Both the position numbers and the translations under genes were made by a program. Below are positions 1 through 60,714 of a stretch of 60,714 bases of DNA, piece after piece. Under the pieces are notes generated by a model. The model saw only the letters and a list, made by a program, of their open reading frames with translations. It was not told where the DNA came from and did not search any database. The stretch comes from a virus. Each line of letters begins with the position of its first letter. Within the stretch, counting starts at the first letter, position 1. The stretch lies in the IMG/VR virus record IMGVR_UViG_3300042890_000355, positions 1-60,714 of that record; one strand, given 5' to 3'.

Positions 1-1622
1 CCTGCTATTGTAGTTGGAGTAGTTGTTACACTTGCCGTAGTAGTAGGTGTAGTTGTTACTTCTCCCGTTTTAGTAGACGTTGCTTTATTAATTTCAGCAT
101 TAGCCATACTAATGGCTGCATTAATAGTTAACTGGTCAAGCGGTTTACCTGCCAAAGCTCCTGAAATTACATTTCTAATTGCGTTTTGTTGAGAGCCAGT
201 AAGAGTTGAGTAGCCCTCAACATTTCCAAGCAACGCATCGGTAGCACCAGAAATTCCTCCAGTAGTAGCACCTGCAAGTACAGATTCAGTTAAATCTGTA
301 CCAGTTACTACGCCTCTAACTAATCCAGAAGCAGCACCTTGGAATGTCTTAGCTAACATTCCTGTACTGTCAATAGAATTTAGCTGATTAGTAATATCAG
401 CCAATCCTGCTGAACTAAGAACTTGTCCACCTAAATATGACGCAAGCATATTCTTAGCTGCTGTGCCTGCATCGGCACCTGACAAAACTGACACAGCAAA
501 GTTGGTGGCCAACTGTGCAGGCAAAGACATACCAGCCGTAGCTACAGCAAGACCAACCTGACCAATAGGCCCAAGATCGGTCATTATTTTAGCTAAGTCA
601 TTACTTTCTACTCTTTGTGTGTAAAAGATAGGAAGACCAGTGTTAGGGTCTATGCTAATTTTGTACTCTGTGCCATCGCCACCTGTAGCGGTATAACCAA
701 AAGTTCCTGAACCATCACCAACAGCTTGACCTGTTGTTTTGTTAATAATTCCTGTACCAATTACGCCAGTAGTAACAAGACTTTGTTGTTGATTTTCACC
801 ATCACCTGAAGTAACTGTTTTTATACCTGCAATTTCCGATGCAGTCAGTGGAGTCCAAGTACCTGTTGAATTATCCCATTTTGAAAATTCACCAGTTGGA
901 TTTCCATTTTGATCGTATTCAACTTTGACATTTACATCACCAGTAATATTGCCTAGACCTAGTTGATTAATATTTGTAATGCCATATTTATTTAAGGAAG
1001 CGGCCATGTCTAAGGCAACTTGATCTTTGTTTGAAATAGTATTTGTGCCCAGAATCCTTGCGCCAGTAGCAGCATCAAATCCAATATTTGCACCTGATCC
1101 GGCTGTAAAAGCACCGCCAGTCCAATACCTATCCGTTCCTAAAGCATTGGTTATAGAATTAATTTGGTTAGTTAAATTACTTAACTGTGTAGCATCAAAT
1201 GTTTGACCATCGTTATATGTTGCTGTCCAACTGGTTGTTGGGGTAGTAGTTACTGTTGGTGAAGTTGTTACTGTTGGTGAAGTTGTTACTGTTGGTAGTG
1301 TAGTAACAGTAGTTGAAACTGTTGGTTGTGTTGTAACGGTAGGCCCAACAGTTGGGATAGTTGCAATACCAGTTGTATCTACAACATTTGTACCGCCAGT
1401 TGTAGGTAATCCAGTAATTCCACCAGAAGCTGGTGCGGTATAAGTGTTGTAATAGTTAGTTACTTGACTGGTGTCAATATCGTATCTATTGGCAATCATG
1501 TCAGCTAAACCAGTGTTAGCTTCCAACCCTCCAATACCTTGTACTGCGGCAGCAACTTCATCTGCCGTAGCAGTAGGATTCTGGTCAAACCACCAGTCAA
1601 CTTGTTCTTGTGTTACTGCCAT
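1..1622 (-). CDS. Tail-associated protein, N-terminal part (runs off the left edge)
   Basis: An open frame of 540 codons starts at ATG 1622 and has no stop before the left edge, so the C-terminus is missing. The N-terminus (MAVTQEQVDWWFDQNP) is followed by a short helical segment, then a Thr/Pro linker at about residues 95-125 built from repeats of the type PTVTTSPTV. After this come Gly/Ala/Thr-rich stretches with low charge. A second Thr/Pro-rich linker appears at the window edge. I do not recognise a catalytic domain. It is the last visible gene of the tail operon, 9 nt downstream of the gene ending at 1632. The low-complexity linkers and position suggest a virion or tail-tip component, which is inference. 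Confidence 0.75.
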   Translation of the reverse strand, partial: MAVTQEQVDWWFDQNPTATADEVAAAVQGIGGLEANTGLADMIANRYDIDTSQVTNYYNTYTAPASGGITGLPTTGGTNVVDTTGIATIPTVGPTVTTQPTVSTTVTTLPTVTTSPTVTTSPTVTTTPTTSWTATYNDGQTFDATQLSNLTNQINSITNALGTDRYWTGGAFTAGSGANIGFDAATGARILGTNTISNKDQVALDMAASLNKYGITNINQLGLGNITGDVNVKVEYDQNGNPTGEFSKWDNSTGTWTPLTASEIAGIKTVTSGDGENQQQSLVTTGVIGTGIINKTTGQAVGDGSGTFGYTATGGDGTEYKISIDPNTGLPIFYTQRVESNDLAKIMTDLGPIGQVGLAVATAGMSLPAQLATNFAVSVLSGADAGTAAKNMLASYLGGQVLSSAGLADITNQLNSIDSTGMLAKTFQGAASGLVRGVVTGTDLTESVLAGATTGGISGATDALLGNVEGYSTLTGSQQNAIRNVISGALAGKPLDQLTINAAISMANAEINKATSTKTGEVTTTPTTTASVTTTPTTIA

Positions 1623-1631
1623 GTTTAAACC

Positions 1632-2303
1632 TTAAGGAGGAGTTGGGCGGGGGTCAGGCAACCGCGCAACAAAGTTTACAGCCATTACCGCTGAAGCTAC
1701 AGCAGGGTATGGGGCAGACGCAGGAATAGCTTCCATTGTCACGGCAGTATCATCTGCGCCCCAGTACATCTCAATGTATTCATTAGCTGCCAAATCAATG
1801 TCAAAGTTCCATGCTACGTTGAAGTGGTTGTCTGAGCCTTCAACCGTGTATCTGTGGCCCGAATACCCAATTGTGATGTTGTTGCGCTTAATCCAAATCT
1901 GTACATCTTTGCCCGATGCGTTGGTGCTTTTTAACTGAGCCGACAATTGGAAGTTATAGACACCAGCAACAGCCACCTCAATCTTAGAAGTGCTGGCAGT
2001 TTGGAGGGCCACAAAGTTGTTAAGGTAGGTCTGGTTAAACGTGATGGGGTAGCCCGTATTTACAGCGGCTAATGTTTGATCTGCGGTGTTAAAAAACAAC
2101 CCATTAGGCACATTGATTAATGATGGATCAATAGACCCAGAAGTCATCAACTGAGTTGTCAGTGCATCAAGCCTGTTGAAATACAGACGAAGTACGTTTA
2201 AAAGCTGGTCAAAATATACACGGTCGTACTCATTCAAAGGAAGCGGCAGATTAGGTGCGGCTACTTTGTTCAGTTCAAACTCAGACGTAATGATGTAAGT
2301 CAT
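1632..2303 (-). CDS. Small tail protein with jelly-roll-like C-terminal half
   Basis: 223 residues. The N-terminal 55 residues are helical with a conserved-looking stretch (YDRVYFDQLLNVLRLYF). The C-terminal 130 residues are beta-rich with the alternation and aromatic positions of a C1q/TNF-like jelly roll (GVYNFQLSAQL, then EYIEMYWGADD). That would fit a trimeric receptor-binding or tail-plug protein. Its start overlaps the stop of the upstream neck/tail gene (2300) by 4 nt, so the two are translationally coupled. The fold assignment rests on pattern only. Confidence 0.7.
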   Translation of the reverse strand: MTYIITSEFELNKVAAPNLPLPLNEYDRVYFDQLLNVLRLYFNRLDALTTQLMTSGSIDPSLINVPNGLFFNTADQTLAAVNTGYPITFNQTYLNNFVALQTASTSKIEVAVAGVYNFQLSAQLKSTNASGKDVQIWIKRNNITIGYSGHRYTVEGSDNHFNVAWNFDIDLAANEYIEMYWGADDTAVTMEAIPASAPYPAVASAVMAVNFVARLPDPRPTPP

Positions 2304-4387
2304 CGTCTGCCGTCCGGTCTGATGTCAATACGGGTAGAGCCAAGCTGCCATGCAGTTCCTAGATTGCTAGAGCTTACCTTGAGGATAAGTTGACGGCCAC
2401 GCACTCGTGTGTTGACTTGACCCGTAAAACCTTCAGTTACCGTATAGGACGCACCTGTTAACTTGCTAACCCCAGCCGTAACTGCCGTGCCCGTGCCCGA
2501 ACCCGAGTTCTGCATAGGATACAAAGTGTACGTAACTTGCGGAGTTGGAGATGCGTCAGAGCCTGAGAACGTCAAGTCAGGGAGCATCCTCCAGACAAAG
2601 CCTAAATGCTCACCATCTTCAATGTCAAACTCAGCAGAGGAGATGTAAGCTTCAATACCAGATGGCGTACCAGTCTCGTTATTGTCTAAGCCAAACTCTT
2701 GATTGACCAAGTTGTAGTTGTATGTAGCAGCAATAGGGAAGTCCCTTAGACCAGAGTCCAGCCAAGCTGTTCGCTCCATCGTGCCGTAGTACCAAACTTT
2801 CTCAAGGTAGTTGTACACAACATAACGGTTAGCAACTAGACTTCCAGCCGCGCAGTAGAACCACCATACTTCATTGAAACCCTCGTTAGTACTGGCAAAC
2901 ACTTGCTGGTTCTGCTGAAGGTTAATGTCTTGATAGATGTACCTACGCAGGTCACAGCTAAGTGTTTGTAACCGACCATCGTACAGATAGAACTTATCCA
3001 CACCCATCCAGTACACAACACCAGAAGCCTGAGCCGCCGCATTCTGACCCAAGATGGAGATGTTATCTCCCATCAACTGGCTAGACCAGACTACGGGTGG
3101 GCCAATGTATTGGAGAGAATAGATGGCTGAGTCAGTCCACACTAAAATCTCTTGACGGGTTTGAACGGCGGTCACAATGCTAGAGCCGTGGGACAGAGTA
3201 ACACTACCCGCTTGATTGGTAGCAGAAGGTGTCCAATTGACCACAGACTCCTGATCTGACCAACGAATTAACATGGGGTTTTGAATGGTTGAGCCGTAAT
3301 CATTACAGCCAAACGCAAATACAAACCGGCTAATGTCAGATACAAATAGGTAATTCTGAATGATTGGAACGTCAGAAGCGTTTGCTAAGCTGGTAACGGG
3401 TATACCATTAGGCATGATGTAGTGATCGCCAGACTGGGTTCCAGTCGTTGTAATAGCCGCGCCGCCCACAGTTGCCGCTAGGTTAAATGTATTACCACTG
3501 GCGTTAATGACGTAGTAAATCGTTCCGGGAGACAAACCAGTTGGCAGGGCGGCAGGATAGCCACTGTTTGTAAAAATGACTGGAGCGCCATTTGGCAAGC
3601 TATAAGCGGCAGTAACTACCGCAGGAGAAGCTATAGTAATTGTAGCTATGGTAGGGTCTACGCCATAACCAGCATCCCAGTAATAGATTGGGCCACCACG
3701 GAAACCGTAAACTAAGTCTTCACCAAAGTTGTTTTGGCTCCACAAACGTAGAGCAGAAGTAGATGTACCGCCAAAGCCCCAAACCCCTGCACCCCATGTA
3801 CCAGCACCCCAGCCAGCTAGTGGAATCTCGTATGGATCACCTACGTTAATCTGATAGATAGCATTTACATCTGTACCACCGCCAGCCGCCACTGTTGAAG
3901 TAGCCGCAGTAGCAGCCACGATTGTGTAAGTATTGGCATCAATAACGGTAACCTGATATTCGCCATTTAAATCAAGACCGCCTACAGGAGCTACGTTGCT
4001 AAAGGTTACAAAGTCATTGGTTACTGCGCCATGGGCTGTATCTGTAACGGTAACTAAAGTGAGTAGATTGGTTGTGGAAAACGGATTACTTAAGATAGCC
4101 GCCGCACGAATAGGCGTGATGTCGTTGTAGTTACCACCCAACTCAAGGTAGAACTTAAGGTTAGTACCCACTCCAATTAGGTTTAAGTTGTCTAGGGTGA
4201 TCCAGTTCCACAATGACCGGCACAGACCTTGGAATGTGGACACGGAAATACGTGCCCAGCCACCAATCTTCTCAGGCGTACCCTGACGAAACCGCACTTT
4301 ATCGGACTCATACCACCCACCTTCGTTGGTATAACGGGTGTTCTCCCGGTTAACTCCCGGCTTCAGTACAAGTTTTTTAAGCGCCAT
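2300..4387 (-). CDS. Tail hub / DNA-stabilisation protein, P22 gp10-like
   Basis: 695 residues. The N-terminus is characteristic of phage head-tail hub proteins: KPGVNRENTRYTNEGGWYES followed by KVRFRQGTPEKIGGWAR. The rest is beta-rich with many Gly/Trp/Tyr positions, as expected for a propeller-containing tail hub, and includes two Ig-like insertions of about 70 residues (around 100-175 and 245-325). In P22-type phages such proteins close the portal channel and carry the tail needle. Length and position beside the endolysin and tail genes fit. The family call is from recognition of the N-terminal signature; exact equivalence to gp10 is inference. Confidence 0.65.
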   Translation of the reverse strand: MALKKLVLKPGVNRENTRYTNEGGWYESDKVRFRQGTPEKIGGWARISVSTFQGLCRSLWNWITLDNLNLIGVGTNLKFYLELGGNYNDITPIRAAAILSNPFSTTNLLTLVTVTDTAHGAVTNDFVTFSNVAPVGGLDLNGEYQVTVIDANTYTIVAATAATSTVAAGGGTDVNAIYQINVGDPYEIPLAGWGAGTWGAGVWGFGGTSTSALRLWSQNNFGEDLVYGFRGGPIYYWDAGYGVDPTIATITIASPAVVTAAYSLPNGAPVIFTNSGYPAALPTGLSPGTIYYVINASGNTFNLAATVGGAAITTTGTQSGDHYIMPNGIPVTSLANASDVPIIQNYLFVSDISRFVFAFGCNDYGSTIQNPMLIRWSDQESVVNWTPSATNQAGSVTLSHGSSIVTAVQTRQEILVWTDSAIYSLQYIGPPVVWSSQLMGDNISILGQNAAAQASGVVYWMGVDKFYLYDGRLQTLSCDLRRYIYQDINLQQNQQVFASTNEGFNEVWWFYCAAGSLVANRYVVYNYLEKVWYYGTMERTAWLDSGLRDFPIAATYNYNLVNQEFGLDNNETGTPSGIEAYISSAEFDIEDGEHLGFVWRMLPDLTFSGSDASPTPQVTYTLYPMQNSGSGTGTAVTAGVSKLTGASYTVTEGFTGQVNTRVRGRQLILKVSSSNLGTAWQLGSTRIDIRPDGRR

Positions 4388-4395
4388 CGGTTGTC

Positions 4396-4902
4396 CTAAG
4401 ATAGAAACAAGGCACGTTCAGCGTCCCTGCGCTTTTTTAGCCCTGAGAGAATTTTACCTCCTGCCATGCAGTACAGCAAGAGGGAATCTGCTGCGCCTTC
4501 CCAGTCACCCCTATTAATTTTTATCCGAATAGAAGACCGCTGAAAAGCCCCCACTCCGGCGTTGAAGGCAAAGCTGACACACGCATCAAAAGCCCCTTGA
4601 CGACCAGATAAAGCGGGAGCAAGTCTAAGAACACCACGTTCAGTAGGGCCGACATCATCCTCGAATAGTTTCTCGATCTCTTCTTTAGTCCAGACACGGT
4701 TGTCCTCCGGTTTCAGTGGCATCTCTTTGCGGATCATGGGGGTATCTTTTCCTTCCACCCTAACTACGGGCAGACGGATTTGATCTTGGTACAGCACATG
4801 ACCATAACCAATTGTCCAAATATGGGCTGGGCAAAGGTACGGCTTAGTCCTGTACCCCTCCCACTGGTGCATCAACTTAGCGCCAGCTTCACCCAATTTC
4901 AT
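4396..4902 (-). CDS. Endolysin, GH24 lysozyme (muramidase)
   Basis: 168 residues, the usual size for a phage GH24 lysozyme, which hydrolyses the MurNAc-GlcNAc bond of peptidoglycan. The catalytic triad is visible in the spacing E-8-C-5-T: Glu15 (HQWEGYR), Cys24 (PYLCPAH) and Thr30 (WTIGYGH). The Cys in place of the more common Asp is a known GH24 variant. No signal peptide or signal-anchor is present, so release should depend on the holin immediately upstream. Its start overlaps the holin stop by 4 nt (ATGA). Confidence 0.92.
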   Translation of the reverse strand: MKLGEAGAKLMHQWEGYRTKPYLCPAHIWTIGYGHVLYQDQIRLPVVRVEGKDTPMIRKEMPLKPEDNRVWTKEEIEKLFEDDVGPTERGVLRLAPALSGRQGAFDACVSFAFNAGVGAFQRSSIRIKINRGDWEGAADSLLLYCMAGGKILSGLKKRRDAERALFLS

Positions 4903-5402
4903 TTCTTGCTCCAGCTACGTGAGCCAAACCAGAAACCTATGATGCCTCCAAGCATTGCCATCTCATCCGTGGAAAAAATGATGTCGGACAAGCGGATCAG
5001 GTCTTCCATACTCATCACAAGCCGTGGGTTGCTGTAAACGTAGTAGGCAATCCACGCATTAATGGCACACAGTTCCAGCACAAAAATGTAAGTCACCATC
5101 GGGCGCACAGTGCCCACAAAGTTCACCACCCAGCGGCTGGCTTCTTCCATAATCTTCTTGTCATGGTCATAGGCCGCAACAGTCATTTCTGCGTCCGTCT
5201 GCATGGCAATCTGGTCGGTGCGAATCTCTTCCATGCGTTCTTGGGCGGCAAAACCCTGCGCCATCATCTGTAGCTGTAGCTCTACTTGGACACGGGCAAG
5301 CGCCAACTCATGCTTTTGGTCAGCCTTGTTCTGGAAGAAGTCTAGGAGTTTGGGCAAGCCTGATATTAGCAAGCCGCCAAGGGTTGAGAATAAAGATAGC
5401 AT
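4899..5402 (-). CDS. Holin of the three-transmembrane / GTA-type family
   Basis: 167 residues. A hydrophobic N-terminus (LFSTLGGLLISGLPKLLDFF) is followed by a long charged helix (25-85) and two membrane segments near 95-120 and 145-160, ending in the basic tail FGSRSWSKK. This matches the holin family that releases gene-transfer-agent and phage particles. It would form inner-membrane lesions that let the GH24 endolysin reach the cell wall. It is coupled to the endolysin downstream (4 nt) and to the small membrane protein upstream (TAATG). Confidence 0.75.
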   Translation of the reverse strand: MLSLFSTLGGLLISGLPKLLDFFQNKADQKHELALARVQVELQLQMMAQGFAAQERMEEIRTDQIAMQTDAEMTVAAYDHDKKIMEEASRWVVNFVGTVRPMVTYIFVLELCAINAWIAYYVYSNPRLVMSMEDLIRLSDIIFSTDEMAMLGGIIGFWFGSRSWSKK

Positions 5403-5551
5403 TACAATCCAATCATTCCAAGTAGTTTATCGACAATTTTCCCCGCCAACTCGTCAGGCAGGAACCGAAGCAGACCAAGCACCCACCAAGCAATGCACAG
5501 CCTGACAAAGACTTTAAGGAAAAGGTCAAACTGTTTTTGGTATTCATTCAC
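5402..5551 (-). CDS. 49-residue membrane protein of the lysis cluster
   Basis: A short frame starting with GTG at 5551 and ending at TAA 5404-5402, whose last base overlaps the holin ATG. The protein has one membrane segment (VRLCIAWWVLGLLRFLP) flanked by an amphipathic N-terminus and a Lys/Asp-rich C-terminus. The GTG overlaps the TGA of the upstream gene, so the start fits the tight coupling seen throughout the cluster. No in-frame ATG is available near the N-terminus. It could be an antiholin or accessory holin; function is not determinable from sequence. Confidence 0.6.
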   Translation of the reverse strand: MNEYQKQFDLFLKVFVRLCIAWWVLGLLRFLPDELAGKIVDKLLGMIGL

Positions 5552-6042
5552 CTACCGCACCTTGCTGTAGCGCATAGTTCGTTAATTTGTGTAAGCCCCC
5601 AGCCAACAGCACCAACAAACATCACAATAATCACAATGGCAATTGCCCACTCCATCTGTTCGGCTTCGGCCTCTTTGCGCCTTTTTTCTTCAGCGTGTAA
5701 AGCCGCCATCTCTTTAGCATCATCCCTGTCCATTTCAGCTTGACGGGCTTTGGTTGCATTCCATACGTCTATGCGCCCAGCTTGCATGAACAACATTTTT
5801 AACTGCTCTTCAAACCGCTTGGCTTCATCCAAAGCCATCTCAATTTGTAACGCCGCACCAAGGTTAGACTTACCACCCGTACGCTTGGCTTGAAGCATGG
5901 CCTTGGTAGCGGTTGACTTGGCATCAAAAAGCTTGGCTATTGACGGCGTTAGACCTGCCAGATCACTAGCCACTTTACTAGCTTTTTTAACGACACTGAT
6001 TGCAGTTTGCAATCCTTCTAGCGCCGTGATCGGATCTATCAT
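5548..6042 (-). CDS. Lysis-region protein with coiled coil and C-terminal membrane anchor
   Basis: 164 residues. It starts MIDPITALEGLQTAISVVKK, a type of N-terminus often seen next to phage holins. A long charged helical region (75-130, Glu/Ala/Lys-rich) precedes one strong membrane segment (AIAIVIIVMFVGAVGWGL) and a short Cys-containing tail. The topology is that of a tail-anchored inner-membrane protein. A spanin-like or holin-regulating role is possible. No lipobox is present, so an o-spanin is unlikely. Confidence 0.65.
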   Translation of the reverse strand: MIDPITALEGLQTAISVVKKASKVASDLAGLTPSIAKLFDAKSTATKAMLQAKRTGGKSNLGAALQIEMALDEAKRFEEQLKMLFMQAGRIDVWNATKARQAEMDRDDAKEMAALHAEEKRRKEAEAEQMEWAIAIVIIVMFVGAVGWGLTQINELCATARCGR

Positions 6043-6491
6043 TTCAATTCAAAACTTAAATTTGCATGGCGGGGGTACTGCACAACGCGCTCCCCTTCAG
6101 GACACTTGTACTTGATCGTTGCCAGCAAAGTTGCTTTCCCACTGGTAACCTTTTCCTTGCCTACCATCGTAAGTTCGTAGGTGAACGTATCAATCTCTGG
6201 CCCTGCTGGGCCACTGAACTTACTTGCGGTGGTGGTTGCCTCATGCACCATGCCAGCCGCATCACGGATGCTTGGCGTAAAACTCTCAACAGAACAATCG
6301 TCCCGCTTCTTTATTCTTGCAACCGTGACATTTATTGGCTTGCCAGCTTCTGCCACAATCTTAAAGTTTTCAGGCGACCATTCAATGATTGCGCGGTCAA
6401 ACCAACCAAACTTGTCGGCAAGCGTGTAACTACCGCCTAAAGCGGCAACGGTAGCGGCAACGGCTCCAATTGCTTTGGTAATGTCAATCAT
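6039..6491 (-). CDS. Membrane-anchored Ig-like protein, lysis region
   Basis: 150 residues from ATG 6491. I prefer this ATG over the upstream in-frame TTG because GGAG lies 11 nt before it and because the upstream 30-residue gene ends right there. An N-terminal hydrophobic stretch (IGAVAATVAALGGSYTLADKF) could anchor the protein. The remainder is beta-rich with a pair of cysteines (DDCSVES and IKYKCPEGE), suggesting a disulfide-stabilised domain on the periplasmic side. Function unknown; it is co-transcribed with lysis genes. Confidence 0.65.
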   Translation of the reverse strand: MIDITKAIGAVAATVAALGGSYTLADKFGWFDRAIIEWSPENFKIVAEAGKPINVTVARIKKRDDCSVESFTPSIRDAAGMVHEATTTASKFSGPAGPEIDTFTYELTMVGKEKVTSGKATLLATIKYKCPEGERVVQYPRHANLSFELK

Positions 6492-6492
6492 T

Positions 6493-6585
6493 TCAAACCC
6501 AACTCCATGCAATCATGTAAGTTCCAAAGATTACAAAGGCGACTATACAGACCGCTGCAATAATTGCCTCGGCCCAGTCTCTCAC
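6493..6585 (-). CDS. 30-residue transmembrane peptide
   Basis: GTG at 6585 overlaps the hldD TGA (6584-6582). The frame runs to TGA 6495-6493, and the next ATG begins at 6491. The product is essentially a single membrane helix (AIIAAVCIVAFVIFGTYMIA) with a charged N-terminus (RDWAE) and an aromatic C-terminus. The exact fit between two coupled genes and the clear hydrophobic design support it being real. It may be a small holin-like or regulatory membrane peptide. Confidence 0.5.
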   Translation of the reverse strand: MRDWAEAIIAAVCIVAFVIFGTYMIAWSWV

Positions 6586-7337
6586 TTTAATATCCCGTTT
6601 AGTTTGGTCATGTCAGCACACGTATACATTTGATAACCACCCAATATAGGCATTGGAATAGTCTCTATTTTCGCTGAAAATTCACTAGCTGCCAAGCGAG
6701 CAACGTCCAAAAAGGACATTGTTTTTCCAGTTCCAACGTTCCAAATTCCAGAACCTAGAAAACTTAAAAGTTTTCTGTGAACTTTAATGACCTCATCTAC
6801 ATGGATAAAGTCACGTTTAAAGTTCTCACTACCTTCAAAGATTTTAATGGTTCCTGTCTTTGCCTGCTCACGGAACTTATGAAACGGAGAAGCCTGATCC
6901 CCCTTGTGGTCTTCATGTGGGCCATAGACATTAAAGTACCTAAAGATCTGGATGGGTGCAACGGGCCGCATAGTATGGAAGTACTCTTCTATAAGAGCTT
7001 TAGATTCTGCATATAGATTAGCCGGCGCTACTGGGTCATCTTCCCTAAACGTGGTGTTATTTGGGCCATAGACCGAAGCCGAAGAAGCCAGTTGCAAAGG
7101 TATCCCATACTTCTGGCACCGCTCCATGAGAGTAATGGTATACCCTACGTTCTGTTTACGCAGGGCTACCCAATCCTGACAGCGTGTATCTGAGATAGCA
7201 CCTAAGTGGATGACCCGATCTATTCCATAGAGGGAATACTCATCACCCCATTCACACAGATCTAAGTCGTGATCTGCCATGGCTTTAACCATGTTCTGGC
7301 CAATAAACCCCTTATATCCTGTGATTAAGATACGCAT
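6582..7337 (-). CDS. hldD: ADP-L-glycero-D-manno-heptose 6-epimerase (HldD-like)
   Basis: 251 residues from ATG 7337. It is an SDR-family sugar epimerase. The NAD(P)-binding GYKGFIG motif is at residues 7-13, and the catalytic Ser (SSASVYG) and YxxxK (Tyr109-Lys113) are present. Strings diagnostic of HldD are clear: FRYFNVYGP, HKG, IFEGSENFKRDF and NVGTG. HldD converts ADP-D-glycero-D-manno-heptose to the L-glycero form. It is shorter than the bacterial enzyme (about 310 residues), with reduced N-terminal and C-terminal parts. It overlaps the kinase gene upstream by 13 nt. A copy of the genome's 20-bp palindrome (6757-6776) is translated inside it as RKLLSFL. Confidence 0.88.
   Translation of the reverse strand: MRILITGYKGFIGQNMVKAMADHDLDLCEWGDEYSLYGIDRVIHLGAISDTRCQDWVALRKQNVGYTITLMERCQKYGIPLQLASSASVYGPNNTTFREDDPVAPANLYAESKALIEEYFHTMRPVAPIQIFRYFNVYGPHEDHKGDQASPFHKFREQAKTGTIKIFEGSENFKRDFIHVDEVIKVHRKLLSFLGSGIWNVGTGKTMSFLDVARLAASEFSAKIETIPMPILGGYQMYTCADMTKLNGILK
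6757..6776. repeat. 20-bp palindrome inside hldD
   Basis: AGAAAACTTAAAAGTTTTCT on the plus strand, the exact reverse complement of the variant at 35213-35232. It is translated in the hldD frame as RKLLSFL, about residues 188-194, without breaking the frame. Confidence 0.9.
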
Positions 7338-8035
7338 ACAGCACCTATGCTCTGGCAAGATATTGCCGCTTTCTCATTAGCAAACGGCAAAGCTATGCCC
7401 ATGTCACCAGTCTGCATGTGTTTGTATACCATAGCAGCTAGGAATACATCCCCTGCCCCGCAGACATCCACAACTTCTATCACCTTAGCCGGGTAGAGTG
7501 AATCTTTATATCCGCATCCTTTAGAACCATAGGTAACAATTAAATGTTCTGGATCTGGGATAGACGTAGATTCGTACAGTTCCCGCTGGTTAATCTTGAT
7601 ATAGATGCCGGGGAAGTCTGCCAAGTTCTTCTTCTTGGTATCCATGTAGATTGGCCCACGAAACTTCTGACGGAACTTCCAAATAACTTCATCAGTTATG
7701 AAACCCTTATCATAGTCAGAGATAACTATGGCATCGAAAAAGTACTTACTGCCGGTTTTATATGGCTTGGCTCGTACATCATGGTCTACCCTGAGTAGAT
7801 GCTCACCTGTTCTGCGGTCGATGTACCTGATCTTGCGGGAGATTTGCTCACTCACAGACAGGGTAACTTCTGCCCCAAATGCCTTTAGATTCTGGGCTAC
7901 GTTAAACGCCATACCCATCTTCTCTTCACTTTTTTCAAAGTTCAACAACGGCGCAGTAGATTCTGGATTTACTCTCCGAATTTCCCCATATCTGTATTCA
8001 TCTATACAGACATCACCAATAACTAAGATTCGCAT
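7325..8035 (-). CDS. hldE: Heptose-7-phosphate kinase (HldE N-terminal domain, PfkB family)
   Basis: 236 residues, a ribokinase/PfkB-fold protein. It starts MRILVIGDVCIDEYRYG, has the substrate-loop FNVAQNLKAFGA, and carries the anion-hole/catalytic motif VCGAGD close to the C-terminus, matching the HldE kinase domain more closely than other PfkB enzymes. In the pathway it makes D-glycero-beta-D-manno-heptose 1,7-bisphosphate. It is about 80 residues shorter than the cellular domain, with the lid region after the FNVAQN segment reduced. The second HldE domain is a separate gene here (8324-8755). The adjacent hldD and nucleotidyltransferase support the role; activity in the shortened form is not certain. 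Confidence 0.82.
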   Translation of the reverse strand: MRILVIGDVCIDEYRYGEIRRVNPESTAPLLNFEKSEEKMGMAFNVAQNLKAFGAEVTLSVSEQISRKIRYIDRRTGEHLLRVDHDVRAKPYKTGSKYFFDAIVISDYDKGFITDEVIWKFRQKFRGPIYMDTKKKNLADFPGIYIKINQRELYESTSIPDPEHLIVTYGSKGCGYKDSLYPAKVIEVVDVCGAGDVFLAAMVYKHMQTGDMGIALPFANEKAAISCQSIGAVCVS

Positions 8036-8385
8036 TGACTGTCTCCCGGCTCGACTCGGTAGTTATCCTCCACGGAATCAGCCGTAGAGACTTCCATGAT
8101 TGCACCTGAAACTAGGCAGACTAGCTGGTGCGGCATAAGTGGAGGGTTGTGCCATGTATCGCCAACGTTAAGGATCTTTTCATGGCGGCTGGCATCTTTG
8201 GTGTCTATGTAGATCACTTTAAACAGACCGCTTTGGACTAGCCAAGTCTCTTCTTTAACTGCGTGGAAGTGCATAGAGAACTTAGCACCGCCACGGAAAG
8301 TCATCAACTTCCCGCAGTACTTATCATTGGTAGCCCAGATTAGCTCCGACCCCCAACCCTTTTTCACTATTCCTTTGAGTTGCAT
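8023..8385 (-). CDS. Cupin-domain protein (sugar-phosphate isomerase type)
   Basis: 120 residues forming a single cupin barrel. The metal ligands are visible as HFH (residues about 39-41) with Glu a few residues later (KEETW) and a second-motif His (PPLMPHQLV). The start KKGWGSELIWA resembles the opening of mannose-6-phosphate isomerase-like cupins. It lies between the two halves of HldE and overlaps the nucleotidyltransferase by 62 nt and the kinase by 13 nt. It may isomerise or epimerise a sugar phosphate or nucleotide sugar in the heptose route; the substrate is unknown. Confidence 0.78.
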   Translation of the reverse strand: MQLKGIVKKGWGSELIWATNDKYCGKLMTFRGGAKFSMHFHAVKEETWLVQSGLFKVIYIDTKDASRHEKILNVGDTWHNPPLMPHQLVCLVSGAIMEVSTADSVEDNYRVEPGDSQCES

Positions 8386-8755
8386 TGATAATCCTCGTAG
8401 ATGAATATCCGTCTAGGAACGGGATGATAACTACCCGCTTGACTAAAGTGAACCCAACAACCTGCTCAGGTCTGTAATCGCCACCTTTTGTGATGATGTC
8501 AGGCTTGATTCTGTGGATTAATTGCAACGGTGTAGGTTCATCAAAGATGATGACCTTATCTACCCAGCGCAGAGCCAACAGCACAGCCATGCGGTCATCT
8601 TGGGAATTAACAGGTCTGCCCGGTTTAAGCTGCCGAACAGAAGCATCGGAGTTTAAGCCAACGATTAGCTTATCCCCCAATGCTCTAGACTTCTCAAGGT
8701 ATTCGACATGCCCACGGTGGAGCACATCAAAACACCCATTAGTGAAGACAATCAC
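8324..8755 (-). CDS. hldE: Heptose-1-phosphate adenylyltransferase (HldE C-terminal domain)
   Basis: 143 residues of the cytidylyltransferase superfamily. The nucleotide-binding HxGH is seen in TNGCFDVLHRGHVEYLEK. KPGRPVNSQDDR, ITKGGDY and FLDGYSSTRII match the RfaE/HldE C-terminal domain closely. It transfers AMP from ATP to heptose 1-phosphate to give ADP-heptose. Length matches the isolated domain (about 130-150). The C-terminus runs 62 nt into the cupin gene, an unusually long overlap. It starts 4 nt before the stop of the kinase-adenylyltransferase fusion gene. Confidence 0.88.
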   Translation of the reverse strand: MIVFTNGCFDVLHRGHVEYLEKSRALGDKLIVGLNSDASVRQLKPGRPVNSQDDRMAVLLALRWVDKVIIFDEPTPLQLIHRIKPDIITKGGDYRPEQVVGFTLVKRVVIIPFLDGYSSTRIINATQRNSEKGLGVGANLGYQ

Positions 8756-9537
8756 ACACCCATCTCTTTGCGTATCTTGGTTGCTGAGATAGCGTGGGTA
8801 GCATCGTCAAAAGATTCCTGCTCAATCTTGTAGCCAACATCACGGCCATAGGTAATGTTGACAATGTTAGGAACCAATTGAACCTCGTACTGCCCTTGAT
8901 ACAGAGGGTCTAGATCACGGCTAATGAACTCTTTGACCTGATTGGCGGCAAACGGGTTTGACCCATTCCAGCCTTGGCAGTCTCTGATCTGGATCACTAC
9001 CTGACCAGTCTTAGCTAGTGCCCGTTCAAACAGCTTACGGTGGCCTTCATGCCACGGTTGCCATCTGCCAAGCATTTGGACTGTTTCTTTTTGCCAGTCA
9101 AATACAGGGCGGCGGCGGTCATCTAGGATATGCGCGGCAATGAACTCACCCCACTTCTCAGACTTTTGCTCGGTGATCCTGAAATCATACTGGGCAGGAG
9201 GAACGAACACCTTGTTGGTGTCTTCAAAACGACCTTGGTTAATGGTGTCAACCCAGATAGTCCAGTCAGCCTTGAAGTTGTTACGCATCTCCACAAGGGG
9301 GGCAACAAAGTCGCAGATCACATAGTCAACATCGTAGCTGTCAGCCAACTCACGCATCCGCAGACTCTGACGAATGCGACCTTCGTGGGAAAAGTCCCAG
9401 TCGTTGTACTTCTTGCGAACATCGTCAGCGTTCAACCACATGACCGTCTTGCGTTCAGCTTGCAAGTGGTCGAGGATGTGTTGCGCTAGGTATGTCTTAC
9501 CCGCTCCGGGAAGACCCATCACCAAGATGCGTTTCAT
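8752..9537 (-). CDS. APS-kinase-like domain fused to an NMNAT-type nucleotidyltransferase
   Basis: 261 residues in two domains. Residues 1-125 are a P-loop kinase (GLPGAGKT, 8-15) with the hallmarks of adenylylsulfate kinase CysC: NADDVRKK (36-43), FSHEGRIRQ (49-57) and a DFVAP strand (76-80). Residues 150-261 are a nucleotidyltransferase with GRWQPWHEGH (157-166; HxGH) and ISATKIR (250-256), the signatures of archaeal-type NMNAT. APS kinase makes PAPS, the donor for sulfotransferases, and a sulfotransferase is encoded 3 kb away in the same operon. The substrates are inferred. Alternatives are NAD salvage, or activation of a phosphoramidate-type modification as in Campylobacter capsule, where APS-kinase and nucleotidyltransferase homologues cooperate. 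Confidence 0.75.
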   Translation of the reverse strand: MKRILVMGLPGAGKTYLAQHILDHLQAERKTVMWLNADDVRKKYNDWDFSHEGRIRQSLRMRELADSYDVDYVICDFVAPLVEMRNNFKADWTIWVDTINQGRFEDTNKVFVPPAQYDFRITEQKSEKWGEFIAAHILDDRRRPVFDWQKETVQMLGRWQPWHEGHRKLFERALAKTGQVVIQIRDCQGWNGSNPFAANQVKEFISRDLDPLYQGQYEVQLVPNIVNITYGRDVGYKIEQESFDDATHAISATKIRKEMGV

Positions 9538-9547
9538 TCGTTACCCC

Positions 9548-9958
9548 TTACAGCAATGCGTCAAGCTGGTCGTGAGTCGTAGCGGCATCAATAGCGGCTT
9601 GCTTGGTCAACATAGCCTGACGCGCTGTCTCTACCGCTGTGGCATCGTACTGCTCGTTAGCGTTAGGAGAAAGCTGTAGGCGGGACTGCTCCATCACCAC
9701 TTGCTGGAATGCAAAACCTGCGTTGGACTTCATGCCGTTTTTGCGGTCATCCACGGAGATTTCGTATGTGTCCCAGATGATTTGAACAGGGTCAGTGTTC
9801 AGATCAAAGCGGTGGGCAGTGTAGCCCTGACGGTGTGCTGTGATTGCAGGACGAACTTCCACAGCGTTGCGCCAGCCGTTATTGCCTACGCCTTCTGCGG
9901 GAGGTGTGTCCCAGACTTGTTTGACCTCACCATTGAGGATTTGTACATAATGTGTCAT
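9548..9958 (-). CDS. Tail fibre assembly-like protein
   Basis: 136 residues. The N-terminus (MTHYVQILNGEVKQVWDTPP) and the compact mid-region resemble small phage proteins that sit directly downstream of tail-fibre genes. The C-terminal 50 residues are helical (AQQ/QA-rich, ending HDQLDALL), as in fibre-assembly chaperones. It is 22 nt downstream of the last propeller gene, the right place for a fibre chaperone. Family identity is from general resemblance and context. Confidence 0.5.
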   Translation of the reverse strand: MTHYVQILNGEVKQVWDTPPAEGVGNNGWRNAVEVRPAITAHRQGYTAHRFDLNTDPVQIIWDTYEISVDDRKNGMKSNAGFAFQQVVMEQSRLQLSPNANEQYDATAVETARQAMLTKQAAIDAATTHDQLDALL

Positions 9959-9980
9959 TTAAGACTCCTTGTAAAAAAGT

Positions 9981-11147
9981 TTATTGTTGAATTGCCAACC
10001 CGGGGTACTCGCCACCAGTAGCCTTTAACCAGCCCGTTTCAGAGCCAATTTGTTTTGGTGATGAATAATTGGTTGTATTGCCTAAGCCTAATGCATATAG
10101 TGCATTTCGACCCCAAGACCAGAGCGTGCCATCTGTTTTAATAGAAACTGCTGAATATTTTCCACAAGAAACTAGCAACCAATTAGTCAGCGCACCTAAT
10201 TGTTTAGGCGAAGAATAGCTCGTTGTGTTGCCAAGTCCAAGTTGACCGTTTACACCATAACCCCAAGACCATGCTGTTCCATCTGTTTTAACAGCAAGCG
10301 TAAAACCATTTGCAGAAGTTCCAGCCGCCCCACCAGCTATAGACGACCAATTTGTTAATGCGCCCACTTGTACTGGAGATGAATTTCCATCCGTTGATCC
10401 TATACCTAGTTGACCAGCCGTATTCCTACCCCAAGACCATAACGCACCTGCGGTTGTAATACCAAAACCGCTTGCATAACCAGCAGAAATACTAAGCCAA
10501 GTAGTTAAAGAACCAATTTGTTTGGGAGAAGAATAGTATGTGCTATTGCCAAGACCAAGACGACCATCGCCGTTGTAGCCCCATGTCCAGATTGTCCCGT
10601 TGGTTTTAAGAGCTATGCAAGTGTAGTATCCAGCAGAAACATCTGACCAGTTTGTCAATGCACCTAACTGCTTTGGGGATGAATAGTATGTGGTGTTGTT
10701 TAAACCCAATTGACCTAAATTATTTCTACCCCAAACCCAAATAGTTCCATCTGTTTTGACAGCCGCACTGTGTGCGTAACCTGCGGCTATTTTTATCCAA
10801 TTGGTTAATGCACCAACTTGTGATGGGCTTGATCTACCAGTTGTGTTTCCCAATCCAAGTTGCCCAAATATATTTGCGCCCCAAGACCACAGAGTTCCGT
10901 CAGATTTAGTAGCTAGAACAAATAAGCCCCCGGGGTTTGAACTAATGGAAGACCAATTGCTTGTTGAAACTAAAACAGGAGCAGTTATAGCTGTTTTATT
11001 TCCAGTTCCAGATTGACCTTCATTGTTGTATCCCCAAGCGTATAGTTTGGGATATTGGACAGGCCAAGTCCCCGCCGCCTTAGCATTGGCTTGACTGCTG
11101 ATGTTCCAGATACCTGAGTATTGAACGCCTGTGATTGTTACTGGCAT
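9981..11147 (-). CDS. RCC1-like seven-bladed propeller tail protein A2
   Basis: 388 residues. The N-terminus (TITGVQYSGIWN ... GTWPV) is shared with the protein at 14052-15218 and probably docks it on the virion. It is followed by seven repeats of about 51 residues, each with an RCC1-type core such as LWSWGANIFGQLGLGNTT, then a Ser/Pro-rich strand (SSPKQ, SSPSQ) and an A-L-T-N-W turn. Seven units equal one complete RCC1 propeller. RCC1 is best known from eukaryotes, but propellers of this type also occur in bacterial and phage surface proteins. A receptor-binding role is inferred from the tail-operon position and the chaperone-like gene downstream. Confidence 0.85.
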   Translation of the reverse strand: MPVTITGVQYSGIWNISSQANAKAAGTWPVQYPKLYAWGYNNEGQSGTGNKTAITAPVLVSTSNWSSISSNPGGLFVLATKSDGTLWSWGANIFGQLGLGNTTGRSSPSQVGALTNWIKIAAGYAHSAAVKTDGTIWVWGRNNLGQLGLNNTTYYSSPKQLGALTNWSDVSAGYYTCIALKTNGTIWTWGYNGDGRLGLGNSTYYSSPKQIGSLTTWLSISAGYASGFGITTAGALWSWGRNTAGQLGIGSTDGNSSPVQVGALTNWSSIAGGAAGTSANGFTLAVKTDGTAWSWGYGVNGQLGLGNTTSYSSPKQLGALTNWLLVSCGKYSAVSIKTDGTLWSWGRNALYALGLGNTTNYSSPKQIGSETGWLKATGGEYPGLAIQQ

Positions 11148-11156
11148 AGTTGTCTC

Positions 11157-12281
11157 TTAAAAAGCTAAGGCAAAAGTTGACTGACCGCCAGCAGTAATAT
11201 AGCCCCAAGTGGCAAGTGATCCTACTTGTACTGGTGAACTTCTGTTAGTTGTATTATTTAAACCTAATTCACCTAAAGTGTTATTTCCCCAAGTCCAAAT
11301 GGTTCCGTCTGTTTTAGAAGCAATAGCAAAGTTTTTACCAAGCCTTACAGCAGTCCATGTAGTTAAAGCACCAACTTGTTTAGGAGAACTGTAATTGCTT
11401 GTATTACCTAAACCTAAAACGCCCGAACCACCATCTCCCCAAGACCATAATGTACCGTCAGTTTTAACAGCTAGTGCAGAATATTCCGATGCCGAAACTT
11501 GCAACCAATTAGTTAAAGCACCAATTTGGGCTGGACTGGATATACTTGTAGTATTACCAAACCCTAATTGACCATAGTCATTATTACCCCAAGCCCAAAG
11601 TGTGCCATTTGTTTTAATTGCGTAAGTGTTTTGTATTCCAGATACAACAGATGACCAATTAGTTAATGAACCGACCTGCTTAGGTGACGAATAGTTGGTG
11701 ACATTACCCAACCCTAATGCACCTGAAGTGTTGTAACCCCAGCCATACAAAGCGCCACTGGTTGTAATTGCAAAACCACCAAGATTTGCACCTGTGGAAA
11801 TTTTTGCCCAATTGGTCAAAGCTCCTACTTGTACTGGGCTAGACCTAGATACAGTATCACCAAGACCTAACGCACCTAAACTATTACCACCCCAAGTCCA
11901 AATGGTTCCATCTGTTTTTAATGCAAATGAAGCATTGTTAATGGTTGCTACAACAGACCAAGTTGTTAAAGCACCAACTTGTTTTGGAGATGAATAGTAG
12001 GTAGTGTTTCCTAATCCCAATTGGCCCGATTGATTTCTACCCCAAGCCCAAATTGTTCCGTTAGTTTTTAAAGCTAATGTGTTATACCTAGTAACAATAC
12101 TTAACCAATCAATCAAAGCACCAACTTGATTAGGAGAAGAACGAGTAGCAGTGTTACCCAAACCTAATTGACCAAATTGATTATCGCCCCAACTGTACAA
12201 ATTGTAAGTATAGATAGTTGTCTGAGCCGCCAACGGATTAAAGCCCGGCTTGTTAATCCCAGCGGCGTATCTAAAGCTCAT
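11157..12281 (-). CDS. RCC1-like seven-bladed propeller tail protein B2
   Basis: 374 residues. The N-terminus (YAAGINKPGFNPLAAQTTIY) matches that of the protein at 15220-16359 and not that of its neighbour 9981-11147. Seven RCC1 units follow, for example IWAWGRNQSGQLGLGNTT and LWSWGDGGSGVLGLGNTS. Short loops between blades differ from unit to unit while the Trp-Gly and Gly-Leu-Gly positions hold. The start overlaps the stop of the sulfotransferase-GT gene by 4 nt. It forms a B-A gene pair with 9981-11147. Confidence 0.85.
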   Translation of the reverse strand: MSFRYAAGINKPGFNPLAAQTTIYTYNLYSWGDNQFGQLGLGNTATRSSPNQVGALIDWLSIVTRYNTLALKTNGTIWAWGRNQSGQLGLGNTTYYSSPKQVGALTTWSVVATINNASFALKTDGTIWTWGGNSLGALGLGDTVSRSSPVQVGALTNWAKISTGANLGGFAITTSGALYGWGYNTSGALGLGNVTNYSSPKQVGSLTNWSSVVSGIQNTYAIKTNGTLWAWGNNDYGQLGFGNTTSISSPAQIGALTNWLQVSASEYSALAVKTDGTLWSWGDGGSGVLGLGNTSNYSSPKQVGALTTWTAVRLGKNFAIASKTDGTIWTWGNNTLGELGLNNTTNRSSPVQVGSLATWGYITAGGQSTFALAF

Positions 12282-14047
12282 GCCACTCTCCGAATAGCAG
12301 ATTTGTTGGACAGGCGGTCTTTGATCTTTTCAAACGGTGCAGTCCAGTCGCCATACACCTCTTGGCGAACCAGCTTCATGCTGTCGTAGTACGGCGTTTT
12401 CTCACCATCCAAAGCATATAAGAAGTACGGCATGATCGGAGTTACCACCCATGTTTCTACGCCCATCGCCGCCGCCAAGTGACTGACAGAAGTACAGGCT
12501 GAGATCACCAAGTCACATGAAGCCACTGCTTGTCGAGTGTCTTCCCATGACTGTAATGGTACTTGTTTTACCCAAGCTGGGCAAGCGTCTACGCCCTCAT
12601 CCCGCTGTAAAGAAATGAACTCTGCGTCAGCATCTTTCACCGCTTCAAACATCAGGTCATACGGAAAGGCTTTGTGATGCTCGTGCTCAAATTTACTGTT
12701 GCCCTGCCAGCGCAGACCGATGCGTTTCTTACGGCCTTTAATCGTTACAGGCTTCTCAAGGTAGGGCGCACCAGACAGGTCACGCAACTCTAAGCCTAGA
12801 GGAACCACAGCAGACATTCCAGACACCCAGAAGTCGTGGTAGATACCAAAGGTAGCCTCATGCTGAACAACGGCTGATACGCCTTCTACGCCTTGGAACA
12901 ATGATGCGAGTGGGCCAGTACAGGACACAACCACCTTACAGCCACGCTCGGCAATTAGTTTGGCATAGCGAATCTGGTGAATCTGATCGCCCAGACCACC
13001 TTCTAGATACAGCATGACCGTACCCTTTGTCTTACCATCCCATTGAGGTGTAGGCACATCAGGTCGAGAATTACCAAACACACCTACGATTCGTCCTCTA
13101 TCCATCAGGCTGTAGCCCTTTTGAATCTGACCTTGACGCAGGTAGTACCAGCCACGGTTATAGGCGGCTCGGTGGTTGCTAGGCTCTTCTGCTTCCAGCT
13201 TTTGAGCCAGTCTCCAGCCTTCTACAAAGTCACCCATCGTAGATGCGGCAAGCTGTAGGTCTAGGTCATGTAATTCAGGAACTGTGCGTGGACGCTCAAG
13301 CCAGAACTCAGGCTGGCAGAAAGCTGAGTAGTGGTGCTTCAGCAGATCGCGGGGGTCTTGCTTATGCTGTGCCGCCAATACAGGCTTGACATCGTGCATA
13401 CCTGCGTGACCGTGCAAGTTCTCGTCATCTTCAGCTACGCTTGAGCCATCGATGTTGTTGAAGTCGTAGGCAAATTCTGGAAGCTCAAGGAACTCATGGA
13501 TACGGGCTAACTGCGCTTTGGGGTCAGCTAACAGGTCTTCGTATTCAACAAACAGAAAGTTCTCTGGTGCGTACTCGTAGCCGTTCTGGAGGGAGATGTA
13601 GGCGGCTCGTAGGTGATCCATTAGTTGACCAGTTGCCATGAACTCGTCTAGGTCTGTGGGTTTGGCTACACGGATGAAGCTGGCGGCACAGTCAGGTACT
13701 GAGCGAACAGTGGCAATGATCTTAGGCTGACGGCCTAGCACCTGTGACATAGCACCCATGATTTGACCGATAGGCCAGCCACGGGACTTGTCGATGATGA
13801 CAGGCTTGTCAGTGTCTTCGTAGAACGCATCAATTGCACCGCGCATGGTTTGCGCTAACTTGCTTCTCTCAGGATCATTCTCGTTCAGTAAACCCGCTGA
13901 GTGCCATGTGTTCGCCAATCCATCGAGGGCGTGGACAAGCCCAGATGTGGTGGATACATGAGTCATCGGGTTCTGGTTCAAGATAGCCGCAAGGACTGTC
14001 GAGCCAGAACGAGGAATGCCAGAGAGGAAGTGCAGTGTTTTGTTCAT
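12278..14047 (-). CDS. Sulfotransferase fused to a TPR segment and GT9-like glycosyltransferase
   Basis: 589 residues from ATG 14047, chosen over an upstream in-frame TTG. Residues 1-230 are a sulfotransferase: the 5'-phosphosulfate-binding loop is FLSGIPRSGSTVL at 7-19, followed by the conserved VIIDKSRGWP region and FLFVEYEDLLADP. Residues about 255-310 contain a TPR-like repeat (HRAAYNRGWYYLRQGQIQKG). Residues about 340-589 are GT-B-like and resemble heptosyltransferases of family GT9: MLYLEGGLGDQIHQIRYAK, IGLRWQGNSKFEHEH and SACTSVSHLAAAMG. Such a fusion could add a sugar and a sulfate to one acceptor. It lies between two B-A pairs of propeller genes, which makes the propellers attractive acceptors; that is inference. 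Confidence 0.82.
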   Translation of the reverse strand: MNKTLHFLSGIPRSGSTVLAAILNQNPMTHVSTTSGLVHALDGLANTWHSAGLLNENDPERSKLAQTMRGAIDAFYEDTDKPVIIDKSRGWPIGQIMGAMSQVLGRQPKIIATVRSVPDCAASFIRVAKPTDLDEFMATGQLMDHLRAAYISLQNGYEYAPENFLFVEYEDLLADPKAQLARIHEFLELPEFAYDFNNIDGSSVAEDDENLHGHAGMHDVKPVLAAQHKQDPRDLLKHHYSAFCQPEFWLERPRTVPELHDLDLQLAASTMGDFVEGWRLAQKLEAEEPSNHRAAYNRGWYYLRQGQIQKGYSLMDRGRIVGVFGNSRPDVPTPQWDGKTKGTVMLYLEGGLGDQIHQIRYAKLIAERGCKVVVSCTGPLASLFQGVEGVSAVVQHEATFGIYHDFWVSGMSAVVPLGLELRDLSGAPYLEKPVTIKGRKKRIGLRWQGNSKFEHEHHKAFPYDLMFEAVKDADAEFISLQRDEGVDACPAWVKQVPLQSWEDTRQAVASCDLVISACTSVSHLAAAMGVETWVVTPIMPYFLYALDGEKTPYYDSMKLVRQEVYGDWTAPFEKIKDRLSNKSAIRRVA

Positions 14048-14051
14048 GTGT

Positions 14052-15218
14052 TTATATTGTTGCAATAGCCAATGCAGTATTACTTAGTGACGCTGATAGC
14101 CAGTTTGTTGCTGTACCTACTTGTTTTGGAGATGAGTAACCTGTAGTGTTGCCTAGACCAAGTTGCCCATTACTATTACCGCCCCATGCCCAAAGTGTGC
14201 CATCATTTTTTATGGCTAAAACACTATACGGGCCTTTGCCTGCATATATTTTTGTCCAAGATGTTAGTGCGCCAATTTGTTTTGGAGAGGAATAAGATGT
14301 AGTATTTCCAAGTCCTAATTGACCTTGTGCATTAGCACCCCAACCCCAAATTGTGCCGTTTGTTTTGACTGCTACAGCCCAACCGTAGTATCCAGCGACA
14401 TCCAACCAATCCGTCAATGCTCCAACTTGTTTAGGAGAAGAATAATCAGTTGTATTACCTAAACCTAATTGTCCACTACCGCCAGCACCCCATGACCACA
14501 AACCTCCACTGGTTGAAATGCCATAAGAATTAAAGTAGCCAGCATAAGTCTTGCCCCAACTTATTGCGGCTCCTACTTGTACTGGGCTTTGGATATTTCC
14601 AAAACCTGACGAACCATTCCCAATTTGGCCTTGAAATGTATATCCCCAACCCCACAAAGTGTTATCTGTTTTGACAGCTAATGTGTATTGATGACCACCA
14701 ACAACTTGCGACCAATTGGTTAAAGCGCCAACTTGTTTGGGGCTAGAGTAATAAGTAGTGTTGCTGGTTCCAAGTTGACCATAATCGTTTTGTCCCCAAG
14801 CCCACAAAGTATTATCTGATTTAATGGAAAAAGTACCATTTGAAGCAGAAGAAAAAACAGACGACCAATTTGTTAATGCACCAACTTGGACTGGGCTAGA
14901 TACGCTAGTTGTGTTACCAGTACCTAATTGTCCATAAGTATTTAAACCCCAAGTCCATAGCGTTCCGTCAGTTTTAATAGCCGCACTGCTTTGATTTCCT
15001 GCCGACACTGTTGACCAAGTTTTTAATGCGCCAACTTGTTTAGGACTGGAATAGTAAGTTGTGTTACCTAGTCCAAGCTGTCCTTGACTGTTGCGTCCCC
15101 ATGCAAGCAAGCTCGGCCCCGGCGGTACAGGCCAAGTCCCAGCCGCAATAGCGGCATTCACCTGTTGCATTGTCCAGATGCCTGAGTATTGAACGCCTGA
15201 TACGATTGTGGTTGCCAT
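14052..15218 (-). CDS. RCC1-like seven-bladed propeller tail protein A1
   Basis: 388 residues, same length and N-terminal module as 9981-11147 (VSGVQYSGIWTMQQVNAAI, GTWPV). Seven RCC1 units are present (for example LWTWGLNTYGQLGTGNTT, LWAWGGNSNGQLGLGNTT). The fourth unit is irregular, with a longer loop (YTFQGQIGNGSSGFGN), so blades differ in exposed loops. It ends 4 nt before the sulfotransferase-GT start and begins 1 nt after the stop of 15220-16359. Interpreted as a paralogue of the A2 protein produced by duplication of the B-A pair. Confidence 0.85.
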   Translation of the reverse strand: MATTIVSGVQYSGIWTMQQVNAAIAAGTWPVPPGPSLLAWGRNSQGQLGLGNTTYYSSPKQVGALKTWSTVSAGNQSSAAIKTDGTLWTWGLNTYGQLGTGNTTSVSSPVQVGALTNWSSVFSSASNGTFSIKSDNTLWAWGQNDYGQLGTSNTTYYSSPKQVGALTNWSQVVGGHQYTLAVKTDNTLWGWGYTFQGQIGNGSSGFGNIQSPVQVGAAISWGKTYAGYFNSYGISTSGGLWSWGAGGSGQLGLGNTTDYSSPKQVGALTDWLDVAGYYGWAVAVKTNGTIWGWGANAQGQLGLGNTTSYSSPKQIGALTSWTKIYAGKGPYSVLAIKNDGTLWAWGGNSNGQLGLGNTTGYSSPKQVGTATNWLSASLSNTALAIATI

Positions 15219-15219
15219 A

Positions 15220-16359
15220 TTAGTTTAACCCAACAGCATAATATTGACCTGATGATATTGATAACCAAGAAGTCAGTGAGCCAACTTGTACTGGTGATGA
15301 ATAATTAGTGGTGTTCCCAAGGCCTAAAGCGCCAATATTACCAGCGCCCCATGCCCACAAAGTACCATTATTTTTAATAGCGTATGACGCAAGATAGTTT
15401 GGGCCGCCCGGCCCCAGCCGCGCCCAAGTAGTTAGAGCACCAATTTGCTTTGGAGAAGAGTAATAGGTTGTGTTTCCAAGCCCTAAACGACCATAAGTGT
15501 TTTGACCCCAAGACCACAGTGTGCCGTCTGTTTTAATGGCAAACATTGTATATAGACCAGCGCAAACATATAGCCAGTTTGTTAATGATCCAACTTGTTT
15601 AGGCGAAGAGTAGTTGGTAGTGTTTCCAATACCCAAAGATCCGTATGCATTATTACCCCAAGTCCAAAGAGTTCCATCGGTTTTTATGGCAGAAGTTATA
15701 TACCAACCTGCTGACACCTGAAGCCAGCTAGTCAAAGCTCCAATTTGTACAGGAGAATTTCTTTGAGTAACAGTTCCATCACCTAACTGACCTTTGTTGT
15801 TGTAGCCCCAAGTCCAAAGAGTTCCATCTGTTTTAGTTGCAATAGTATGATAAAACCCACCAGAAATACTTAACCAATTAGTTAATGCACCCACCTGTTT
15901 AGGGGAAGAATAATCAGTTAAATTTCCCAAACCTAAAACACCATGAGCACCGTATCCCCAAGCCCACAAAGTGCCGTCTGTTTTAATAGAGTGGACAACA
16001 TTGTACCCAGATGATATACGCAACCAATTAGTTAATGTTCCAACTTGTTTAGGCGAAGAATAAGCTGTTGTATTACCAAGACCCAATTGACCAAAAGCGT
16101 TATAACCCCATGACCACAAAGTGCCATTAGTTTTTGTGGCAACTGTAGCTCTATACCCAGCATTAACAGAAGACCACCCATCAGTTGTATTCCCAACTTG
16201 CTTAGGGCTGGAATAATTTGTGGTATTACCCAATCCTAATTTTCCAGATTGGTTGTAACCCCATGTATTAAGGTCATAGTAAGTGGTCGTGGTCTGTGCC
16301 GCCAGCGGGTTAAACCCCGGCTTAACAATACTCCCCAAGAACATTTGTCTTATAGACAT
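15220..16359 (-). CDS. RCC1-like seven-bladed propeller tail protein B1
   Basis: 379 residues. The N-terminus (FLGSIVKPGFNPLAAQTTTT) is shared with 11157-12281 and is a probable virion-attachment peptide. Seven RCC1 units follow, with cores such as LWSWGYNAFGQLGLGNTT. Each unit carries a Ser/Thr-dense strand of the form NTTxYSSPKQ. There are 28 such units across the four propellers. It is the first propeller gene of the block, downstream of three other tail or decoration genes. Confidence 0.85.
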   Translation of the reverse strand: MSIRQMFLGSIVKPGFNPLAAQTTTTYYDLNTWGYNQSGKLGLGNTTNYSSPKQVGNTTDGWSSVNAGYRATVATKTNGTLWSWGYNAFGQLGLGNTTAYSSPKQVGTLTNWLRISSGYNVVHSIKTDGTLWAWGYGAHGVLGLGNLTDYSSPKQVGALTNWLSISGGFYHTIATKTDGTLWTWGYNNKGQLGDGTVTQRNSPVQIGALTSWLQVSAGWYITSAIKTDGTLWTWGNNAYGSLGIGNTTNYSSPKQVGSLTNWLYVCAGLYTMFAIKTDGTLWSWGQNTYGRLGLGNTTYYSSPKQIGALTTWARLGPGGPNYLASYAIKNNGTLWAWGAGNIGALGLGNTTNYSSPVQVGSLTSWLSISSGQYYAVGLN

Positions 16360-16371
16360 ACTGTTCCCCGC

Positions 16372-16749
16372 TTAAGAAGCAATAGACTCGTAGCTGATCG
16401 TGTAAGTGATACCACTCGATGTGCCAGATGTCACCACAATGGATGAGTTCTCCATCAGGTACACCGCCGTGGTCTTATCTACCGCAATCACAGATGCACT
16501 AGCAGGCACAGCAATCGTAGAGATGATTGGGTAGTTTGTACCTGCGCCAGCGGCTTGGTTGTTAATTGCAACCGTAGCGTTCACTGCGCTTGAGCCGTTT
16601 ACATTAGCACACACAATCTGGTTGATTTTGAAGACCAGACCAGAAGATGCGGCGTTAGACAGCAAGGTGTTAGCCGTTGTGTTGCCGGGTGTTAAATACG
16701 TTGTATTGCCCGTTAGGGTCGTAACGTTAACAATATTAGGATTTGCCAT
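16372..16749 (-). CDS. Small Ser/Thr-rich structural protein
   Basis: 125 residues, low in charge and rich in Ser, Thr, Asn and Val (ANPNIVNVTTLTGNTTYLTP). The alternation of hydrophobic and polar residues suggests a single beta-sandwich. It lies in the tail/decoration gene run with gaps of about 10 nt on both sides. Probably a virion decoration or fibre component; no family is recognised with certainty. Confidence 0.65.
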   Translation of the reverse strand: MANPNIVNVTTLTGNTTYLTPGNTTANTLLSNAASSGLVFKINQIVCANVNGSSAVNATVAINNQAAGAGTNYPIISTIAVPASASVIAVDKTTAVYLMENSSIVVTSGTSSGITYTISYESIAS

Positions 16750-16758
16750 GATATTTCC

Positions 16759-17586
16759 TTACAGACCGAATACGATTGAGAATGCGATTGCTTGACCCTT
16801 GGTAGCACCAGAAGCCGCAGGGGTAGTAGATGACCATGTAGTGCCGTCAGATGTCAGTACATTACCTGCTGTGCCGGGCGCAACAAACAAGGGCGTTGAA
16901 GTGCCATTACCTAGAATTACGTTGTTGGCTGTCAAAGTAGTTAAACCTGTACCGCCCTGATCTACACCCAGTGTTCCAGTGGACACCAAGTTCTTACTGC
17001 CGTTGGTAAATACAGGCTTGCTGGCTGTCAGTGAAGAGTCAATAATGTCATTGGCCGTCAGCGTTGTGCCGTCCCATGTCAAACCAGCAGCAGCACCAAA
17101 AGCGCCAGCGTTGTTAAACTGAATCTGCGTGTTAGAGCCAGCAGCCGATCCGCCTCCAACGCTTACAAAGTCAGGCGTAGCAAGTCCCCCATCCCACGCA
17201 ATAATTGCTCGACCACCAGCCGGTACGGTTACACCTGTTGTAGGAGATGTTGGGCCACCGCGAACTGTAACTGCATAGCCACCTGTAGTGTCGTTAATAA
17301 CAACATAGATTTTGCTCTGCTTGGGGGTATTGATAAAACGAAGTGCTGTACGTGCGCCCGTGCACAGGAGGACTGCGTACTGGGAGCTTGTAGATGTTAA
17401 GCCGCTGCTTGCAGCAGTCCCGGTTGTAAGTGTTAGATCAACGTCTGCGTCTGTTGAAACTGTCTGCGTACCAGCAACAGCTACGTCAACGATTTGAGAA
17501 ATGGCATTATTGACTGTATCGCCCCAAGTACCAGATAAGGTACCCGTAGTCGGTAGCGTCAAGCCAATTAGCGAAGTATTTGCCAT
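16759..17586 (-). CDS. Tail fibre-like structural protein
   Basis: 275 residues. The N-terminus (NTSLIGLTLPTTGTLSGTWG) is typical of phage fibre and decoration proteins. The middle contains NTQIQFNNAGAFGAAAGLTW, a motif common in phage tail-fibre shafts. The C-terminal part carries LGVDQGGTGLTTLTANNVIL, seen in tail-fibre proteins with repeating beta units. No peptidase or chaperone domain is visible. Likely part of the tail or capsid fibre set. Confidence 0.7.
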   Translation of the reverse strand: MANTSLIGLTLPTTGTLSGTWGDTVNNAISQIVDVAVAGTQTVSTDADVDLTLTTGTAASSGLTSTSSQYAVLLCTGARTALRFINTPKQSKIYVVINDTTGGYAVTVRGGPTSPTTGVTVPAGGRAIIAWDGGLATPDFVSVGGGSAAGSNTQIQFNNAGAFGAAAGLTWDGTTLTANDIIDSSLTASKPVFTNGSKNLVSTGTLGVDQGGTGLTTLTANNVILGNGTSTPLFVAPGTAGNVLTSDGTTWSSTTPAASGATKGQAIAFSIVFGL

Positions 17587-17595
17587 TTAGTGCTC

Positions 17596-18372
17596 CTACT
17601 GAGTAGAAATTTGTGTCCAACCGGGTGATTCTGTATTGTCAACAGCAGCCCAGCCCGGTGTTTGCGGATTGCTGATATTTTGCCAGTTTGCAGTCTCTGT
17701 GTCATCTATTACTTCCCACAAATTTCTGCCAAATTCTGTGGATGTTATTGCCATTGTCTCAGTTCTATTTACGCCATACCCAGTTATTGCTGTTGGGCTG
17801 TCACCAATAGATGCAGATTCATTAAGGAATTCTGTGTAAAACGTACCAACAGTCGTACTGTCTAAAGCTGACATTGACTCAGTGATGGTCATAATCAACA
17901 CAGCCAACTGAGCTTCTGCAATAGAAATTGACTCTGTAACATCCCCAAGGAATGTAGCTACAGCTTCTTCAACTGTAGCAATATTGGCGTTTTCTGTAAC
18001 TGATACAGGGAAGTTTGCAGTCGCTGATTCAGCCGCACTGATGGCCGCAGAATCCGATACGGTAGCTGTGTAAGCTGTAGCAGCCTCATTCGTATCTGCA
18101 ATAGAGGCACTTTCCGTAATGCTTTGAGCAAACGTGGCGGCTACGGCTTGGACTTCCGTATATTCCGCAGACTCTGTGATGGACAAGGCAAATGTTGCCA
18201 ATACTGACTGGGCTTCTGTATACGCCGCAGTCTCTGTAATAGATACCCCAAAACTGGCTGTAGCCGCCTCGGATGCGGTGACTGCTATAGATTCTGTTAC
18301 GGCTACCTCGTAGACATCCGCGCCACCCCAGTAGCCATCACCCCAAGCAAGATCACCCCATCCAGTTGCCAT
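17596..18372 (-). CDS. Repeat protein with about 20-residue TES repeats
   Basis: 258 residues. After a Trp/Gly-rich start (GWGDLAWGDGYWGGADVY), about seven imperfect repeats of roughly 20 residues cover 25-185, with consensus near S(I/V)TESAxxTExxAAxATF. The C-terminus has three Trp-centred turns (TANWQNI, PGWAAV, PGWTQI). The acidic, Ser/Thr-rich repeats and the Trp caps suggest an elongated fibre. It is a recurring type in tail regions of environmental phages; function not established. Confidence 0.65.
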   Translation of the reverse strand: MATGWGDLAWGDGYWGGADVYEVAVTESIAVTASEAATASFGVSITETAAYTEAQSVLATFALSITESAEYTEVQAVAATFAQSITESASIADTNEAATAYTATVSDSAAISAAESATANFPVSVTENANIATVEEAVATFLGDVTESISIAEAQLAVLIMTITESMSALDSTTVGTFYTEFLNESASIGDSPTAITGYGVNRTETMAITSTEFGRNLWEVIDDTETANWQNISNPQTPGWAAVDNTESPGWTQISTQ

Positions 18373-18373
18373 A

Positions 18374-18943
18374 TCAGGTAGCTGTTAATGTGGCAGTGTA
18401 AGTTACGGCAATCGTATCGCCAGACACAACAGACTTAGAACTAGAAAAGTCTCCAGCAGAGAACAGCGTTCCTGTTGTTGAGTCCTTAGTAGAGCTACCA
18501 CCAATGTTAATAAAGCAACCAGCCACTGTTCCAGTGCTAGTCATGGCAAAAGACACCGCAGAAGACGTAGCTTTACTACCAGCAGAAGCCGCGCTAAATG
18601 AAGGCGTAGGACGGTTTCCTGAGTAAGCGGGAGCGTTAGTGCCACCCACCTCTAACCAGCTTGCGTGAGAGGCTTGTGTATCAGCAGCTACGGCTGTACC
18701 AGTACCCTTCAAACCCATCACAACTGCACCGCCAGCGGTGTTACCAAAGGCGGTATCTAAAGTAAAGTTACGGCCAACAGTGGTAACGATGTTTTTAATC
18801 TCATCTGTCCACTTAACAAAGCCATCAACGCTATAGCAAATAGCCGTGTAATGGCCACCGATACCCATCGTATCTTCAGGCATTGTGTTGTATTTAGTAA
18901 CCGCTTCCACTTTATCTGTCGCGGTGATTTTGTCTATAGTCAT
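18374..18943 (-). CDS. Tail-region structural protein
   Basis: 189 residues. It has a small N-terminal domain (MTIDKITATDKVEAVTKYN) and a beta-rich Gly/Ser/Thr body (VTTVGRNFTLDTAFG, VMGLKGTGTAVAADT). Two cysteines (TAICYS, AGCFINI) could pair. It ends 2 nt before the next gene, consistent with a tight late operon. No enzymatic motif; probably a minor virion protein. Confidence 0.65.
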   Translation of the reverse strand: MTIDKITATDKVEAVTKYNTMPEDTMGIGGHYTAICYSVDGFVKWTDEIKNIVTTVGRNFTLDTAFGNTAGGAVVMGLKGTGTAVAADTQASHASWLEVGGTNAPAYSGNRPTPSFSAASAGSKATSSAVSFAMTSTGTVAGCFINIGGSSTKDSTTGTLFSAGDFSSSKSVVSGDTIAVTYTATLTAT

Positions 18944-18953
18944 GGGAAGCTCC

Positions 18954-19370
18954 TTAATTAGAAGAACGGATTAATGCTGCTGACGCTGTGTTAGCAGGCA
19001 TTGTGATGGTGAAATTGGTTGATGTTTTGTCAGACCCAAAGTCCAACACAGCAATAGATTTATTACCTTGAGTAACGTTGTAGATCAACGCACAACGAGC
19101 CGTCACCGATGCGTTAAACACCACATCAGCAAAGTCTACATAAGCCGTATAACCAGACGAACTAATAGTTACGCCTGTTAGCGTTACGCCACCAGCTACG
19201 TATCCACCACCGCTTACCTCACCGGAGGTAGTGTAAACAGTCGTAGCTTCATTTAAATCAGCACTAGCCGTATACAAAGCAATCTTTAACGTATTGGTAG
19301 ATAGGTTATGAACACCAGTGTATAGCTCTGTCTTAAAGCTGGTCGTTTGGGTTTGGAGAATACTACTCAT
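18954..19370 (-). CDS. Tail-region structural protein
   Basis: 138 residues, beginning SSILQTQTTSFKTELYTGVH and continuing as a beta-rich domain (LKIALYTASADLNEATTVYT). The sequence type is common among phage tail and neck accessory proteins encoded next to gp4/gp11-like connectors. It overlaps the connector gene upstream by 4 nt. No catalytic residues are evident. Confidence 0.65.
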   Translation of the reverse strand: MSSILQTQTTSFKTELYTGVHNLSTNTLKIALYTASADLNEATTVYTTSGEVSGGGYVAGGVTLTGVTISSSGYTAYVDFADVVFNASVTARCALIYNVTQGNKSIAVLDFGSDKTSTNFTITMPANTASAALIRSSN

Positions 19371-20218
19371 GTGACTGCAACCCTAAATTGACCATCGCGA
19401 TAAGCATCTGCACGTTGCTTACCATCACCCAAGTTCTTGAGAAGTGCAATAGATTGAACGTACCGTTCTTGGTACAGTTTATACATACCGTCTTCCGGCG
19501 CACTCTTCATGTAAGTTCCTGCTTCACACAGTGTTCCATAAAGCAAAGCCGAATCAAAGTTATCACCCAGCCATGTTGTCAAAGCAGTCACAATGGATTC
19601 TGGATAGTAGTAATAATGCAGTTCTGCGTAGTAATTGGCGCTAGGCGTAGGGCCAAGAATGAACGACAACTCATTCACATTAGCTGACTGAGGGCCAAAG
19701 ATAGCGTAGTGTTTAGGCTCAGAAGCTACCGCGCTCAATGGATAAGCTTCACGGATAAAGTTCACATCTTTATTCAACAAATAAAGATAGTCGCCTTGGA
19801 ACACTACAGCACCGTTTACCGTACCGCTATTGGCTACAGTTAAAGTAACTGTCGTACCGCTGATGCTACGCACTATAGCGTTAGTGCCAATGTTTGTGCC
19901 AGTAACCTGCTGTCCCGCCGCGATTCCTGTGGCACTAGCAACAACAATAGTCTTCTGACCAGATGTTCCAGTCGCAGTCGTAGCGTTGTACGGATATATG
20001 GCAAGGCTGTATGTAGACAAAAAGTCTTCTGGACAAGCCAAATACTTATTACCAGTTGACAGTACACCCGTCACGTTCTTACGCAAGTTAGCAATCTGCA
20101 CCGTGTTATAGATGCGCTGCTCCGCCTGCTTAATCATCGTGTTGATAGTTGTCGTATCAAACGTGTTCTGCGTGTAGTCTTCTACCGCAGTAACAAGTTG
20201 GGCGTATGTCATTGGCAT
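19367..20218 (-). CDS. Head-tail adaptor-like protein
   Basis: 283 residues. An N-terminal helical half (TYAQLVTAVEDYTQNTFDTT, MIKQAEQRIYNTVQIANLRK) is followed by an inserted beta domain of about 55 residues (GQKTIVVASATGIAAGQQV) and a helical C-terminus (LYGTLCEAGTYMKSAPEDGM). This resembles T7 gp11-like tail tubular A or other head-tail adaptors of podoviruses. Position between neck genes and tail genes agrees. The exact family is not certain. Confidence 0.6.
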   Translation of the reverse strand: MPMTYAQLVTAVEDYTQNTFDTTTINTMIKQAEQRIYNTVQIANLRKNVTGVLSTGNKYLACPEDFLSTYSLAIYPYNATTATGTSGQKTIVVASATGIAAGQQVTGTNIGTNAIVRSISGTTVTLTVANSGTVNGAVVFQGDYLYLLNKDVNFIREAYPLSAVASEPKHYAIFGPQSANVNELSFILGPTPSANYYAELHYYYYPESIVTALTTWLGDNFDSALLYGTLCEAGTYMKSAPEDGMYKLYQERYVQSIALLKNLGDGKQRADAYRDGQFRVAVT

Positions 20219-20228
20219 AATTTAAACC

Positions 20229-20492
20229 TCAAGCCATTGGGCCTCGTGACATAACACCTTTAGTCGCCGCGCCTGCACCACGCATCTTGATACCAGATGT
20301 TTTAGTTGCCGGCTGAGGACGACGATTAATGTTACCTACAGACATATTGACTGTATTGGCATCACTGTGGTCAGGGCCAGAACCGGGGTTGTCAGTAGCT
20401 TTAACAACTTTGCCAGTCATTGTGTGTGGCGTGGCATAGACCTTGGCATCGCCAACTTCTTTACCCATCAATTTTTTGCTAAATGTAGCCAT
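20229..20492 (-). CDS. Small basic neck-region protein
   Basis: 87 residues, Lys/Gly/Met-rich and probably disordered (TFSKKLMGKEVGDAKVYATP; C-terminus TKGVMSRGPMA). It is one of a set of small basic proteins between neck genes. Function unknown. It is separated by 2 nt from the next small basic gene. Confidence 0.6.
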   Translation of the reverse strand: MATFSKKLMGKEVGDAKVYATPHTMTGKVVKATDNPGSGPDHSDANTVNMSVGNINRRPQPATKTSGIKMRGAGAATKGVMSRGPMA

Positions 20493-20494
20493 GA

Positions 20495-20683
20495 TTAACC
20501 TCGTTTCTGTGCGGCAATCTTTGCCAAGTTACGACCCATAGTCTTCATATCGGCATTGGTTTTACCCTTACCTTTACCTTTTCCGCCGTGCATCATGGCG
20601 GCAACAGGGCCGCTGTCACCAAGGTTTTTACCCTCAGTCTTACCTTTTTTAGCAATGCCGTCGGCTGATTTTGTATATGCCAT
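20495..20683 (-). CDS. Small basic protein with ADGIA-GKT motif
   Basis: 62 residues. The N-terminus SADGIAKKGKTEGKNLG contains the ADGIAxxGKTxG motif that recurs at the C-termini of three other small basic proteins in this region (22811-23104, 23108-23599, 23832-24389). The middle is a run of Gly-Lys (GGKGKGKGK). It is likely disordered and nucleic-acid-binding; that is inference from composition. Confidence 0.6.
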   Translation of the reverse strand: MAYTKSADGIAKKGKTEGKNLGDSGPVAAMMHGGKGKGKGKTNADMKTMGRNLAKIAAQKRG

Positions 20684-20693
20684 TTTAATCTCC

Positions 20694-21233
20694 TTAAGAT
20701 ACTGTAAATTGATTTGACTTGCTCAAATTGTCTGATGCGGGTATTACCTGCAAATTATGAAGCACATGAAGCCCAGATGCAAGTTTTCCTTGCAACGGAA
20801 TGACATGATCTACATGCCATTTAAAGCCAAAAAGCTTGGTTCGTAAAACAGCCAAGTCATAAACTTCTTCAATCATCCAATGGTCTTCTAATGTTAACCA
20901 ATTTGCAGTTCTATTGTCTTTGGCTATCTGATAGCGTCTTGTCTTTGCAGTCCACTTGCCAGCATTGTTTTTGCGATACTGAGCACGTACTTCTTTAACT
21001 TTTTGAGTTTGCTCATACGCTTTTTGGTAAATTGCTTGGTAAGTTTTTAGCTTTACGCTGTGTTTTCGGTAGCCGACCAGATACTCTTTTCGACTCGTTG
21101 TACGTTGCCTATCCATTGCACATTCAGCACAATCAGCATTAACTACAAAACGTACACCAGAATGCCCATTTTTACATGGCACACCCTGATACCTTTTATC
21201 CCCAGCTAATTGAGCATCTTGTTTATTTTTCAT
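20694..21233 (-). CDS. HNH endonuclease (homing-type)
   Basis: 179 residues. The N-terminal part has two CxxC-like pairs (VPCKNGH, ADCAECAMD). The C-terminal HNH core is clear: WHVDHVIPLQGK, then LHNLQVIPASDNLSKSN, supplying the HH-N-N ligands of the beta-beta-alpha-metal fold. A basic linker (QKVKEVRAQYRKNNAGKW) could contact DNA. It interrupts a run of structural genes and overlaps the upstream zinc-ribbon gene by 4 nt. Free-standing homing endonucleases of this kind often invade late phage operons. Confidence 0.85.
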   Translation of the reverse strand: MKNKQDAQLAGDKRYQGVPCKNGHSGVRFVVNADCAECAMDRQRTTSRKEYLVGYRKHSVKLKTYQAIYQKAYEQTQKVKEVRAQYRKNNAGKWTAKTRRYQIAKDNRTANWLTLEDHWMIEEVYDLAVLRTKLFGFKWHVDHVIPLQGKLASGLHVLHNLQVIPASDNLSKSNQFTVS

Positions 21234-21613
21234 GAAACTGTGACCGTTCCAACTGAAGTCGTAGCAACAAGATAGTTGGGGGTTAATCCTGCATCATTTA
21301 AACTGGCTCCACCTACTGGATTCCAGCCCCATTGAATGTTCCGCGAACCACCCGATAAATTACCAGCAGAATTAACGCCTGAAGTAACATACGTTGTGTC
21401 TTTACGTGGGTTACGCAAAGCTTGTGGATCGTCCACAGGAAACGTTCCAAGCATCAACTGTGGCTGATCTGGATCCCAACATTCTGGACATACCAACAAC
21501 TGATATTTACGCTGCTTAATGATCTCAGTCTTAAGCGCCTTCAATTGATACTGTTGCCCACAGCGATCACATTCAGCAATCGCTATCTTGCCGGATGCAA
21601 ACCTATTTCCCAT
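21230..21613 (-). CDS. Zinc-ribbon neck-region protein
   Basis: 127 residues. A zinc ribbon is visible in the N-terminal half: CDRCGQQY, then CPECWDPDQPQ about 25 residues later. The C-terminal half is Gly/Asn/Thr-rich (SGGSRNIQWGWNPVGGASLN). It sits between gp4-like neck protein and the HNH gene, overlapping both by 1-4 nt. Such ribbons occur in phage head-tail regions; the role is unknown. Confidence 0.65.
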   Translation of the reverse strand: MGNRFASGKIAIAECDRCGQQYQLKALKTEIIKQRKYQLLVCPECWDPDQPQLMLGTFPVDDPQALRNPRKDTTYVTSGVNSAGNLSGGSRNIQWGWNPVGGASLNDAGLTPNYLVATTSVGTVTVS

Positions 21614-22539
21614 TACGTGCTACCAATAAACATCTGACGAGGAACAAACCTAATCGCTGCTTTCTCGCGGTCTTCACCTGCGGCAATCTCAAAGGTTTCA
21701 TCGTAAATCTGTTTGAGCATCTGAATGCGAGGCATTAATTCAGGCACTTTAATAGCAATGTGGTACGCCAAACCAGCTACCAAACAAGGCAGAAAGCGGA
21801 AGTTCATGTCAGCAGTTTCTACACCAGCGCCAGCATCTTGCACTCTACGCAGTCGGTAGTAAACAAATTGATATGGTGTGCTGTTATCTGGTGTAGGCCA
21901 CACAGTTACCGAAGGAAGTTGAGGAACAAATACCGCAGTACCATCTGCTTGAGCAACGGCTGTCGTGTTATTCTGCCCACGGAATACACCACCAAGGGTA
22001 TTCCCTGATACATAAGTGTAGTAAATATCTTCAGTGCCTAGCCGGATAAACCCAGATCCAGCTAGTCCAACCACCGTGCTAAGCGTGATCGTTGTGTCTG
22101 TAGAGGTAAGAGCACCATCTAAGACTGCATTTGTAGGATTAGTTTCGCCAGACAAACGCTGAATCCATACTTGGATTGGTCTTGCTTGACTAAGTTTGTT
22201 TGGAATAGTCGCATAGGTAGAAACACTAATACGAGTAATAGTCAAATCGGCTTGAGTAGAAGCTGTATTAGATCCAGTACGAATAACATGTTCTAACAAA
22301 TCAATGGTATCTGTAGGTAGTGCATACGTAGATAAACCCGGAGTTAGGTTAATGATCCCCTGCTCCATCGTCCACATGTTGATACCCTTGGATTGCCACT
22401 CAATAGTCATTAGATTCATCGACCGCCGAGCAGTTCTAAGATCATAACCAGAACGCATTTCACGACCAGCCCGCTCCCACGCCTCTTCAGCGATCTCCGT
22501 GAAATCCATATTGAATAGGGTTGAGCCGGTAGTGGTCAT
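21613..22539 (-). CDS. Head-tail connector, P22 gp4-like
   Basis: 308 residues. The N-terminal helical domain (FTEIAEEAWERAGREMRSGY, RRSMNLMTIEWQSKGINMWT) and the strand pattern that follows match P22 gp4-type tail accessory proteins, which attach below the portal. A beta insertion occupies about 130-195. The C-terminus is helical (RIQMLKQIYDETFEIAAGED). AGGA lies 7 nt before ATG 22539, and a copy of the 20-bp palindrome lies just upstream of that (22549-22568). Confidence 0.72.
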   Translation of the reverse strand: MTTTGSTLFNMDFTEIAEEAWERAGREMRSGYDLRTARRSMNLMTIEWQSKGINMWTMEQGIINLTPGLSTYALPTDTIDLLEHVIRTGSNTASTQADLTITRISVSTYATIPNKLSQARPIQVWIQRLSGETNPTNAVLDGALTSTDTTITLSTVVGLAGSGFIRLGTEDIYYTYVSGNTLGGVFRGQNNTTAVAQADGTAVFVPQLPSVTVWPTPDNSTPYQFVYYRLRRVQDAGAGVETADMNFRFLPCLVAGLAYHIAIKVPELMPRIQMLKQIYDETFEIAAGEDREKAAIRFVPRQMFIGST

Positions 22540-22548
22540 ATTAATCCT

Positions 22549-22568
22549 AGAAAACTTTTAATTTTTCT
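22549..22568. repeat. 20-bp AT-rich palindrome, copy at gene junction
   Basis: Plus-strand sequence AGAAAACTTTTAATTTTTCT. It provides the TAA stop (in the opposite strand reading) of the gene at 22558-22809 and ends just before the Shine-Dalgarno of the gp4-like gene. The arms AGAAAA and TTTTCT are complementary. Confidence 0.9.
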
Positions 22569-22809
22569 GCGCTGTTTTTGCAGAGTTAATAAAAGCCTGT
22601 GCAGTAGGCGCACCTTTAGAGCCGGGCTTACGCATCTTCTCTTTGGAACCCGCTGCGATACGCTTTTTCTTAGCGTTGATGTTGGCATATAGGCCAACAG
22701 GCCCGCCATCCGCATACTGCGTAAAATCAGTATTGTCCTTACGTGCTTTCTTTGCACCTTTGGGCATTTTGCTTGGGGAGATGGCTCCCATTCCACGGCT
22801 TGCTAACAT
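22558..22809 (-). CDS. Small basic protein
   Basis: 83 residues, Lys/Ala/Gly-rich (PSKMPKGAKKARKDNTDFTQ, then YADGGPVGLYANINAKKK). The YADGG segment recurs in neighbours (KKYADGG in 22811-23104, GGYADGG in 23108-23599). Its last codons (QKN and TAA) are written by the 20-bp palindrome. Probably disordered; function unknown. Confidence 0.6.
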   Translation of the reverse strand: MLASRGMGAISPSKMPKGAKKARKDNTDFTQYADGGPVGLYANINAKKKRIAAGSKEKMRKPGSKGAPTAQAFINSAKTAQKN

Positions 22810-22810
22810 A

Positions 22811-23104
22811 TCAACACATCCCGCCGTTACGCATAGTAATCATTGTGCCTTTGGTTTTACCTTTGGTAATACAACCATCAGCACGGCTAGAAGCTGATCC
22901 GCCTTTGGCCATTCTTTTGACAGATCTGCCATCAATATCTTGGGGCACAGGCATACCTTCACGGAACACTGTATCTTTAGGAACAGGTTTCTTAGGCACT
23001 GGTGCTTTAGGCATAGGCTTTTTTACAGCCGGTACACCTTCAGGATCTGTTGGGGGCTTTCCCATCTCAGCGGTATAGATACCGCCATCAGCATATTTTT
23101 TCAT
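22811..23104 (-). CDS. Small basic protein ending in Cys, with ADGxxxKGKTKG motif
   Basis: 97 residues. It opens KKYADGGIYTAEMGKPP, has a Pro/Lys repeat (VKKPMPKAPVPKKPVPKD), then SSRADGCITKGKTKGTMI and a final NGGMC. The C-terminal residue is Cys, as in three other small proteins nearby. Likely disordered, virion-associated or packaged; inference only. Confidence 0.6.
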   Translation of the reverse strand: MKKYADGGIYTAEMGKPPTDPEGVPAVKKPMPKAPVPKKPVPKDTVFREGMPVPQDIDGRSVKRMAKGGSASSRADGCITKGKTKGTMITMRNGGMC

Positions 23105-23107
23105 GGC

Positions 23108-23599
23108 TTAGCACTTTCCGCCACGTTTCATAGCAATCATTGTTCCTTTAGTTTTGCCTTTTGTAGCAATACCATCAGGAGTTTTACCAGTTTTAACAGC
23201 GCCCATCTTTGATGGAGCCATACCACCAGAAGCCAACTTAGTCATAGTTGAACCTTTATGTAAGCGGCCTTCGTGTTTGTTCACGGCTTTTTGCATCATC
23301 TTCTTGTCCATCTTGACATCTTCATGAGCCATGCCGCCTTTTTTCATTTTGCCAACGCCGTCAGCAGCAAAAGTTGGAACTTTTTTTCCATCTTTCATAA
23401 CCATTGGCATACCGCCATCTGCATATCCACCCATGTTCATCTTTTTCATATCGCCACCTTTAGAAAATTTCTTGCCTTTATCGGCAGTTACAAAGTCTTT
23501 ACCCACTGATGTAGGCACTCCGGCTTTCTTAGCAAACGATGGCGAATTAGCTATCGCGGCCATGAAATTGTGTTGCGCTTTACTTTTGCTCGGCATCAT
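23108..23599 (-). CDS. Lys/Gly/Met-rich protein ending in Cys
   Basis: 163 residues. The N-terminus (PSKSKAQHNFMAAIANSPSF) is a known opening of small phage head-associated proteins. The body is rich in Lys, Gly and Met (SKGGDMKKMNMGGYADGGMP) and the end is TPDGIATKGKTKGTMIAMKR then GGKC. ATG overlaps the TGA of the upstream membrane protein gene. The motif tail and terminal Cys are shared with its neighbours. Confidence 0.62.
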   Translation of the reverse strand: MMPSKSKAQHNFMAAIANSPSFAKKAGVPTSVGKDFVTADKGKKFSKGGDMKKMNMGGYADGGMPMVMKDGKKVPTFAADGVGKMKKGGMAHEDVKMDKKMMQKAVNKHEGRLHKGSTMTKLASGGMAPSKMGAVKTGKTPDGIATKGKTKGTMIAMKRGGKC

Positions 23600-23838
23600 T
23601 TCCCCGCTTGAATAAGCTGGTCAATCTTTGCTTCAAGTTTGTTAAAGCGTTGGTCAATGTGGTTCGTAATGCGATCCACTTCTGCTTGAGTAACGTTATC
23701 ACGGGCAACCTCCTCGCGTGTTTTGTTCAACAGAATACTGATACGAGCCAGTTCCCTGAACTTTTCATTCATCATATAGCACAACAATCCAATCACTAAG
23801 GATAGGACGGCAGACCAAGCGGTGTTTAGATCTAACAC
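23596..23838 (-). CDS. Small membrane protein with coiled coil
   Basis: 80 residues. One N-terminal membrane segment (TAWSAVLSLVIGLLCYMM) is followed by a charged coiled coil (TQAEVDRITNHIDQRFNKLE ... IDQLIQAGK). The topology is that of a type II anchored protein. Placed among neck genes, it might be an entry or lysis accessory protein; no family is assigned. Confidence 0.6.
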   Translation of the reverse strand: MLDLNTAWSAVLSLVIGLLCYMMNEKFRELARISILLNKTREEVARDNVTQAEVDRITNHIDQRFNKLEAKIDQLIQAGK

Positions 23839-24389
23839 ATCCGACCTTTAGTTTTACCACGCTGGGCAATACCATCTGCACGACTGGATGCAGAAACTTT
23901 ACCGCCTTTTTTGTAAGTATCGCCAGCGGCATTTTGTTTATTTGCTTCGGCATATTGTGAGCCAACATCAAACCCAGTTTGTCCAGAAGCATTGTTAACG
24001 GCTTTACGCCCAACATCTTCACCAACGCCTATAATTTTTGAAAGTTCTTTTTGTTTAGCAATACGTTCTAATTCTTTAGGAGATGGTTCTGGAAATGGAT
24101 TACGTCCAAATGGGGTTTTACTCCAATCTTTGGTACGATATTCCTCTACCAATCGCCTATCTTTATCTATTGCCTCTACGTTAGAACCTATCTTTGGTGT
24201 ATCAAACTTTCGTGATTGGGCTTTTTTATTTATTGCGTTTTTTACTACAGAGGCGGCGGCTCTACCGGGGCCAATAAGTAGCCCCTCTAACGTAGTGTCT
24301 CGTTCAATAGCTTGTTCTTCAGGCGTAGGTAACTGACGATTGCCTTTAGCATCGTATTTTTCGAGTACGCTTCTAAATTTTTCAGCCAT
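23832..24389 (-). CDS. Charged protein ending in ADGIA-GKTKG-RMC
   Basis: 185 residues, highly charged and probably mostly helical/disordered (FRSVLEKYDAKGNRQLPTPE, PSPKELERIAKQKELSKIIG). The end, SASSRADGIAQRGKTKGRMC, is the fourth copy of the motif seen in nearby small basic proteins, again with Cys as last residue. Its stop overlaps the start of 23596-23838 by 7 nt. Function unknown. Confidence 0.62.
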   Translation of the reverse strand: MAEKFRSVLEKYDAKGNRQLPTPEEQAIERDTTLEGLLIGPGRAAASVVKNAINKKAQSRKFDTPKIGSNVEAIDKDRRLVEEYRTKDWSKTPFGRNPFPEPSPKELERIAKQKELSKIIGVGEDVGRKAVNNASGQTGFDVGSQYAEANKQNAAGDTYKKGGKVSASSRADGIAQRGKTKGRMC

Positions 24390-24398
24390 ATTTACCCC

Positions 24399-24644
24399 TT
24401 AACAATTCCACGCCCTCAATGCTTTATTAATCCGTGAATCTGGATCGTTGGCTGTCTTGGCAGAGGTTAGCTTCTTCTTCATGCCACTCATCCTTGCACA
24501 AAAGGAGTCGCGCCGTGAGCCGCCTTCCGGCTGGGGAGGTTTCAAGTTCATACCTTGCGCTTTCGCGGAGGCCCGACCCTTGGCGTTTAAACCACCCTTC
24601 TCGGATTTGCCCTCTTTCCTCTGCCATGCTGGACTCTTAGCCAT
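24399..24644 (-). CDS. DUF6321-like small basic protein
   Basis: 81 residues from ATG 24644. The opening MAKSPAWQRKEGKSEKGGLN, then KGRASAKAQGMNLKPPQPEG and SFCARMSGMKKK, is a conserved phage family that I recognise as DUF6321. It ends KALRAWNC, another protein in this block with a C-terminal Cys. The start lies inside the last codons of the upstream gene (8-nt overlap). Role unknown; likely a head or neck associated basic protein. Confidence 0.75.
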   Translation of the reverse strand: MAKSPAWQRKEGKSEKGGLNAKGRASAKAQGMNLKPPQPEGGSRRDSFCARMSGMKKKLTSAKTANDPDSRINKALRAWNC

Positions 24645-25113
24645 AGAACACCGTAATATGCGTATTGGCTCCCAAGAAAAGTCGTATGCCGTAATGGGCA
24701 AGAATACCTTCTCCGGGAATATTTACGTTGTATGCAGTTTGATTTGACGAATCTATTTGCAGTAGTACGTCATTGTATACGGTGACATTTCCGCTGGCTG
24801 CACCAGAATTGGCAACAGTAACAGTAAACGTATTTGCAGTAGCCGCTGTTTGAACTTGATATGGGTTGTCTGTTAAATCCCAATCCAAATAAACCCAATC
24901 ACCCGCTTTTAGACCGTGATTGATGGCAGTAATTGTTGCTGTTGTAGTGGCTCTTGCGTAAGTCCCGCTAATACTAATGTTGTCAACCAAAACAGTGTAC
25001 TCAGTAGCACCAGTAAAAGGAAAAATAATCGCTCCCTTTAAACGAGTTCGGTACGGAACCATCAAGCCGGAAACCCCGCCATGCTGTGATTTAACGTCAT
25101 ATTGCATTGACAT
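24637..25113 (-). CDS. Beta-rich structural protein
   Basis: 158 residues from ATG 25113, which has GGAG 7 nt upstream; an upstream TTG in frame is less likely. The sequence is beta-rich (GAIIFPFTGATEYTVLVDNI, TANTFTVTVANSGAASGNVT). The TTTATITAINHGLKAGD segment resembles the Ig-like insert in the neck protein at 2300-4387. It follows a strong terminator and is the first gene of the downstream neck run. Confidence 0.65.
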   Translation of the reverse strand: MSMQYDVKSQHGGVSGLMVPYRTRLKGAIIFPFTGATEYTVLVDNISISGTYARATTTATITAINHGLKAGDWVYLDWDLTDNPYQVQTAATANTFTVTVANSGAASGNVTVYNDVLLQIDSSNQTAYNVNIPGEGILAHYGIRLFLGANTHITVFYG

Positions 25114-25127
25114 AATCAATCTCCTTT

Positions 25128-25149
25128 AAAAAAGGGGCCGAAGCCCCTT
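25128..25149 (-). terminator. Rho-independent terminator with UUCG loop (minus strand)
   Basis: On the minus strand a 7-bp stem AAGGGGC / GCCCCTT closes a TTCG tetraloop and is followed by a T6 tract (A6 at 25128-25133 on the plus strand). It lies just downstream of the gene ending at 25157 and before 24637-25113. Confidence 0.9.
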
Positions 25150-25156
25150 GGGTTGA

Positions 25157-25705
25157 TTAGGAATCTGCAAATGGTGTAGCAACAGTGCCGGAACCAATAA
25201 CGTTTCCAGTCACCATGTACTTATCAGCAGCAACTGCAACAATTTGAATCCATGTGCCTGCAACGCCGCCGGTAGTTGTACCGTTCAAGTTGATGAAGTC
25301 ATTAGAAGAGCCGTTGGCAGTAAAGCCAACAACTGCGCCAGATGAATCTGAGTCAACAGAGATTACAGTACCAACGTACAAGTCACCAGAACCAGAAGTT
25401 GTACCGATCTTCAAAGAGCTTGTAGAGATGGTAGTAGGAACCCAGATCGTGTATACAACGCCTTCGTTGTTAGCTGTGCTTGGGTCTTGACCGGGGCCAG
25501 ATGTAACAGAGTTTGCTGAAACGTTGATTGCTGGCAAAGTCAAAGTGACTGCTGCTGCCAAAGAACCGCCAACCGCAATAATGCGACCACCATGAGCTTC
25601 TGGGCTTAATGTGGTGCTTGTTGTGATGTCCACAACAGTAGCTGGACCTTGTTGATAAATGCCGCCCAATGAACGAACTGGGCCTTGAAACGTAGTACGT
25701 GCCAT
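25157..25705 (-). CDS. Capsid decoration / major structural protein
   Basis: 182 residues. The N-terminus (ARTTFQGPVRSLGGIYQQGP) is frequent in phage head-fibre or decoration proteins. The rest is a beta-rich Ser/Gly/Val domain (LYVGTVISVDSDSSGAVVGF). It has its own promoter-like region and leader upstream and a perfect terminator downstream, so it is a monocistronic unit. That is expected for a highly expressed virion protein, probably a decoration protein, though this is inference. Confidence 0.68.
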   Translation of the reverse strand: MARTTFQGPVRSLGGIYQQGPATVVDITTSTTLSPEAHGGRIIAVGGSLAAAVTLTLPAINVSANSVTSGPGQDPSTANNEGVVYTIWVPTTISTSSLKIGTTSGSGDLYVGTVISVDSDSSGAVVGFTANGSSNDFINLNGTTTGGVAGTWIQIVAVAADKYMVTGNVIGSGTVATPFADS

Positions 25706-25795
25706 GATGTATTCCTTACATACAAGTTAAGTGCATCAGTCTGTATGTCGTCAGCCGGGACTGTCTAATGCACCGGATAAGCCCGGATTAACATG

Positions 25796-25824
25796 TTTAT
25801 ACCACTACAATAAATCTAATGCAA
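25796..25824 (-). promoter_or_regulatory. Candidate promoter for the decoration gene
   Basis: Minus strand TTGCAT (-35, 25819-25824), 17-bp spacer, TATAAA (-10, 25796-25801). It directly follows the capsid terminator and precedes a leader of about 85 nt with an inverted repeat (GTGCAT ... ATGCAC). The -35 match is weak, the -10 good. Confidence 0.4.
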
Positions 25825-25825
25825 G

Positions 25826-25857
25826 AAAAAAGGGAGCCGAAGCTCCCTCTTTTTTTT
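25826..25857 (-). terminator. Terminator after the major capsid gene (bidirectional)
   Basis: A 7-bp stem AGGGAGC / GCTCCCT with a TTCG loop on the minus strand is flanked by A5 (25826-25830) and T8 (25850-25857) on the plus strand, so it can terminate transcription from both sides. It follows the capsid stop at 25865 by a few bases. Confidence 0.9.
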
Positions 25858-25864
25858 AGACCTA

Positions 25865-26776
25865 TTAGGCTCCGGGTGAACCGAAGATACCCAATGGATC
25901 TGACACGCCGAAGCTGTAACGCTCACGGGCTTTGTAACGAACGTTACCTGTGTCAAAGTCACCGTCCATGCCAGTAGACATAGGGGTGCGGATGAAGTGC
26001 TTCAAACCATTAGGCACATCTGTCAACAGGAACCAAGCATTGGTGTCTGTCAAGTAGTGGTTAATGCAATAGCCTTCAGGGATAGAACCATTGTTCTTCA
26101 AAGCGTTGATGTCATTGTCGGCTGTAGAAACACGGAGTTCGGTTTCAAGCAAACGAGTAGCAACGAATTGCAGAGCAGGTGGAATCACCAACTTCTTAGG
26201 CTTAGCGGCGATCAACAAGCTACGCTCATCTGTCCAAGCAGCGATTTGAATAACAGCGTTTTCCAACGATGTTTCATTCAAGTCAGAAGCGGTAGATGGA
26301 GTGTTACTGTTAGTACCACCAGAGACCAATGGGTGGGCAGTGTTACACAAAGTAACGCCGTCACCGTAGGTCACGCCAGAGCCAGAAAATGCGTTGTTCA
26401 ACACAAAAGCGGCTTTAACTTGCTTGGTGTAAGCCATACCACGGGCCAAAGCCTTGGTATAACGTGAAGACAGGCTGTCGTACAAGTTATCTTCCACAGC
26501 TTCCTCTGTAATGGCAAAGCCCATCGCAATGGTTTCGTGTGTGTAACGTGCAGTAAATGCTTCCTGTGCATTGTCATAAGCGATGGCAGAACCCTCGTTT
26601 TTGACAGGTGCTTGACCGAAGCCAGACAACTTTGTCTCTTCTTCGAAGCTACGCTCAGATGACTCTGTTTCGTAGATTTCTTTGTGCTCTTCGCCGTATT
26701 TAGCGTACTCAAGACCGAACAAAGCGTTCAAGCCGGGGAGTAATTCTTTGAGCAGTTGTGCGCGTGAAATAGCCAT
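25865..26776 (-). CDS. Major capsid protein, Mu gpT-like
   Basis: 303 residues. The opening (ISRAQLLKELLPGLNALFGL) and the segments AIAYDNAQEAFTARYTHETI, MGFAITEEAVEDNLYDSL and ALARGMAYTKQVKAAFVLNN match Mu gpT-like major head proteins with the HK97 fold. The CNTAHPLVSGGT and GVSDPLGIFG motifs are also typical. It is followed by a strong terminator and preceded by decoration, accessory and scaffold genes, the canonical order of a head module. Confidence 0.85.
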   Translation of the reverse strand: MAISRAQLLKELLPGLNALFGLEYAKYGEEHKEIYETESSERSFEEETKLSGFGQAPVKNEGSAIAYDNAQEAFTARYTHETIAMGFAITEEAVEDNLYDSLSSRYTKALARGMAYTKQVKAAFVLNNAFSGSGVTYGDGVTLCNTAHPLVSGGTNSNTPSTASDLNETSLENAVIQIAAWTDERSLLIAAKPKKLVIPPALQFVATRLLETELRVSTADNDINALKNNGSIPEGYCINHYLTDTNAWFLLTDVPNGLKHFIRTPMSTGMDGDFDTGNVRYKARERYSFGVSDPLGIFGSPGA

Positions 26777-26787
26777 GATTTAGCTCC

Positions 26788-27393
26788 TTAGATGCCAACG
26801 GCGTTAGTGAAAGCGGAAGCGCCGGGATTGAACTTAACAAACACTTCAGTGTAAGTATCAGTCAATGGAGAAGCGAAACCGATGATCTTAAACGCAGCGG
26901 CAGTAGTAACTACTGTGCTCTCCAAGGCGCTGGTAGAGTTACCTGTACGGGTAGAACCTGTAGAAGTAGACTGTGCAGCAGCAAAGAAGGTGTTTGCGCC
27001 AAGAGCGGCTTGAGTAACTTGGCCATCCAATTGAGCTTGGAAAGTCACGTTAGGGTCAGTGATAACGTATGCAGTTACCACGCCGGTTGTGCCGGAGGGA
27101 TAGTACTGACCGTAAATCTGCTGGCCTTGTGCGTTGATGTAGGATGCACCAACAAAAACGCCCCAAGCACCCAAACTAGAACCACCAAGGTTATTAGTAG
27201 TTAAGTCTGAGCCGGTAGCGGTACACAAAGCGATATAACCGTCTGCATTGATGAGAACAGCTTGTCCAAAGAACAAGTTAGTACCAGCGCCGCTGGTTGG
27301 GTCAATCAGGAACTGACTCGTAGCGCCAGCATAGGGCATGCCGTCGTTACGATTTATGGCTCGTAGGCCATAGGGGGTATTGGTCATTGACAT
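26788..27393 (-). CDS. Head decoration-like protein
   Basis: 201 residues from ATG 27393 with GGAG at a good distance. A longer frame upstream only overlaps the neighbouring gene. The sequence MSMTNTPYGLRAINRNDGMP, then YAGATSQFLIDPTSGAG and ALCTATGSDLTT, looks like a capsid decoration or stabilisation protein placed beside the major capsid gene. Beta-rich with no catalytic motifs. Confidence 0.68.
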   Translation of the reverse strand: MSMTNTPYGLRAINRNDGMPYAGATSQFLIDPTSGAGTNLFFGQAVLINADGYIALCTATGSDLTTNNLGGSSLGAWGVFVGASYINAQGQQIYGQYYPSGTTGVVTAYVITDPNVTFQAQLDGQVTQAALGANTFFAAAQSTSTGSTRTGNSTSALESTVVTTAAAFKIIGFASPLTDTYTEVFVKFNPGASAFTNAVGI

Positions 27394-27412
27394 TTTAAGT
27401 CTCCAAAAAAAT

Positions 27413-27871
27413 TTAAGTACCTTTTCCGAAAGTGACCGTGGACTTACGTTCTTTGAACATAGGCATCCGTGGATCATTTTCGCGCATGTAGGTGTTGTCT
27501 ACTGACTGCATTTGCGCTTCCGCTTGATTGCGATAGTACGCATTTCGTTGTTCAGTAAATTCCACGGGTGTTTTGCAAAGTAAAAGACCACTGACTTGAA
27601 CGCTATCTGGAAACTGTGCATGACTGCTAGATCCAAACAAACGAATTTCAGGATGGTCAGAAGCCTTTACGGGTTCCCAGCCTTCGCGCAGTTTTGAAGA
27701 GATATTGGTAGCGTCTTCCTTATTCAAGGTACTAACACGGATCCAACGGAAAGCATAGCCCGGCTCTGGATGAGGATCAGGCAAAAGCTGGGGCGGCATC
27801 CAATGTTTTGGACGGGCAACAGCCTCACGGCTTTCAGTGTCACGTTTAGCGCGAGTTTGAGTTTCAGACAT
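27413..27871 (-). CDS. Conserved head-module protein
   Basis: 152 residues. Conserved-looking blocks are PKHWMPPQLLPDPHPEPGYA, FRWIRVS, SSKLREGWEPVKASDHPE, GLLLCKTP and NTYMRENDPRMPMF. I recognise the type from capsid modules of many environmental phages, where it sits between scaffold and capsid genes. Function is not known; an assembly or capsid-lining role is plausible. Confidence 0.68.
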   Translation of the reverse strand: MSETQTRAKRDTESREAVARPKHWMPPQLLPDPHPEPGYAFRWIRVSTLNKEDATNISSKLREGWEPVKASDHPEIRLFGSSSHAQFPDSVQVSGLLLCKTPVEFTEQRNAYYRNQAEAQMQSVDNTYMRENDPRMPMFKERKSTVTFGKGT

Positions 27872-27872
27872 A

Positions 27873-28796
27873 TCAATTACCTTTTCTTAATTCTGCAATT
27901 TTTTGAGCCATAAGTTCGTGGGATACACCAAACTTTTTAGCCATCGTTACCTGAAATGGAGTGAGCCGGATCTTGGAAGATGAGGTGCTCCGTGTCGCAG
28001 GTGCGACGACATTCGATTTTTGACGAGGAGCGGAACTCGTTTGAGCTTCCGATTCGTTGTTATCCAGATCGAAGTTCTCTGGAAACACTTGGCGAATACG
28101 CGAATTAAGTCGCGCGTAATATTCGTCGGAGTTAGGGTCAATGCCATTCTTAATGAGCTTAGTATGTAAGCCCAGAGCAAAGCTGGTCATTTCATCATCA
28201 CTACCAAACCAAGAATTCTCGCTTTGCCATCTAGCAGCTTTAGGGTCTGCTTGCGGTTGACGAGGGACTTCCCTAGGTGCGATTTTTACTTCATTTTCTT
28301 CCTTTTGTAAAGCAGGTCGAAAATTATTTACACGATCCATCTTAATTTTGGCAGAAGTTAGTAACTCCTGAGCCTCAACTAAAGCGTCAGAATCACCCGA
28401 TTCATACGCACTTTTATAGCGTCGTTTAGCTTCTTCAACCTCGTTAGATACTACTTTCTTAGCTTGCTCTAATAGAGCAGACTGACCTTCGCTCAAGGAA
28501 CCTTTGAGTTTTTTATTCTCTTCGGCTACCGATTGGGCAAAAGCTACAGCCTCTTCCCGCTCGCGGGCAGCTTCCTCAGCACGGCGACGCTCATTGTGAA
28601 AGCCAGACTGAAGGTCAGCAATACGCTTCTTAACCTTTTCGTCGTACTTTTCAATCTCATCGTCGTCATTAGATTGAGTAGATTTTGTTTCTTTTGAAGA
28701 GGTTTCAATCTCTACATCTACCCCGCCATCATCCTCGACAGCAGGTTTCTTTTCCTCATCTGGAAAACTAAATTCTTGCTTTTCAATTTCGGGCAT
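27873..28796 (-). CDS. Capsid scaffold-like protein
   Basis: 307 residues, very rich in Glu, Lys, Asp and Gln, with an acidic N-terminus and a long coiled coil (about 60-150: YDEKVKKRIADLQSGFHNER and following). The C-terminus is basic (TPFQVTMAKKFGVSHELMAQ). Charge pattern, helical content and location just upstream of the capsid genes are those of a phage scaffolding protein. No protease domain is visible. Confidence 0.7.
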   Translation of the reverse strand: MPEIEKQEFSFPDEEKKPAVEDDGGVDVEIETSSKETKSTQSNDDDEIEKYDEKVKKRIADLQSGFHNERRRAEEAAREREEAVAFAQSVAEENKKLKGSLSEGQSALLEQAKKVVSNEVEEAKRRYKSAYESGDSDALVEAQELLTSAKIKMDRVNNFRPALQKEENEVKIAPREVPRQPQADPKAARWQSENSWFGSDDEMTSFALGLHTKLIKNGIDPNSDEYYARLNSRIRQVFPENFDLDNNESEAQTSSAPRQKSNVVAPATRSTSSSKIRLTPFQVTMAKKFGVSHELMAQKIAELRKGN

Positions 28797-28805
28797 GATT
28801 ACTCC

Positions 28806-29222
28806 TTAGTAGTTAGGTCGCTGAATTCCACGGGGATCCTGAACCACTGCTTCGACGCTATCGTCGTTAATCAGTCGCCACTCGGTACCGTGTATTTTCA
28901 TTCGCGTCCCAGTATTAGGTCGCGTAATGATGAAATCTCCAACTTTGCAGGAAGCTCCTGAAGGAAATCGCTTTTCGTCTTTGAAAGCGTCTGGGCCAAT
29001 CTTGGCCACAAACAAAACGGGAGAAAGCAATTCTTCATGGTGCATTGCAGTGGCTGATTTTAAAATGCCAGTTTCGCTAAATTCCTCTTCAGCTTTGGGA
29101 AGCATACAAAGAATATGGTAAGTAGCGGGATCGGGCACTTGTCGTGCTTTCTCCTCTGGTTCTTTGTTTAGAAGGCCAGAAAGATCAACAGCAGACACAT
29201 CAAATTCACTCATCGTCATCAT
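28806..29222 (-). CDS. GroES-like co-chaperonin domain protein
   Basis: 138 residues. The pattern TYHILCMLPKAEEEFSETGI, LLSPVLFVAKIGPDAF, FPSGASCKVGDFIITRP and GTEWRLINDDSVEAVV follows the Cpn10 fold, with the long beta-hairpin and the mobile-loop position near residues 45-60. Phage co-chaperonins (T4 gp31) replace GroES in folding capsid proteins, and the gene lies in the head module. The resemblance is to the fold rather than to close GroES sequence, so identity is moderately sure. Confidence 0.6.
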   Translation of the reverse strand: MMTMSEFDVSAVDLSGLLNKEPEEKARQVPDPATYHILCMLPKAEEEFSETGILKSATAMHHEELLSPVLFVAKIGPDAFKDEKRFPSGASCKVGDFIITRPNTGTRMKIHGTEWRLINDDSVEAVVQDPRGIQRPNY

Positions 29223-29403
29223 CCTTAATTTTTCTTAAAAGGTCATTCAACTCATACTGCGCGGTTCGTAGACCCTTGATTACTCCGCACATACCTTTGT
29301 AATCAGCGTAGTCTTTAGCTACGCCGTCACATAAAGATCCAGTTAAATCTTGTACACGTTCATTAATCTTTTGATTAAGAACATCAAATATTTTCAGTTC
29401 CAT
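29206..29403 (-). CDS. Small helical head-module protein
   Basis: 65 residues, helical and acidic at the C-terminus (DLLRKIKDDDDE). The opening is ELKIFDVLNQKINERVQDLT. It overlaps the GT2 gene by 20 nt and the GroES-like gene by 17 nt. Function unknown; similar small helical proteins accompany portal genes in podoviruses. Confidence 0.6.
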   Translation of the reverse strand: MELKIFDVLNQKINERVQDLTGSLCDGVAKDYADYKGMCGVIKGLRTAQYELNDLLRKIKDDDDE

Positions 29404-30142
29404 GATGCACCTCTAATGGTTTAAAAGTAATAGGGTCGTATTTAGCGGTTTTACTCCACACCCTTATGTAGTTACAGACTGGCCGCTCTTCGCAAGTCTC
29501 ACATTTTTTGTTGTTATTACTGTTATTTCCGGGGTGTGCACGGTATAAATACAGCACTTTTGGCAGCCTAACAATGGGAAATTTCTCTGAAATTTGCATG
29601 AAAAGATCCCCATCTTCACACGCACTGACCAGTTTTTCGTTATATCCGTCAATAACATCCATTACTTTGCGGCGATATACCCCAAAATGCCGCCATCCAT
29701 GCTGGTGTAAAACATTAATATCAAAGGTTTTACTCTCCGAATACAGTTGATGCTCACCTTTTTCTCCAATCTGAGCCAGATCTGAGTAGATTAATCCCAC
29801 ATCTGGTAGCTGATCGAAGCTTCTAACCATCTCATCCAATGAATATCTCTCTAATATGTCGTCATTATCAAAGTGACCCACTAAATCACCCGTAGATAAC
29901 TCATAAGCCCGCTTCCTATTCTTGACAATCCCTAAATTTTCGTCATTCCGATACGCTTTAATGCGGGGATCATAGGTAGATAACATATAAGCTATCTCCC
30001 ATGTCCCATCATCAGAGCAATCATCGACAATAATCAACTCCCAGTTCTCGTAAGTCTGGTTTCGTACACTATCGACCGCATATTTAATGTATCTGGCCGA
30101 GTTATATGCCGGCATTAACAGAGAAACTAGGGGTTTTGTCAT
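29384..30142 (-). CDS. Family 2 glycosyltransferase
   Basis: 252 residues of the GT-A fold. The N-terminus VSLLMPAYNSARYIKYAVDS is the standard GT2 opening. IIVDDCSDDGTWE supplies the nucleotide-binding Asp pair, and GHFDNDDILE the DxD metal-binding motif. The C-terminus has a Cys cluster (KCETCEERPVC). It would transfer a sugar from a nucleotide donor to a glycan or protein. It sits between portal and head genes with 1-nt spacing to the portal stop, so it is expressed late. Acceptor unknown; other sugar genes lie at 6582-14047. Confidence 0.88.
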   Translation of the reverse strand: MTKPLVSLLMPAYNSARYIKYAVDSVRNQTYENWELIIVDDCSDDGTWEIAYMLSTYDPRIKAYRNDENLGIVKNRKRAYELSTGDLVGHFDNDDILERYSLDEMVRSFDQLPDVGLIYSDLAQIGEKGEHQLYSESKTFDINVLHQHGWRHFGVYRRKVMDVIDGYNEKLVSACEDGDLFMQISEKFPIVRLPKVLYLYRAHPGNNSNNNKKCETCEERPVCNYIRVWSKTAKYDPITFKPLEVHHGTENI

Positions 30143-32506
30143 TTAGCCTCGCGTCATTTTGGTAATAACATCAGCTTTAAGCTTCTGTTCATTTTGTTTC
30201 TGCTGAGATTGCAGGCGCATAGCCTCTCTTTGGCTCTCAGCCTTGATCCTCTCAGCGTCAATGGCCAATCTAGCCTGAGCCAGCGCCATATCAGCCTGAT
30301 CTTTTGCAGATTTACGTTTAACTTCCTCAGCTTTGATCTGTAATTCAGCCTGTTGCATCTGAATAAGCGGGTCTTGCGCCTGTTGTTGAGCCTGTTTCTG
30401 CTGAGCAGCCGCCATATTTGTCTGTAAAAGCTGGGCACTTGCCTGAGCAATCAACTTAGATAACTGAACTTCCACATCCTCTGGCAATTCCTTGTCAGGT
30501 GGTGGCAAAGGTACGCCCATTTGCTCTTCAATTTTGCGTCTGTACAAGAATCCTAAGTGCTCCGCGATGTGCGCCTGAATAGCCGCCATCATTTGCTGAG
30601 CCATAGGGTTCTGACCCATCGTCTGAGCAATCATTGGATCCTGCATGAACGTTGTATGAGCCGCAATGTGAGCATCTTGATCCTGATAAATGAACGCTCT
30701 CGTAGGTTCACCCTTCAAGAACGCCATGTTCTCAGAAATAGGATCGCGAGGTGTCTCATCATCAGGAGTTGGTACTAGCTTCTCGCCATTCTTAATACCC
30801 AACACCTCAATCATCTGTCTATGTAGGTTAGGCAAGTTGTAAATCTGAGGAGCCTGCGCCGCCATTTGCATCACAGCTTGGTACTGCATGATCCTCTGAG
30901 CCATGGTCGAGCTATTAGGATCTGACACAGGGATAACATCCACCATGTCATAGTCTTCCTGCTTGGCCATCCTCGTGCCAGAGGTAGGTTCATACTCATA
31001 CTCTGTAGGAGCGTAGTCACGAATGATCGCTTTGAGGATCTTGAACTCTTGCTTCATAGCGTAGTGAACCCGAGCCTGCACAGCAGACATTGTTTTCAAC
31101 TGACGCTCTAACAAAGCTAACGTAGTTCCTACAGGAGCGTTAGCACTCATATCACTGACGTTCATGTCAGCAATAGATCCCAAACGTCTACCTTCTTCAG
31201 TGACTTTATCTAACAACATAGACAATACTTGTGATGGCTCCTTATAAGGAAGCATCATGATGTTGTCTTTGATAGACCCACTTGGTACGTCTACGTCTCT
31301 AAACTCACCCGGAGCGATAGGTGTGTCGTCACCCTTAACTCGGAGTCCTCTAGATTTAAGACCGCCGGGCAGATTGCTTAATGTGCCAGCATCAATGAGT
31401 TGTCTAATAAGAGAAGTACCGGCACGGGCATAACCACCAATAAGATGTATGAAACCAAAGCCATAAGCACCAAAGCCGGGTACATAATCATACTGAACAA
31501 AGTGCTGGCGCTTAAGTTTCTTCTCATCTGTTTCATTCCAGTTCCTGTAAATAGACAGAATCTTATTTGTACCTACATCAATTGTGATGATGTAAGGTAA
31601 AGCAATACCATCTTCATCTTCATAGCCGGGTAAGTCATAGTCAACCTGAATCTCATAAATCTGGTAACGGTCGTCATCAGTAACTGAGTAACCCTGCTCG
31701 TCCGCTTTTTTCTTTTCTACGTCGGTGTGTAGGTTACTCGGCTCTCCCAGTTCTACATCAACATAGAAGCCTGCTACCTGTAGTTTCTTAAGTTCATTCT
31801 TAGACTTACGCATGATGTGCGTAACTCTCTCTGCTGTTCTAGAACTACTAGAGCCGTAAGGAATAATCACATCCTCGGCGGGAACGTAAACAGAAGTCTG
31901 CCGTCCCAAACTGGGATCATAGTAAACCTTCTTAAAGGCCGAACCAGCTAGACCTAAGTTAAACAACATTCTCTCGTGCTCAGGACGATACTCAGGCATC
32001 TCCTCAGTGAGTTTATAGTTCATGTCCTCCTGAACTCGCGCAGCCGCTTCAGTTTTAAGGCGGTCGATTGCACCAATAATTTCAGTTTTGACTGGCCCCG
32101 CCGCTGGGAACGTTTCAATAATCGTCTCACTCTGGAACCGAACCGCAGCTTCAGTGAGGATAGTCGAGAATACGCCGCAAGCACCGTTCCACGGCTCAGT
32201 ACGTTCTTCATACTTCATCCCCAAAACATCCAGACCCTTGACATACATCTCTACCCAGTCTTTACGGGATGTGATGTCGCTAGAAACTTCCTCAACCAAA
32301 TCAGATCCAATCGTAGCCAGTACGCTGTCATCTATAAATTCAGCCAAGTTGTCGTCAAACTTATCTCCTCCGCCGGCGGGAGGAGTTAAATCAATCTCAA
32401 TCCCATCTATCTCAATCGACATAGATTCAGGATTCTCAACTTCGATTTCAATATCTGGAGCCAGTGAATCTATGCCTTGTGGCATTTCGTATAAAGATTT
32501 TTCCAT
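30143..32506 (-). CDS. Portal protein, P22-type
   Basis: 787 residues, in the size range of P22 gp1-type portals. The N-terminal third contains DWVEMYVKGLDVLGMKYEER and AFKKVYYDPSLGRQTSVYVP. The crown/stem region has GFGFIHLIGGYARAGTSLIR and an aliphatic turret. The C-terminus (about 640-787) is a Gln/Ala-rich coiled coil (AAAQQKQAQQQAQDPLIQMQ) as in long-barrelled portals. It forms the dodecameric gate for DNA and is encoded 7 nt from the large terminase gene. Confidence 0.9.
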   Translation of the reverse strand: MEKSLYEMPQGIDSLAPDIEIEVENPESMSIEIDGIEIDLTPPAGGGDKFDDNLAEFIDDSVLATIGSDLVEEVSSDITSRKDWVEMYVKGLDVLGMKYEERTEPWNGACGVFSTILTEAAVRFQSETIIETFPAAGPVKTEIIGAIDRLKTEAAARVQEDMNYKLTEEMPEYRPEHERMLFNLGLAGSAFKKVYYDPSLGRQTSVYVPAEDVIIPYGSSSSRTAERVTHIMRKSKNELKKLQVAGFYVDVELGEPSNLHTDVEKKKADEQGYSVTDDDRYQIYEIQVDYDLPGYEDEDGIALPYIITIDVGTNKILSIYRNWNETDEKKLKRQHFVQYDYVPGFGAYGFGFIHLIGGYARAGTSLIRQLIDAGTLSNLPGGLKSRGLRVKGDDTPIAPGEFRDVDVPSGSIKDNIMMLPYKEPSQVLSMLLDKVTEEGRRLGSIADMNVSDMSANAPVGTTLALLERQLKTMSAVQARVHYAMKQEFKILKAIIRDYAPTEYEYEPTSGTRMAKQEDYDMVDVIPVSDPNSSTMAQRIMQYQAVMQMAAQAPQIYNLPNLHRQMIEVLGIKNGEKLVPTPDDETPRDPISENMAFLKGEPTRAFIYQDQDAHIAAHTTFMQDPMIAQTMGQNPMAQQMMAAIQAHIAEHLGFLYRRKIEEQMGVPLPPPDKELPEDVEVQLSKLIAQASAQLLQTNMAAAQQKQAQQQAQDPLIQMQQAELQIKAEEVKRKSAKDQADMALAQARLAIDAERIKAESQREAMRLQSQQKQNEQKLKADVITKMTRG

Positions 32507-32513
32507 GAGAGCC

Positions 32514-34004
32514 TCAATAGTAAACGTGCTTCTTTCTGAAGCCGATTAGATCTTCACGCTCATCTGAATCGAGCCGCAAAAACCCACCTTGTCTGAAACG
32601 AATTAGTCCTTGTACACAAGCATCAACCAAGTCATCATGGTCTGCATTCGGAAACGCAGCCATCTGCTCGATCAACTCGTGCGCCCACCTCGTATCAGGT
32701 GCCCATACTTTACCCGACTTGAACAAATCAGTCACCGAGTTTAGTCGCACAAATTTATCATTACCTCTAGACGGCGTATATTCACTCACCACAATCCCCA
32801 TCCGCCGGAGTTCAAAAATTAACGGAGCGCCAGCAGCTTTAGCCTCCACAACAAAAGCATCCGGCTCCCAATCCTTATAGTGGTTAAACGCTTTCTCCTT
32901 CAATTCAGGAAACTCCATCCTTTTCTGGAAAGCGTCTAACAGAATGATATTTATATCCTCTGGATTCTCATTCAGATGAAAAACGCCAAGGGTCACGCAG
33001 GCGGAATAGTCTGACCTTTCATTCTTAGTGAATGCGGTATCCCAAGACTGGATGATAAATTCACACCTAGGAGGATCTTCCTTCTCCCAGATCTTCCACC
33101 ACTCTCGTTTAACTAAAGCACCTTCTTCTCCCGTAGGGTTCTGCTGATACTGTGCATTCCATTTACTAGGAGGCAACTCATCCCGTAGTGCCTCTAATTC
33201 TTCTAAGCTCCAAAACTCTGGCCACAAAGCTTTCCCACTGGGCATGATCGCGGGCAGTTCTATCACCTCCCACTCTTCCCCTCTATCCCTACTTGCTGCA
33301 TCCTTAATGATCCTACCAGTCAGGTCTTTCTCCGACCATCTGGTCATAACGACAACAATAGTACCTCCCGGCTGTAAACGTTGTCTAGGCCCAGAGGTGT
33401 ACCATTCATAAATCTTGTCAAAGACCGTAGGGTCTCCTTGAGCTAAAGCCGCTTCCTGTTCAGAGTGGGGATCGTCAATAATCAAAAGATCCGCACCCTT
33501 ACCAGTTACAGTTCCGCCAACGCCGATAGCGAAGTACTCTCCGCCGCCATTAGTAGCCCACCGGCCAGCAGCTTTGGAATCTTGCCGTAGAGAAACATTA
33601 GGAAATATTTTTGAGTACTGTTCACTGTCTACTAAGTTCCTAACCTTGCGGCCAAAGCCAACGGCGAGGTCAGCCGTGTTCGAACATTGAATAACCTTCT
33701 TATTAGGGAATTTCCCAAGGAACCACGACGGCAACAGGTAACTAGCAAACTCTGACTTAGTATGCCGAGGAGCCATATTGATGATTAATCTCTTAATCTT
33801 CCCATTAGCTACATCTTCAAACTTCTTAGCCATGAGAGAATGATGTCTTCCAGAAACAAACCCCGGCCACATTGTCTTGATGTAGTCCATGAAAGACTCC
33901 TGCGCCTTCTCCCGCACAAGCGCACTCTTATAGTCCTCCACCTCAGCCAAGAACAAATCCTTCTCGTTCTCCGGCAAACTATCAATCAATTCTTCCAGCT
34001 TCAT
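32514..34004 (-). CDS. Terminase large subunit
   Basis: 496 residues. The ATPase P-loop is PRHTKSE at 79-85 (the usual form is PPRHGKSE; here Gly is Thr). Walker B is LLIIDDPHSE. The RNase H-like nuclease domain shows QSWDTAF, FVVEAKAAG and NADHDDLVDA, which supply its acidic residues. It powers DNA packaging and cuts concatemers. The start overlaps the small winged-helix gene by 4 nt. It is followed directly by the portal gene. Confidence 0.95.
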   Translation of the reverse strand: MKLEELIDSLPENEKDLFLAEVEDYKSALVREKAQESFMDYIKTMWPGFVSGRHHSLMAKKFEDVANGKIKRLIINMAPRHTKSEFASYLLPSWFLGKFPNKKVIQCSNTADLAVGFGRKVRNLVDSEQYSKIFPNVSLRQDSKAAGRWATNGGGEYFAIGVGGTVTGKGADLLIIDDPHSEQEAALAQGDPTVFDKIYEWYTSGPRQRLQPGGTIVVVMTRWSEKDLTGRIIKDAASRDRGEEWEVIELPAIMPSGKALWPEFWSLEELEALRDELPPSKWNAQYQQNPTGEEGALVKREWWKIWEKEDPPRCEFIIQSWDTAFTKNERSDYSACVTLGVFHLNENPEDINIILLDAFQKRMEFPELKEKAFNHYKDWEPDAFVVEAKAAGAPLIFELRRMGIVVSEYTPSRGNDKFVRLNSVTDLFKSGKVWAPDTRWAHELIEQMAAFPNADHDDLVDACVQGLIRFRQGGFLRLDSDEREDLIGFRKKHVYY

Positions 34005-34300
34005 TCAAGGTTCCGAAAGTTTATATAAACCGGACGAATCGTCCTACCCTGTCTATCCACCTTCTTTATAACACCTATATTCACAAGCCGCTTAATTATT
34101 TTTGAAGTATTTGACATACTCATCTTTCCACGCTGGTGAGCTATGTCCTTCAAAGACGGGCTAAACCCATACCTCTTCCACCACTCATCAATAATCAAAA
34201 ACACTTCCTTCTGTACCGGTGTCATCTCTACCTCCATACACTCGTTAAACGTCATGTCACTTTTACGTGACACCATTTTCTTATTTATCTGTACTTTCAT
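34001..34300 (-). CDS. Winged-helix DNA-binding protein (LexA N-terminal-like)
   Basis: 99 residues. The segment TPVQKEVFLIIDEWWKRYGF, SPSLKDIA and NTSKIIKRLVNIGVIKKV has the layout of the LexA DNA-binding domain (winged helix), without a peptidase domain. It could be a transcriptional regulator or packaging recognition factor. It lies between four palindromic repeats (upstream) and the terminase large gene (4-nt overlap), so it might bind that cluster; this is inference. Confidence 0.7.
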   Translation of the reverse strand: MKVQINKKMVSRKSDMTFNECMEVEMTPVQKEVFLIIDEWWKRYGFSPSLKDIAHQRGKMSMSNTSKIIKRLVNIGVIKKVDRQGRTIRPVYINFRNLE

Positions 34301-34307
34301 AAATCGC

Positions 34308-34406
34308 AGAAAACTTTTAATTTTTCTAGAAAACTTTTAATTTTTCTACATCCTAGAAAACTTTTAATTTTTCTAGAAATTTTTGTAGAAAACTTTTAAT
34401 TTTTCT
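34308..34406. repeat. Cluster of four 20-bp palindromes
   Basis: Four identical copies of AGAAAACTTTTAATTTTTCT at 34308-34327, 34328-34347, 34355-34374 and 34387-34406, with spacers of 0, 7 and 12 bp. The cluster fills the whole space between the small terminase gene and the winged-helix/terminase large operon. The last copy supplies the TAG stop of the small terminase gene. Confidence 0.95.
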
Positions 34407-35130
34407 AGGCCGGGGGGTCTTCCCTAAACGCATGGGTGGGTATGCTGCCAGAAACTTTTTCTGGGGGCGGGGGTTCTTCCGAATCTGATTCTTGTGGGGA
34501 TCGTTCGGGTTGAATAGTATGTATAGGATCTCGGGACTCCGCAACGTCGTTTGGGGGGGTCGGGAGTGGGTGGGTCTCGCCCGCAAGCTCGCGCAAAAGG
34601 GTGTCCGCCTCTACAAACGTCACATCCTCCGCGCCCGCCTTCAGCATCTCACGCAACTGCCCCATGATCTTAGCCTTCGTATCCTCGCTCGACCTGATGT
34701 GACGCACCTCGCGCCTCTCGGTGAACGCAGACACCTCTGTCACTGTGCCGAGTACCTTACTCGCCTGTACCTTCGTCGCCTGTTTAGCCTCAGGGTCAAT
34801 CAGCACTTGGACAAGCGATTGGATTACCAACGACCTCAAGGCTTCAGGGGTGCGATGTTTACTCGCCTCAATCGCCAGCTTATAAGCTTCTATCTCTGCC
34901 TGAATCCTTACGTCCTTGGCTAGCTCGTATGGCTTACTCGCTAGCGTGTGTTTACTCGCGTTCGGTTTGTACGCTTTGCGGTATGCGTCAGCCTTCGTAG
35001 AACCCCTTGCGACCTCTTGGGCGAATGACTGCATCTTGGGTGTGATCGCCTTACGGGAAACGCCAAGAATGTCAGCCATTGGCACTTGCTCTAGACCTTC
35101 CTTGATCTGCTTCCTTGTGAGTGTTTTCAT
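34405..35130 (-). CDS. Terminase small subunit
   Basis: 241 residues. The core KAITPKMQSFAQEVARGSTK, ADAYRKAYKP and QAEIEAYKLAIEASKHRTPE is the typical DNA-binding/oligomerisation region of phage small terminases. It recognises the packaging site. The C-terminal 75 residues are Pro/Glu/Ser-rich and likely disordered (PPNDVAESRDPIHTIQPERS). It is the first gene to the left of the divergent promoter region at 35131-35447. Confidence 0.8.
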   Translation of the reverse strand: MKTLTRKQIKEGLEQVPMADILGVSRKAITPKMQSFAQEVARGSTKADAYRKAYKPNASKHTLASKPYELAKDVRIQAEIEAYKLAIEASKHRTPEALRSLVIQSLVQVLIDPEAKQATKVQASKVLGTVTEVSAFTERREVRHIRSSEDTKAKIMGQLREMLKAGAEDVTFVEADTLLRELAGETHPLPTPPNDVAESRDPIHTIQPERSPQESDSEEPPPPEKVSGSIPTHAFREDPPA

Positions 35131-35212
35131 CTCTCTGTCTCTCCTACGTTATTGGGGGAATGGGAGGCAAAGCCGTTCCGCTTCGCTAGTTCCTTACGGG
35201 CGCGATTGGAAC

Positions 35213-35232
35213 AGAAAACTTTTAAGTTTTCT
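35213..35232. repeat. 20-bp palindrome, variant with perfect 7-bp arms
   Basis: AGAAAACTTTTAAGTTTTCT: arms AGAAAAC and GTTTTCT with a TTTTAA loop. The central base change makes the arms perfectly complementary, unlike most other copies. The hldD copy (6757-6776) is the same sequence on the opposite strand. Confidence 0.9.
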
Positions 35233-35248
35233 ACCCCTTTTGTGCTGC

Positions 35249-35314
35249 CTGTTTTTGTAAGCATTTCGTTCACAGTTTGAAAAGCACTTTCACCCTGTTT
35301 TTGTAATGCTTTCG
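35249..35314. repeat. Pair of direct 20-bp repeats (possible operator)
   Basis: CTGTTTTTGTAAGCATTTCG at 35249-35268 and CTGTTTTTGTAATGCTTTCG at 35295-35314, 46 bp apart, differing at three adjacent positions. Their placement in the divergent promoter region suggests a repressor or activator binding pair. Confidence 0.55.
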
Positions 35315-35447
35315 ATTACATAGGGAAAATACCTAGCGTTGATTTTAAAGGCTTTTTTGATACATGGCACGTTTCTATTATGCTTATATAGTGTAAGGCA
35401 CAACATTTTGATGCACTACATTGCAACCACTTACAAAAGGATTGATA

Positions 35448-35648
35448 ATGAACCTCTACCGACTCAGCGTAATGATTGACAAAAAAACCGATGCACTTGG
35501 ACTTGATTCAAGTGAAATTTTAATTATTAAAACTGCCCACCGAGTAACTGGTGCGACCTATGGCGAGTGCTTCCTTGCATTGGTCAAAGCCGATTGGGAC
35601 TTGCCTGTGGCTTGTCGTGCCATCTCCGAACTTCACGAAACCAACTAA
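35448..35648 (+). CDS. Small early protein with UBA-like pattern
   Basis: 66 residues from ATG 35448, preceded by AAAAGGA. The helical pattern SSEILIIKTAHRVTGATYGE, CFLALVKADWDLPVACRAI resembles UBA-like three-helix domains (as in the EF-Ts N-terminus). First gene of the early operon. Function unknown; the fold suggestion is from pattern only. Confidence 0.55.
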   Translation: MNLYRLSVMIDKKTDALGLDSSEILIIKTAHRVTGATYGECFLALVKADWDLPVACRAISELHETN

Positions 35649-35657
35649 GGAAAAACC

Positions 35658-35897
35658 ATGACCAACACACAACCCGACCACTGCCACTTCTTCGCCTCAT
35701 CCGCTTTCACCTACATCACGACCACCGACAAGCGAGACCTCCGGCAACTTATGAAACACATGGATAAAGAGGGCTACGCCTACAACCTGTTCCTTGTGCC
35801 TGTTCCGCACACCCACGAGTATGAAATCAACCTGTATCAGCCTCAAGTTGACGGCACTCAGTGGCTAGGCTTCTACGACAAGAAAAAAACGCGCTAA
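35658..35897 (+). CDS. Small early protein
   Basis: 79 residues with a likely alpha/beta pattern (KRDLRQLMKHMDKEGYAYNL, FLVPVPHTHEYEINLY). SD AAGGA precedes ATG. The gene is followed by a hairpin (35908-35927). No family recognised. Confidence 0.55.
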   Translation: MTNTQPDHCHFFASSAFTYITTTDKRDLRQLMKHMDKEGYAYNLFLVPVPHTHEYEINLYQPQVDGTQWLGFYDKKKTR

Positions 35898-35907
35898 GGC
35901 ATGCCTG

Positions 35908-35927
35908 AAGCCCTTCTGTGAGGGCTT
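35908..35927 (+). terminator. Hairpin AAGCCCT / AGGGCTT, first copy
   Basis: A 7-bp stem with a 6-nt loop, followed by only a short T run. The same element recurs at 37491-37510 with the same flanks. It may act as a weak terminator, attenuator or RNA-processing site inside the early operon. Confidence 0.45.
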
Positions 35928-35962
35928 TGGGGATTACTTACCACCAACCAAAAGGAGAGACC

Positions 35963-36133
35963 ATGACCCAGTACCTTGAGACAATTTATTTAGCCGTAAA
36001 GACGCTGATCTGCTTCGCAGGTTACGTCGCATCAATTTTTATCGGAGAGCCATCCGAGACCCTAGGGCTTGTCACTGCCCTGTCTGCCGGATCTTGCGCC
36101 CTGTTCGCCCTCATTCAAACCGACTGGAGCTAA
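35963..36133 (+). CDS. Small early membrane protein
   Basis: 56 residues from ATG 35963, with AAAGGAGA upstream. Two hydrophobic segments (IYLAVKTLICFAGYVASIFI and LGLVTALSAGSCALFALI) suggest a helical-hairpin inner-membrane protein. Such small early membrane proteins may alter host envelope functions; unproven. Confidence 0.55.
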   Translation: MTQYLETIYLAVKTLICFAGYVASIFIGEPSETLGLVTALSAGSCALFALIQTDWS

Positions 36134-36136
36134 ACC

Positions 36137-36301
36137 ATGACTGACGCAGAAAAAATTGAAAAACTTGGCGAGGCTTTGAATAACCTTTACCAATCCGCAG
36201 ACCACTACATTGAGGATGGATCTTGGCTTGGTGAATTGCTCAATGACATTGACCGCGCACAAGCATTACTCCAACAAATTGAAATGGGAAAAAAATCATG
36301 A
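36137..36301 (+). CDS. Small early acidic helical protein
   Basis: 54 residues (MTDAEKIEKLGEALNNLYQS ... IDRALALLQQ-like helix ending MGKKS). ATG 36137 lies 3 nt after the previous stop, and the TGA overlaps the next ATG. Helical throughout; function unknown. Confidence 0.5.
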   Translation: MTDAEKIEKLGEALNNLYQSADHYIEDGSWLGELLNDIDRAQALLQQIEMGKKS

Positions 36302-36510
36302 ATGCCATTGTTCTAGACACACCCGAAAAGATCGCCCGCTTCCGCCTTCTAGCCCTTCGGGGGGCTTTGCGCCTTGAGATCGCGGGCATGAAAAAGCGCG
36401 GACAGTCTGCGTATCAAACCCTCAAAAACGAGGGCTATACCGGAACACGCGCCCAAGTACTTGAGCAACTTCACAACCACCTAGAAACCACAAAGGAGAC
36501 CATCCGATGA
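36298..36510 (+). CDS. Small early protein ending ETIR
   Basis: 70 residues. Predicted two-helix protein with conserved-looking GALRLEIAGMKKRGQSAYQT and GYTGTRAQVLEQLHNHLET. The last residues, KETIR, are encoded by the ribosome-binding cassette of the next gene (GGAGACCATCCGATG at 36495-36509). Confidence 0.55.
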   Translation: MNAIVLDTPEKIARFRLLALRGALRLEIAGMKKRGQSAYQTLKNEGYTGTRAQVLEQLHNHLETTKETIR

Positions 36511-36653
36511 AACGCTATTTTGTCCACATCCCAACATGGATACACATCGCCATGACTTGCTACGGCACGAACAAAAAAGACGCTATCGCCCGATTCCGCC
36601 ATCAGCATGGGCTTGTCCGTATGCCCAAGGGCTACGGCATTTGGGAGGCTTAA
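36507..36653 (+). CDS. Small early protein
   Basis: 48 residues (KRYFVHIPTWIHIAMTCYGT ... GYGIWEA). ATG overlaps the previous TGA and is preceded by the repeated GGAGACCATCCG cassette. No family recognised. Confidence 0.5.
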   Translation: MKRYFVHIPTWIHIAMTCYGTNKKDAIARFRHQHGLVRMPKGYGIWEA

Positions 36654-36656
36654 ACC

Positions 36657-36833
36657 ATGTTTACCTATATCGCGTTTTACAAAGGCAAAGAAATCACAGT
36701 CAAGGCTTTGCGCTCATTCGATGCTCAGGAGATCGCTAGCAAGATTTTTAAAGCCAAGAAAAGCTACGAAGTGACTGTAATGCTTGTCGCCAAAGATGAC
36801 GAGCCAGTTATCCACCACCCCGCCACAATTTAA
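36657..36833 (+). CDS. Small early protein
   Basis: 58 residues with a beta-alpha-beta pattern (FTYIAFYKGKEITVKALRSF, SYEVTVMLVAKDDEP). 3 nt after the preceding gene. Function unknown. Confidence 0.5.
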   Translation: MFTYIAFYKGKEITVKALRSFDAQEIASKIFKAKKSYEVTVMLVAKDDEPVIHHPATI

Positions 36834-36845
36834 GGAGACCATCCG

Positions 36846-37313
36846 ATGAACAAAGAACTAGCCAACCAAATCGCCCAAGCCTACGACCAAACCTTGTATC
36901 ACTCCAAGTTTTTAAGAACGCCAAGGAATAACGCACAAGTAATGCTCGGAGGGCGCACCCATTACGTTGACGACAATACTTTGCACTTCTTTAACGCAAG
37001 GATTACATCCGCTCAGCCTTCGACCTTCGGTCTGTTCTACCGCATAACCGAATCTCTCAGCCTTCCAACTGGCGGGAGAGGCTTTAGGACTGTCCTCTTT
37101 GATCTCGGGGGACAAGTTGTCTACCGCCCTCAACTGGCAGAGATGGAGAACAAAACCGAAAAGGCAGAAAAGGCTTTTTATAAATGGTTTGAAACCTTTG
37201 ATATTGAGACCTATTACCGCGACCAAATTAGAGAGAGGATCATCCTCACAAACCGCCAAGCTAACCGCCTTGAAGATGCTTTGAACGCTTTGAGCCAAAA
37301 GGAGACCGCATGA
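36846..37313 (+). CDS. Early protein of unknown function
   Basis: 155 residues preceded by the exact GGAGACCATCCG cassette. N-terminal DQTLYHSKFLRTPRNNAQVM is followed by a beta-rich middle and a helical C-terminus (TNRQANRLEDALNALSQKET). One of the larger early proteins; no recognised domain. Confidence 0.6.
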   Translation: MNKELANQIAQAYDQTLYHSKFLRTPRNNAQVMLGGRTHYVDDNTLHFFNARITSAQPSTFGLFYRITESLSLPTGGRGFRTVLFDLGGQVVYRPQLAEMENKTEKAEKAFYKWFETFDIETYYRDQIRERIILTNRQANRLEDALNALSQKETA

Positions 37314-37483
37314 ACTACCCGACCGCCTTCGTTATCTCTCAGGGTTACAAATACGAGAGAACAAAAAGCAGCGCACGAGCGAAAACCTACCGCACTTGGC
37401 TAGCCCAAGCCACCGCCAAAGACCCCGCCAACCGCCTAGAGATCGTCCGATTGTTTGAGATAGGGAGAGCCGAAGCGAGATAA
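37310..37483 (+). CDS. Small basic early protein
   Basis: 57 residues, Arg/Lys-rich (GYKYERTKSSARAKTYRTWL, RLEIVRLFEIGRAEAR). ATG overlaps the previous TGA. The stop is followed by the second AAGCCCT hairpin. A nucleic-acid-binding role is possible. Confidence 0.5.
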   Translation: MNYPTAFVISQGYKYERTKSSARAKTYRTWLAQATAKDPANRLEIVRLFEIGRAEAR

Positions 37484-37490
37484 CCGCCTG

Positions 37491-37510
37491 AAGCCCTTTT
37501 CTGAGGGCTT
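37491..37510 (+). terminator. Hairpin AAGCCCT / AGGGCTT, second copy
   Basis: Same 7-bp stem and 6-nt loop as at 35908-35927, with a different loop sequence and matching flanks (CCTG before, TTTGG-like after). Lies between two early genes, about 35 nt before the next start. Confidence 0.45.
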
Positions 37511-37545
37511 TGGAGGGTACTTTTGCCCGAACAGGAGAAAACTAA

Positions 37546-37854
37546 ATGCTAAAAGTTAATAAATACAACGTCAGGATTGTGCGAAAGGGCGACCGCTTCG
37601 GGCGCGACGATTGCCTGACCCATGACGAAGACAAACCAATGGTTGAATTCTACGACTCGAACCACCCGACCAATGACGGGCGAGGAGGGTTTGTAAGCCG
37701 TTATTACGTCGGGACGCTACTCGGACATGAGGGCTTTCATGGGGGCGACCCTACGGGCGGATTATGCCTTGACGGGGGTCAGCGCGACACCTACACAGTA
37801 AGCGATCAGGACATGCAAACAGTCAGAACATACATTCAAGAGGCAACAAGATGA
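37546..37854 (+). CDS. Early protein of unknown function
   Basis: 102 residues, polar with many Asp/Gly (NVRIVRKGDRFGRDDCLTHD, VEFYDSNHPTNDGRGGFVSR). The Gly/Asp/His-rich middle (LGHEGFHGGDPTGGLCLDGG) might bind metal. SD GGAG upstream. Unrecognised. Confidence 0.58.
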   Translation: MLKVNKYNVRIVRKGDRFGRDDCLTHDEDKPMVEFYDSNHPTNDGRGGFVSRYYVGTLLGHEGFHGGDPTGGLCLDGGQRDTYTVSDQDMQTVRTYIQEATR

Positions 37855-38033
37855 GCAAATTAAAACTTAGCGTTGATCTACTGGACAACCTTTATGGTTC
37901 TGCCGTCGTCAACATTGGAAAAAATAGCGGTTACGTTGAAGTTTTTATTGACGAGGGAGGCGACTTGACTGTGATTGTCTACGACAAAACAGGCGAGATC
38001 GTCCACTCATACGACACACCTTGGAAAAAATAA
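37851..38033 (+). CDS. Small early beta protein
   Basis: 60 residues with alternating strands (VVNIGKNSGYVEVFIDEGGD, LTVIVYDKTGEIVHSYD). ATGA overlap with the preceding gene. Function unknown. Confidence 0.52.
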   Translation: MSKLKLSVDLLDNLYGSAVVNIGKNSGYVEVFIDEGGDLTVIVYDKTGEIVHSYDTPWKK

Positions 38034-38042
38034 GGAAGAACC

Positions 38043-38354
38043 ATGCAAACAAGAACACGCAAAACACCACACGGCTACATGACCGAGACCAACATTTTAT
38101 TGAGCGACTCAATGCAGTTATCGCTTACCACGATGAAAAGATCATCCGGACAACTGACCACGACCGCAGTTGTGACCATCCGAGAGGGTCAGTTTTTCTC
38201 GCATCGAATGTTTCACGACTACAACAAAACGCTTTTGACGAGCCGTGTCGCCCGATGCACACCCAAAGCATTGGAGACCCAACACGCCCAAGCCTTGCAA
38301 AACTTAGACGTTATCAAAGACACAGTAAACCACCACTACGCAACCCTGAACTGA
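38043..38354 (+). CDS. Early protein of unknown function
   Basis: 103 residues. Thr/Arg-rich N-terminus (QTRTRKTPHGYMTETNILLS) and helical C-terminus (QHAQALQNLDVIKDTVNHHY). Preferred over another frame that overlaps it because it has the better ribosome site (AAGGAAG) and abuts its neighbours. Confidence 0.5.
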   Translation: MQTRTRKTPHGYMTETNILLSDSMQLSLTTMKRSSGQLTTTAVVTIREGQFFSHRMFHDYNKTLLTSRVARCTPKALETQHAQALQNLDVIKDTVNHHYATLN

Positions 38355-38366
38355 GGAGACCATCCG

Positions 38367-38546
38367 ATGACAACTTTTAGAGTGAAATTTATAAACACGG
38401 CTAGCCTGAGCATGACTGTTGAGGCAGAGACAGAAGAACAAGCGACCGAGCTTGCATGGAAAAAGTTTAATGCCGTGAATGTGCGTGACCCCTATTTGTA
38501 CTGGGACATTGGTTATGTTAATGAACTAGAGGAGACCATCCGATGA
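38367..38546 (+). CDS. Small early protein ending ETIR
   Basis: 59 residues (TTFRVKFINTASLSMTVEAE, EEQATELAWKKF, then LEETIR). The cassette GGAGACCATCCGATG stands both before its start and, as coding sequence, at its end. The EAETEEQATELAW strand-helix pattern resembles small phage DpnD/PcfM-type domains. Function unknown. Confidence 0.55.
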   Translation: MTTFRVKFINTASLSMTVEAETEEQATELAWKKFNAVNVRDPYLYWDIGYVNELEETIR

Positions 38547-38719
38547 TTGACCAAAACGATATTTCAAATGCCGTACTGAATATGTACGACATTCGGGACG
38601 CTTTGTCTAAACGAATGAAAGCAAGACGCATACATGACCCCGATACAGATTACTCGATTGGCGACTGTATAAATGATGTCATTCTATTTTTGGAACAACT
38701 AGAGGAGACCAACCAATGA
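38543..38719 (+). CDS. Small early protein
   Basis: 58 residues, helical and charged (ISNAVLNMYDIRDALSKRMK ... LEETNQ). Its end overlaps a degenerate copy of the ribosome-binding cassette (GGAGACCAACCAATG). ATGA overlaps on both sides. Confidence 0.5.
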   Translation: MIDQNDISNAVLNMYDIRDALSKRMKARRIHDPDTDYSIGDCINDVILFLEQLEETNQ

Positions 38720-39201
38720 CCAATGAACAACTGCAACAAGTGGCAAACCAGTTAATTGAGCAATACAGGCACGAAATCGTCCGAGATGGCGATTGGTGGC
38801 ATGGCACAGATGAGCATTCATTTAACATCCATTCACCCGATGAGGACGGATGGTTTTCTATCAACGTCTACAAAGTTGACCCAGTTACAGGGATGGATAA
38901 CTACGAATGGATGATCGACCTTGAGCGTATTTATTTGGGCTTGGGCGAGACCAACGGCACTATCCGGATGCGGGACGACCTAGCCAAAGCGGGTTACGCC
39001 ATTCCCGCTTCGCGCACCTTCAGCGATTACGACACGCTAGACGATGACCTTTACATCACCGCCAAAGAGTTAGAGGGCGCAGTGCAAGGTGACGACCCCG
39101 CAGACCCTGACGACCACCCGTTTTGCTACGTCAAACTGAAAGACGGACGGAGTTTGTACTTCATCAGCGTAGACCTAGATTTTGAGGAGACCATCCGATG
39201 A
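38716..39201 (+). CDS. Early acidic protein ending ETIR
   Basis: 161 residues, strongly acidic (HSFNIHSPDEDGWFSINVYK, EGAVQGDDPADPDDHPFCYV). Such DNA-mimic-like acidity is seen in some anti-restriction proteins, but no such family is recognised. The last residues DFEETIR are encoded by the next gene's ribosome-binding cassette. Confidence 0.55.
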   Translation: MTNEQLQQVANQLIEQYRHEIVRDGDWWHGTDEHSFNIHSPDEDGWFSINVYKVDPVTGMDNYEWMIDLERIYLGLGETNGTIRMRDDLAKAGYAIPASRTFSDYDTLDDDLYITAKELEGAVQGDDPADPDDHPFCYVKLKDGRSLYFISVDLDFEETIR

Positions 39202-39455
39202 ACAAATTAGAAGCCCACAAATACCACACCGAGGAACTAGCCAAGCATGGATGGCATGTTCTGCACATGCTACACATTGACGACATTAAAGACCGCATCA
39301 ACGGAGGCACAGACATTGTGGAGATGCCTTCCGATGCAGTACTGAATGACGCTTGCGCTTATGTTGCTAACGGACACGACTTCCACGACTACGCAGACTG
39401 CGTAGATTGGGCGGTGAGCATGATTCACGAATGGAAAGAGGAGGGATCAATATGA
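39198..39455 (+). CDS. Early protein of unknown function
   Basis: 85 residues, helical, His/Asp-rich (HKYHTEELAKHGWHVLHMLH, ANGHDFHDYADCVDW). The start is set by the GGAGACCATCCG cassette. Overlaps the next gene by 4 nt. Unrecognised. Confidence 0.55.
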   Translation: MNKLEAHKYHTEELAKHGWHVLHMLHIDDIKDRINGGTDIVEMPSDAVLNDACAYVANGHDFHDYADCVDWAVSMIHEWKEEGSI

Positions 39456-39667
39456 AAACATCCGAACACTTCGCACTTGACGAATGGTTGTCAGACTACC
39501 CCGACAACCTGACTTACGACCAAGTGATCGCCATTCTGCGCGACCCTGAGAACACATGGTGCGCTGATGACATTACTGTTTGGGATGGCGTATCAAATAC
39601 TGAACTAAACGAAGTCGCCAACTACATTGAAAGCACAAAGAAACATTTTGAAAGGGTTACATCATGA
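39452..39667 (+). CDS. Small acidic early protein
   Basis: 71 residues from ATG 39452 (ATGA overlap with the preceding gene). Acidic helices (ALDEWLSDYPDNLTYDQVIA, TELNEVANYIESTKKHFERV). Unrecognised. Confidence 0.52.
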   Translation: MKTSEHFALDEWLSDYPDNLTYDQVIAILRDPENTWCADDITVWDGVSNTELNEVANYIESTKKHFERVTS

Positions 39668-39825
39668 AAGTATCAGAACTGATCGCCCACCTAAGCGAAC
39701 TACCACCGCACCTAGAAGTCATGGTGTGGGATGCCGGAAATCGCAGCCGAATTGCGAGCGTTGACGACTCATTTATCCATGACGAACTGCCGTTCGTTGA
39801 ACTAAACACAGACACAGACGATTAA
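39664..39825 (+). CDS. Small early protein
   Basis: 53 residues (KVSELIAHLSELPPHLEVMV ... ELNTDTDD). The opening, helix then PPxxEVMVWD strand, is a small phage domain seen in many short early proteins. ATGA overlap upstream; SD AAGGAAA of the next gene follows the stop. Confidence 0.55.
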   Translation: MKVSELIAHLSELPPHLEVMVWDAGNRSRIASVDDSFIHDELPFVELNTDTDD

Positions 39826-39834
39826 GGAAACAAA

Positions 39835-40224
39835 ATGAAATACACAATTAAATCATCATTCATCACAAATTTGACCGCAGAGATCGAAGCAGACGATTAC
39901 GACCATGCTTACAAACTTGCCAGTCTACTTGTTAACAACACTTCAGAAAATGCGGTGTCACTAAAATACAAAACGACTGGGACTGAAAGCATAAAAATCA
40001 AAGAGATTGTTTTGTCAGATCTTAACTTCACAGACGAACAACTAGCTTTCATCAAATCCTACTCAACCAATGTTGCGGTAGCTGAAGATGAAATAATTAA
40101 GGCTTTCGTTTTGTCAGAAAACCATGATGAATTTTACAAAGATCATTCGGACACTTACTCAGGATTAGCCGATGCCCGAGGTGTATGGGAGGACGCTCGC
40201 AGATACTTCAAGGGGGCAAAATGA
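39835..40224 (+). CDS. Early protein of unknown function
   Basis: 129 residues. An N-terminal strand-helix unit (YTIKSSFITNLTAEIEADDY, DHAYKLASLL) is followed by a helical part (NFTDEQLAFIKSYSTNVAVA). ATGA overlap with the next gene. Unrecognised. Confidence 0.55.
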   Translation: MKYTIKSSFITNLTAEIEADDYDHAYKLASLLVNNTSENAVSLKYKTTGTESIKIKEIVLSDLNFTDEQLAFIKSYSTNVAVAEDEIIKAFVLSENHDEFYKDHSDTYSGLADARGVWEDARRYFKGAK

Positions 40225-40388
40225 ACTACCAATCAAGCTATTGGGACGATGAGAAGCTAGACATATTCCGAGACATGGAACGCAGGGCTTTTGCCGAGGG
40301 TAAACCTCCGGAACTGACCGACCTCTACGGCTTTATCATCGACACCCTCGAAGAACTCATTCAAGTAAAAGAATCATTGGAGAACTAA
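40221..40388 (+). CDS. Small early helical protein
   Basis: 55 residues from ATG 40221 (KLDIFRDMERRAFAEGKPPE, IDTLEELIQVKESLEN). Two helices, acidic. Coupled to the preceding gene by ATGA. Confidence 0.5.
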   Translation: MNYQSSYWDDEKLDIFRDMERRAFAEGKPPELTDLYGFIIDTLEELIQVKESLEN

Positions 40389-40390
40389 TC

Positions 40391-40573
40391 ATGGATACAA
40401 CTCGCACCTTCCCCCGCACCTTAGCCGAGGCTTTTCCCGACGACTCAGACCACCGCGCCCGCTACGGATGCGCTATCGAGATCATGAAAAAACGTCCGAC
40501 TTACTGGCAAGAAACCTTTCAATTAGCCATTCTTTGTATTGCAATCGGCTATTGTTTGGGCAAAATGTTTTGA
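40391..40573 (+). CDS. Small tail-anchored early protein
   Basis: 60 residues with a soluble N-terminus (TRTFPRTLAEAFPDDSDHRA) and a C-terminal membrane segment (FQLAILCIAIGYCLGKMF). The TGA shares a base with the next ATG. Likely inner-membrane anchored. Confidence 0.52.
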   Translation: MDTTRTFPRTLAEAFPDDSDHRARYGCAIEIMKKRPTYWQETFQLAILCIAIGYCLGKMF

Positions 40574-40773
40574 TGAAAAACAAAACCCTCTTTGCAATCT
40601 ATCTCGTAGAAGATGAATCCGGTTTCGTAACTGTCAAGTCTGACCACATAGGCCACGGCATGATGAGCTACGAAATCGGGTTAGAGATACTAGCCAACCT
40701 CAAGATGGCGGAGGCTTTAAACCCCGAAGTCTTGAGCGTTGACTACATGTATTACTCAGACCAGTTTCAATGA
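40573..40773 (+). CDS. Small early protein at the end of the operon
   Basis: 66 residues from ATG 40573 (KNKTLFAIYLVEDESGFVTV, GLEILANLKMAEALNPEV). It is the last plus-strand gene of the early block. Its 3' end overlaps the convergent primase gene by 18 bp. No terminator is seen between them. Confidence 0.52.
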   Translation: MKNKTLFAIYLVEDESGFVTVKSDHIGHGMMSYEIGLEILANLKMAEALNPEVLSVDYMYYSDQFQ

Positions 40774-41580
40774 CGCAACGAGGCTTAGACCTAGCTTCAA
40801 CAAGCCAACCCTTTGATGGGTATCGTTCGCGTCCTCACCCACCACATCGCTCATCCAGTACTTCCATCCGATCTCCTTTGCGACACGTTCTCCTGTCCCG
40901 CTTTTATCGTTGTCCGCAATAAGGAGTCCATCCGGCAAGCCTTGAGCAACCTTCTTCATGTTGCCCGCACTGAAGCAAACATGAATGGTGTACCTCCGAC
41001 TCATCTTCTTAAGAGCCGCTTGTATAGACAAAGCCGTAGCGTATCCTTCACACAGAATATGCACACCCTTGTTATCAATTACTAACTCTGCGTTACTGGT
41101 GCGCTGACCATAGAGAAACTTCTTTGAGCCATCCGATTCGATTAGCTGACATCCAACAAGATGCCCATCCACCCGCATCGGTACGACCAAAGTCTTTTTA
41201 CCTTCATGCCCCCAGATCATGTCCTCTGCGCCTTCAAACCCCTTGGCATTTAAATACTCATGCTTGCCTAAGACTGTCTGACTTAGTATGAAAGCAGCCC
41301 GTTTAACTGCATCCGCTTGGTCAGCCATCCGCTTAGCGTCAGCTTCCCGCATGTCCCGAGCAATCTTCTTTCTGTCCACCTTGATAGGTGTCTCTGTCTG
41401 CCACAAAGATACCTCTGTATCCGTTGCATGGTTCTGCACAAAGCCATGATCTCCCATGAACTTGACCGCCCCGTTGCGCTTCCTTGGATGGTCATCCGTT
41501 GGGTATCTTCTCCATACTCCGATAGGCGGAGGGATGTCGATCAGGATGCCATGCGCCCTGCAAAATGAAATGAATTCCAT
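40756..41580 (-). CDS. Toprim-domain primase-like protein
   Basis: 274 residues. The C-terminal half is a Toprim domain: GVHILCEGYATALSIQAALK supplies the conserved Glu, and GLLIADNDKSGTGERVAKEI the DxD-like motif. The N-terminal part is a reduced primase-type domain with a basic helical linker (KIARDMREADAKRMADQADA). It resembles plasmid/phage TraC- or P4-type Toprim primases, here without a helicase domain; the helicase is the next gene. Likely makes primers for phage replication. Confidence 0.75.
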   Translation of the reverse strand: MEFISFCRAHGILIDIPPPIGVWRRYPTDDHPRKRNGAVKFMGDHGFVQNHATDTEVSLWQTETPIKVDRKKIARDMREADAKRMADQADAVKRAAFILSQTVLGKHEYLNAKGFEGAEDMIWGHEGKKTLVVPMRVDGHLVGCQLIESDGSKKFLYGQRTSNAELVIDNKGVHILCEGYATALSIQAALKKMSRRYTIHVCFSAGNMKKVAQGLPDGLLIADNDKSGTGERVAKEIGWKYWMSDVVGEDANDTHQRVGLLKLGLSLVASLKLV

Positions 41581-43055
41581 TACCGCATCCTCCTGATTGA
41601 CTTGACGTATCTGTTGATGCCATCTTGCACAAACTTAGAGACCTTCGCATCCGGCATGACTGGTCTATCCTCTAACCCGCGAGGCCAGACTCCGAACTTC
41701 TCTCGGTACACATTAGCGGCTCGGCCTTTAGACCATCCGTTATATTTCATGTACCAGTTCATCATCGACCACCACATCTGCTTGTCGTCACGGGTCATAG
41801 TTCCTGTGAGTTCTTCCATCTCACCCGCTACCGCCTCGACCTTGGTCTTTCTCTGTCGTATATGTCCACATGACTTGCACATATCAGAGTTTAAAGGCCA
41901 TAAAGCACCACACGCAGGACACTTAGCCAACTCTTTCTCTTTCTCAGTGGGTTCTTTCTTAGTCTTTTCCGCCCCGTCATCTAGTTCACTAACACCACCA
42001 CCGAACACCTCATCCCAATTCTCACGGAAGCGCAGATAGTTACCCGAATGATCTAGCCACACGGCAAACTCTTTACCCTCATGACCACGCATGACCCGTC
42101 CCATCTGCTGAATGTGGGAGGACAATGACTTAGAGAACGGACGAGCCGAGACTCCGATCATCACATCGGACACATCGAATCCCTTGGTGAGAATGTCAGT
42201 AGCAATCAGGCCATTGATCTCTGTGTCCGGCTTGCTGAACTCCTCGATCACATCCTTCTTATACTGATCGTCATCCCGATAACTGATATTGATAAAGTTA
42301 TAGCCACGATCACCAAACTTCTGCGCCAAGTCAGCACCATGAGCTACACCGGAACAGAACACAATCGTCTTTGCCGGCTTACCAAAGATCTCATGGGTCT
42401 TTTTCTCCCACTCCACCACAATATCCCCTGTGATCTGCATGCCACGCTTGGTAGTCTCAGTAGGAGACCACTCGCCCGCCACCTTCTTAGCCCCCTCCAT
42501 GTTTATTTCTTTGGCAATAAATACTTTTAGCGGGACAAGCACCTTGTCATCTACTAAATCCCTTGTCGTTACAGTAGAGACCACATCCTCATAGACCTTG
42601 GCTAGACCCTTGGTGAATGGCGTAGCACTCAGACCTATGACTCTGATCTCTGGATTGTTCTTGATGAATTCAACTGTTGCCGCCCGTGTCTGGTGGGCTT
42701 CGTCAATGATGAGTAGGTTAAGGTTAGGGAACTCATCCCTTCTCTCCAACGTCTGAGCCGAGCAGATTTGTATCTTCTCCGATGGTAGATTACGCCAGTG
42801 ACCTGACTGTAAAACTCCATGCTCAATCTTGTACTTGTCTAGCCGTTGACTGGTCTGATCGCACAGAATGATCCTGTCCAAGACCATTGCCGCCCGATTA
42901 CCCTTCATCTTTGTGGCCTCAAGCAAAGCAATAGCCATCTCTGTCTTGCCTGCTCCTGTCGGGGCATAAAGCATCAAGCTTTTCTTGCCCGATGCAAACC
43001 CCTCACGCAATGCCTTCAGCGTAGCCTCTTGATAAGGCCGTAGTTCTAATCCCAT
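41580..43055 (-). CDS. SF2 DEAD/DEAH-box helicase with zinc finger
   Basis: 491 residues from ATG 43055 (GGAG 7 nt upstream). Walker A is APTGAGKT at 31-38, followed by LLIIDEAHQTR (DEAH), GLSATPF (motif III) and, in RecA domain 2, INGLIATDILTKGFDV and QQMGRVMRG (motif VI). A Cys4 zinc finger (CPACGALWPLNSDMCKSCG) lies near residue 395-415. Architecture matches phage replication helicases of the UvsW/RadD-like group. Its stop touches the primase start. Confidence 0.88.
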   Translation of the reverse strand: MGLELRPYQEATLKALREGFASGKKSLMLYAPTGAGKTEMAIALLEATKMKGNRAAMVLDRIILCDQTSQRLDKYKIEHGVLQSGHWRNLPSEKIQICSAQTLERRDEFPNLNLLIIDEAHQTRAATVEFIKNNPEIRVIGLSATPFTKGLAKVYEDVVSTVTTRDLVDDKVLVPLKVFIAKEINMEGAKKVAGEWSPTETTKRGMQITGDIVVEWEKKTHEIFGKPAKTIVFCSGVAHGADLAQKFGDRGYNFINISYRDDDQYKKDVIEEFSKPDTEINGLIATDILTKGFDVSDVMIGVSARPFSKSLSSHIQQMGRVMRGHEGKEFAVWLDHSGNYLRFRENWDEVFGGGVSELDDGAEKTKKEPTEKEKELAKCPACGALWPLNSDMCKSCGHIRQRKTKVEAVAGEMEELTGTMTRDDKQMWWSMMNWYMKYNGWSKGRAANVYREKFGVWPRGLEDRPVMPDAKVSKFVQDGINRYVKSIRRMR

Positions 43056-43103
43056 ATTGTTTCTCCAGCTACCCACACATTAGCCTGTGGGCTTAGGCTT
43101 CTT

Positions 43104-43862
43104 TTACTTCTTAAGTTGTCTCTGCATCGCTGCGATTTGCTTCTTCATTGCCGCATTCTCATTGAGCAATGTGTCCCGACTGATACGGGTTGACTTCAAC
43201 TCTAACTCCAGTATACGGATGTCCTCACGCAACTGGGCAATCGTGTTCTCAGCCAGCTTCTTCTCTGATTCGTCAGCCGCATAAACTGCCACGGCCAATC
43301 GGTCTTTCAGCTTGTCGTTCTCATCTGCCAATGCCTTGATAACATCACCGCTTTGGTCGTGCTTTGGTTCTTCCTCTGGCTTCTCATACTTAGCCTTGCG
43401 CTCGAACGTCTTGCCGTTGCGAGAAACTTTAACAACCTCTGGCTTCACACCACCACGGACTGACTCGACTAAAGTAACAGACACACGACACGCCTTAGCT
43501 ATCTCGGTACTGTTCCAGAACTGCCATTCAAAGTCATCAAGCATAGCCTGAACTGCGTTGCGCTTGTCCTCGTTAGATCTGTGCCGGCCATTCTCTGCGT
43601 TCACGCTAAAGGATCTGAGGATCGCATCCCTCAATGTGCCGTTGACAACCTGTACATCAATGTCCTTTAAGCCTGCCTTCTGGTGGGCAAAGTATCGGTG
43701 GTATCCGTCAGTCAAGTAATACTTAATGCCGTCATAGTACACAAGCACCGGAGGAAACCGAGCACCATTCTTTAGCGACTCTGCGTATTCATCTACCGCC
43801 TCTTGAATAATCTTGACCCGTGACTGCGTACCGCCATCAATAGTTAGTTGGTTAAGTTTCAT
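43104..43862 (-). CDS. ParB-like nuclease-domain protein
   Basis: 252 residues from ATG 43862. The N-terminal ParB/Sulfiredoxin-type domain has FPPVLVYYDGIKYYLTDGYH with the key DGYHR. It is followed by a helix-turn-helix region (NSTEIAKACRVSVTLVESVR) and a C-terminal coiled coil (150-252). Phage ParB-like proteins act in replication control or host takeover. The start overlaps the upstream 51-residue gene by 4 nt. Confidence 0.8.
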   Translation of the reverse strand: MKLNQLTIDGGTQSRVKIIQEAVDEYAESLKNGARFPPVLVYYDGIKYYLTDGYHRYFAHQKAGLKDIDVQVVNGTLRDAILRSFSVNAENGRHRSNEDKRNAVQAMLDDFEWQFWNSTEIAKACRVSVTLVESVRGGVKPEVVKVSRNGKTFERKAKYEKPEEEPKHDQSGDVIKALADENDKLKDRLAVAVYAADESEKKLAENTIAQLREDIRILELELKSTRISRDTLLNENAAMKKQIAAMQRQLKK

Positions 43863-44014
43863 TTGCCCTGTCCTTTCATCGTCCATCCAATTAAAAAGTA
43901 ACACCACTTAGTGTTTATGTTTATGTTTGTGTATCTCTTTCCATTCCAAGCATCAGCAATGCTTCTGCCCTTGGTGGCCATGTAAGACTCAAACGCCTGT
44001 CGTGCATCGTTCAT
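43859..44014 (-). CDS. 51-residue protein
   Basis: ATG 44014 to TGA 43861-43859, ATGA-coupled on both sides. The sequence (ARQAFESYMATKGRSIADAW, then NGKRYTN and CYFLIGWTMKGQGK) resembles short phage proteins found in operons of ssDNA/replication genes. Unknown function. Confidence 0.5.
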   Translation of the reverse strand: MNDARQAFESYMATKGRSIADAWNGKRYTNININTKWCYFLIGWTMKGQGK

Positions 44015-44121
44015 GATTTCGCTTTCAAATAATTAATCTCGCGTTGGTAGTGGGCTATTAACTCCTCCAACATCTTGCTATATTGCTTTTCCCATTCCAG
44101 TTTTGCTTTCAGTTCTTCCAT
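44011..44121 (-). CDS. 36-residue coiled-coil peptide
   Basis: ATG 44121 to TGA 44013-44011 (MEELKAKLEWEKQYSKMLEE ... YLKAKS). One amphipathic helix. Coupled to neighbours by TAATG and ATGA overlaps, which supports translation. Confidence 0.45.
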   Translation of the reverse strand: MEELKAKLEWEKQYSKMLEELIAHYQREINYLKAKS

Positions 44122-44294
44122 TACGATCTCCTTATTGCTCTTCTAGTCCAGCAGTTTGCACAATGCCACTTGTTGGGTGACATCTGAATGCCTCCCTCTG
44201 GTGGCTTCTCTTCCTTACACTTGTCACATTTTTTAAGTTGGTGATAGGGCTGCTTACTCCCAAGCGTCAACTGTTGCGCTACAAATCCGTTCAT
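44121..44294 (-). CDS. 57-residue zinc-ribbon protein
   Basis: ATG 44294 to TAA 44123-44121. A treble-clef/ribbon is suggested by CDKCKEEK and CANCWTRR about 20 residues apart. The basic C-terminus (TRRAIRRS) could bind nucleic acid. Overlaps both neighbours in the coupled manner of this operon. Confidence 0.5.
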   Translation of the reverse strand: MNGFVAQQLTLGSKQPYHQLKKCDKCKEEKPPEGGIQMSPNKWHCANCWTRRAIRRS

Positions 44295-44527
44295 TCTTCA
44301 TCCCATATATCGTTAGGCCATACCAGTACGGGTGTAGTAACCCCCAAGTAACCGCCTTCTATGTTGAACTCTATAAACTCTCGTGCTTCATCGGCATCTA
44401 TGCCGTCCCGCATGAGAATCTCCCGTATCTTTTCGCCGTCGTAGACAAGCACTTGAACCTGTTGTCTGTCGCGCCAGATAAATGCAGGGCCAAGGATGGC
44501 TTCGTCATATCCTTCGTACTTAATCAT
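44291..44527 (-). CDS. Small acidic protein
   Basis: 78 residues, acidic (YEGYDEAILGPAFIWRDRQQ, GIDADEAREFIEFNIEGGYL). The REFIEFNIEGxYLG stretch is a small phage motif seen in replication-region proteins. ATGA overlaps at both ends. Function unknown. Confidence 0.55.
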   Translation of the reverse strand: MIKYEGYDEAILGPAFIWRDRQQVQVLVYDGEKIREILMRDGIDADEAREFIEFNIEGGYLGVTTPVLVWPNDIWDEE

Positions 44528-44727
44528 CGCTTCATGCTCCTTATGTATGCCGAAAAGCTTCCCATAGTGTCTTTCTCAAAGGCTTTAAAGTTGTACACCG
44601 CCTTTGCCACCTCCTCTAGCGTGTCGTTCCTGATCTTTTCTGACACCTCATTGATCTGAGCCTTGACCATCTGCCGCTTGCGCCAGCCCATCGCCTTCTC
44701 CCATATATTTAATTCAGGTTCTGACAT
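44524..44727 (-). CDS. Small helical protein
   Basis: 67 residues (ELNIWEKAMGWRKRQMVKAQ, DTLEEVAKAVYNFKAFEKDT). Charged helices. Overlaps neighbours by 4 and 19 nt. Unknown. Confidence 0.5.
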   Translation of the reverse strand: MSEPELNIWEKAMGWRKRQMVKAQINEVSEKIRNDTLEEVAKAVYNFKAFEKDTMGSFSAYIRSMKR

Positions 44728-44894
44728 GGAATTCCTTTCAAGTCTGGAAACATCTTGTCTACTTGCGCCTTGATCCTGTCGTTGCGTTCTTTAATCTTTG
44801 CCGCCCTCGCAAGGATCGGTGCAATAAACCATGTAATTGTTTTGTTGTAACGAAGTTTTCTTAATGTTTTCTTTCGGTTTTTTCTTACTTTCAT
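44709..44894 (-). CDS. Small basic protein with hydrophobic helix
   Basis: 61 residues. Very basic N-terminus (KVRKNRKKTLRKLRYNKTIT) followed by a hydrophobic segment (WFIAPILARAA) and a charged tail. Could be a membrane-associated or nucleic-acid-binding peptide. Unknown. Confidence 0.48.
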   Translation of the reverse strand: MKVRKNRKKTLRKLRYNKTITWFIAPILARAAKIKERNDRIKAQVDKMFPDLKGIPCQNLN

Positions 44895-45334
44895 CGCTTC
44901 ATCCTAACCCTTGATGGGCTTTTAGTTACATTCCAATCTGTAGCTTGGTTACGGTTGGAATATTCAAGCATACTCATTGCAACCTTCTTACGATTGCGTG
45001 AGTCCTGCCCCCGCTCCTTTGCAAGATTTAAGTCATTAATCATGTCTTTCTCGGTGTCATAAGAACTTGTTTCTAATTTGCGTAGAAGCAGTATGTCTTT
45101 ATCAGGAGTCTGCTCCCACAACCGCTTGCTAATCTTTGACAAATGATTGGCAACAAATACTCTGATACCAATCTTCCACGGATACCCCATTTTGGGTATG
45201 CGTTTTAATGGTGGATCACAATCTGTTAACTGCTTTCCAGACAAGTCCCTAAACAAAAGCACTGCGTCTTGAACACTTCCCGCTCTACGCCATGTGCTTA
45301 TGACTGCTGCATCCCAGTTCTTTTGGTCACTCAT
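44891..45334 (-). CDS. Protein of unknown function
   Basis: 147 residues, basic, helical (DAAVISTWRRAGSVQDAVLL, VFVANHLSKISKRLWEQTPD). No recognised family. Positioned in the coupled minus-strand operon between 43 and 46.7 kb. Confidence 0.55.
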   Translation of the reverse strand: MSDQKNWDAAVISTWRRAGSVQDAVLLFRDLSGKQLTDCDPPLKRIPKMGYPWKIGIRVFVANHLSKISKRLWEQTPDKDILLLRKLETSSYDTEKDMINDLNLAKERGQDSRNRKKVAMSMLEYSNRNQATDWNVTKSPSRVRMKR

Positions 45335-45564
45335 TTGTTCTTCCTTTCACCGAGAACTTTATTGCTCCACTCGACTTTGTAGATGCCACCATCCAAGCCA
45401 AAGTCAATTCGTATGTTGCACTCAACAAGGTATGGATGCAGGCTTACACCCAACCCATCCATGTTCTGATTCACTCTGTAGTATTTGCTGACCATTGTCT
45501 TGCCGCGATCTTCTTCGGGCGTGAACTGCCTGTACAGTGGTTCAGGTGTCTTTGATTTGCTCAT
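45331..45564 (-). CDS. Small protein of unknown function
   Basis: 77 residues, beta-rich (NIRIDFGLDGGIYKVEWSNK). N-terminal SKSKTPEPLYRQFTPEEDRG. ATGA overlaps. Unknown. Confidence 0.5.
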   Translation of the reverse strand: MSKSKTPEPLYRQFTPEEDRGKTMVSKYYRVNQNMDGLGVSLHPYLVECNIRIDFGLDGGIYKVEWSNKVLGERKNK

Positions 45565-45815
45565 GCTTGTCCCCTTGCTCGGATGGCATCACGGTTATCA
45601 ATACAAGCCGCCCATGCTGATTTTGCTGTTGGGTTTCCTTCAAGTTTTGCATACACATCAGCGTGTTTCTTGCAAACTTCAGCACACGACTCACGCTCGG
45701 CAGAAGCGACAAGGGCGGCTAGTTGTTCAAACTTGTTAACGTCTTTGTCGCTGGCGTGTCGAATGAAACCAAGGCCAGCTTTCTCAGCCAGATCAAATAG
45801 TTCATCGCGGTTCAT
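45561..45815 (-). CDS. Small conserved phage protein
   Basis: 84 residues of a type common in phage early regions: ELFDLAEKAGLGFIRHASDK, LAALVASAERESCAEVCK, AAWAACIDNRDAIRARG-like C-terminus. Helical with conserved Cys. Function unknown. Confidence 0.6.
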   Translation of the reverse strand: MNRDELFDLAEKAGLGFIRHASDKDVNKFEQLAALVASAERESCAEVCKKHADVYAKLEGNPTAKSAWAACIDNRDAIRARGQA

Positions 45816-45832
45816 ACTGCTACCTTTTTTCT

Positions 45833-46078
45833 TTACTGTTGTGGTGTGTTGGGCGCAATTAAAAGCTTCATTTTTCTCGCTAGTAATGCCGCAAACATAT
45901 TTAACTCTTCGGTAATATCTGTCTCACCATGTATGTCAGAATAAAAACGTTCGCCATCCGTAGAAAAACCGGCATCAGTAGCACAGTCAAAGATTAAATT
46001 GTCTATAAATTCATAATCTGCATCTGTTAATTCTGGATCCATAACATCGTTGTCATCTCTCATATCATCTATATTCAT
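45833..46078 (-). CDS. Small acidic protein
   Basis: 81 residues, acidic N-terminus (NIDDMRDDNDVMDPELTDAD) and helical C-terminus (FAALLARKMKLLIAPNTPQQ). ATGA overlap with the upstream 31-residue gene. Unknown. Confidence 0.5.
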   Translation of the reverse strand: MNIDDMRDDNDVMDPELTDADYEFIDNLIFDCATDAGFSTDGERFYSDIHGETDITEELNMFAALLARKMKLLIAPNTPQQ

Positions 46079-46170
46079 AGCGGTGCATCCTCGTGGTTAT
46101 TAGGGTTGAACTTAGGAACTTTGTTGCCAGTGTCTTTGGGGTTTGGAAATGGGGGGAAAGGCCATGTCAT
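46075..46170 (-). CDS. 31-residue Pro/Asn-rich peptide
   Basis: ATG 46170 to TGA 46077-46075 (MTWPFPPFPNPKDTGNKVPK, FNPNNHEDAPL). Both ends use 4-nt ATGA overlaps with the flanking genes, the spacing used across this operon, which argues that it is translated. Confidence 0.4.
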   Translation of the reverse strand: MTWPFPPFPNPKDTGNKVPKFNPNNHEDAPL

Positions 46171-46475
46171 TTCGTATCCTCAAAGATTTCATCAAACTGC
46201 TCCACTAACTTCTGCGTTACCTCTGCTTCCACCCACGCCACCATCGTTCTTCCAAGGATGTTGTCGAACTCTGGGAATGTCTGGTTGAATCTCTCTATCT
46301 GTTCTTTGGTCATCACTGATCTCCTTTGTTTAATCTTTCTTCTCTCCACATGGCACTGCATGTCGTCCTCCCACGTAGCCCACTCAAAGAGCCAACGCCA
46401 CATGAATTCCTCGTTCATGCACCCATGTTGGTACTTAGCCATCTTCAGGCAGATGTCTTTACTTGGTCTGTCCAT
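46167..46475 (-). CDS. Protein of unknown function
   Basis: 102 residues, Trp-rich helix (EEFMWRWLFEWATWEDDMQC) followed by a charged helical half. Overlaps the HTH gene upstream by 17 nt. Unknown. Confidence 0.52.
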   Translation of the reverse strand: MDRPSKDICLKMAKYQHGCMNEEFMWRWLFEWATWEDDMQCHVERRKIKQRRSVMTKEQIERFNQTFPEFDNILGRTMVAWVEAEVTQKLVEQFDEIFEDTK

Positions 46476-46659
46476 TCTTTATCTCCCTGATTACTCTCTT
46501 GATAACCGCAGCAGTTACCATGAATCTTTCAGCAATAACTCTCATAGACAAACCCTCTTTCATAAGCACCTCAACCCTGCGTTTATCCACTTGTGTAGCA
46601 GGACGACCCGACCCTTTCCTTGCTCCACCGTGCGTTAGTTTCTCTTCGTTATACCTCAT
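46459..46659 (-). CDS. Helix-turn-helix DNA-binding protein
   Basis: 66 residues from ATG 46659 (GGAGACAAGCA upstream). GGARKGSGRP is a typical phage N-terminal arm, and RVEVLMKEGLSMRVIAERFM, VTAAVIKRVIREI forms a resolvase-like helix-turn-helix. It is the first gene of the leftward small-gene operon and so a candidate autoregulator. Confidence 0.68.
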   Translation of the reverse strand: MRYNEEKLTHGGARKGSGRPATQVDKRRVEVLMKEGLSMRVIAERFMVTAAVIKRVIREIKNGQTK

Positions 46660-46733
46660 TGCTTGTCTCCTGTTATACCTGCTACGTTTTACAATATTAT
46701 TGCACAGTTCTGGCAGTTTGTGCCGTCTTGTGT
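46660..46733 (-). promoter_or_regulatory. Candidate promoter for the leftward operon
   Basis: Minus strand CGTAGCAGGTATAAC ends about 10 nt before the Shine-Dalgarno of the HTH gene. The 13-nt core GTAGCAGGTATAA is identical to the extended -10 region of the rightward promoter at 47818-47846. No good -35 is present at 17 bp, so it may be an extended -10 promoter. Confidence 0.45.
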
Positions 46734-47332
46734 AAAAAAGTGGTAGGTGGTTTCCCGTAGTACCCGTTTTGGGCATAGAGAGAGCCGCTACCTCTGAACC
46801 CCCCTCTGGTGGAGAGGAGGAACTCAGTGAGGCAGTGCTCCGAAAACGCGACTCATCTGTCCTACGTTTTCCAAGTTCGGTGGAATGCCGGATTCTCTTT
46901 CTATAAGGGTGGCGCTTTAACGGTACGCCCTGACAGCTAGTCTTACCTCCCTACGGCTCAATTGGTTAGTTACCCTCTTTCACACTGGCCACGAATCATT
47001 TGCCAGTACCGCTCGGCTCTCTTAGGAAGCGGCCCTTGACTGCAAGGGTAAGGTCATATCTGGGTACCGGAGATTTCTGCCGTATAAGCTAACGCGCCCT
47101 GACGGTTACTGTAGGAGGAGAGACTGGAACTGCTCACATGAAGCAGTGTTTCGTCAACTAAGAAAGGGCAATGTGAAGGCGCTAACCCATCACCAGTCCC
47201 AGTCTCAAAACAAAAAAGGCCGCTTACAACTGCGTCCGGTCGGAGCCTTAACTAATACCTCTCTCTACTAGGGTATTAGGTAAAGCGGAACGCATGTGTA
47301 AACGGCCTCAACTTATTGCCTCCGACAGCAAC
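46734..47332 (-). ncRNA. Candidate structured non-coding RNA of about 600 nt
   Basis: An 830-bp stretch between genes has no credible coding frame. On the minus strand it starts after a promoter with consensus TTGACA and TATAAT (47339-47369) and ends at T6 (46734-46739) after a stem GGTAG / CTACC. Stable elements include a 13-bp helix between 47194-47206 and 47120-47132, hairpins ACTGGC/GCCAGT (46984-47007), CCCTTG/CAAGGG (47033-47048), CCGCT/AGCGG (about 47009-47032) and CTAATACC/GGTATTAG (47251-47278). Size and ornateness recall the phage-associated classes GOLLD and ROOL, but I cannot confirm a match. No tRNA, RNase P or tmRNA core is visible. Confidence 0.5.
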
Positions 47333-47338
47333 GAGCGG

Positions 47339-47369
47339 ATTATAACCACAACTGTTCCGGCCTTGTCAA
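47339..47369 (-). promoter_or_regulatory. Consensus promoter for the structured RNA
   Basis: Minus strand TTGACA (47364-47369) and TATAAT (47339-47344), both perfect consensus, separated by 19 bp (slightly long). It starts just downstream of the VRR-NUC terminator and faces the gene-free region. Confidence 0.65.
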
Positions 47370-47376
47370 CTCACGT

Positions 47377-47396
47377 AGAAAAATTAAAAGTTTTCT
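47377..47396. repeat. 20-bp palindrome, copy beside the VRR-NUC terminator
   Basis: Minus-orientation copy of the AGAAAACTTTTAATTTTTCT element. It lies between the RNA promoter and the VRR-NUC terminator. Confidence 0.9.
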
Positions 47397-47399
47397 GCA

Positions 47400-47429
47400 A
47401 AAAAAAAGTGGCCTCAGTTACGAGGCCAC
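47400..47429 (-). terminator. Rho-independent terminator of the VRR-NUC gene
   Basis: Minus strand stem GTGGCCTC / GAGGCCAC (8 bp) with a 6-nt loop, followed by T8 (A run at 47399-47407 on the plus strand). Confidence 0.9.
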
Positions 47430-47491
47430 CAAAGTTCATCAAAGGAAAAAAGCAACTCACAAAACAACCAGCCGTCTGGATTGATGCCATC

Positions 47492-47779
47492 TTACTCGCA
47501 GCGTTTAAGAATTTCAAGTGCTTCTTGCGCCGAATTCACTATTACCAGCATCCCACCTGTCCACTCATCAAAGAACTTCTGCTCGGCCTCGGTTAGTTTC
47601 CTAGCTGACGGTACTTTGTCCCCGTCTTTGACCTCCATAAGCACCGTATAGCCCTTGTAAGCCACTAAAAGGTCAGGGATGCCATCACCCTGCGAGATGA
47701 TCCTTACGAACGCTCCTGCGCCCCGTAATGCGTCCACGATTTTGTTCTGGTTAGCGTCGATTCTGTTGGCGTATCTCAT
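47492..47779 (-). CDS. VRR-NUC domain nuclease
   Basis: 95 residues, the size of a stand-alone VRR-NUC protein of the PD-(D/E)XK superfamily. The catalytic signature is visible: GDGIPDLLVAYKG (Asp), then LMEVKDGDK (ExK). VRR-NUC proteins in phages process replication or recombination intermediates. It is followed by a strong terminator and lies left of the rightward promoter at 47818. Confidence 0.85.
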   Translation of the reverse strand: MRYANRIDANQNKIVDALRGAGAFVRIISQGDGIPDLLVAYKGYTVLMEVKDGDKVPSARKLTEAEQKFFDEWTGGMLVIVNSAQEALEILKRCE

Positions 47780-47817
47780 GGCTTCTCCTACCTGATAAAA
47801 ATATTTTAACTTACCTG

Positions 47818-47846
47818 TTGCAAAATTAAAATGTAGCAGGTATAAT
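47818..47846 (+). promoter_or_regulatory. Rightward promoter of the recombination operon
   Basis: TTGCAA (47818-47823), 17-bp spacer, TATAAT (47841-47846). The extended -10 shares GTAGCAGGTATAA with the leftward promoter near 46670. Predicted start about 47853. Confidence 0.75.
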
Positions 47847-47852
47847 CAGTTC

Positions 47853-48342
47853 CAACCTATCTGGTTTAATGTGGTCTGGCAAGTTATGGCGGGACGAGGC
47901 GGTGCCCGGTCGGGCATGGCAGGGAACTGGTAACAGTCGATAGGGAATTAGCAATAGTTCTCCTTCGAGTGTTAGGCACGGTCGGGCAAGTCTCGGCACG
48001 GTGAGGAGAGGCGGGGATAGGCAGGGTACGGCACGGAAAGGTGCGGCAGGGAGCTAGAAATAGTCGATAGGGTATTGGCAACAGTACCACTTCGAGTGTT
48101 AGAGGAATGGCTGGATGCGGTCAGGCGAGCAAAGGTCAGGTTTGGAGGGGTAAGGCAAGGGCTGTTTACAGCGGGAAGTTATTTAACAAGATAACTTTTC
48201 GGTGGTAACACCACTAGGTTGGGTCTGGTGTGGCAAGGCGAGGAATGCTTAGGAAGGGTCTGGCAAGGGCTAATGTAGCGGCTATTAGATTGGCAACAGT
48301 CTTATGGTCGATGCAAATTGTGCATCAATTAAAGGAAACAAA
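47853..48342 (+). ncRNA. Long structured leader RNA with repeated GNRA hairpins
   Basis: 490 nt between the promoter and ATG 48343. Two related units at about 47921-47975 and 48047-48102 each fold as two hairpins with GNRA loops joined by TCGATAGGG and followed by TTCGAGTGTTAG. Hairpin 1 is ACTG-GTAA-CAGT (47926-47937) and GCTA-GAAA-TAGT (48053-48064). Hairpin 2 is AATTA-GCAA-TAGTT (47946-47959) and GGTATTG-GCAA-CAGTACC (48071-48088). Stem bases change in a pair-preserving way. A third, split unit has GGTG-GTAA-CACC (48201-48212) and GATTG-GCAA-CAGTC (48288-48301). A last hairpin GATGCA / TGCATC (48309-48325) precedes the ribosome site. GNRA loops exist only on the plus strand, matching the promoter. 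Confidence 0.65.
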
Positions 48343-48912
48343 ATGAAATCTATTAAAGTAAAACTCTCAGGCTCATCTGCTTTACTCATGCACTCTGATC
48401 GCTTTGCGAACCCGTTAGACCCACTAACTAAGGCTCACAAAGAACTGACAGGCAAGCGCAAGAAAACTGACGATGACCATATCGCCATCGCTAGAAGTGA
48501 ATTCATTGGTGGCTGTTATTGGAATGAAGACACTGGCTTCTTTATTCCTGCACAAAACCTAGACTCATGCCTGATCGCGGCGGCTAAGCTTCAAAAGCTT
48601 GGCGTTAAATTCAAGCAGGGCGTACAGGTATTGGAAGACGAGCTACCCATCGACGGCTTTAAGTCCGTCACTCCCGAGAAGCTTTGGGAAAACCCAAAGA
48701 ACGTAGATGCCCGTGGCGTTAAGGTAGGCATGGCCAAGATCATGCGCTACCGCCCCATCTTTCGCAACTGGTCACTGTCTGCCACTGTGATGGTGAATGA
48801 AGATGTAGTTAACCTCAATGAAGTTAAGAAAGCTTTGGTTGACGCTGGCAATTTGATTGGCTTGGGTGATTACCGTCCCCGCTTTGGCCGCTTTGATGTG
48901 GAGTTTGCATGA
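48343..48912 (+). CDS. Conserved phage protein at head of the recombination operon
   Basis: 189 residues from ATG 48343 (AAAGGAAAC upstream). Conserved-looking blocks: LLMHSDRFANPLDPLTKAHK, FIPAQNLDSCLIAAAKLQKL, KIMRYRPIFRNWSL and GLGDYRPRFGRFDV. I recognise it as a frequent phage protein next to Erf/exonuclease genes, but without known function. The closing GLGDYRPRFG glycine-rich strand recalls RAMP-type folds; that is speculation. It is governed by the long leader RNA. Confidence 0.7.
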   Translation: MKSIKVKLSGSSALLMHSDRFANPLDPLTKAHKELTGKRKKTDDDHIAIARSEFIGGCYWNEDTGFFIPAQNLDSCLIAAAKLQKLGVKFKQGVQVLEDELPIDGFKSVTPEKLWENPKNVDARGVKVGMAKIMRYRPIFRNWSLSATVMVNEDVVNLNEVKKALVDAGNLIGLGDYRPRFGRFDVEFA

Positions 48913-49391
48913 GCGACAATCCAAAACTATTTCCCGCTTGGAAGCAGGCAGTTAAAACTTTATTGGACAGCGGCCTTACATACGGAAGCGTACTCAAGCG
49001 CAGTTACATTTCCGAGTTGTGTGATGTGCCAAAGCCAGTAGACATTGACGATGTTCGCAGGTATGACCTTGAAGTGCTTCGCTGCATCACAGAGATCAAA
49101 GACATTCTGCTAACAGCCCACTGCATGCTAATGGTCAGTGACCATGCAGGCAACTACATCATCATCGAGCCTGAGTCACAAACTCAACACGCTGTTGATG
49201 CAGGTGTTAAAGCAATCAGTCGAGAGATGAAGCGTATGGCTATGGGCGTGAGCTTTACCAAGACTGATTTACTCACAGACGAAGGCCGTAAGAAAAACGC
49301 AGATGCTCAGGCAAAGATCTCAAAGCTGGCCGGAATGCTAAGCATTGAGAAGCGTGAGCTTCAGCGTATATCCGACAGGAGTCAGCCATGA
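48909..49391 (+). CDS. Protein of unknown function in recombination operon
   Basis: 160 residues. The N-terminus (NPKLFPAWKQAVKTLLDSGL) is an opening I associate with phage proteins encoded beside Erf and exonuclease. The C-terminal half is helical and charged. ATGA overlaps on both sides. Possibly a regulator or exonuclease partner. Confidence 0.6.
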   Translation: MSDNPKLFPAWKQAVKTLLDSGLTYGSVLKRSYISELCDVPKPVDIDDVRRYDLEVLRCITEIKDILLTAHCMLMVSDHAGNYIIIEPESQTQHAVDAGVKAISREMKRMAMGVSFTKTDLLTDEGRKKNADAQAKISKLAGMLSIEKRELQRISDRSQP

Positions 49392-50284
49392 AGTTCACAA
49401 ACAAGTTCAACTTACCTCAGACATTTGTCAATGTAATACATCGGCCAACGTACTCCAAAGGTAAGGCGCACATCTCTGCGACTGAGATCATTAACTCACC
49501 ACGAATCGTTCAGTTAAAGAAGAAACACTGGGATGACATTGAGCAAGACGCAAGCGAGATGGTGTGGTCACTCTTTGGTTCTGCTGTTCACAACATCTTG
49601 GAACACGGCAAAGATAAGAACCACATTGTTGAAGAGAGACTGCACCTTGAGTATGAAGGATGGCATATCTCTGGTGCGATTGACTTACAAGAGTTAGAGC
49701 CTAATGGAACGATGACTGTCAGTGATTACAAAGTTACTGGCGCATGGGCAGTGATGAATGAGAAGGATGACTGGCACCGCCAATTAAATATTTATGGTTG
49801 GATGGTGGAGAAGGTTAAGAAAGTACCAGTAGGTAAGCTTCAGATCATTGCCATCATTCGTGACTGGTCTGCCCGCGATGCCGCATCTAAAGAAGGCTAC
49901 CCTCAGTCACCAGTGGCTACGATTGATATTCCTCTGTGGACATTTGAAGAGCGTGAAGCGTTTATCACGAAACGAATCTACGACCACGGCACAGCACTCT
50001 TTGAGATGGAGACAGATGGCGAGATGCCTGACTGCACACCCGAAGAAATGTGGGAGAAGAAAACTTCCTATGCTTTAAAGAAGGATGGGAACGTGAGAGC
50101 AAAGAGTGTTCACGAGACACTTGAGGATGCTGAGAAAGCACTGGCTAAGTCCGAAGAGACAGCCAAGAAGAACGAGAAGTTTGTTATCGAAGTAAGACAA
50201 GGAGAAAGAACACGATGCCGCAGCTACTGCCAAGTGTCACCGTTCTGCACTCAATACCAAAACTACCTAAAGGAAATGCCATGA
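49388..50284 (+). CDS. PD-(D/E)XK exonuclease (Cas4/RecB-like)
   Basis: 298 residues. Motifs of the RecB/Cas4 nuclease family are visible: FGSAVHNILEHG (motif I), HISGAIDLQEL (Asp), VSDYKVTGAW (Asp/x-Lys). A C-terminal Cys group (RCRSYCQVSPFCTQY) could bind an iron-sulfur cluster as in Cas4-like nucleases. With the Erf protein downstream it would form a Red-like recombination pair: exonuclease makes 3' ssDNA tails for annealing. Confidence 0.85.
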   Translation: MKFTNKFNLPQTFVNVIHRPTYSKGKAHISATEIINSPRIVQLKKKHWDDIEQDASEMVWSLFGSAVHNILEHGKDKNHIVEERLHLEYEGWHISGAIDLQELEPNGTMTVSDYKVTGAWAVMNEKDDWHRQLNIYGWMVEKVKKVPVGKLQIIAIIRDWSARDAASKEGYPQSPVATIDIPLWTFEEREAFITKRIYDHGTALFEMETDGEMPDCTPEEMWEKKTSYALKKDGNVRAKSVHETLEDAEKALAKSEETAKKNEKFVIEVRQGERTRCRSYCQVSPFCTQYQNYLKEMP

Positions 50285-50529
50285 AGCCAGTTCAACTATC
50301 CCTTACTCAGCAAAGCGCAGAACTAATTGTTCGTGCTTTGATTGAGATGCCATTTAAACAAGTGAATCAATTGATCCACTACATAGATCATGAGATTGCT
50401 ATCTCTCAACAACAGATGCCTACCAATACAGTAACTGTTGCACAGAAAGTTACTACGCCATTCCCAAAGTACGGCTTGAAGAAAGACGGTACTCCAAAGA
50501 AACGTGCTGGTCGTCCAGCTAAGAAGTGA
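50281..50529 (+). CDS. Small basic protein with AT-hook-like tail
   Basis: 82 residues from ATG 50281 (ATGA overlap). Helical N-terminus (SAELIVRALIEMPFKQVNQL) and a basic C-terminus KKRAGRPAKK, an AT-hook-like GRP motif that could contact the DNA minor groove. Function unknown. Confidence 0.58.
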   Translation: MKPVQLSLTQQSAELIVRALIEMPFKQVNQLIHYIDHEIAISQQQMPTNTVTVAQKVTTPFPKYGLKKDGTPKKRAGRPAKK

Positions 50530-50537
50530 GGTGCATC

Positions 50538-51017
50538 ATGGAAAAAGAAGAACTCAGAAAAGCATGGAGAAGTGACATTGAATACAAAGGCGGTCACTGT
50601 CCAGTGTGTGATCGTTGGGGAAAGATTTACGGAAGGAATCTAAACCGATCTATGGCTAGAGCTTTGATCTGGTTATGCAGTGCAACTAAAGATGAAGATG
50701 GTTGGGTTGATGTTGCAAACAAAAGCCCTCGATGGCTTGTGAAAACAAATCAAATCCAATCATGCCGTTGGTGGGGTCTTGTTGAAAGTAAACCAAAAGA
50801 TGAGACTGATGATAGTAAAGGTTCATCAGCTTTTTGGAGACCAACTCAAGCAGGTTTGGATTTTGTATTTAAACATACAAGAGTTCCAAAGAAAGTATTT
50901 ACATACAACGCCGACGTTGAGGGAATAAGCGAAGAGACAGTGTTTATCGAGGACTGCTTCAAAGAGTTCTTTGATTACCAAGATGTAATGAATTCATTTT
51001 TTAAAAAAGGTAACTAA
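50538..51017 (+). CDS. Zinc-binding DNA-processing protein
   Basis: 159 residues from ATG 50538 (GAGGTG upstream; a longer GTG-start form is possible). GGHCPVCDRWGKIYGRNLNR is a widespread phage motif with a CxxC zinc pair. The next part has helix-turn-helix character (SPRWLVKTNQIQSCRWWGLV). Located directly before erf; likely DNA-binding. Confidence 0.65.
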   Translation: MEKEELRKAWRSDIEYKGGHCPVCDRWGKIYGRNLNRSMARALIWLCSATKDEDGWVDVANKSPRWLVKTNQIQSCRWWGLVESKPKDETDDSKGSSAFWRPTQAGLDFVFKHTRVPKKVFTYNADVEGISEETVFIEDCFKEFFDYQDVMNSFFKKGN

Positions 51018-51716
51018 ATGTCAGTCCATAAAAAGCTAATGCAAGCGAGGGTCAAGCTTCAATCCACAGAGATGAAGAAGTCTGGCCTCAATAAGTTTGC
51101 CGGCTATTCATACTTTGAGTTGAGTGACTTTATCCCTCACGTTCAGACCATCTTCAACGACCTTGGCCTGTGCGGTGTCGTGACGTTTAACACTGAGTAT
51201 GCACAGCTATGTATCACCGACGTAGATGACGGCACAGTCATTGTGATTACTAGCCCAATGGCCGAGGCCAACCTCAAGGGAGCACACCCCATACAAAATT
51301 TGGGCGCAGTTTTGAGCTACCAACGGAGGTACCTCTGGATGGCCGCTTTGGAGCTAGTCGAGGGGGATCCCATAGATTCAGCGCCCCCTGTAGAAGCGCC
51401 AAAGCCCGAACCTAAACCAGAACCTAAACCAGAGCCAGTTAAGAAGACACCAGTTCCTTTGAAGATGGAAGGCCGCGACGATAAGTCTTGGCACCTCATC
51501 GTAGAGAAGGAACCCGGAGACTCATCAGAATCTTGGATCACAGCAGTAGTAGACATCACTAAGATGGGTCTAGCAGAGACTCATAACGAAGCTGAAGTGA
51601 TGAAGCTGTTTACCAACAACAGAATTATCTTTGATCGTCTGAAGTTAGAAGACGTTGAGAGATATACCGCGCTCATGGGCGCATTCAAAACCCGTAAAGA
51701 AGAACTGAAAGGATAA
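51018..51716 (+). CDS. erf: Erf-family single-strand annealing protein
   Basis: 232 residues. The N-terminal ERF domain shows KKSGLNKFAGYSYFELSDFI, PHVQTIFNDLGLCGV, ITSPMAEANLKGAHP and IQNLGAVLSYQRRYLWMAAL (the conserved GAxxSYxRRYxL). A Pro/Glu/Lys linker (KPEPKPEPKPEP) joins a C-terminal domain. Erf proteins anneal ssDNA in phage recombination and circularisation. Confidence 0.9.
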   Translation: MSVHKKLMQARVKLQSTEMKKSGLNKFAGYSYFELSDFIPHVQTIFNDLGLCGVVTFNTEYAQLCITDVDDGTVIVITSPMAEANLKGAHPIQNLGAVLSYQRRYLWMAALELVEGDPIDSAPPVEAPKPEPKPEPKPEPVKKTPVPLKMEGRDDKSWHLIVEKEPGDSSESWITAVVDITKMGLAETHNEAEVMKLFTNNRIIFDRLKLEDVERYTALMGAFKTRKEELKG

Positions 51717-51718
51717 TC

Positions 51719-52009
51719 ATGGCTACTAAGTACCCAAACTCAGGAATGCTCGGCAAAGCTAAGCAGCCTAAGATCAACCCCAACTCACCAGACTACACTG
51801 GAAGTATTGATGTTGACATCTCTCTTATCAAAGAGATGTTGGAAGATGCCCGTCAAGAGGGCGCTGACTCTATCAACATGAAGCTTGGTGCTTGGATCAA
51901 AGAAGGACAGTTCGGAAAGTTCTTCAGCATCAAGGTCAACAACTACAAGAAGACTAATGCACCCGTGCAGAATAAGCTTCCAGTAGACGACTCTGACATC
52001 CCTTTTTAA
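51719..52009 (+). CDS. SSB-like protein with acidic DDSDIPF tail
   Basis: 96 residues. The compact body (SIDVDISLIKEMLEDARQEG, KFFSIKVNNYKKTNA) ends in DDSDIPF, the acidic C-terminal tip used by single-stranded DNA-binding proteins to recruit partners. No complete OB fold can be proven by eye. Context after erf strongly suggests an ssDNA-binding or recombination-partner protein. Confidence 0.62.
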   Translation: MATKYPNSGMLGKAKQPKINPNSPDYTGSIDVDISLIKEMLEDARQEGADSINMKLGAWIKEGQFGKFFSIKVNNYKKTNAPVQNKLPVDDSDIPF

Positions 52010-52029
52010 TACTAAAGTATTAACTTTGT

Positions 52030-52449
52030 ATGCAAACAAGCCAGTTTGAAAGCGTCAAGGTAGCTCTCAAGCAAGACAAGACTGGGTTCGTATTGACACT
52101 CTCAATACACCCAGACGACTTGCCCGAGGAGATCCTACGCGATTTTGTTGGTGCTCGATACCAAGTAGTTATGGTTCGACTTAACAACGAAGAACGCCCT
52201 ATGAACAGAGAGCAAGAGCACTCTAACGATGGCGTTCGAATGGCTGGGATGCTCAGTAGGGATCCCCAGTTTCACAAGTTTCTCTACGACGGTGGCCACA
52301 TCTTCATTGCTAACGAAGAAGAAGCAACCAGTTGGTTAAAAGAGTACTTGGAAATTAATTCAAGAACAGAAATAAAAGACAGCGCCCGTGCTCAAGAAAA
52401 GCTACGTGGCGTAACACAGGAGTTTTCAGCATGGAAGATAACCGCTTAG
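52030..52449 (+). CDS. Conserved phage recombination-region protein
   Basis: 139 residues. LTLSIHPDDLPEEILRDFVG, ARYQVVMVRLNNEERP is a family I know from phage recombination/replication regions. The C-terminus is helical (TSWLKEYLEINSRTEIKDSA). Function not known. Overlaps the next gene by 19 nt. Confidence 0.65.
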   Translation: MQTSQFESVKVALKQDKTGFVLTLSIHPDDLPEEILRDFVGARYQVVMVRLNNEERPMNREQEHSNDGVRMAGMLSRDPQFHKFLYDGGHIFIANEEEATSWLKEYLEINSRTEIKDSARAQEKLRGVTQEFSAWKITA

Positions 52450-52751
52450 TCCCTTACTCAGTACATCTTAAGCGAGAGGTGTACGACAAACTAAAGCTGG
52501 CCGCTGGTCAGCGCAAGGCTTCCGCCCTTGTGCGTGATGCTATTACGATGATTGTCGAAGGTGATGACGAGTTCAATGGTGGATACAACAAAGGTATCCG
52601 TGACGCGATCTCTGTTATCAGTGAAGACGAACTAGCTTCGGCTATTGCATACAACGGTGATACTGTTGCCGATCTGTTGGCCGAGAAACTTTTAGAGATG
52701 ATTGTTTCTCAGAATACAAAAGGTAAATCCAATGGCAAGAAAAAAGCCTGA
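52431..52751 (+). CDS. Ribbon-helix-helix-like protein
   Basis: 106 residues. The N-terminus PYSVHLKREVYDKLKLAAGQ, RKASALVRDAITMIVEG matches the beta-alpha-alpha pattern of RHH regulators. A basic tail (KGKSNGKKKA) follows. Possible transcription regulator of this operon. Confidence 0.6.
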   Translation: MEDNRLVPYSVHLKREVYDKLKLAAGQRKASALVRDAITMIVEGDDEFNGGYNKGIRDAISVISEDELASAIAYNGDTVADLLAEKLLEMIVSQNTKGKSNGKKKA

Positions 52752-52926
52752 AGGTGTTAAGAGTCTGGTTAAGTTGGAGCCCGTCTCCCTTGACCAGATC
52801 ACCATGCTTGACTTCTTTGCAGCCTTTGTCCTCATGGGCTTGGCCGGCGGAGAAGACATGCACCAGAACGCACAACAAGCATACGACCAAGCGGAGGAGA
52901 TGATGCTTGAAAGGATGGAGCGATGA
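52732..52926 (+). CDS. Small protein of unknown function
   Basis: 64 residues from ATG 52732. LVKLEPVSLDQITMLDFFAA, FVLMGLAGGEDMHQNAQQA: helical with a possible hydrophobic patch. ATGA overlap with the next gene. Confidence 0.52.
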   Translation: MARKKPEGVKSLVKLEPVSLDQITMLDFFAAFVLMGLAGGEDMHQNAQQAYDQAEEMMLERMER

Positions 52927-53144
52927 ACAGAAAGACACACATAGAACAACTAGAGCGAGCCGTTGGCGATGCTCATCGTGCGATGGCCGTACAAGAAAGT
53001 ATTTGGATGGAGGAGTGGGAGGCCGCTCGTAATCCTTTCATAGCCATCAACGAATGGAATAAGAACTACGATAGACGAATGGTCTACATTCAGCCGTGGC
53101 TTGATGCAAAAGCAGAACTTAATAAATTTAGGAACAAAGAATGA
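52923..53144 (+). CDS. Small helical protein
   Basis: 73 residues, Trp/Glu-rich helices (QLERAVGDAHRAMAVQESIW, EWEAARNPFIAINEWNKNYD). Overlaps both neighbours by 4 nt. Unknown. Confidence 0.52.
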   Translation: MNRKTHIEQLERAVGDAHRAMAVQESIWMEEWEAARNPFIAINEWNKNYDRRMVYIQPWLDAKAELNKFRNKE

Positions 53145-53356
53145 CTGAAATCTACGGCGGGAAGATGGCCTTCCCCATACACAACACTGGCCACGGCGCA
53201 CCCTTTGATGAGGGTATGTCTCTCAGAGACTACATAGCTATACATGCAATGCAGGCTTCTTTAATGCGTCAGCATGACACAGTAAGTAGACATGCTGAAT
53301 ATGCCTACATGGTAGCGGATGCCATGCTAGAGCACAGGGTGTCGGGTGAACAATAA
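53141..53356 (+). CDS. Small conserved phage protein
   Basis: 71 residues. DEGMSLRDYIAIHAMQASLM and AYMVADAMLEHR are conserved features of a short phage family often encoded near recombination genes. Function unknown. Confidence 0.6.
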   Translation: MTEIYGGKMAFPIHNTGHGAPFDEGMSLRDYIAIHAMQASLMRQHDTVSRHAEYAYMVADAMLEHRVSGEQ

Positions 53357-53609
53357 GCTAACCGCCAAGCACAGGCTTCACATAGGCAGAGTTAAGGAAC
53401 TACCTTGCTCTGTCTGTGATGAACCCGGCCCGTCGGATGCTCACCACGTTAAACAACATCAACAGTACACAGTGGTAGCCCTGTGTAAGTCCTGTCACCA
53501 AGGCCCAGTCTTGGGCTGGCACGGCCAGAAACGGATGTGGGCTATCAAGAAGATGGATGAATTAGACGCTCTAGCTGTCACCATAGAGCGCCTCCTAGAA
53601 AACTTTTAA
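53346..53609 (+). CDS. HNH-type nuclease (Ref/DUF968-like)
   Basis: 87 residues with GTG start at 53346. A zinc site and nuclease-like core are visible: PCSVCDEPGPSDAHHVKQHQ and VALCKSCHQG. Length and pattern match small phage nuclease domains of the Ref/DUF968 group involved in recombination. Its last codons (LLENF, TAA) are encoded by the 20-bp palindrome at 53597-53616. Confidence 0.75.
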   Translation: MNNKLTAKHRLHIGRVKELPCSVCDEPGPSDAHHVKQHQQYTVVALCKSCHQGPVLGWHGQKRMWAIKKMDELDALAVTIERLLENF

Positions 53610-53616
53610 TTTTTCT
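53597..53616. repeat. 20-bp palindrome between convergent genes
   Basis: AGAAAACTTTTAATTTTTCT. It holds the TAA of the HNH gene (53607-53609) and overlaps the TAG of the 1784-residue gene on the other strand (53615-53617). It might act as a bidirectional terminator although no long U tract follows. Confidence 0.9.
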
Positions 53617-56600
53617 ACTTCATTGACTTACGAACATCTTCAGCTTGTTTAGCTAGCATGGAGATCAACTCTTTCATCTGGTCAATCTGCTCTCGCTTGG
53701 TAGCCCCGTCCATACCCGTGTCTGCTGTGACCACTTGAATCTGCTTACGGATGTTAGCCATCTGCTTAGATGTCTGGGTGTACATCTTCTGTAATGCAAT
53801 CTTGTCACCCTTCTCCTCATAAATCTGCTGGACTTTATCTATCTCACCAATCTCAGAGTAATGACGCATATCCGCAAAGGCTTGCTGAATCTGTTTGTTG
53901 TTCTCGTAGAACGAAGTGGTGTAGAAAGATTGGTTAGCGGGAAGAGACTTAACAAATCCAAGACTTGCTCTATCCATCCACTTAGTATCTGGGTACTCAC
54001 CCTCTTTAAACGGGGCAACAGCGTACATAGAAGTGGTAGCTGCTGTGCCGCCGAGCCAGCCGAAGTAACCCTTAATAGCATAGTCCACCTGAACTGGGCT
54101 TAACTCTGCTTTTTCTGGCAAAGCTATGTTTAATACAGGAGCCAAAGCCAAAGCTAGTGGACTGGTGTTCTCTGTCTTACGCTCAGCTTTAGACAAGGCT
54201 TCCATACCCGCAGTCTCAATAGGTGAGCCGGTGAAGCTATCCTTATTGGAGTACAGATCAACAATAGGTTTGAAGATCTGCGGCAACGGGTTCATCGCAA
54301 ATGTATCCCACACCATACGGCTAAGGGCATCTGTGAATTGCTTACCTTCTGCATTCTCATCAAAGATCTGCTCGGCTGTACGCTCGGCAATAGTTCCAAG
54401 AGCACCAATCTCAAATGGCTTAGGAATACGAAGAGCCGCTTCCATGCCGGGTAACTTGATCCACCAGAAGTTATCCCGATCCCAGTTGTCCCGCTTTTGG
54501 TACTCTTCGTCGTCTTTAAATCCATAGTACAAAGCAAGAGAGGCAAGGCACACAGCACCAGAGATGATAGAGAACGCTTCTGCTTTCTTCTTATCACTCA
54601 GATCCAACTCTTTACCTGTCATTGAGTTGTACAGGACACGGCCAGTAGGTACGATGCCATCACGACCAAGCTTGTACAGACCTTGAATACGGGCATTCAT
54701 GAACGGTACGACCTGAGTCAAGTAACGGAACGCACTCCATGAACCTTGCATAGAGAAGTCCATCAAGTCGCGAGCTTCGTAAGAGGCTTGTAAGTGAGAT
54801 AGACCCTGCTCTCGTAGCTGGTTGTAAAGCGCCATGCGGTTAGCAGCTTCAGACTTGTTACCCGCATCTTCGTATGCAGACCATAGCTTAGCCAAACCAG
54901 CTTTGATCTTGTCTGGTGTATCTAGAATGTCGGCCTCTTTAACACCTTTGGCCAGTAATCTTTTAATTAACTTTGCCTGATTACCTTCATAAGCGGTACC
55001 AAAGTTAAAGATAGCACCACCGGCCAGAGCAGAAATGTGTGCAGGGTTGTTCTTATCTGTGGCTACCCAGCCCTCAACCACGTTGGCAAAAGGATTCTTC
55101 TTCAAGCCGGACACGGCCATAGCCTGAACAGAATCACGGAACAAGTTGTTTACTTTAAACGCAGGAGAGATGGTAACGCCGTACTGCAAGATGTTCTTGA
55201 AGTCACGAGACACATCAAGGAACTTAGACTTTGGCCCCATGTATCCGATAGAGGTGATCGACTCAAGCAAGAGAGGATCTTTAATGGTGTAGTAAACAGG
55301 GTTGCCGTCTTCCATAACCTTTACGGTATCTGGGCCGGCTTCTGTGGCTTTCTCTACGGCATCTAGCTTCTCGGCATCCTTGACCGTAGTCACAGCGGCT
55401 TGGTTCTTCATAGACGCAGACAGGATATGACTCCAGTTACGCAGAGTGTTTTCCATCAAGTCACCGAATGGTCGCTCTCCTCCGCCTTTCAAAGCTTTAG
55501 AGAACTGCTGACGGGTCAAACCTGCTGAAGTCTGAGCACCCTGAAGATCACCGTCTTCCATCTGACGATAGAAAGGAATGTAGTAAATATCCCGAACAAA
55601 GTTGTCGTAGCTGAACTGGTCAATTAGACCTTGATCTAAAGCCACATCCAAGACGGAACGGTTTAGATTATTCATATCTTTAAGGACAGCAGCATAGACC
55701 TCAGCACGGGGCTTGCCGTTAATCGTACCTTCAGACAACTGCTTGCGATTGGCCACCATGTAGTCCATGTCAGGACTGCGTGATTTCTTTTCTGGAGGTA
55801 AATTAGATTCACGGTTCAACGCAACCCACATCTGGTAGCGGTCTACCTCAGAGCCAACAGGCTTGAGTGTCTCAATCAGACCCTTGGTGTTGGGTTTAAT
55901 GTTCAATGCACCGCCGTCGTTAAAGACATGACCGTTAAACAAGATACCCTCAAGAGCGCCGTCAACAGTCTTAGACAGACGGGCTTGCATGTAGCCGACA
56001 GGCGAGTAGTCTTTGATCGTTCTGTACTGGTCTGCAATACCCTGAGCCAGACGTTGCCAGAAACGATCCTGCATGTCAGTAATCTTCTCAACAATCGTTC
56101 TAGTCTGTGGCTTGAAGACACGGTTAGCCGCATCTGTAAACTCTTGGTTTACACCCTGCATAGTCTCAGCGGCAAGAGGCTTTTGTTTCTGTAAGGCAGT
56201 AGAGACTTTCTGCTTTACCTCGCTAACAGACTTAGGTATCTCCATCTGGTCTGTCATCTCTGAGTAGTCAACTTCACCCTTATCAACTTTTACACCTTTA
56301 GGCTGTTTAGTCTGAGCAAGCCTGTCTACCAAGTTCATAACTTCGGTAAGAGCGTTAACATCTTTAATACCAAGCAACTCTGCAACCATACGAGTAAATG
56401 CTGTCCATGCACTGCGACGACCGCCATAGGAGATTTGCATTAACTCATATTGGAACTCTGGATTAGTCATTGCCTCGGCAGTGAACTCACGCTCGTTAGT
56501 CAGGCCGTAGAAGTCTTTACCTTGACGGCGCAGTTCTTTCTTAACGTGCTTGTATAGCTTTTCAATCTGTTCAACAATAGGTTTCTGACGCTCAGTAGGA

Positions 56601-58969
56601 TAACGCTGTGCCTTAGAGATCAATCCATGTAGTGTTTCGTGAGCGTTTGTGTGCTCATCGCCAGCGTAAGCCTTAGCCATCTGAATGGAGTCATCAGCGT
56701 AACGGTACACGCCAGCCACACCAGCACCTACGTTACCCGGCTTCTTCAGCTTAATCTTTGTAGCTACGCCACGACCCAACTCACCAATGCGCCGAATAGC
56801 TGGGTTCTTACTCTTAGCCAAAGTCTCAGCTAATTGTGCAAAGTTTCCAGCGTCATTAGCAGCACGAACCTCTAAGTTGTTTGATGTAATAGGCATCCTT
56901 GCTTTGAATTCAGCAAGGTTTTTAGGCATCTCAGTACTTGGAGTAGGTGGTTCAACTTCTACAGGAGGAGGTTCCACTGGAGGGGGAGGTTCAACCACAG
57001 GAGGTCTACCTGAAGTACCGGGAGCAGGAGGTTCCATCTCACCATATACCTGAGTAGCAGGCTTGGTAACAGGAGGACGCTCTGGGCCTTCTGGTGTAGG
57101 TGTTAGCGTAGCACTAACAGGCAATGTGCGATCACCACGAGGCTTACCAACTTCAGCAGAAATAAACCAAGGTTCACCGTTACCTTGATAGTTCAACGGC
57201 AAAGGTTTGCCGGCACGTTGCTCGGCGGCAATAGCAGCTTCTACATCTTCACGAGTAACGATACCAGACTCAAAGTCCTTAACCAAACGCATAGACGCAG
57301 GCGTATTAGTACGTCGAGCAATCTCAATGTATGCGTTAACTGGGTCAATGATAGGCGTGGACTCAGGTTTGTTAATAGCCGTGCCTTCCAAGCCTTTAGT
57401 AAACTTAACTGGTACGTCCAAAGATTGAATAGCAAACTTACCCGCATCTGTTGGGTGAGGAACAATAGTCAGGCTATTAGGATCACCGCCTTGGTTTTGA
57501 AGCATGTTACGCATCACCAACAAACGGTTCTTTGCGGCACGTTCTTCAAGGGGACGGTTGTCTACAATCTTAGGTACAGGTGTGTCTTCCACGGTCACAT
57601 CTGCTGGCATAACGCCGGGAGTTTTAGATGACGCACCAGTAGGAAGTCCTGCCTCTAAACGCAAGCGATCAATCTCAGCTTGCTTGGCTTCCAACTCTGC
57701 ACGAGGTGTAGCTTGTGGCATCTGCTCATTCAAGCTAGGCTGTACCACGGGAGTAGAAGCGGCGCGAGCAGCCTTCTCTTGTGGTGATTCAGGAAGCGTA
57801 CCAGCAAGAGCCTTTGCTTCTTCATCGGCTTTTTGCTGGAGCATTAACAGACGCTGACGATTAGCTTCCTCAGATGTCAGCATCTCAGGAGTAGTTTCTT
57901 CTGGACGGGTAACACCAGTAATAGCCTCAACTTGCTGTTGCAACGCAGGCTGAACAACAGGTTGCTCTGGAGGAGGAGGTGGTGGTGGCTCAATCTCAGG
58001 AGCAGCAGGACGACGAGCCAAGCCAGCCGCACCACCCAAACCTACACCACCGATAGTGGCCATAGCCGCAGCTTCACCCAGACCTTCAGTCAAACTCTGC
58101 TCAGGTTTAACCTGTTGCATGGCCAAGTTAGAAACAAACTTACCGCCAACCTCTTCAGGAATCTCACCCACTGTCTCACCAACAGCAGTACCGCCAGCCG
58201 TTCTAAGACGACCAGTAAGACCAGCCGCTCCTTTACCGGGAACACCTGCCAATACTTCCTCAAGCTGACGAGCACCGGGTAGGCGCTGAGCCAAGAGAGA
58301 AATAACACCGGCGGAAGCACCAGCTTGACGGGCTAAAGTTAAAGCACCCTGAGCGGCTTCAGTATCAGAAGCACCTTTACTCTTAAGTTCTTTGTAGATG
58401 TTCTCGTATGCGTTAGCACCTACGTCAGCACCTTGCTGTACACCACCAGCACCAACCGCGCCGGAGACAGCCGCTTTACCAGCCGCAGCTTCGCCCGCAC
58501 CCAGACCTCTAGCCGCCATACCAACGCCACGAGCAGCGCCAAATGGGACTAATAGTTGTGGAGCTTGCTCAGCCAAGAATGTAAGGAGCAGTGCAGGATC
58601 TTTAACAGTCTCACCAAGTGCAGTTCCAAATGCTTGGAACTGACCTTCCTTAGCAGACTCAGCAATCTTCCTTGCCCGCTCAGCCTCACGAGCCTTAAGC
58701 CCAGCAGACTTCATCTCCTCAGCATACTTCTGGAGATCTTTACCAAGCTCCATAGAAGTACTGTCCTGCATGTTGCCAGTCACCAAACCAGCAAGCTGGC
58801 CGGGTAAAGCAACAAGAGAACCTATACCACCTACGACACCAGCACCGATGTCCTTGGTAGCTTCCCCAAACGTTCTCTCTGTAGTAGCAGGAGCTTTAGC
58901 TTTGGGCTGGAATTTTGACCATGGCCCCTCTTGGGCAGCATAAGATTCCCAAGGTTTATTATCGGCCAT
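53615..58969 (-). CDS. Giant virion-associated polyvalent protein with Zn-metalloprotease motif
   Basis: 1784 residues. Order: short start (DNKPWESYAAQEGPWSKF), a Gly/Ala-rich region to about 320, Pro-rich linkers (EPPPPPPPEQPVV and a second near 650-690), a metallopeptidase-like domain with HETLH at 777-781 and EREFTAEA at 826-833 (candidate third ligand), then an alpha-helical C-terminal half (about 900-1784) with FRYLTQVVPFMNARIQGLYK, typical of LPD38-type polyvalent or injected phage proteins. Such giants are packaged and ejected into the cell. It is 6 nt downstream of the truncated 578-residue gene and convergent to the recombination operon. Confidence 0.75.
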   Translation of the reverse strand: MADNKPWESYAAQEGPWSKFQPKAKAPATTERTFGEATKDIGAGVVGGIGSLVALPGQLAGLVTGNMQDSTSMELGKDLQKYAEEMKSAGLKAREAERARKIAESAKEGQFQAFGTALGETVKDPALLLTFLAEQAPQLLVPFGAARGVGMAARGLGAGEAAAGKAAVSGAVGAGGVQQGADVGANAYENIYKELKSKGASDTEAAQGALTLARQAGASAGVISLLAQRLPGARQLEEVLAGVPGKGAAGLTGRLRTAGGTAVGETVGEIPEEVGGKFVSNLAMQQVKPEQSLTEGLGEAAAMATIGGVGLGGAAGLARRPAAPEIEPPPPPPPEQPVVQPALQQQVEAITGVTRPEETTPEMLTSEEANRQRLLMLQQKADEEAKALAGTLPESPQEKAARAASTPVVQPSLNEQMPQATPRAELEAKQAEIDRLRLEAGLPTGASSKTPGVMPADVTVEDTPVPKIVDNRPLEERAAKNRLLVMRNMLQNQGGDPNSLTIVPHPTDAGKFAIQSLDVPVKFTKGLEGTAINKPESTPIIDPVNAYIEIARRTNTPASMRLVKDFESGIVTREDVEAAIAAEQRAGKPLPLNYQGNGEPWFISAEVGKPRGDRTLPVSATLTPTPEGPERPPVTKPATQVYGEMEPPAPGTSGRPPVVEPPPPVEPPPVEVEPPTPSTEMPKNLAEFKARMPITSNNLEVRAANDAGNFAQLAETLAKSKNPAIRRIGELGRGVATKIKLKKPGNVGAGVAGVYRYADDSIQMAKAYAGDEHTNAHETLHGLISKAQRYPTERQKPIVEQIEKLYKHVKKELRRQGKDFYGLTNEREFTAEAMTNPEFQYELMQISYGGRRSAWTAFTRMVAELLGIKDVNALTEVMNLVDRLAQTKQPKGVKVDKGEVDYSEMTDQMEIPKSVSEVKQKVSTALQKQKPLAAETMQGVNQEFTDAANRVFKPQTRTIVEKITDMQDRFWQRLAQGIADQYRTIKDYSPVGYMQARLSKTVDGALEGILFNGHVFNDGGALNIKPNTKGLIETLKPVGSEVDRYQMWVALNRESNLPPEKKSRSPDMDYMVANRKQLSEGTINGKPRAEVYAAVLKDMNNLNRSVLDVALDQGLIDQFSYDNFVRDIYYIPFYRQMEDGDLQGAQTSAGLTRQQFSKALKGGGERPFGDLMENTLRNWSHILSASMKNQAAVTTVKDAEKLDAVEKATEAGPDTVKVMEDGNPVYYTIKDPLLLESITSIGYMGPKSKFLDVSRDFKNILQYGVTISPAFKVNNLFRDSVQAMAVSGLKKNPFANVVEGWVATDKNNPAHISALAGGAIFNFGTAYEGNQAKLIKRLLAKGVKEADILDTPDKIKAGLAKLWSAYEDAGNKSEAANRMALYNQLREQGLSHLQASYEARDLMDFSMQGSWSAFRYLTQVVPFMNARIQGLYKLGRDGIVPTGRVLYNSMTGKELDLSDKKKAEAFSIISGAVCLASLALYYGFKDDEEYQKRDNWDRDNFWWIKLPGMEAALRIPKPFEIGALGTIAERTAEQIFDENAEGKQFTDALSRMVWDTFAMNPLPQIFKPIVDLYSNKDSFTGSPIETAGMEALSKAERKTENTSPLALALAPVLNIALPEKAELSPVQVDYAIKGYFGWLGGTAATTSMYAVAPFKEGEYPDTKWMDRASLGFVKSLPANQSFYTTSFYENNKQIQQAFADMRHYSEIGEIDKVQQIYEEKGDKIALQKMYTQTSKQMANIRKQIQVVTADTGMDGATKREQIDQMKELISMLAKQAEDVRKSMK

Positions 58970-58975
58970 GATGTG

Positions 58976-60714
58976 TTAAACCTTTTCCCAGTTATTTTTA
59001 TCAGCAGGATTGCCGCCTTTAAATCTAAAGCCCTCTTGGATAGATCCAACCGTAGGGCCACCACTGGAATCAATAATACCATTGCGACGCTCAATTGCCG
59101 TCATAATTTCTTGCGCTCTAGCCCTTGCTTCAGCTTTCTGCTTAGGATCATCAGCAATACGAGCTTGCATCTTATAGTTATCGTCCTTCTCAGCCAAAGC
59201 CAAACGTTTGATGGCATTAGCTTCAGCCGCTAACTGGGGTTTACTGCCAGTCTTTACACGCTCAATAGTCTTCATGAAATCTTCAGCAGCAGCTTCGCCT
59301 CTGGTTCTCTTAATGTCTGCATACTGTTGCATTAAACGCTCAGTCTCACCGGGCTTCATAGATGTAGCTTGATTGATACGAGCCACTTCTAACTGTGTAA
59401 GATTGTTAGCACGAGCGACACGTTCAGAAGATTCATTCTGAGCCATTGCATTAGCCACTTGACCCTGCAATTGAGTACGTTGTTGAGTGAGTTCAGCAAT
59501 CTTAACTTTACTCTCGTACACAGCTTTGCTGTCACCACGCTCTTCAGCACGGCGTAGGTTAGCAATCTCATACTTAGTCTTAGCATCGTTGTCAGCTAAC
59601 TGCTGTTGCTTCTCTTGGAAGGCTAATGCACGTTCTTCGGCGGCAGTAGCTGATGCACCAAGTGATCGACCAGTACCAGCAAACAAAGCACCAATACCTT
59701 TTCGGCCACGAGTAGCTTCACCGCCTTCAATTAAAGCATTGAAGAAGTCACGCTTAGAACGAGCAGCTTCTATGTCTTCTCTTTTCAAAGCATCTTCTCT
59801 GCGCTTCTGTTCGCGGTCAGTCATGTACTTTGTGTACTCTTCGCCAATAGGAGCTTGCTTAGGAGGCTCGTATACTGGGGGCAAATCACCTATGCCTTGT
59901 CCAGACAATAGCTTCTCTTGGAAAGCCTGTGCCGCGCTCTTAGCTGGCGCAGGTGCTACAGGACGCTGAATGCCACCTGTAGGAGCACGTTGTGGTGCAG
60001 GCCCAGCAATTCCACCGGGTGGAATGTTAGGAGCATTCACTGGATAGCGAGGAACCATGCGGTCTCCGGGGCCAGCAGATGTAATCATTGGCGAAGCTGG
60101 AGCAGTCGGGGAAGAAGGACGAGCTTGAGCCATGATAGCTTCACCCAAGTTCTGATCTGCACCCATAGAAGGAGCACCTTCACCCGTAGGTCTAGGAGTA
60201 GAAGGACTACCTTCAGCATTACCCAATCCACCAATCATGGACAACAATCCACGCAAGCCACCAGAGAATCCTTTAGCGGCACTAGCGCCGGGCAAAGCTA
60301 CCATAGTATTGTTAATGTTGCGCTCTAACCCAGTAGGCATACGGCCAGAAGGAGCCGGTGCTTGAAATGTTTGTCCGGGAATCTGCTCAGACATGTCAGG
60401 TCTAGCTACGTTAGCTTCTATCTGTTGAGGTGTAGGAGGCACAGGACGGGGGTTAATCTTAGCCATCTCCTGAGCAAAACGATTACCAGCTTGAAAGCCG
60501 GGAATAGTAGTGTCAACTTCTGGAGGTGGTTCAATAACATCACGAGGCTCTGTACCTTCACGCTGTTTCATGCGTTTAAGGATAGCTTTAGCTTCTTTCT
60601 TACTAAGCTCTTCACCCTCATCACCACCGCCTGCGAAAGCAATGATGCCACCAGAACCAAACTCCATGTCGCCTATTGGCAAAGATGTCAAACCACCAGC
60701 AGCCATAGCCATCT
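58976..60714 (-). CDS. Virion-associated protein, C-terminal part (runs off the right edge)
   Basis: At least 578 residues. The frame is open to the window edge, and the first Met (60712) is probably internal because AAGGLTSLP and FAGGGDEG segments usually occur inside longer phage proteins. The middle (about 40-290) is Pro/Gly/Ala-rich. The rest (290-550) is a long coiled coil rich in Ala/Glu/Arg/Gln (FFNALIEGGEATRGRKGIGA, then EIANLRRAEERGDSKAVYES). Likely an internal virion protein working with the giant protein downstream. Confidence 0.7.
   Translation of the reverse strand, partial: MAMAAGGLTSLPIGDMEFGSGGIIAFAGGGDEGEELSKKEAKAILKRMKQREGTEPRDVIEPPPEVDTTIPGFQAGNRFAQEMAKINPRPVPPTPQQIEANVARPDMSEQIPGQTFQAPAPSGRMPTGLERNINNTMVALPGASAAKGFSGGLRGLLSMIGGLGNAEGSPSTPRPTGEGAPSMGADQNLGEAIMAQARPSSPTAPASPMITSAGPGDRMVPRYPVNAPNIPPGGIAGPAPQRAPTGGIQRPVAPAPAKSAAQAFQEKLLSGQGIGDLPPVYEPPKQAPIGEEYTKYMTDREQKRREDALKREDIEAARSKRDFFNALIEGGEATRGRKGIGALFAGTGRSLGASATAAEERALAFQEKQQQLADNDAKTKYEIANLRRAEERGDSKAVYESKVKIAELTQQRTQLQGQVANAMAQNESSERVARANNLTQLEVARINQATSMKPGETERLMQQYADIKRTRGEAAAEDFMKTIERVKTGSKPQLAAEANAIKRLALAEKDDNYKMQARIADDPKQKAEARARAQEIMTAIERRNGIIDSSGGPTVGSIQEGFRFKGGNPADKNNWEKV

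Follow-up and report, generated by a model that had tools for sequence, protein, structure and literature searches.

Evidence for an array of four tandem VIPR guide RNAs in the leader of a phage early transcript

VIPR, described in a 2026 preprint, is a relative of CRISPR and a phage weapon that represses competing phages (PMC13142463). Its guide RNAs (vrRNAs) consist of 9–16 YNNGG repeats with a conserved GGY and a hypervariable NN, followed by a folded 3' tail; they are bound by the Vipr protein, an ancestral RAMP, with which they co-purify (PMC13142463). Double-stranded DNA is recognised via the NN dinucleotides, with one base skipped, usually at the codon wobble position (PMC13142463). The type II members include those of Escherichia phage SUSP1 and of a Pseudomonas fulva prophage (PMC13142463).

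Here, we analyse a leader in a viral DNA of 60,714 nt (IMG/VR record IMGVR_UViG_3300042890_000355), the whole of which is referred to below as the window. The leader (47853–48342) begins just 3' of a promoter and runs up to the ribosome-binding site of the open reading frame (ORF) that starts at 48343. With a probability of about 0.93, we read it as an array of four tandem VIPR guide RNAs that is transcribed with vipr and vap1 and silences rival elements. This reading is based on the period of the pentamers, the four plus-strand arrays, the match of the adjacent protein to the Vipr profile, the vap1 homologue, and the in-frame matches of guides 2 and 3, as well as on the like architecture upstream of nearly all vipr homologues. 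The features are collected in Table 1.

Table 1. Features of the VIPR locus (positions in the window)
Feature	Position	Strand	Details
Early promoter TTGCAA-17-TATAAT	47814–47846 (-35 47818, -10 47846)	+	Overlaps inverted repeat
Inverted repeat CCTGTTGC-N11-GTAGCAGG	47814–47840		Overlaps -35 of the VIPR promoter; from alignment of relatives and sequence
Two weaker pentamers ahead of vrRNA1 tract	47863–47872	+
vrRNA1 repeat tract	47873–47922	+	10 pentamers; NN code CT AA AT GG GA GG CC CG AT AG
vrRNA1 structured tail	47923–47974	+	Two helices; alternative AACA/UGUU helix
vrRNA2 repeat tract	47970–48049	+	16 pentamers, the first overlapping the end of tail 1; NN code TA AC CG AA TC AC GA GA GG TA AG AC AC AA GC AG; codes 1–9 spell YTR[KN]ST[DE][DE]G (serine recombinase)
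vrRNA2 structured tail	48050–48101	+	Type as tail 1
Predicted guide 2 target site (absent from the window)			TANACNCGNAANTCNACNGANGANGG
vrRNA3 repeat tract	48104–48158	+	11 pentamers; NN code AT TG GC CA GA AA CA TT GG AA AA, read as [IM]WA[HQ][DE][KN][HQ][FL]G[KN][KN] (Enc34-type ssDNA-binding protein)
vrRNA3 structured tail	48159–48212	+	Three-hairpin type, 3' end GGTGGTAACACC; fold z -6.6 (stretch 48159–48216)
vrRNA4 repeat tract	48217–48266	+	10 pentamers; NN code TG CT GT AA GA AT TA AG CT AA
vrRNA4 structured tail	48267–48326	+	Terminal type, adjoins vipr ribosome-binding site; fold z -4.1 (stretch 48267–48330)
vipr	48343–48912	+	189 aa, phrog_4652; RAMP-fold, putative guide-binding protein by homology
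vap1 homologue	48909–49391	+	phrog_5926

The G-rich elements of the leader recur with an exact period of 5 nt, GG–GG coincidences numbering 32, 34 and 30 at lags of 5, 10 and 15 compared with about 11 ± 3 in dinucleotide shuffles. In the whole window there are four GGY pentamer arrays on the plus strand (scores 26–27), each inside the leader; the sole other stretch to attain the array threshold, at 58423–58472 on the minus strand, scores 22 of 30, well under these. A first-pass annotation of this DNA had reported a good promoter at 47818–47846, two hairpin units plus a split third, and ‘GGCAAGG-like elements’. The promoter is indeed there and the elements are real, although they are in fact GGY-NN pentamers arranged in tracts before the hairpin units; the count of units has to be corrected to four, with units 3 and 4 having other types of tail. 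The informative feature is thus the pentamer tract that precedes each hairpin unit, rather than the hairpins. The repeat counts of vrRNA1 to vrRNA4 (10, 16, 11 and 10) lie inside the range of 9–16 that characterises VIPR, and several framework triplets in these guides depart from GGY (GAC, GTT, TGC and GGA). The palindrome that overlaps the promoter is a probable repressor operator; a comparable inverted repeat also lies ahead of the arrays in L002, L003 and L034 (L numbers being our designations).

Each repeat tract is followed by a structurally conserved 3' tail, as is the case for described vrRNAs, and the fold z-scores of the tails range from -4.1 to -6.6. The first two hairpin units (47918–47975 and 48045–48102, 58 nt each) are 83% identical. 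In related phages, 24 distinct homologous units have pairing in 96.9% of cells and double changes at 8 of 15 pairs, so the repeated hairpins with compensatory changes proposed earlier stand, and the homologous leaders, which might have lost the pairing, keep it. The covariation score of these units is 0.449, as opposed to 0.174 ± 0.017 for shuffles and at most 0.109 for slid partners. A second helix (AACA/UGUU, columns 10–13 with 48–51) overlaps the first and covaries as well, so the tail would be either a short pseudoknot or a pair of alternative folds. GNRA loops, taken at first as the hallmark of the units, were dropped as a defining feature because loop sequences vary among homologues, which have UAAA, UUAC and triloops.

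The pairs that covary in the tails are of RNA type, a conserved G-U included, and this bears on the idea that the leader acts at the level of DNA, for example as a recombination site or a loading site for the annealing protein of the exonuclease/Erf module. The strand-biased, G-rich arrays do adjoin recombination genes, but the covariation counts against a DNA element, and the arrays go with vipr, also in Pseudomonas aeruginosa prophage LESphi2 and in SUSP1, neither of which has the same recombination genes downstream. We consider this explanation extremely improbable.

The identity of the first gene is well supported by homology: the family profile of the protein starting at 48343 matches the solved ‘SUSP1 Vipr protein’ (36pp) with an E-value of 1.1e-58, and its sequence alone does so at 7e-47. 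According to an AlphaFold2 model (pLDDT 89.6), which in Foldseek resembles Csm3/Cas7-type CRISPR effector subunits, and of which the best 50 PDB matches listed are every one a chain of a CRISPR effector complex, the protein is predicted to have the Cas7/Csm3 RAMP fold. The window has in common with class 1 CRISPR-Cas (Cas7/Csm3 plus crRNA) the RAMP fold and a guide with a structured handle; a further likeness is that bases are kept from pairing at regular steps (PMC13142463). It differs in having no CRISPR repeats, a single small RAMP protein, and a non-contiguous NN guide. A repeat search of the leader found no CRISPR array of identical repeats and unique contiguous spacers, the guides being gapped pentamers, and there are no spacer-acquisition genes among the neighbours scanned.

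The product of 48909–49391 is homologous to that of the gene beside SUSP1 vipr (BLASTP, 20% identity over 139 residues, E 1e-7) and also to that of the gene adjoining vipr in LESphi2. A vap1 accessory gene next to vipr is a mark of type II, to which the locus would be assigned by its gene content. Genes for an exonuclease and Erf follow downstream, and the position of the early promoter places the guides, vipr and vap1 on what would be one early transcript, ahead of these two genes.

This arrangement also invites a reading of the leader as a cis-acting element that regulates the recombination operon, be it a riboswitch, an attenuator or an antitermination element; the first-pass annotation had suggested such a regulator. 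The 5' leader is long and structured, the early promoter appears to be regulated, and the vrRNA4 tail adjoins the ribosome-binding site. Against it stand the number of units, which varies from one to six across relatives; the unpaired tracts, which hold a code with in-frame matches elsewhere; the nature of the first gene, Vipr; and Rfam, which gave no match at the gathering score for the window and 13 related loci, and noise only in a permissive search. A DNA similarity search of phage records likewise returned chance matches only. Cis-acting control is therefore unsupported, and we deem it very unlikely: what varies from unit to unit looks like trans-acting guides whose sites are found in other mobile elements, next to these lies the gene for the guide-binding protein, and no family of Rfam fits. 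What survives of the earlier suggestion is that the promoter would give rise to an RNA that is structured and binds protein, as supported by homology to the vrRNAs that co-purify with Vipr.

Recognition by NN dinucleotides with a 1-nt skip, the hallmark of VIPR guides, was found computationally for guides 2 and 3. With this skip, the codes TA AC CG AA TC AC GA GA GG of guide 2 give Tyr-Thr-Arg-[Lys/Asn]-Ser-Thr-[Asp/Glu]-[Asp/Glu]-Gly. This is the catalytic-serine motif of large serine recombinases, which would make these enzymes the target of guide 2. When viral contigs were searched for the exact 16 bases, at least 120 stretches matched; among the matches listed, all 80 loci have the site in frame, the skip falling on the wobble base and the translation being A[VI]YTRKST[DE][DE]G, and Pfam identifies the three target proteins that were scanned as large serine recombinases (Resolvase and Recombinase). 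With the bases unchanged and the skip widened to 2 nt, a control search of these contigs gave 13 matches. We infer a Burkholderiales host only from a Rhodoferax metagenome-assembled genome that carries a vipr 78% identical to that of the window. In 251 genomes of its family, the 18-base site of guide 2 occurs 13 times in 11 genomes (about 0.03 matches expected, as estimated by simple base counting) and the reversed pattern not once; all 13 sites in this probable host family fall on the serine recombinase motif, again with the skip at the wobble position. Codes 10–16 of guide 2 have no match, a search past the motif having given one out-of-frame match, and no correlation between the third framework base and the skipped target base is apparent by eye. 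In its 3' half (48031–48049), guide 2 is similar to the corresponding half of vrRNA2 of L034, which is otherwise a different guide (AC AA GC), hinting at recombination within guides; guide 2 may be a chimera.

For guide 3, 45 of 68 viral matches are in frame and encode WAQDNQFGK or a motif very like it, and the three target proteins scanned are Enc34-type ssDNA-binding proteins, of which this guide can be read as addressing a conserved motif; its site was absent from all 121 host-family genomes searched. Guide 1 has one viral match, out of frame; of its 31 loose matches in host genomes, 12 were examined and share no phage gene. The 27 viral matches of guide 4 belong mostly to two groups of near-identical phages, and there are 12 loose host matches. 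The 16-base core of guide 4 is in frame at the N-terminus of a Cas4-like phage exonuclease (LV[KN]DIYSL) in the L251 and L259 groups, with the flanking codes unmatched, and this exonuclease is a weak lead as a possible target. Guides 1 and 4 are thus without a convincing target among the sequences searched, the target collections being incomplete. Sites for any of the four guides were absent from the window itself, and a target search inside related loci found none.

It might be argued that the array is partly decayed, with guides 2 and 3 functional and guides 1 and 4 relics. The missing targets would fit, as would the three framework triplets of guide 1 that depart from GGY and the unmatched 3' half of guide 2. 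However, the incompleteness of the target collections offers another reason for the missing targets, and 9 of 10 codes of guide 1 are kept in L004–L007 and L012 despite differing framework bases, which suggests selection. Partial decay is accordingly an unlikely reading.

Homologues of vipr were found in 43 viral loci, nearly all with one to six pentamer units upstream (none in L042), and a gene-independent pattern search revealed further pentamer arrays in other phages. Over 113 extracted tracts, a few of which are spurious, the framework positions are G 0.91, G 0.85 and Y 0.82, and the remaining two positions are near random. Among serine-recombinase guides, seven distinct sequences vary at framework positions 2 and 3 and never at the NN positions, which is what a code carried by NN would predict; the set was chosen by at least six of eight matching codes, a choice that somewhat favours NN invariance. 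The guides of the window are shared one by one (guide 1 recurs in L004–L007 and L012, guide 2 in L003 and guide 3 in L002), and this singly shared distribution suggests that guides may be exchanged between phages as modules.

A second guide recurs in relatives (L016, L018, L021, L025, L028 and others) and corresponds to HGFRSTFRDW on the opposite strand. Of 121 genomes, 14 contain its 20-base core, 16 times in all, compared with 0 for the reversed control; all ten sites translated encode HGFRSTFRDW in ORFs of 411–459 aa, and Pfam identifies the three of these ORFs that were scanned as tyrosine integrases. Guides with matching sites in serine and in tyrosine integrases imply that both kinds are recurrent targets in the clade; these two guides were picked for recurrence among relatives, guides 1, 3 and 4 having been tested as members of the window.

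The window phage would thus be a further VIPR member. It shares with the type II systems of SUSP1 and P. fulva the Vipr protein (E 1e-58) and an adjoining vap1 homologue, GGY/NN pentamer vrRNAs with a folded 3' tail, and the 1-nt skip on the wobble base, with targets in other mobile elements. It differs from them in the sequence and fold of its tails, in a framework relaxed towards GGH, and in having integrases among its targets. In SUSP1, one vrRNA lies upstream of vipr and three downstream, whereas in the window all four are upstream as one leader. LESphi2 has a vipr 48.7% and a next gene 28.7% identical to those of the window, with pentamer arrays upstream of vipr as in the window, but its guides, tails and downstream genes differ; its VIPR locus (L110, OQ594955, 5001–6073 and upstream) encodes proteins annotated as hypothetical. 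The words ‘integrase’ and ‘recombinase’ are absent from the main text of the preprint (PMC13142463), and guides aimed at integrase motifs do not figure there.

Elsewhere in the window, on the minus strand, at least three consecutive ORFs within 9981–16359 (9981–11147, 11157–12281 and 14052–15218) show similarity to phage families of the RCC1-like ‘regulator of chromosome condensation’ kind and, less strongly, to tail proteins; they would form a paralogous beta-propeller cluster, perhaps of receptor-binding or diversified tail proteins. On the same strand, the giant ORF at 53615–58969 (1784 aa) contains an LPD38 polyvalent-protein domain, and a ParB-like protein (43104–43907) adjoins a DEAD/ResIII-type helicase (41580–43076).

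In the mechanism that we propose, the early promoter would give one transcript with the four guides, vipr and vap1, and the array would presumably be cut into vrRNAs of about 100 nt, each a GGY-NN pentamer tract with a folded 3' tail. RAMP-fold Vipr subunits would be expected to assemble on the pentamers and to present the NN dinucleotides to double-stranded DNA, with a pairing that skips one target base per step, the skipped base being the codon wobble position. The bound complexes would then silence, at the level of transcription, genes that rival phages and other mobile elements carry.

Support for VIPR so far comes, to our knowledge, from one preprint alone, and the window puts its non-contiguous code to an independent test in nature: in a phage distinct from the Escherichia phage and the Pseudomonas prophage studied before, two guides decode, the wobble base being skipped, to conserved motifs of genes found in other phages and mobile elements. 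Since only codon positions 1 and 2 enter the code, one guide could serve against many proteins of a family; the decoded guides also suggest a strategy of aiming at the active-site motif of integrases, from which the target could not escape by synonymous drift. We consider it somewhat probable that the guides of this clade are family-wide weapons, in which a wobble-skipping guide on an invariant catalytic motif, such as YTRKST of serine integrases or, in relatives, HGFRSTFRDW of tyrosine integrases, would cover many members of the family instead of a single competitor, and which would circulate among phages as exchangeable modules.
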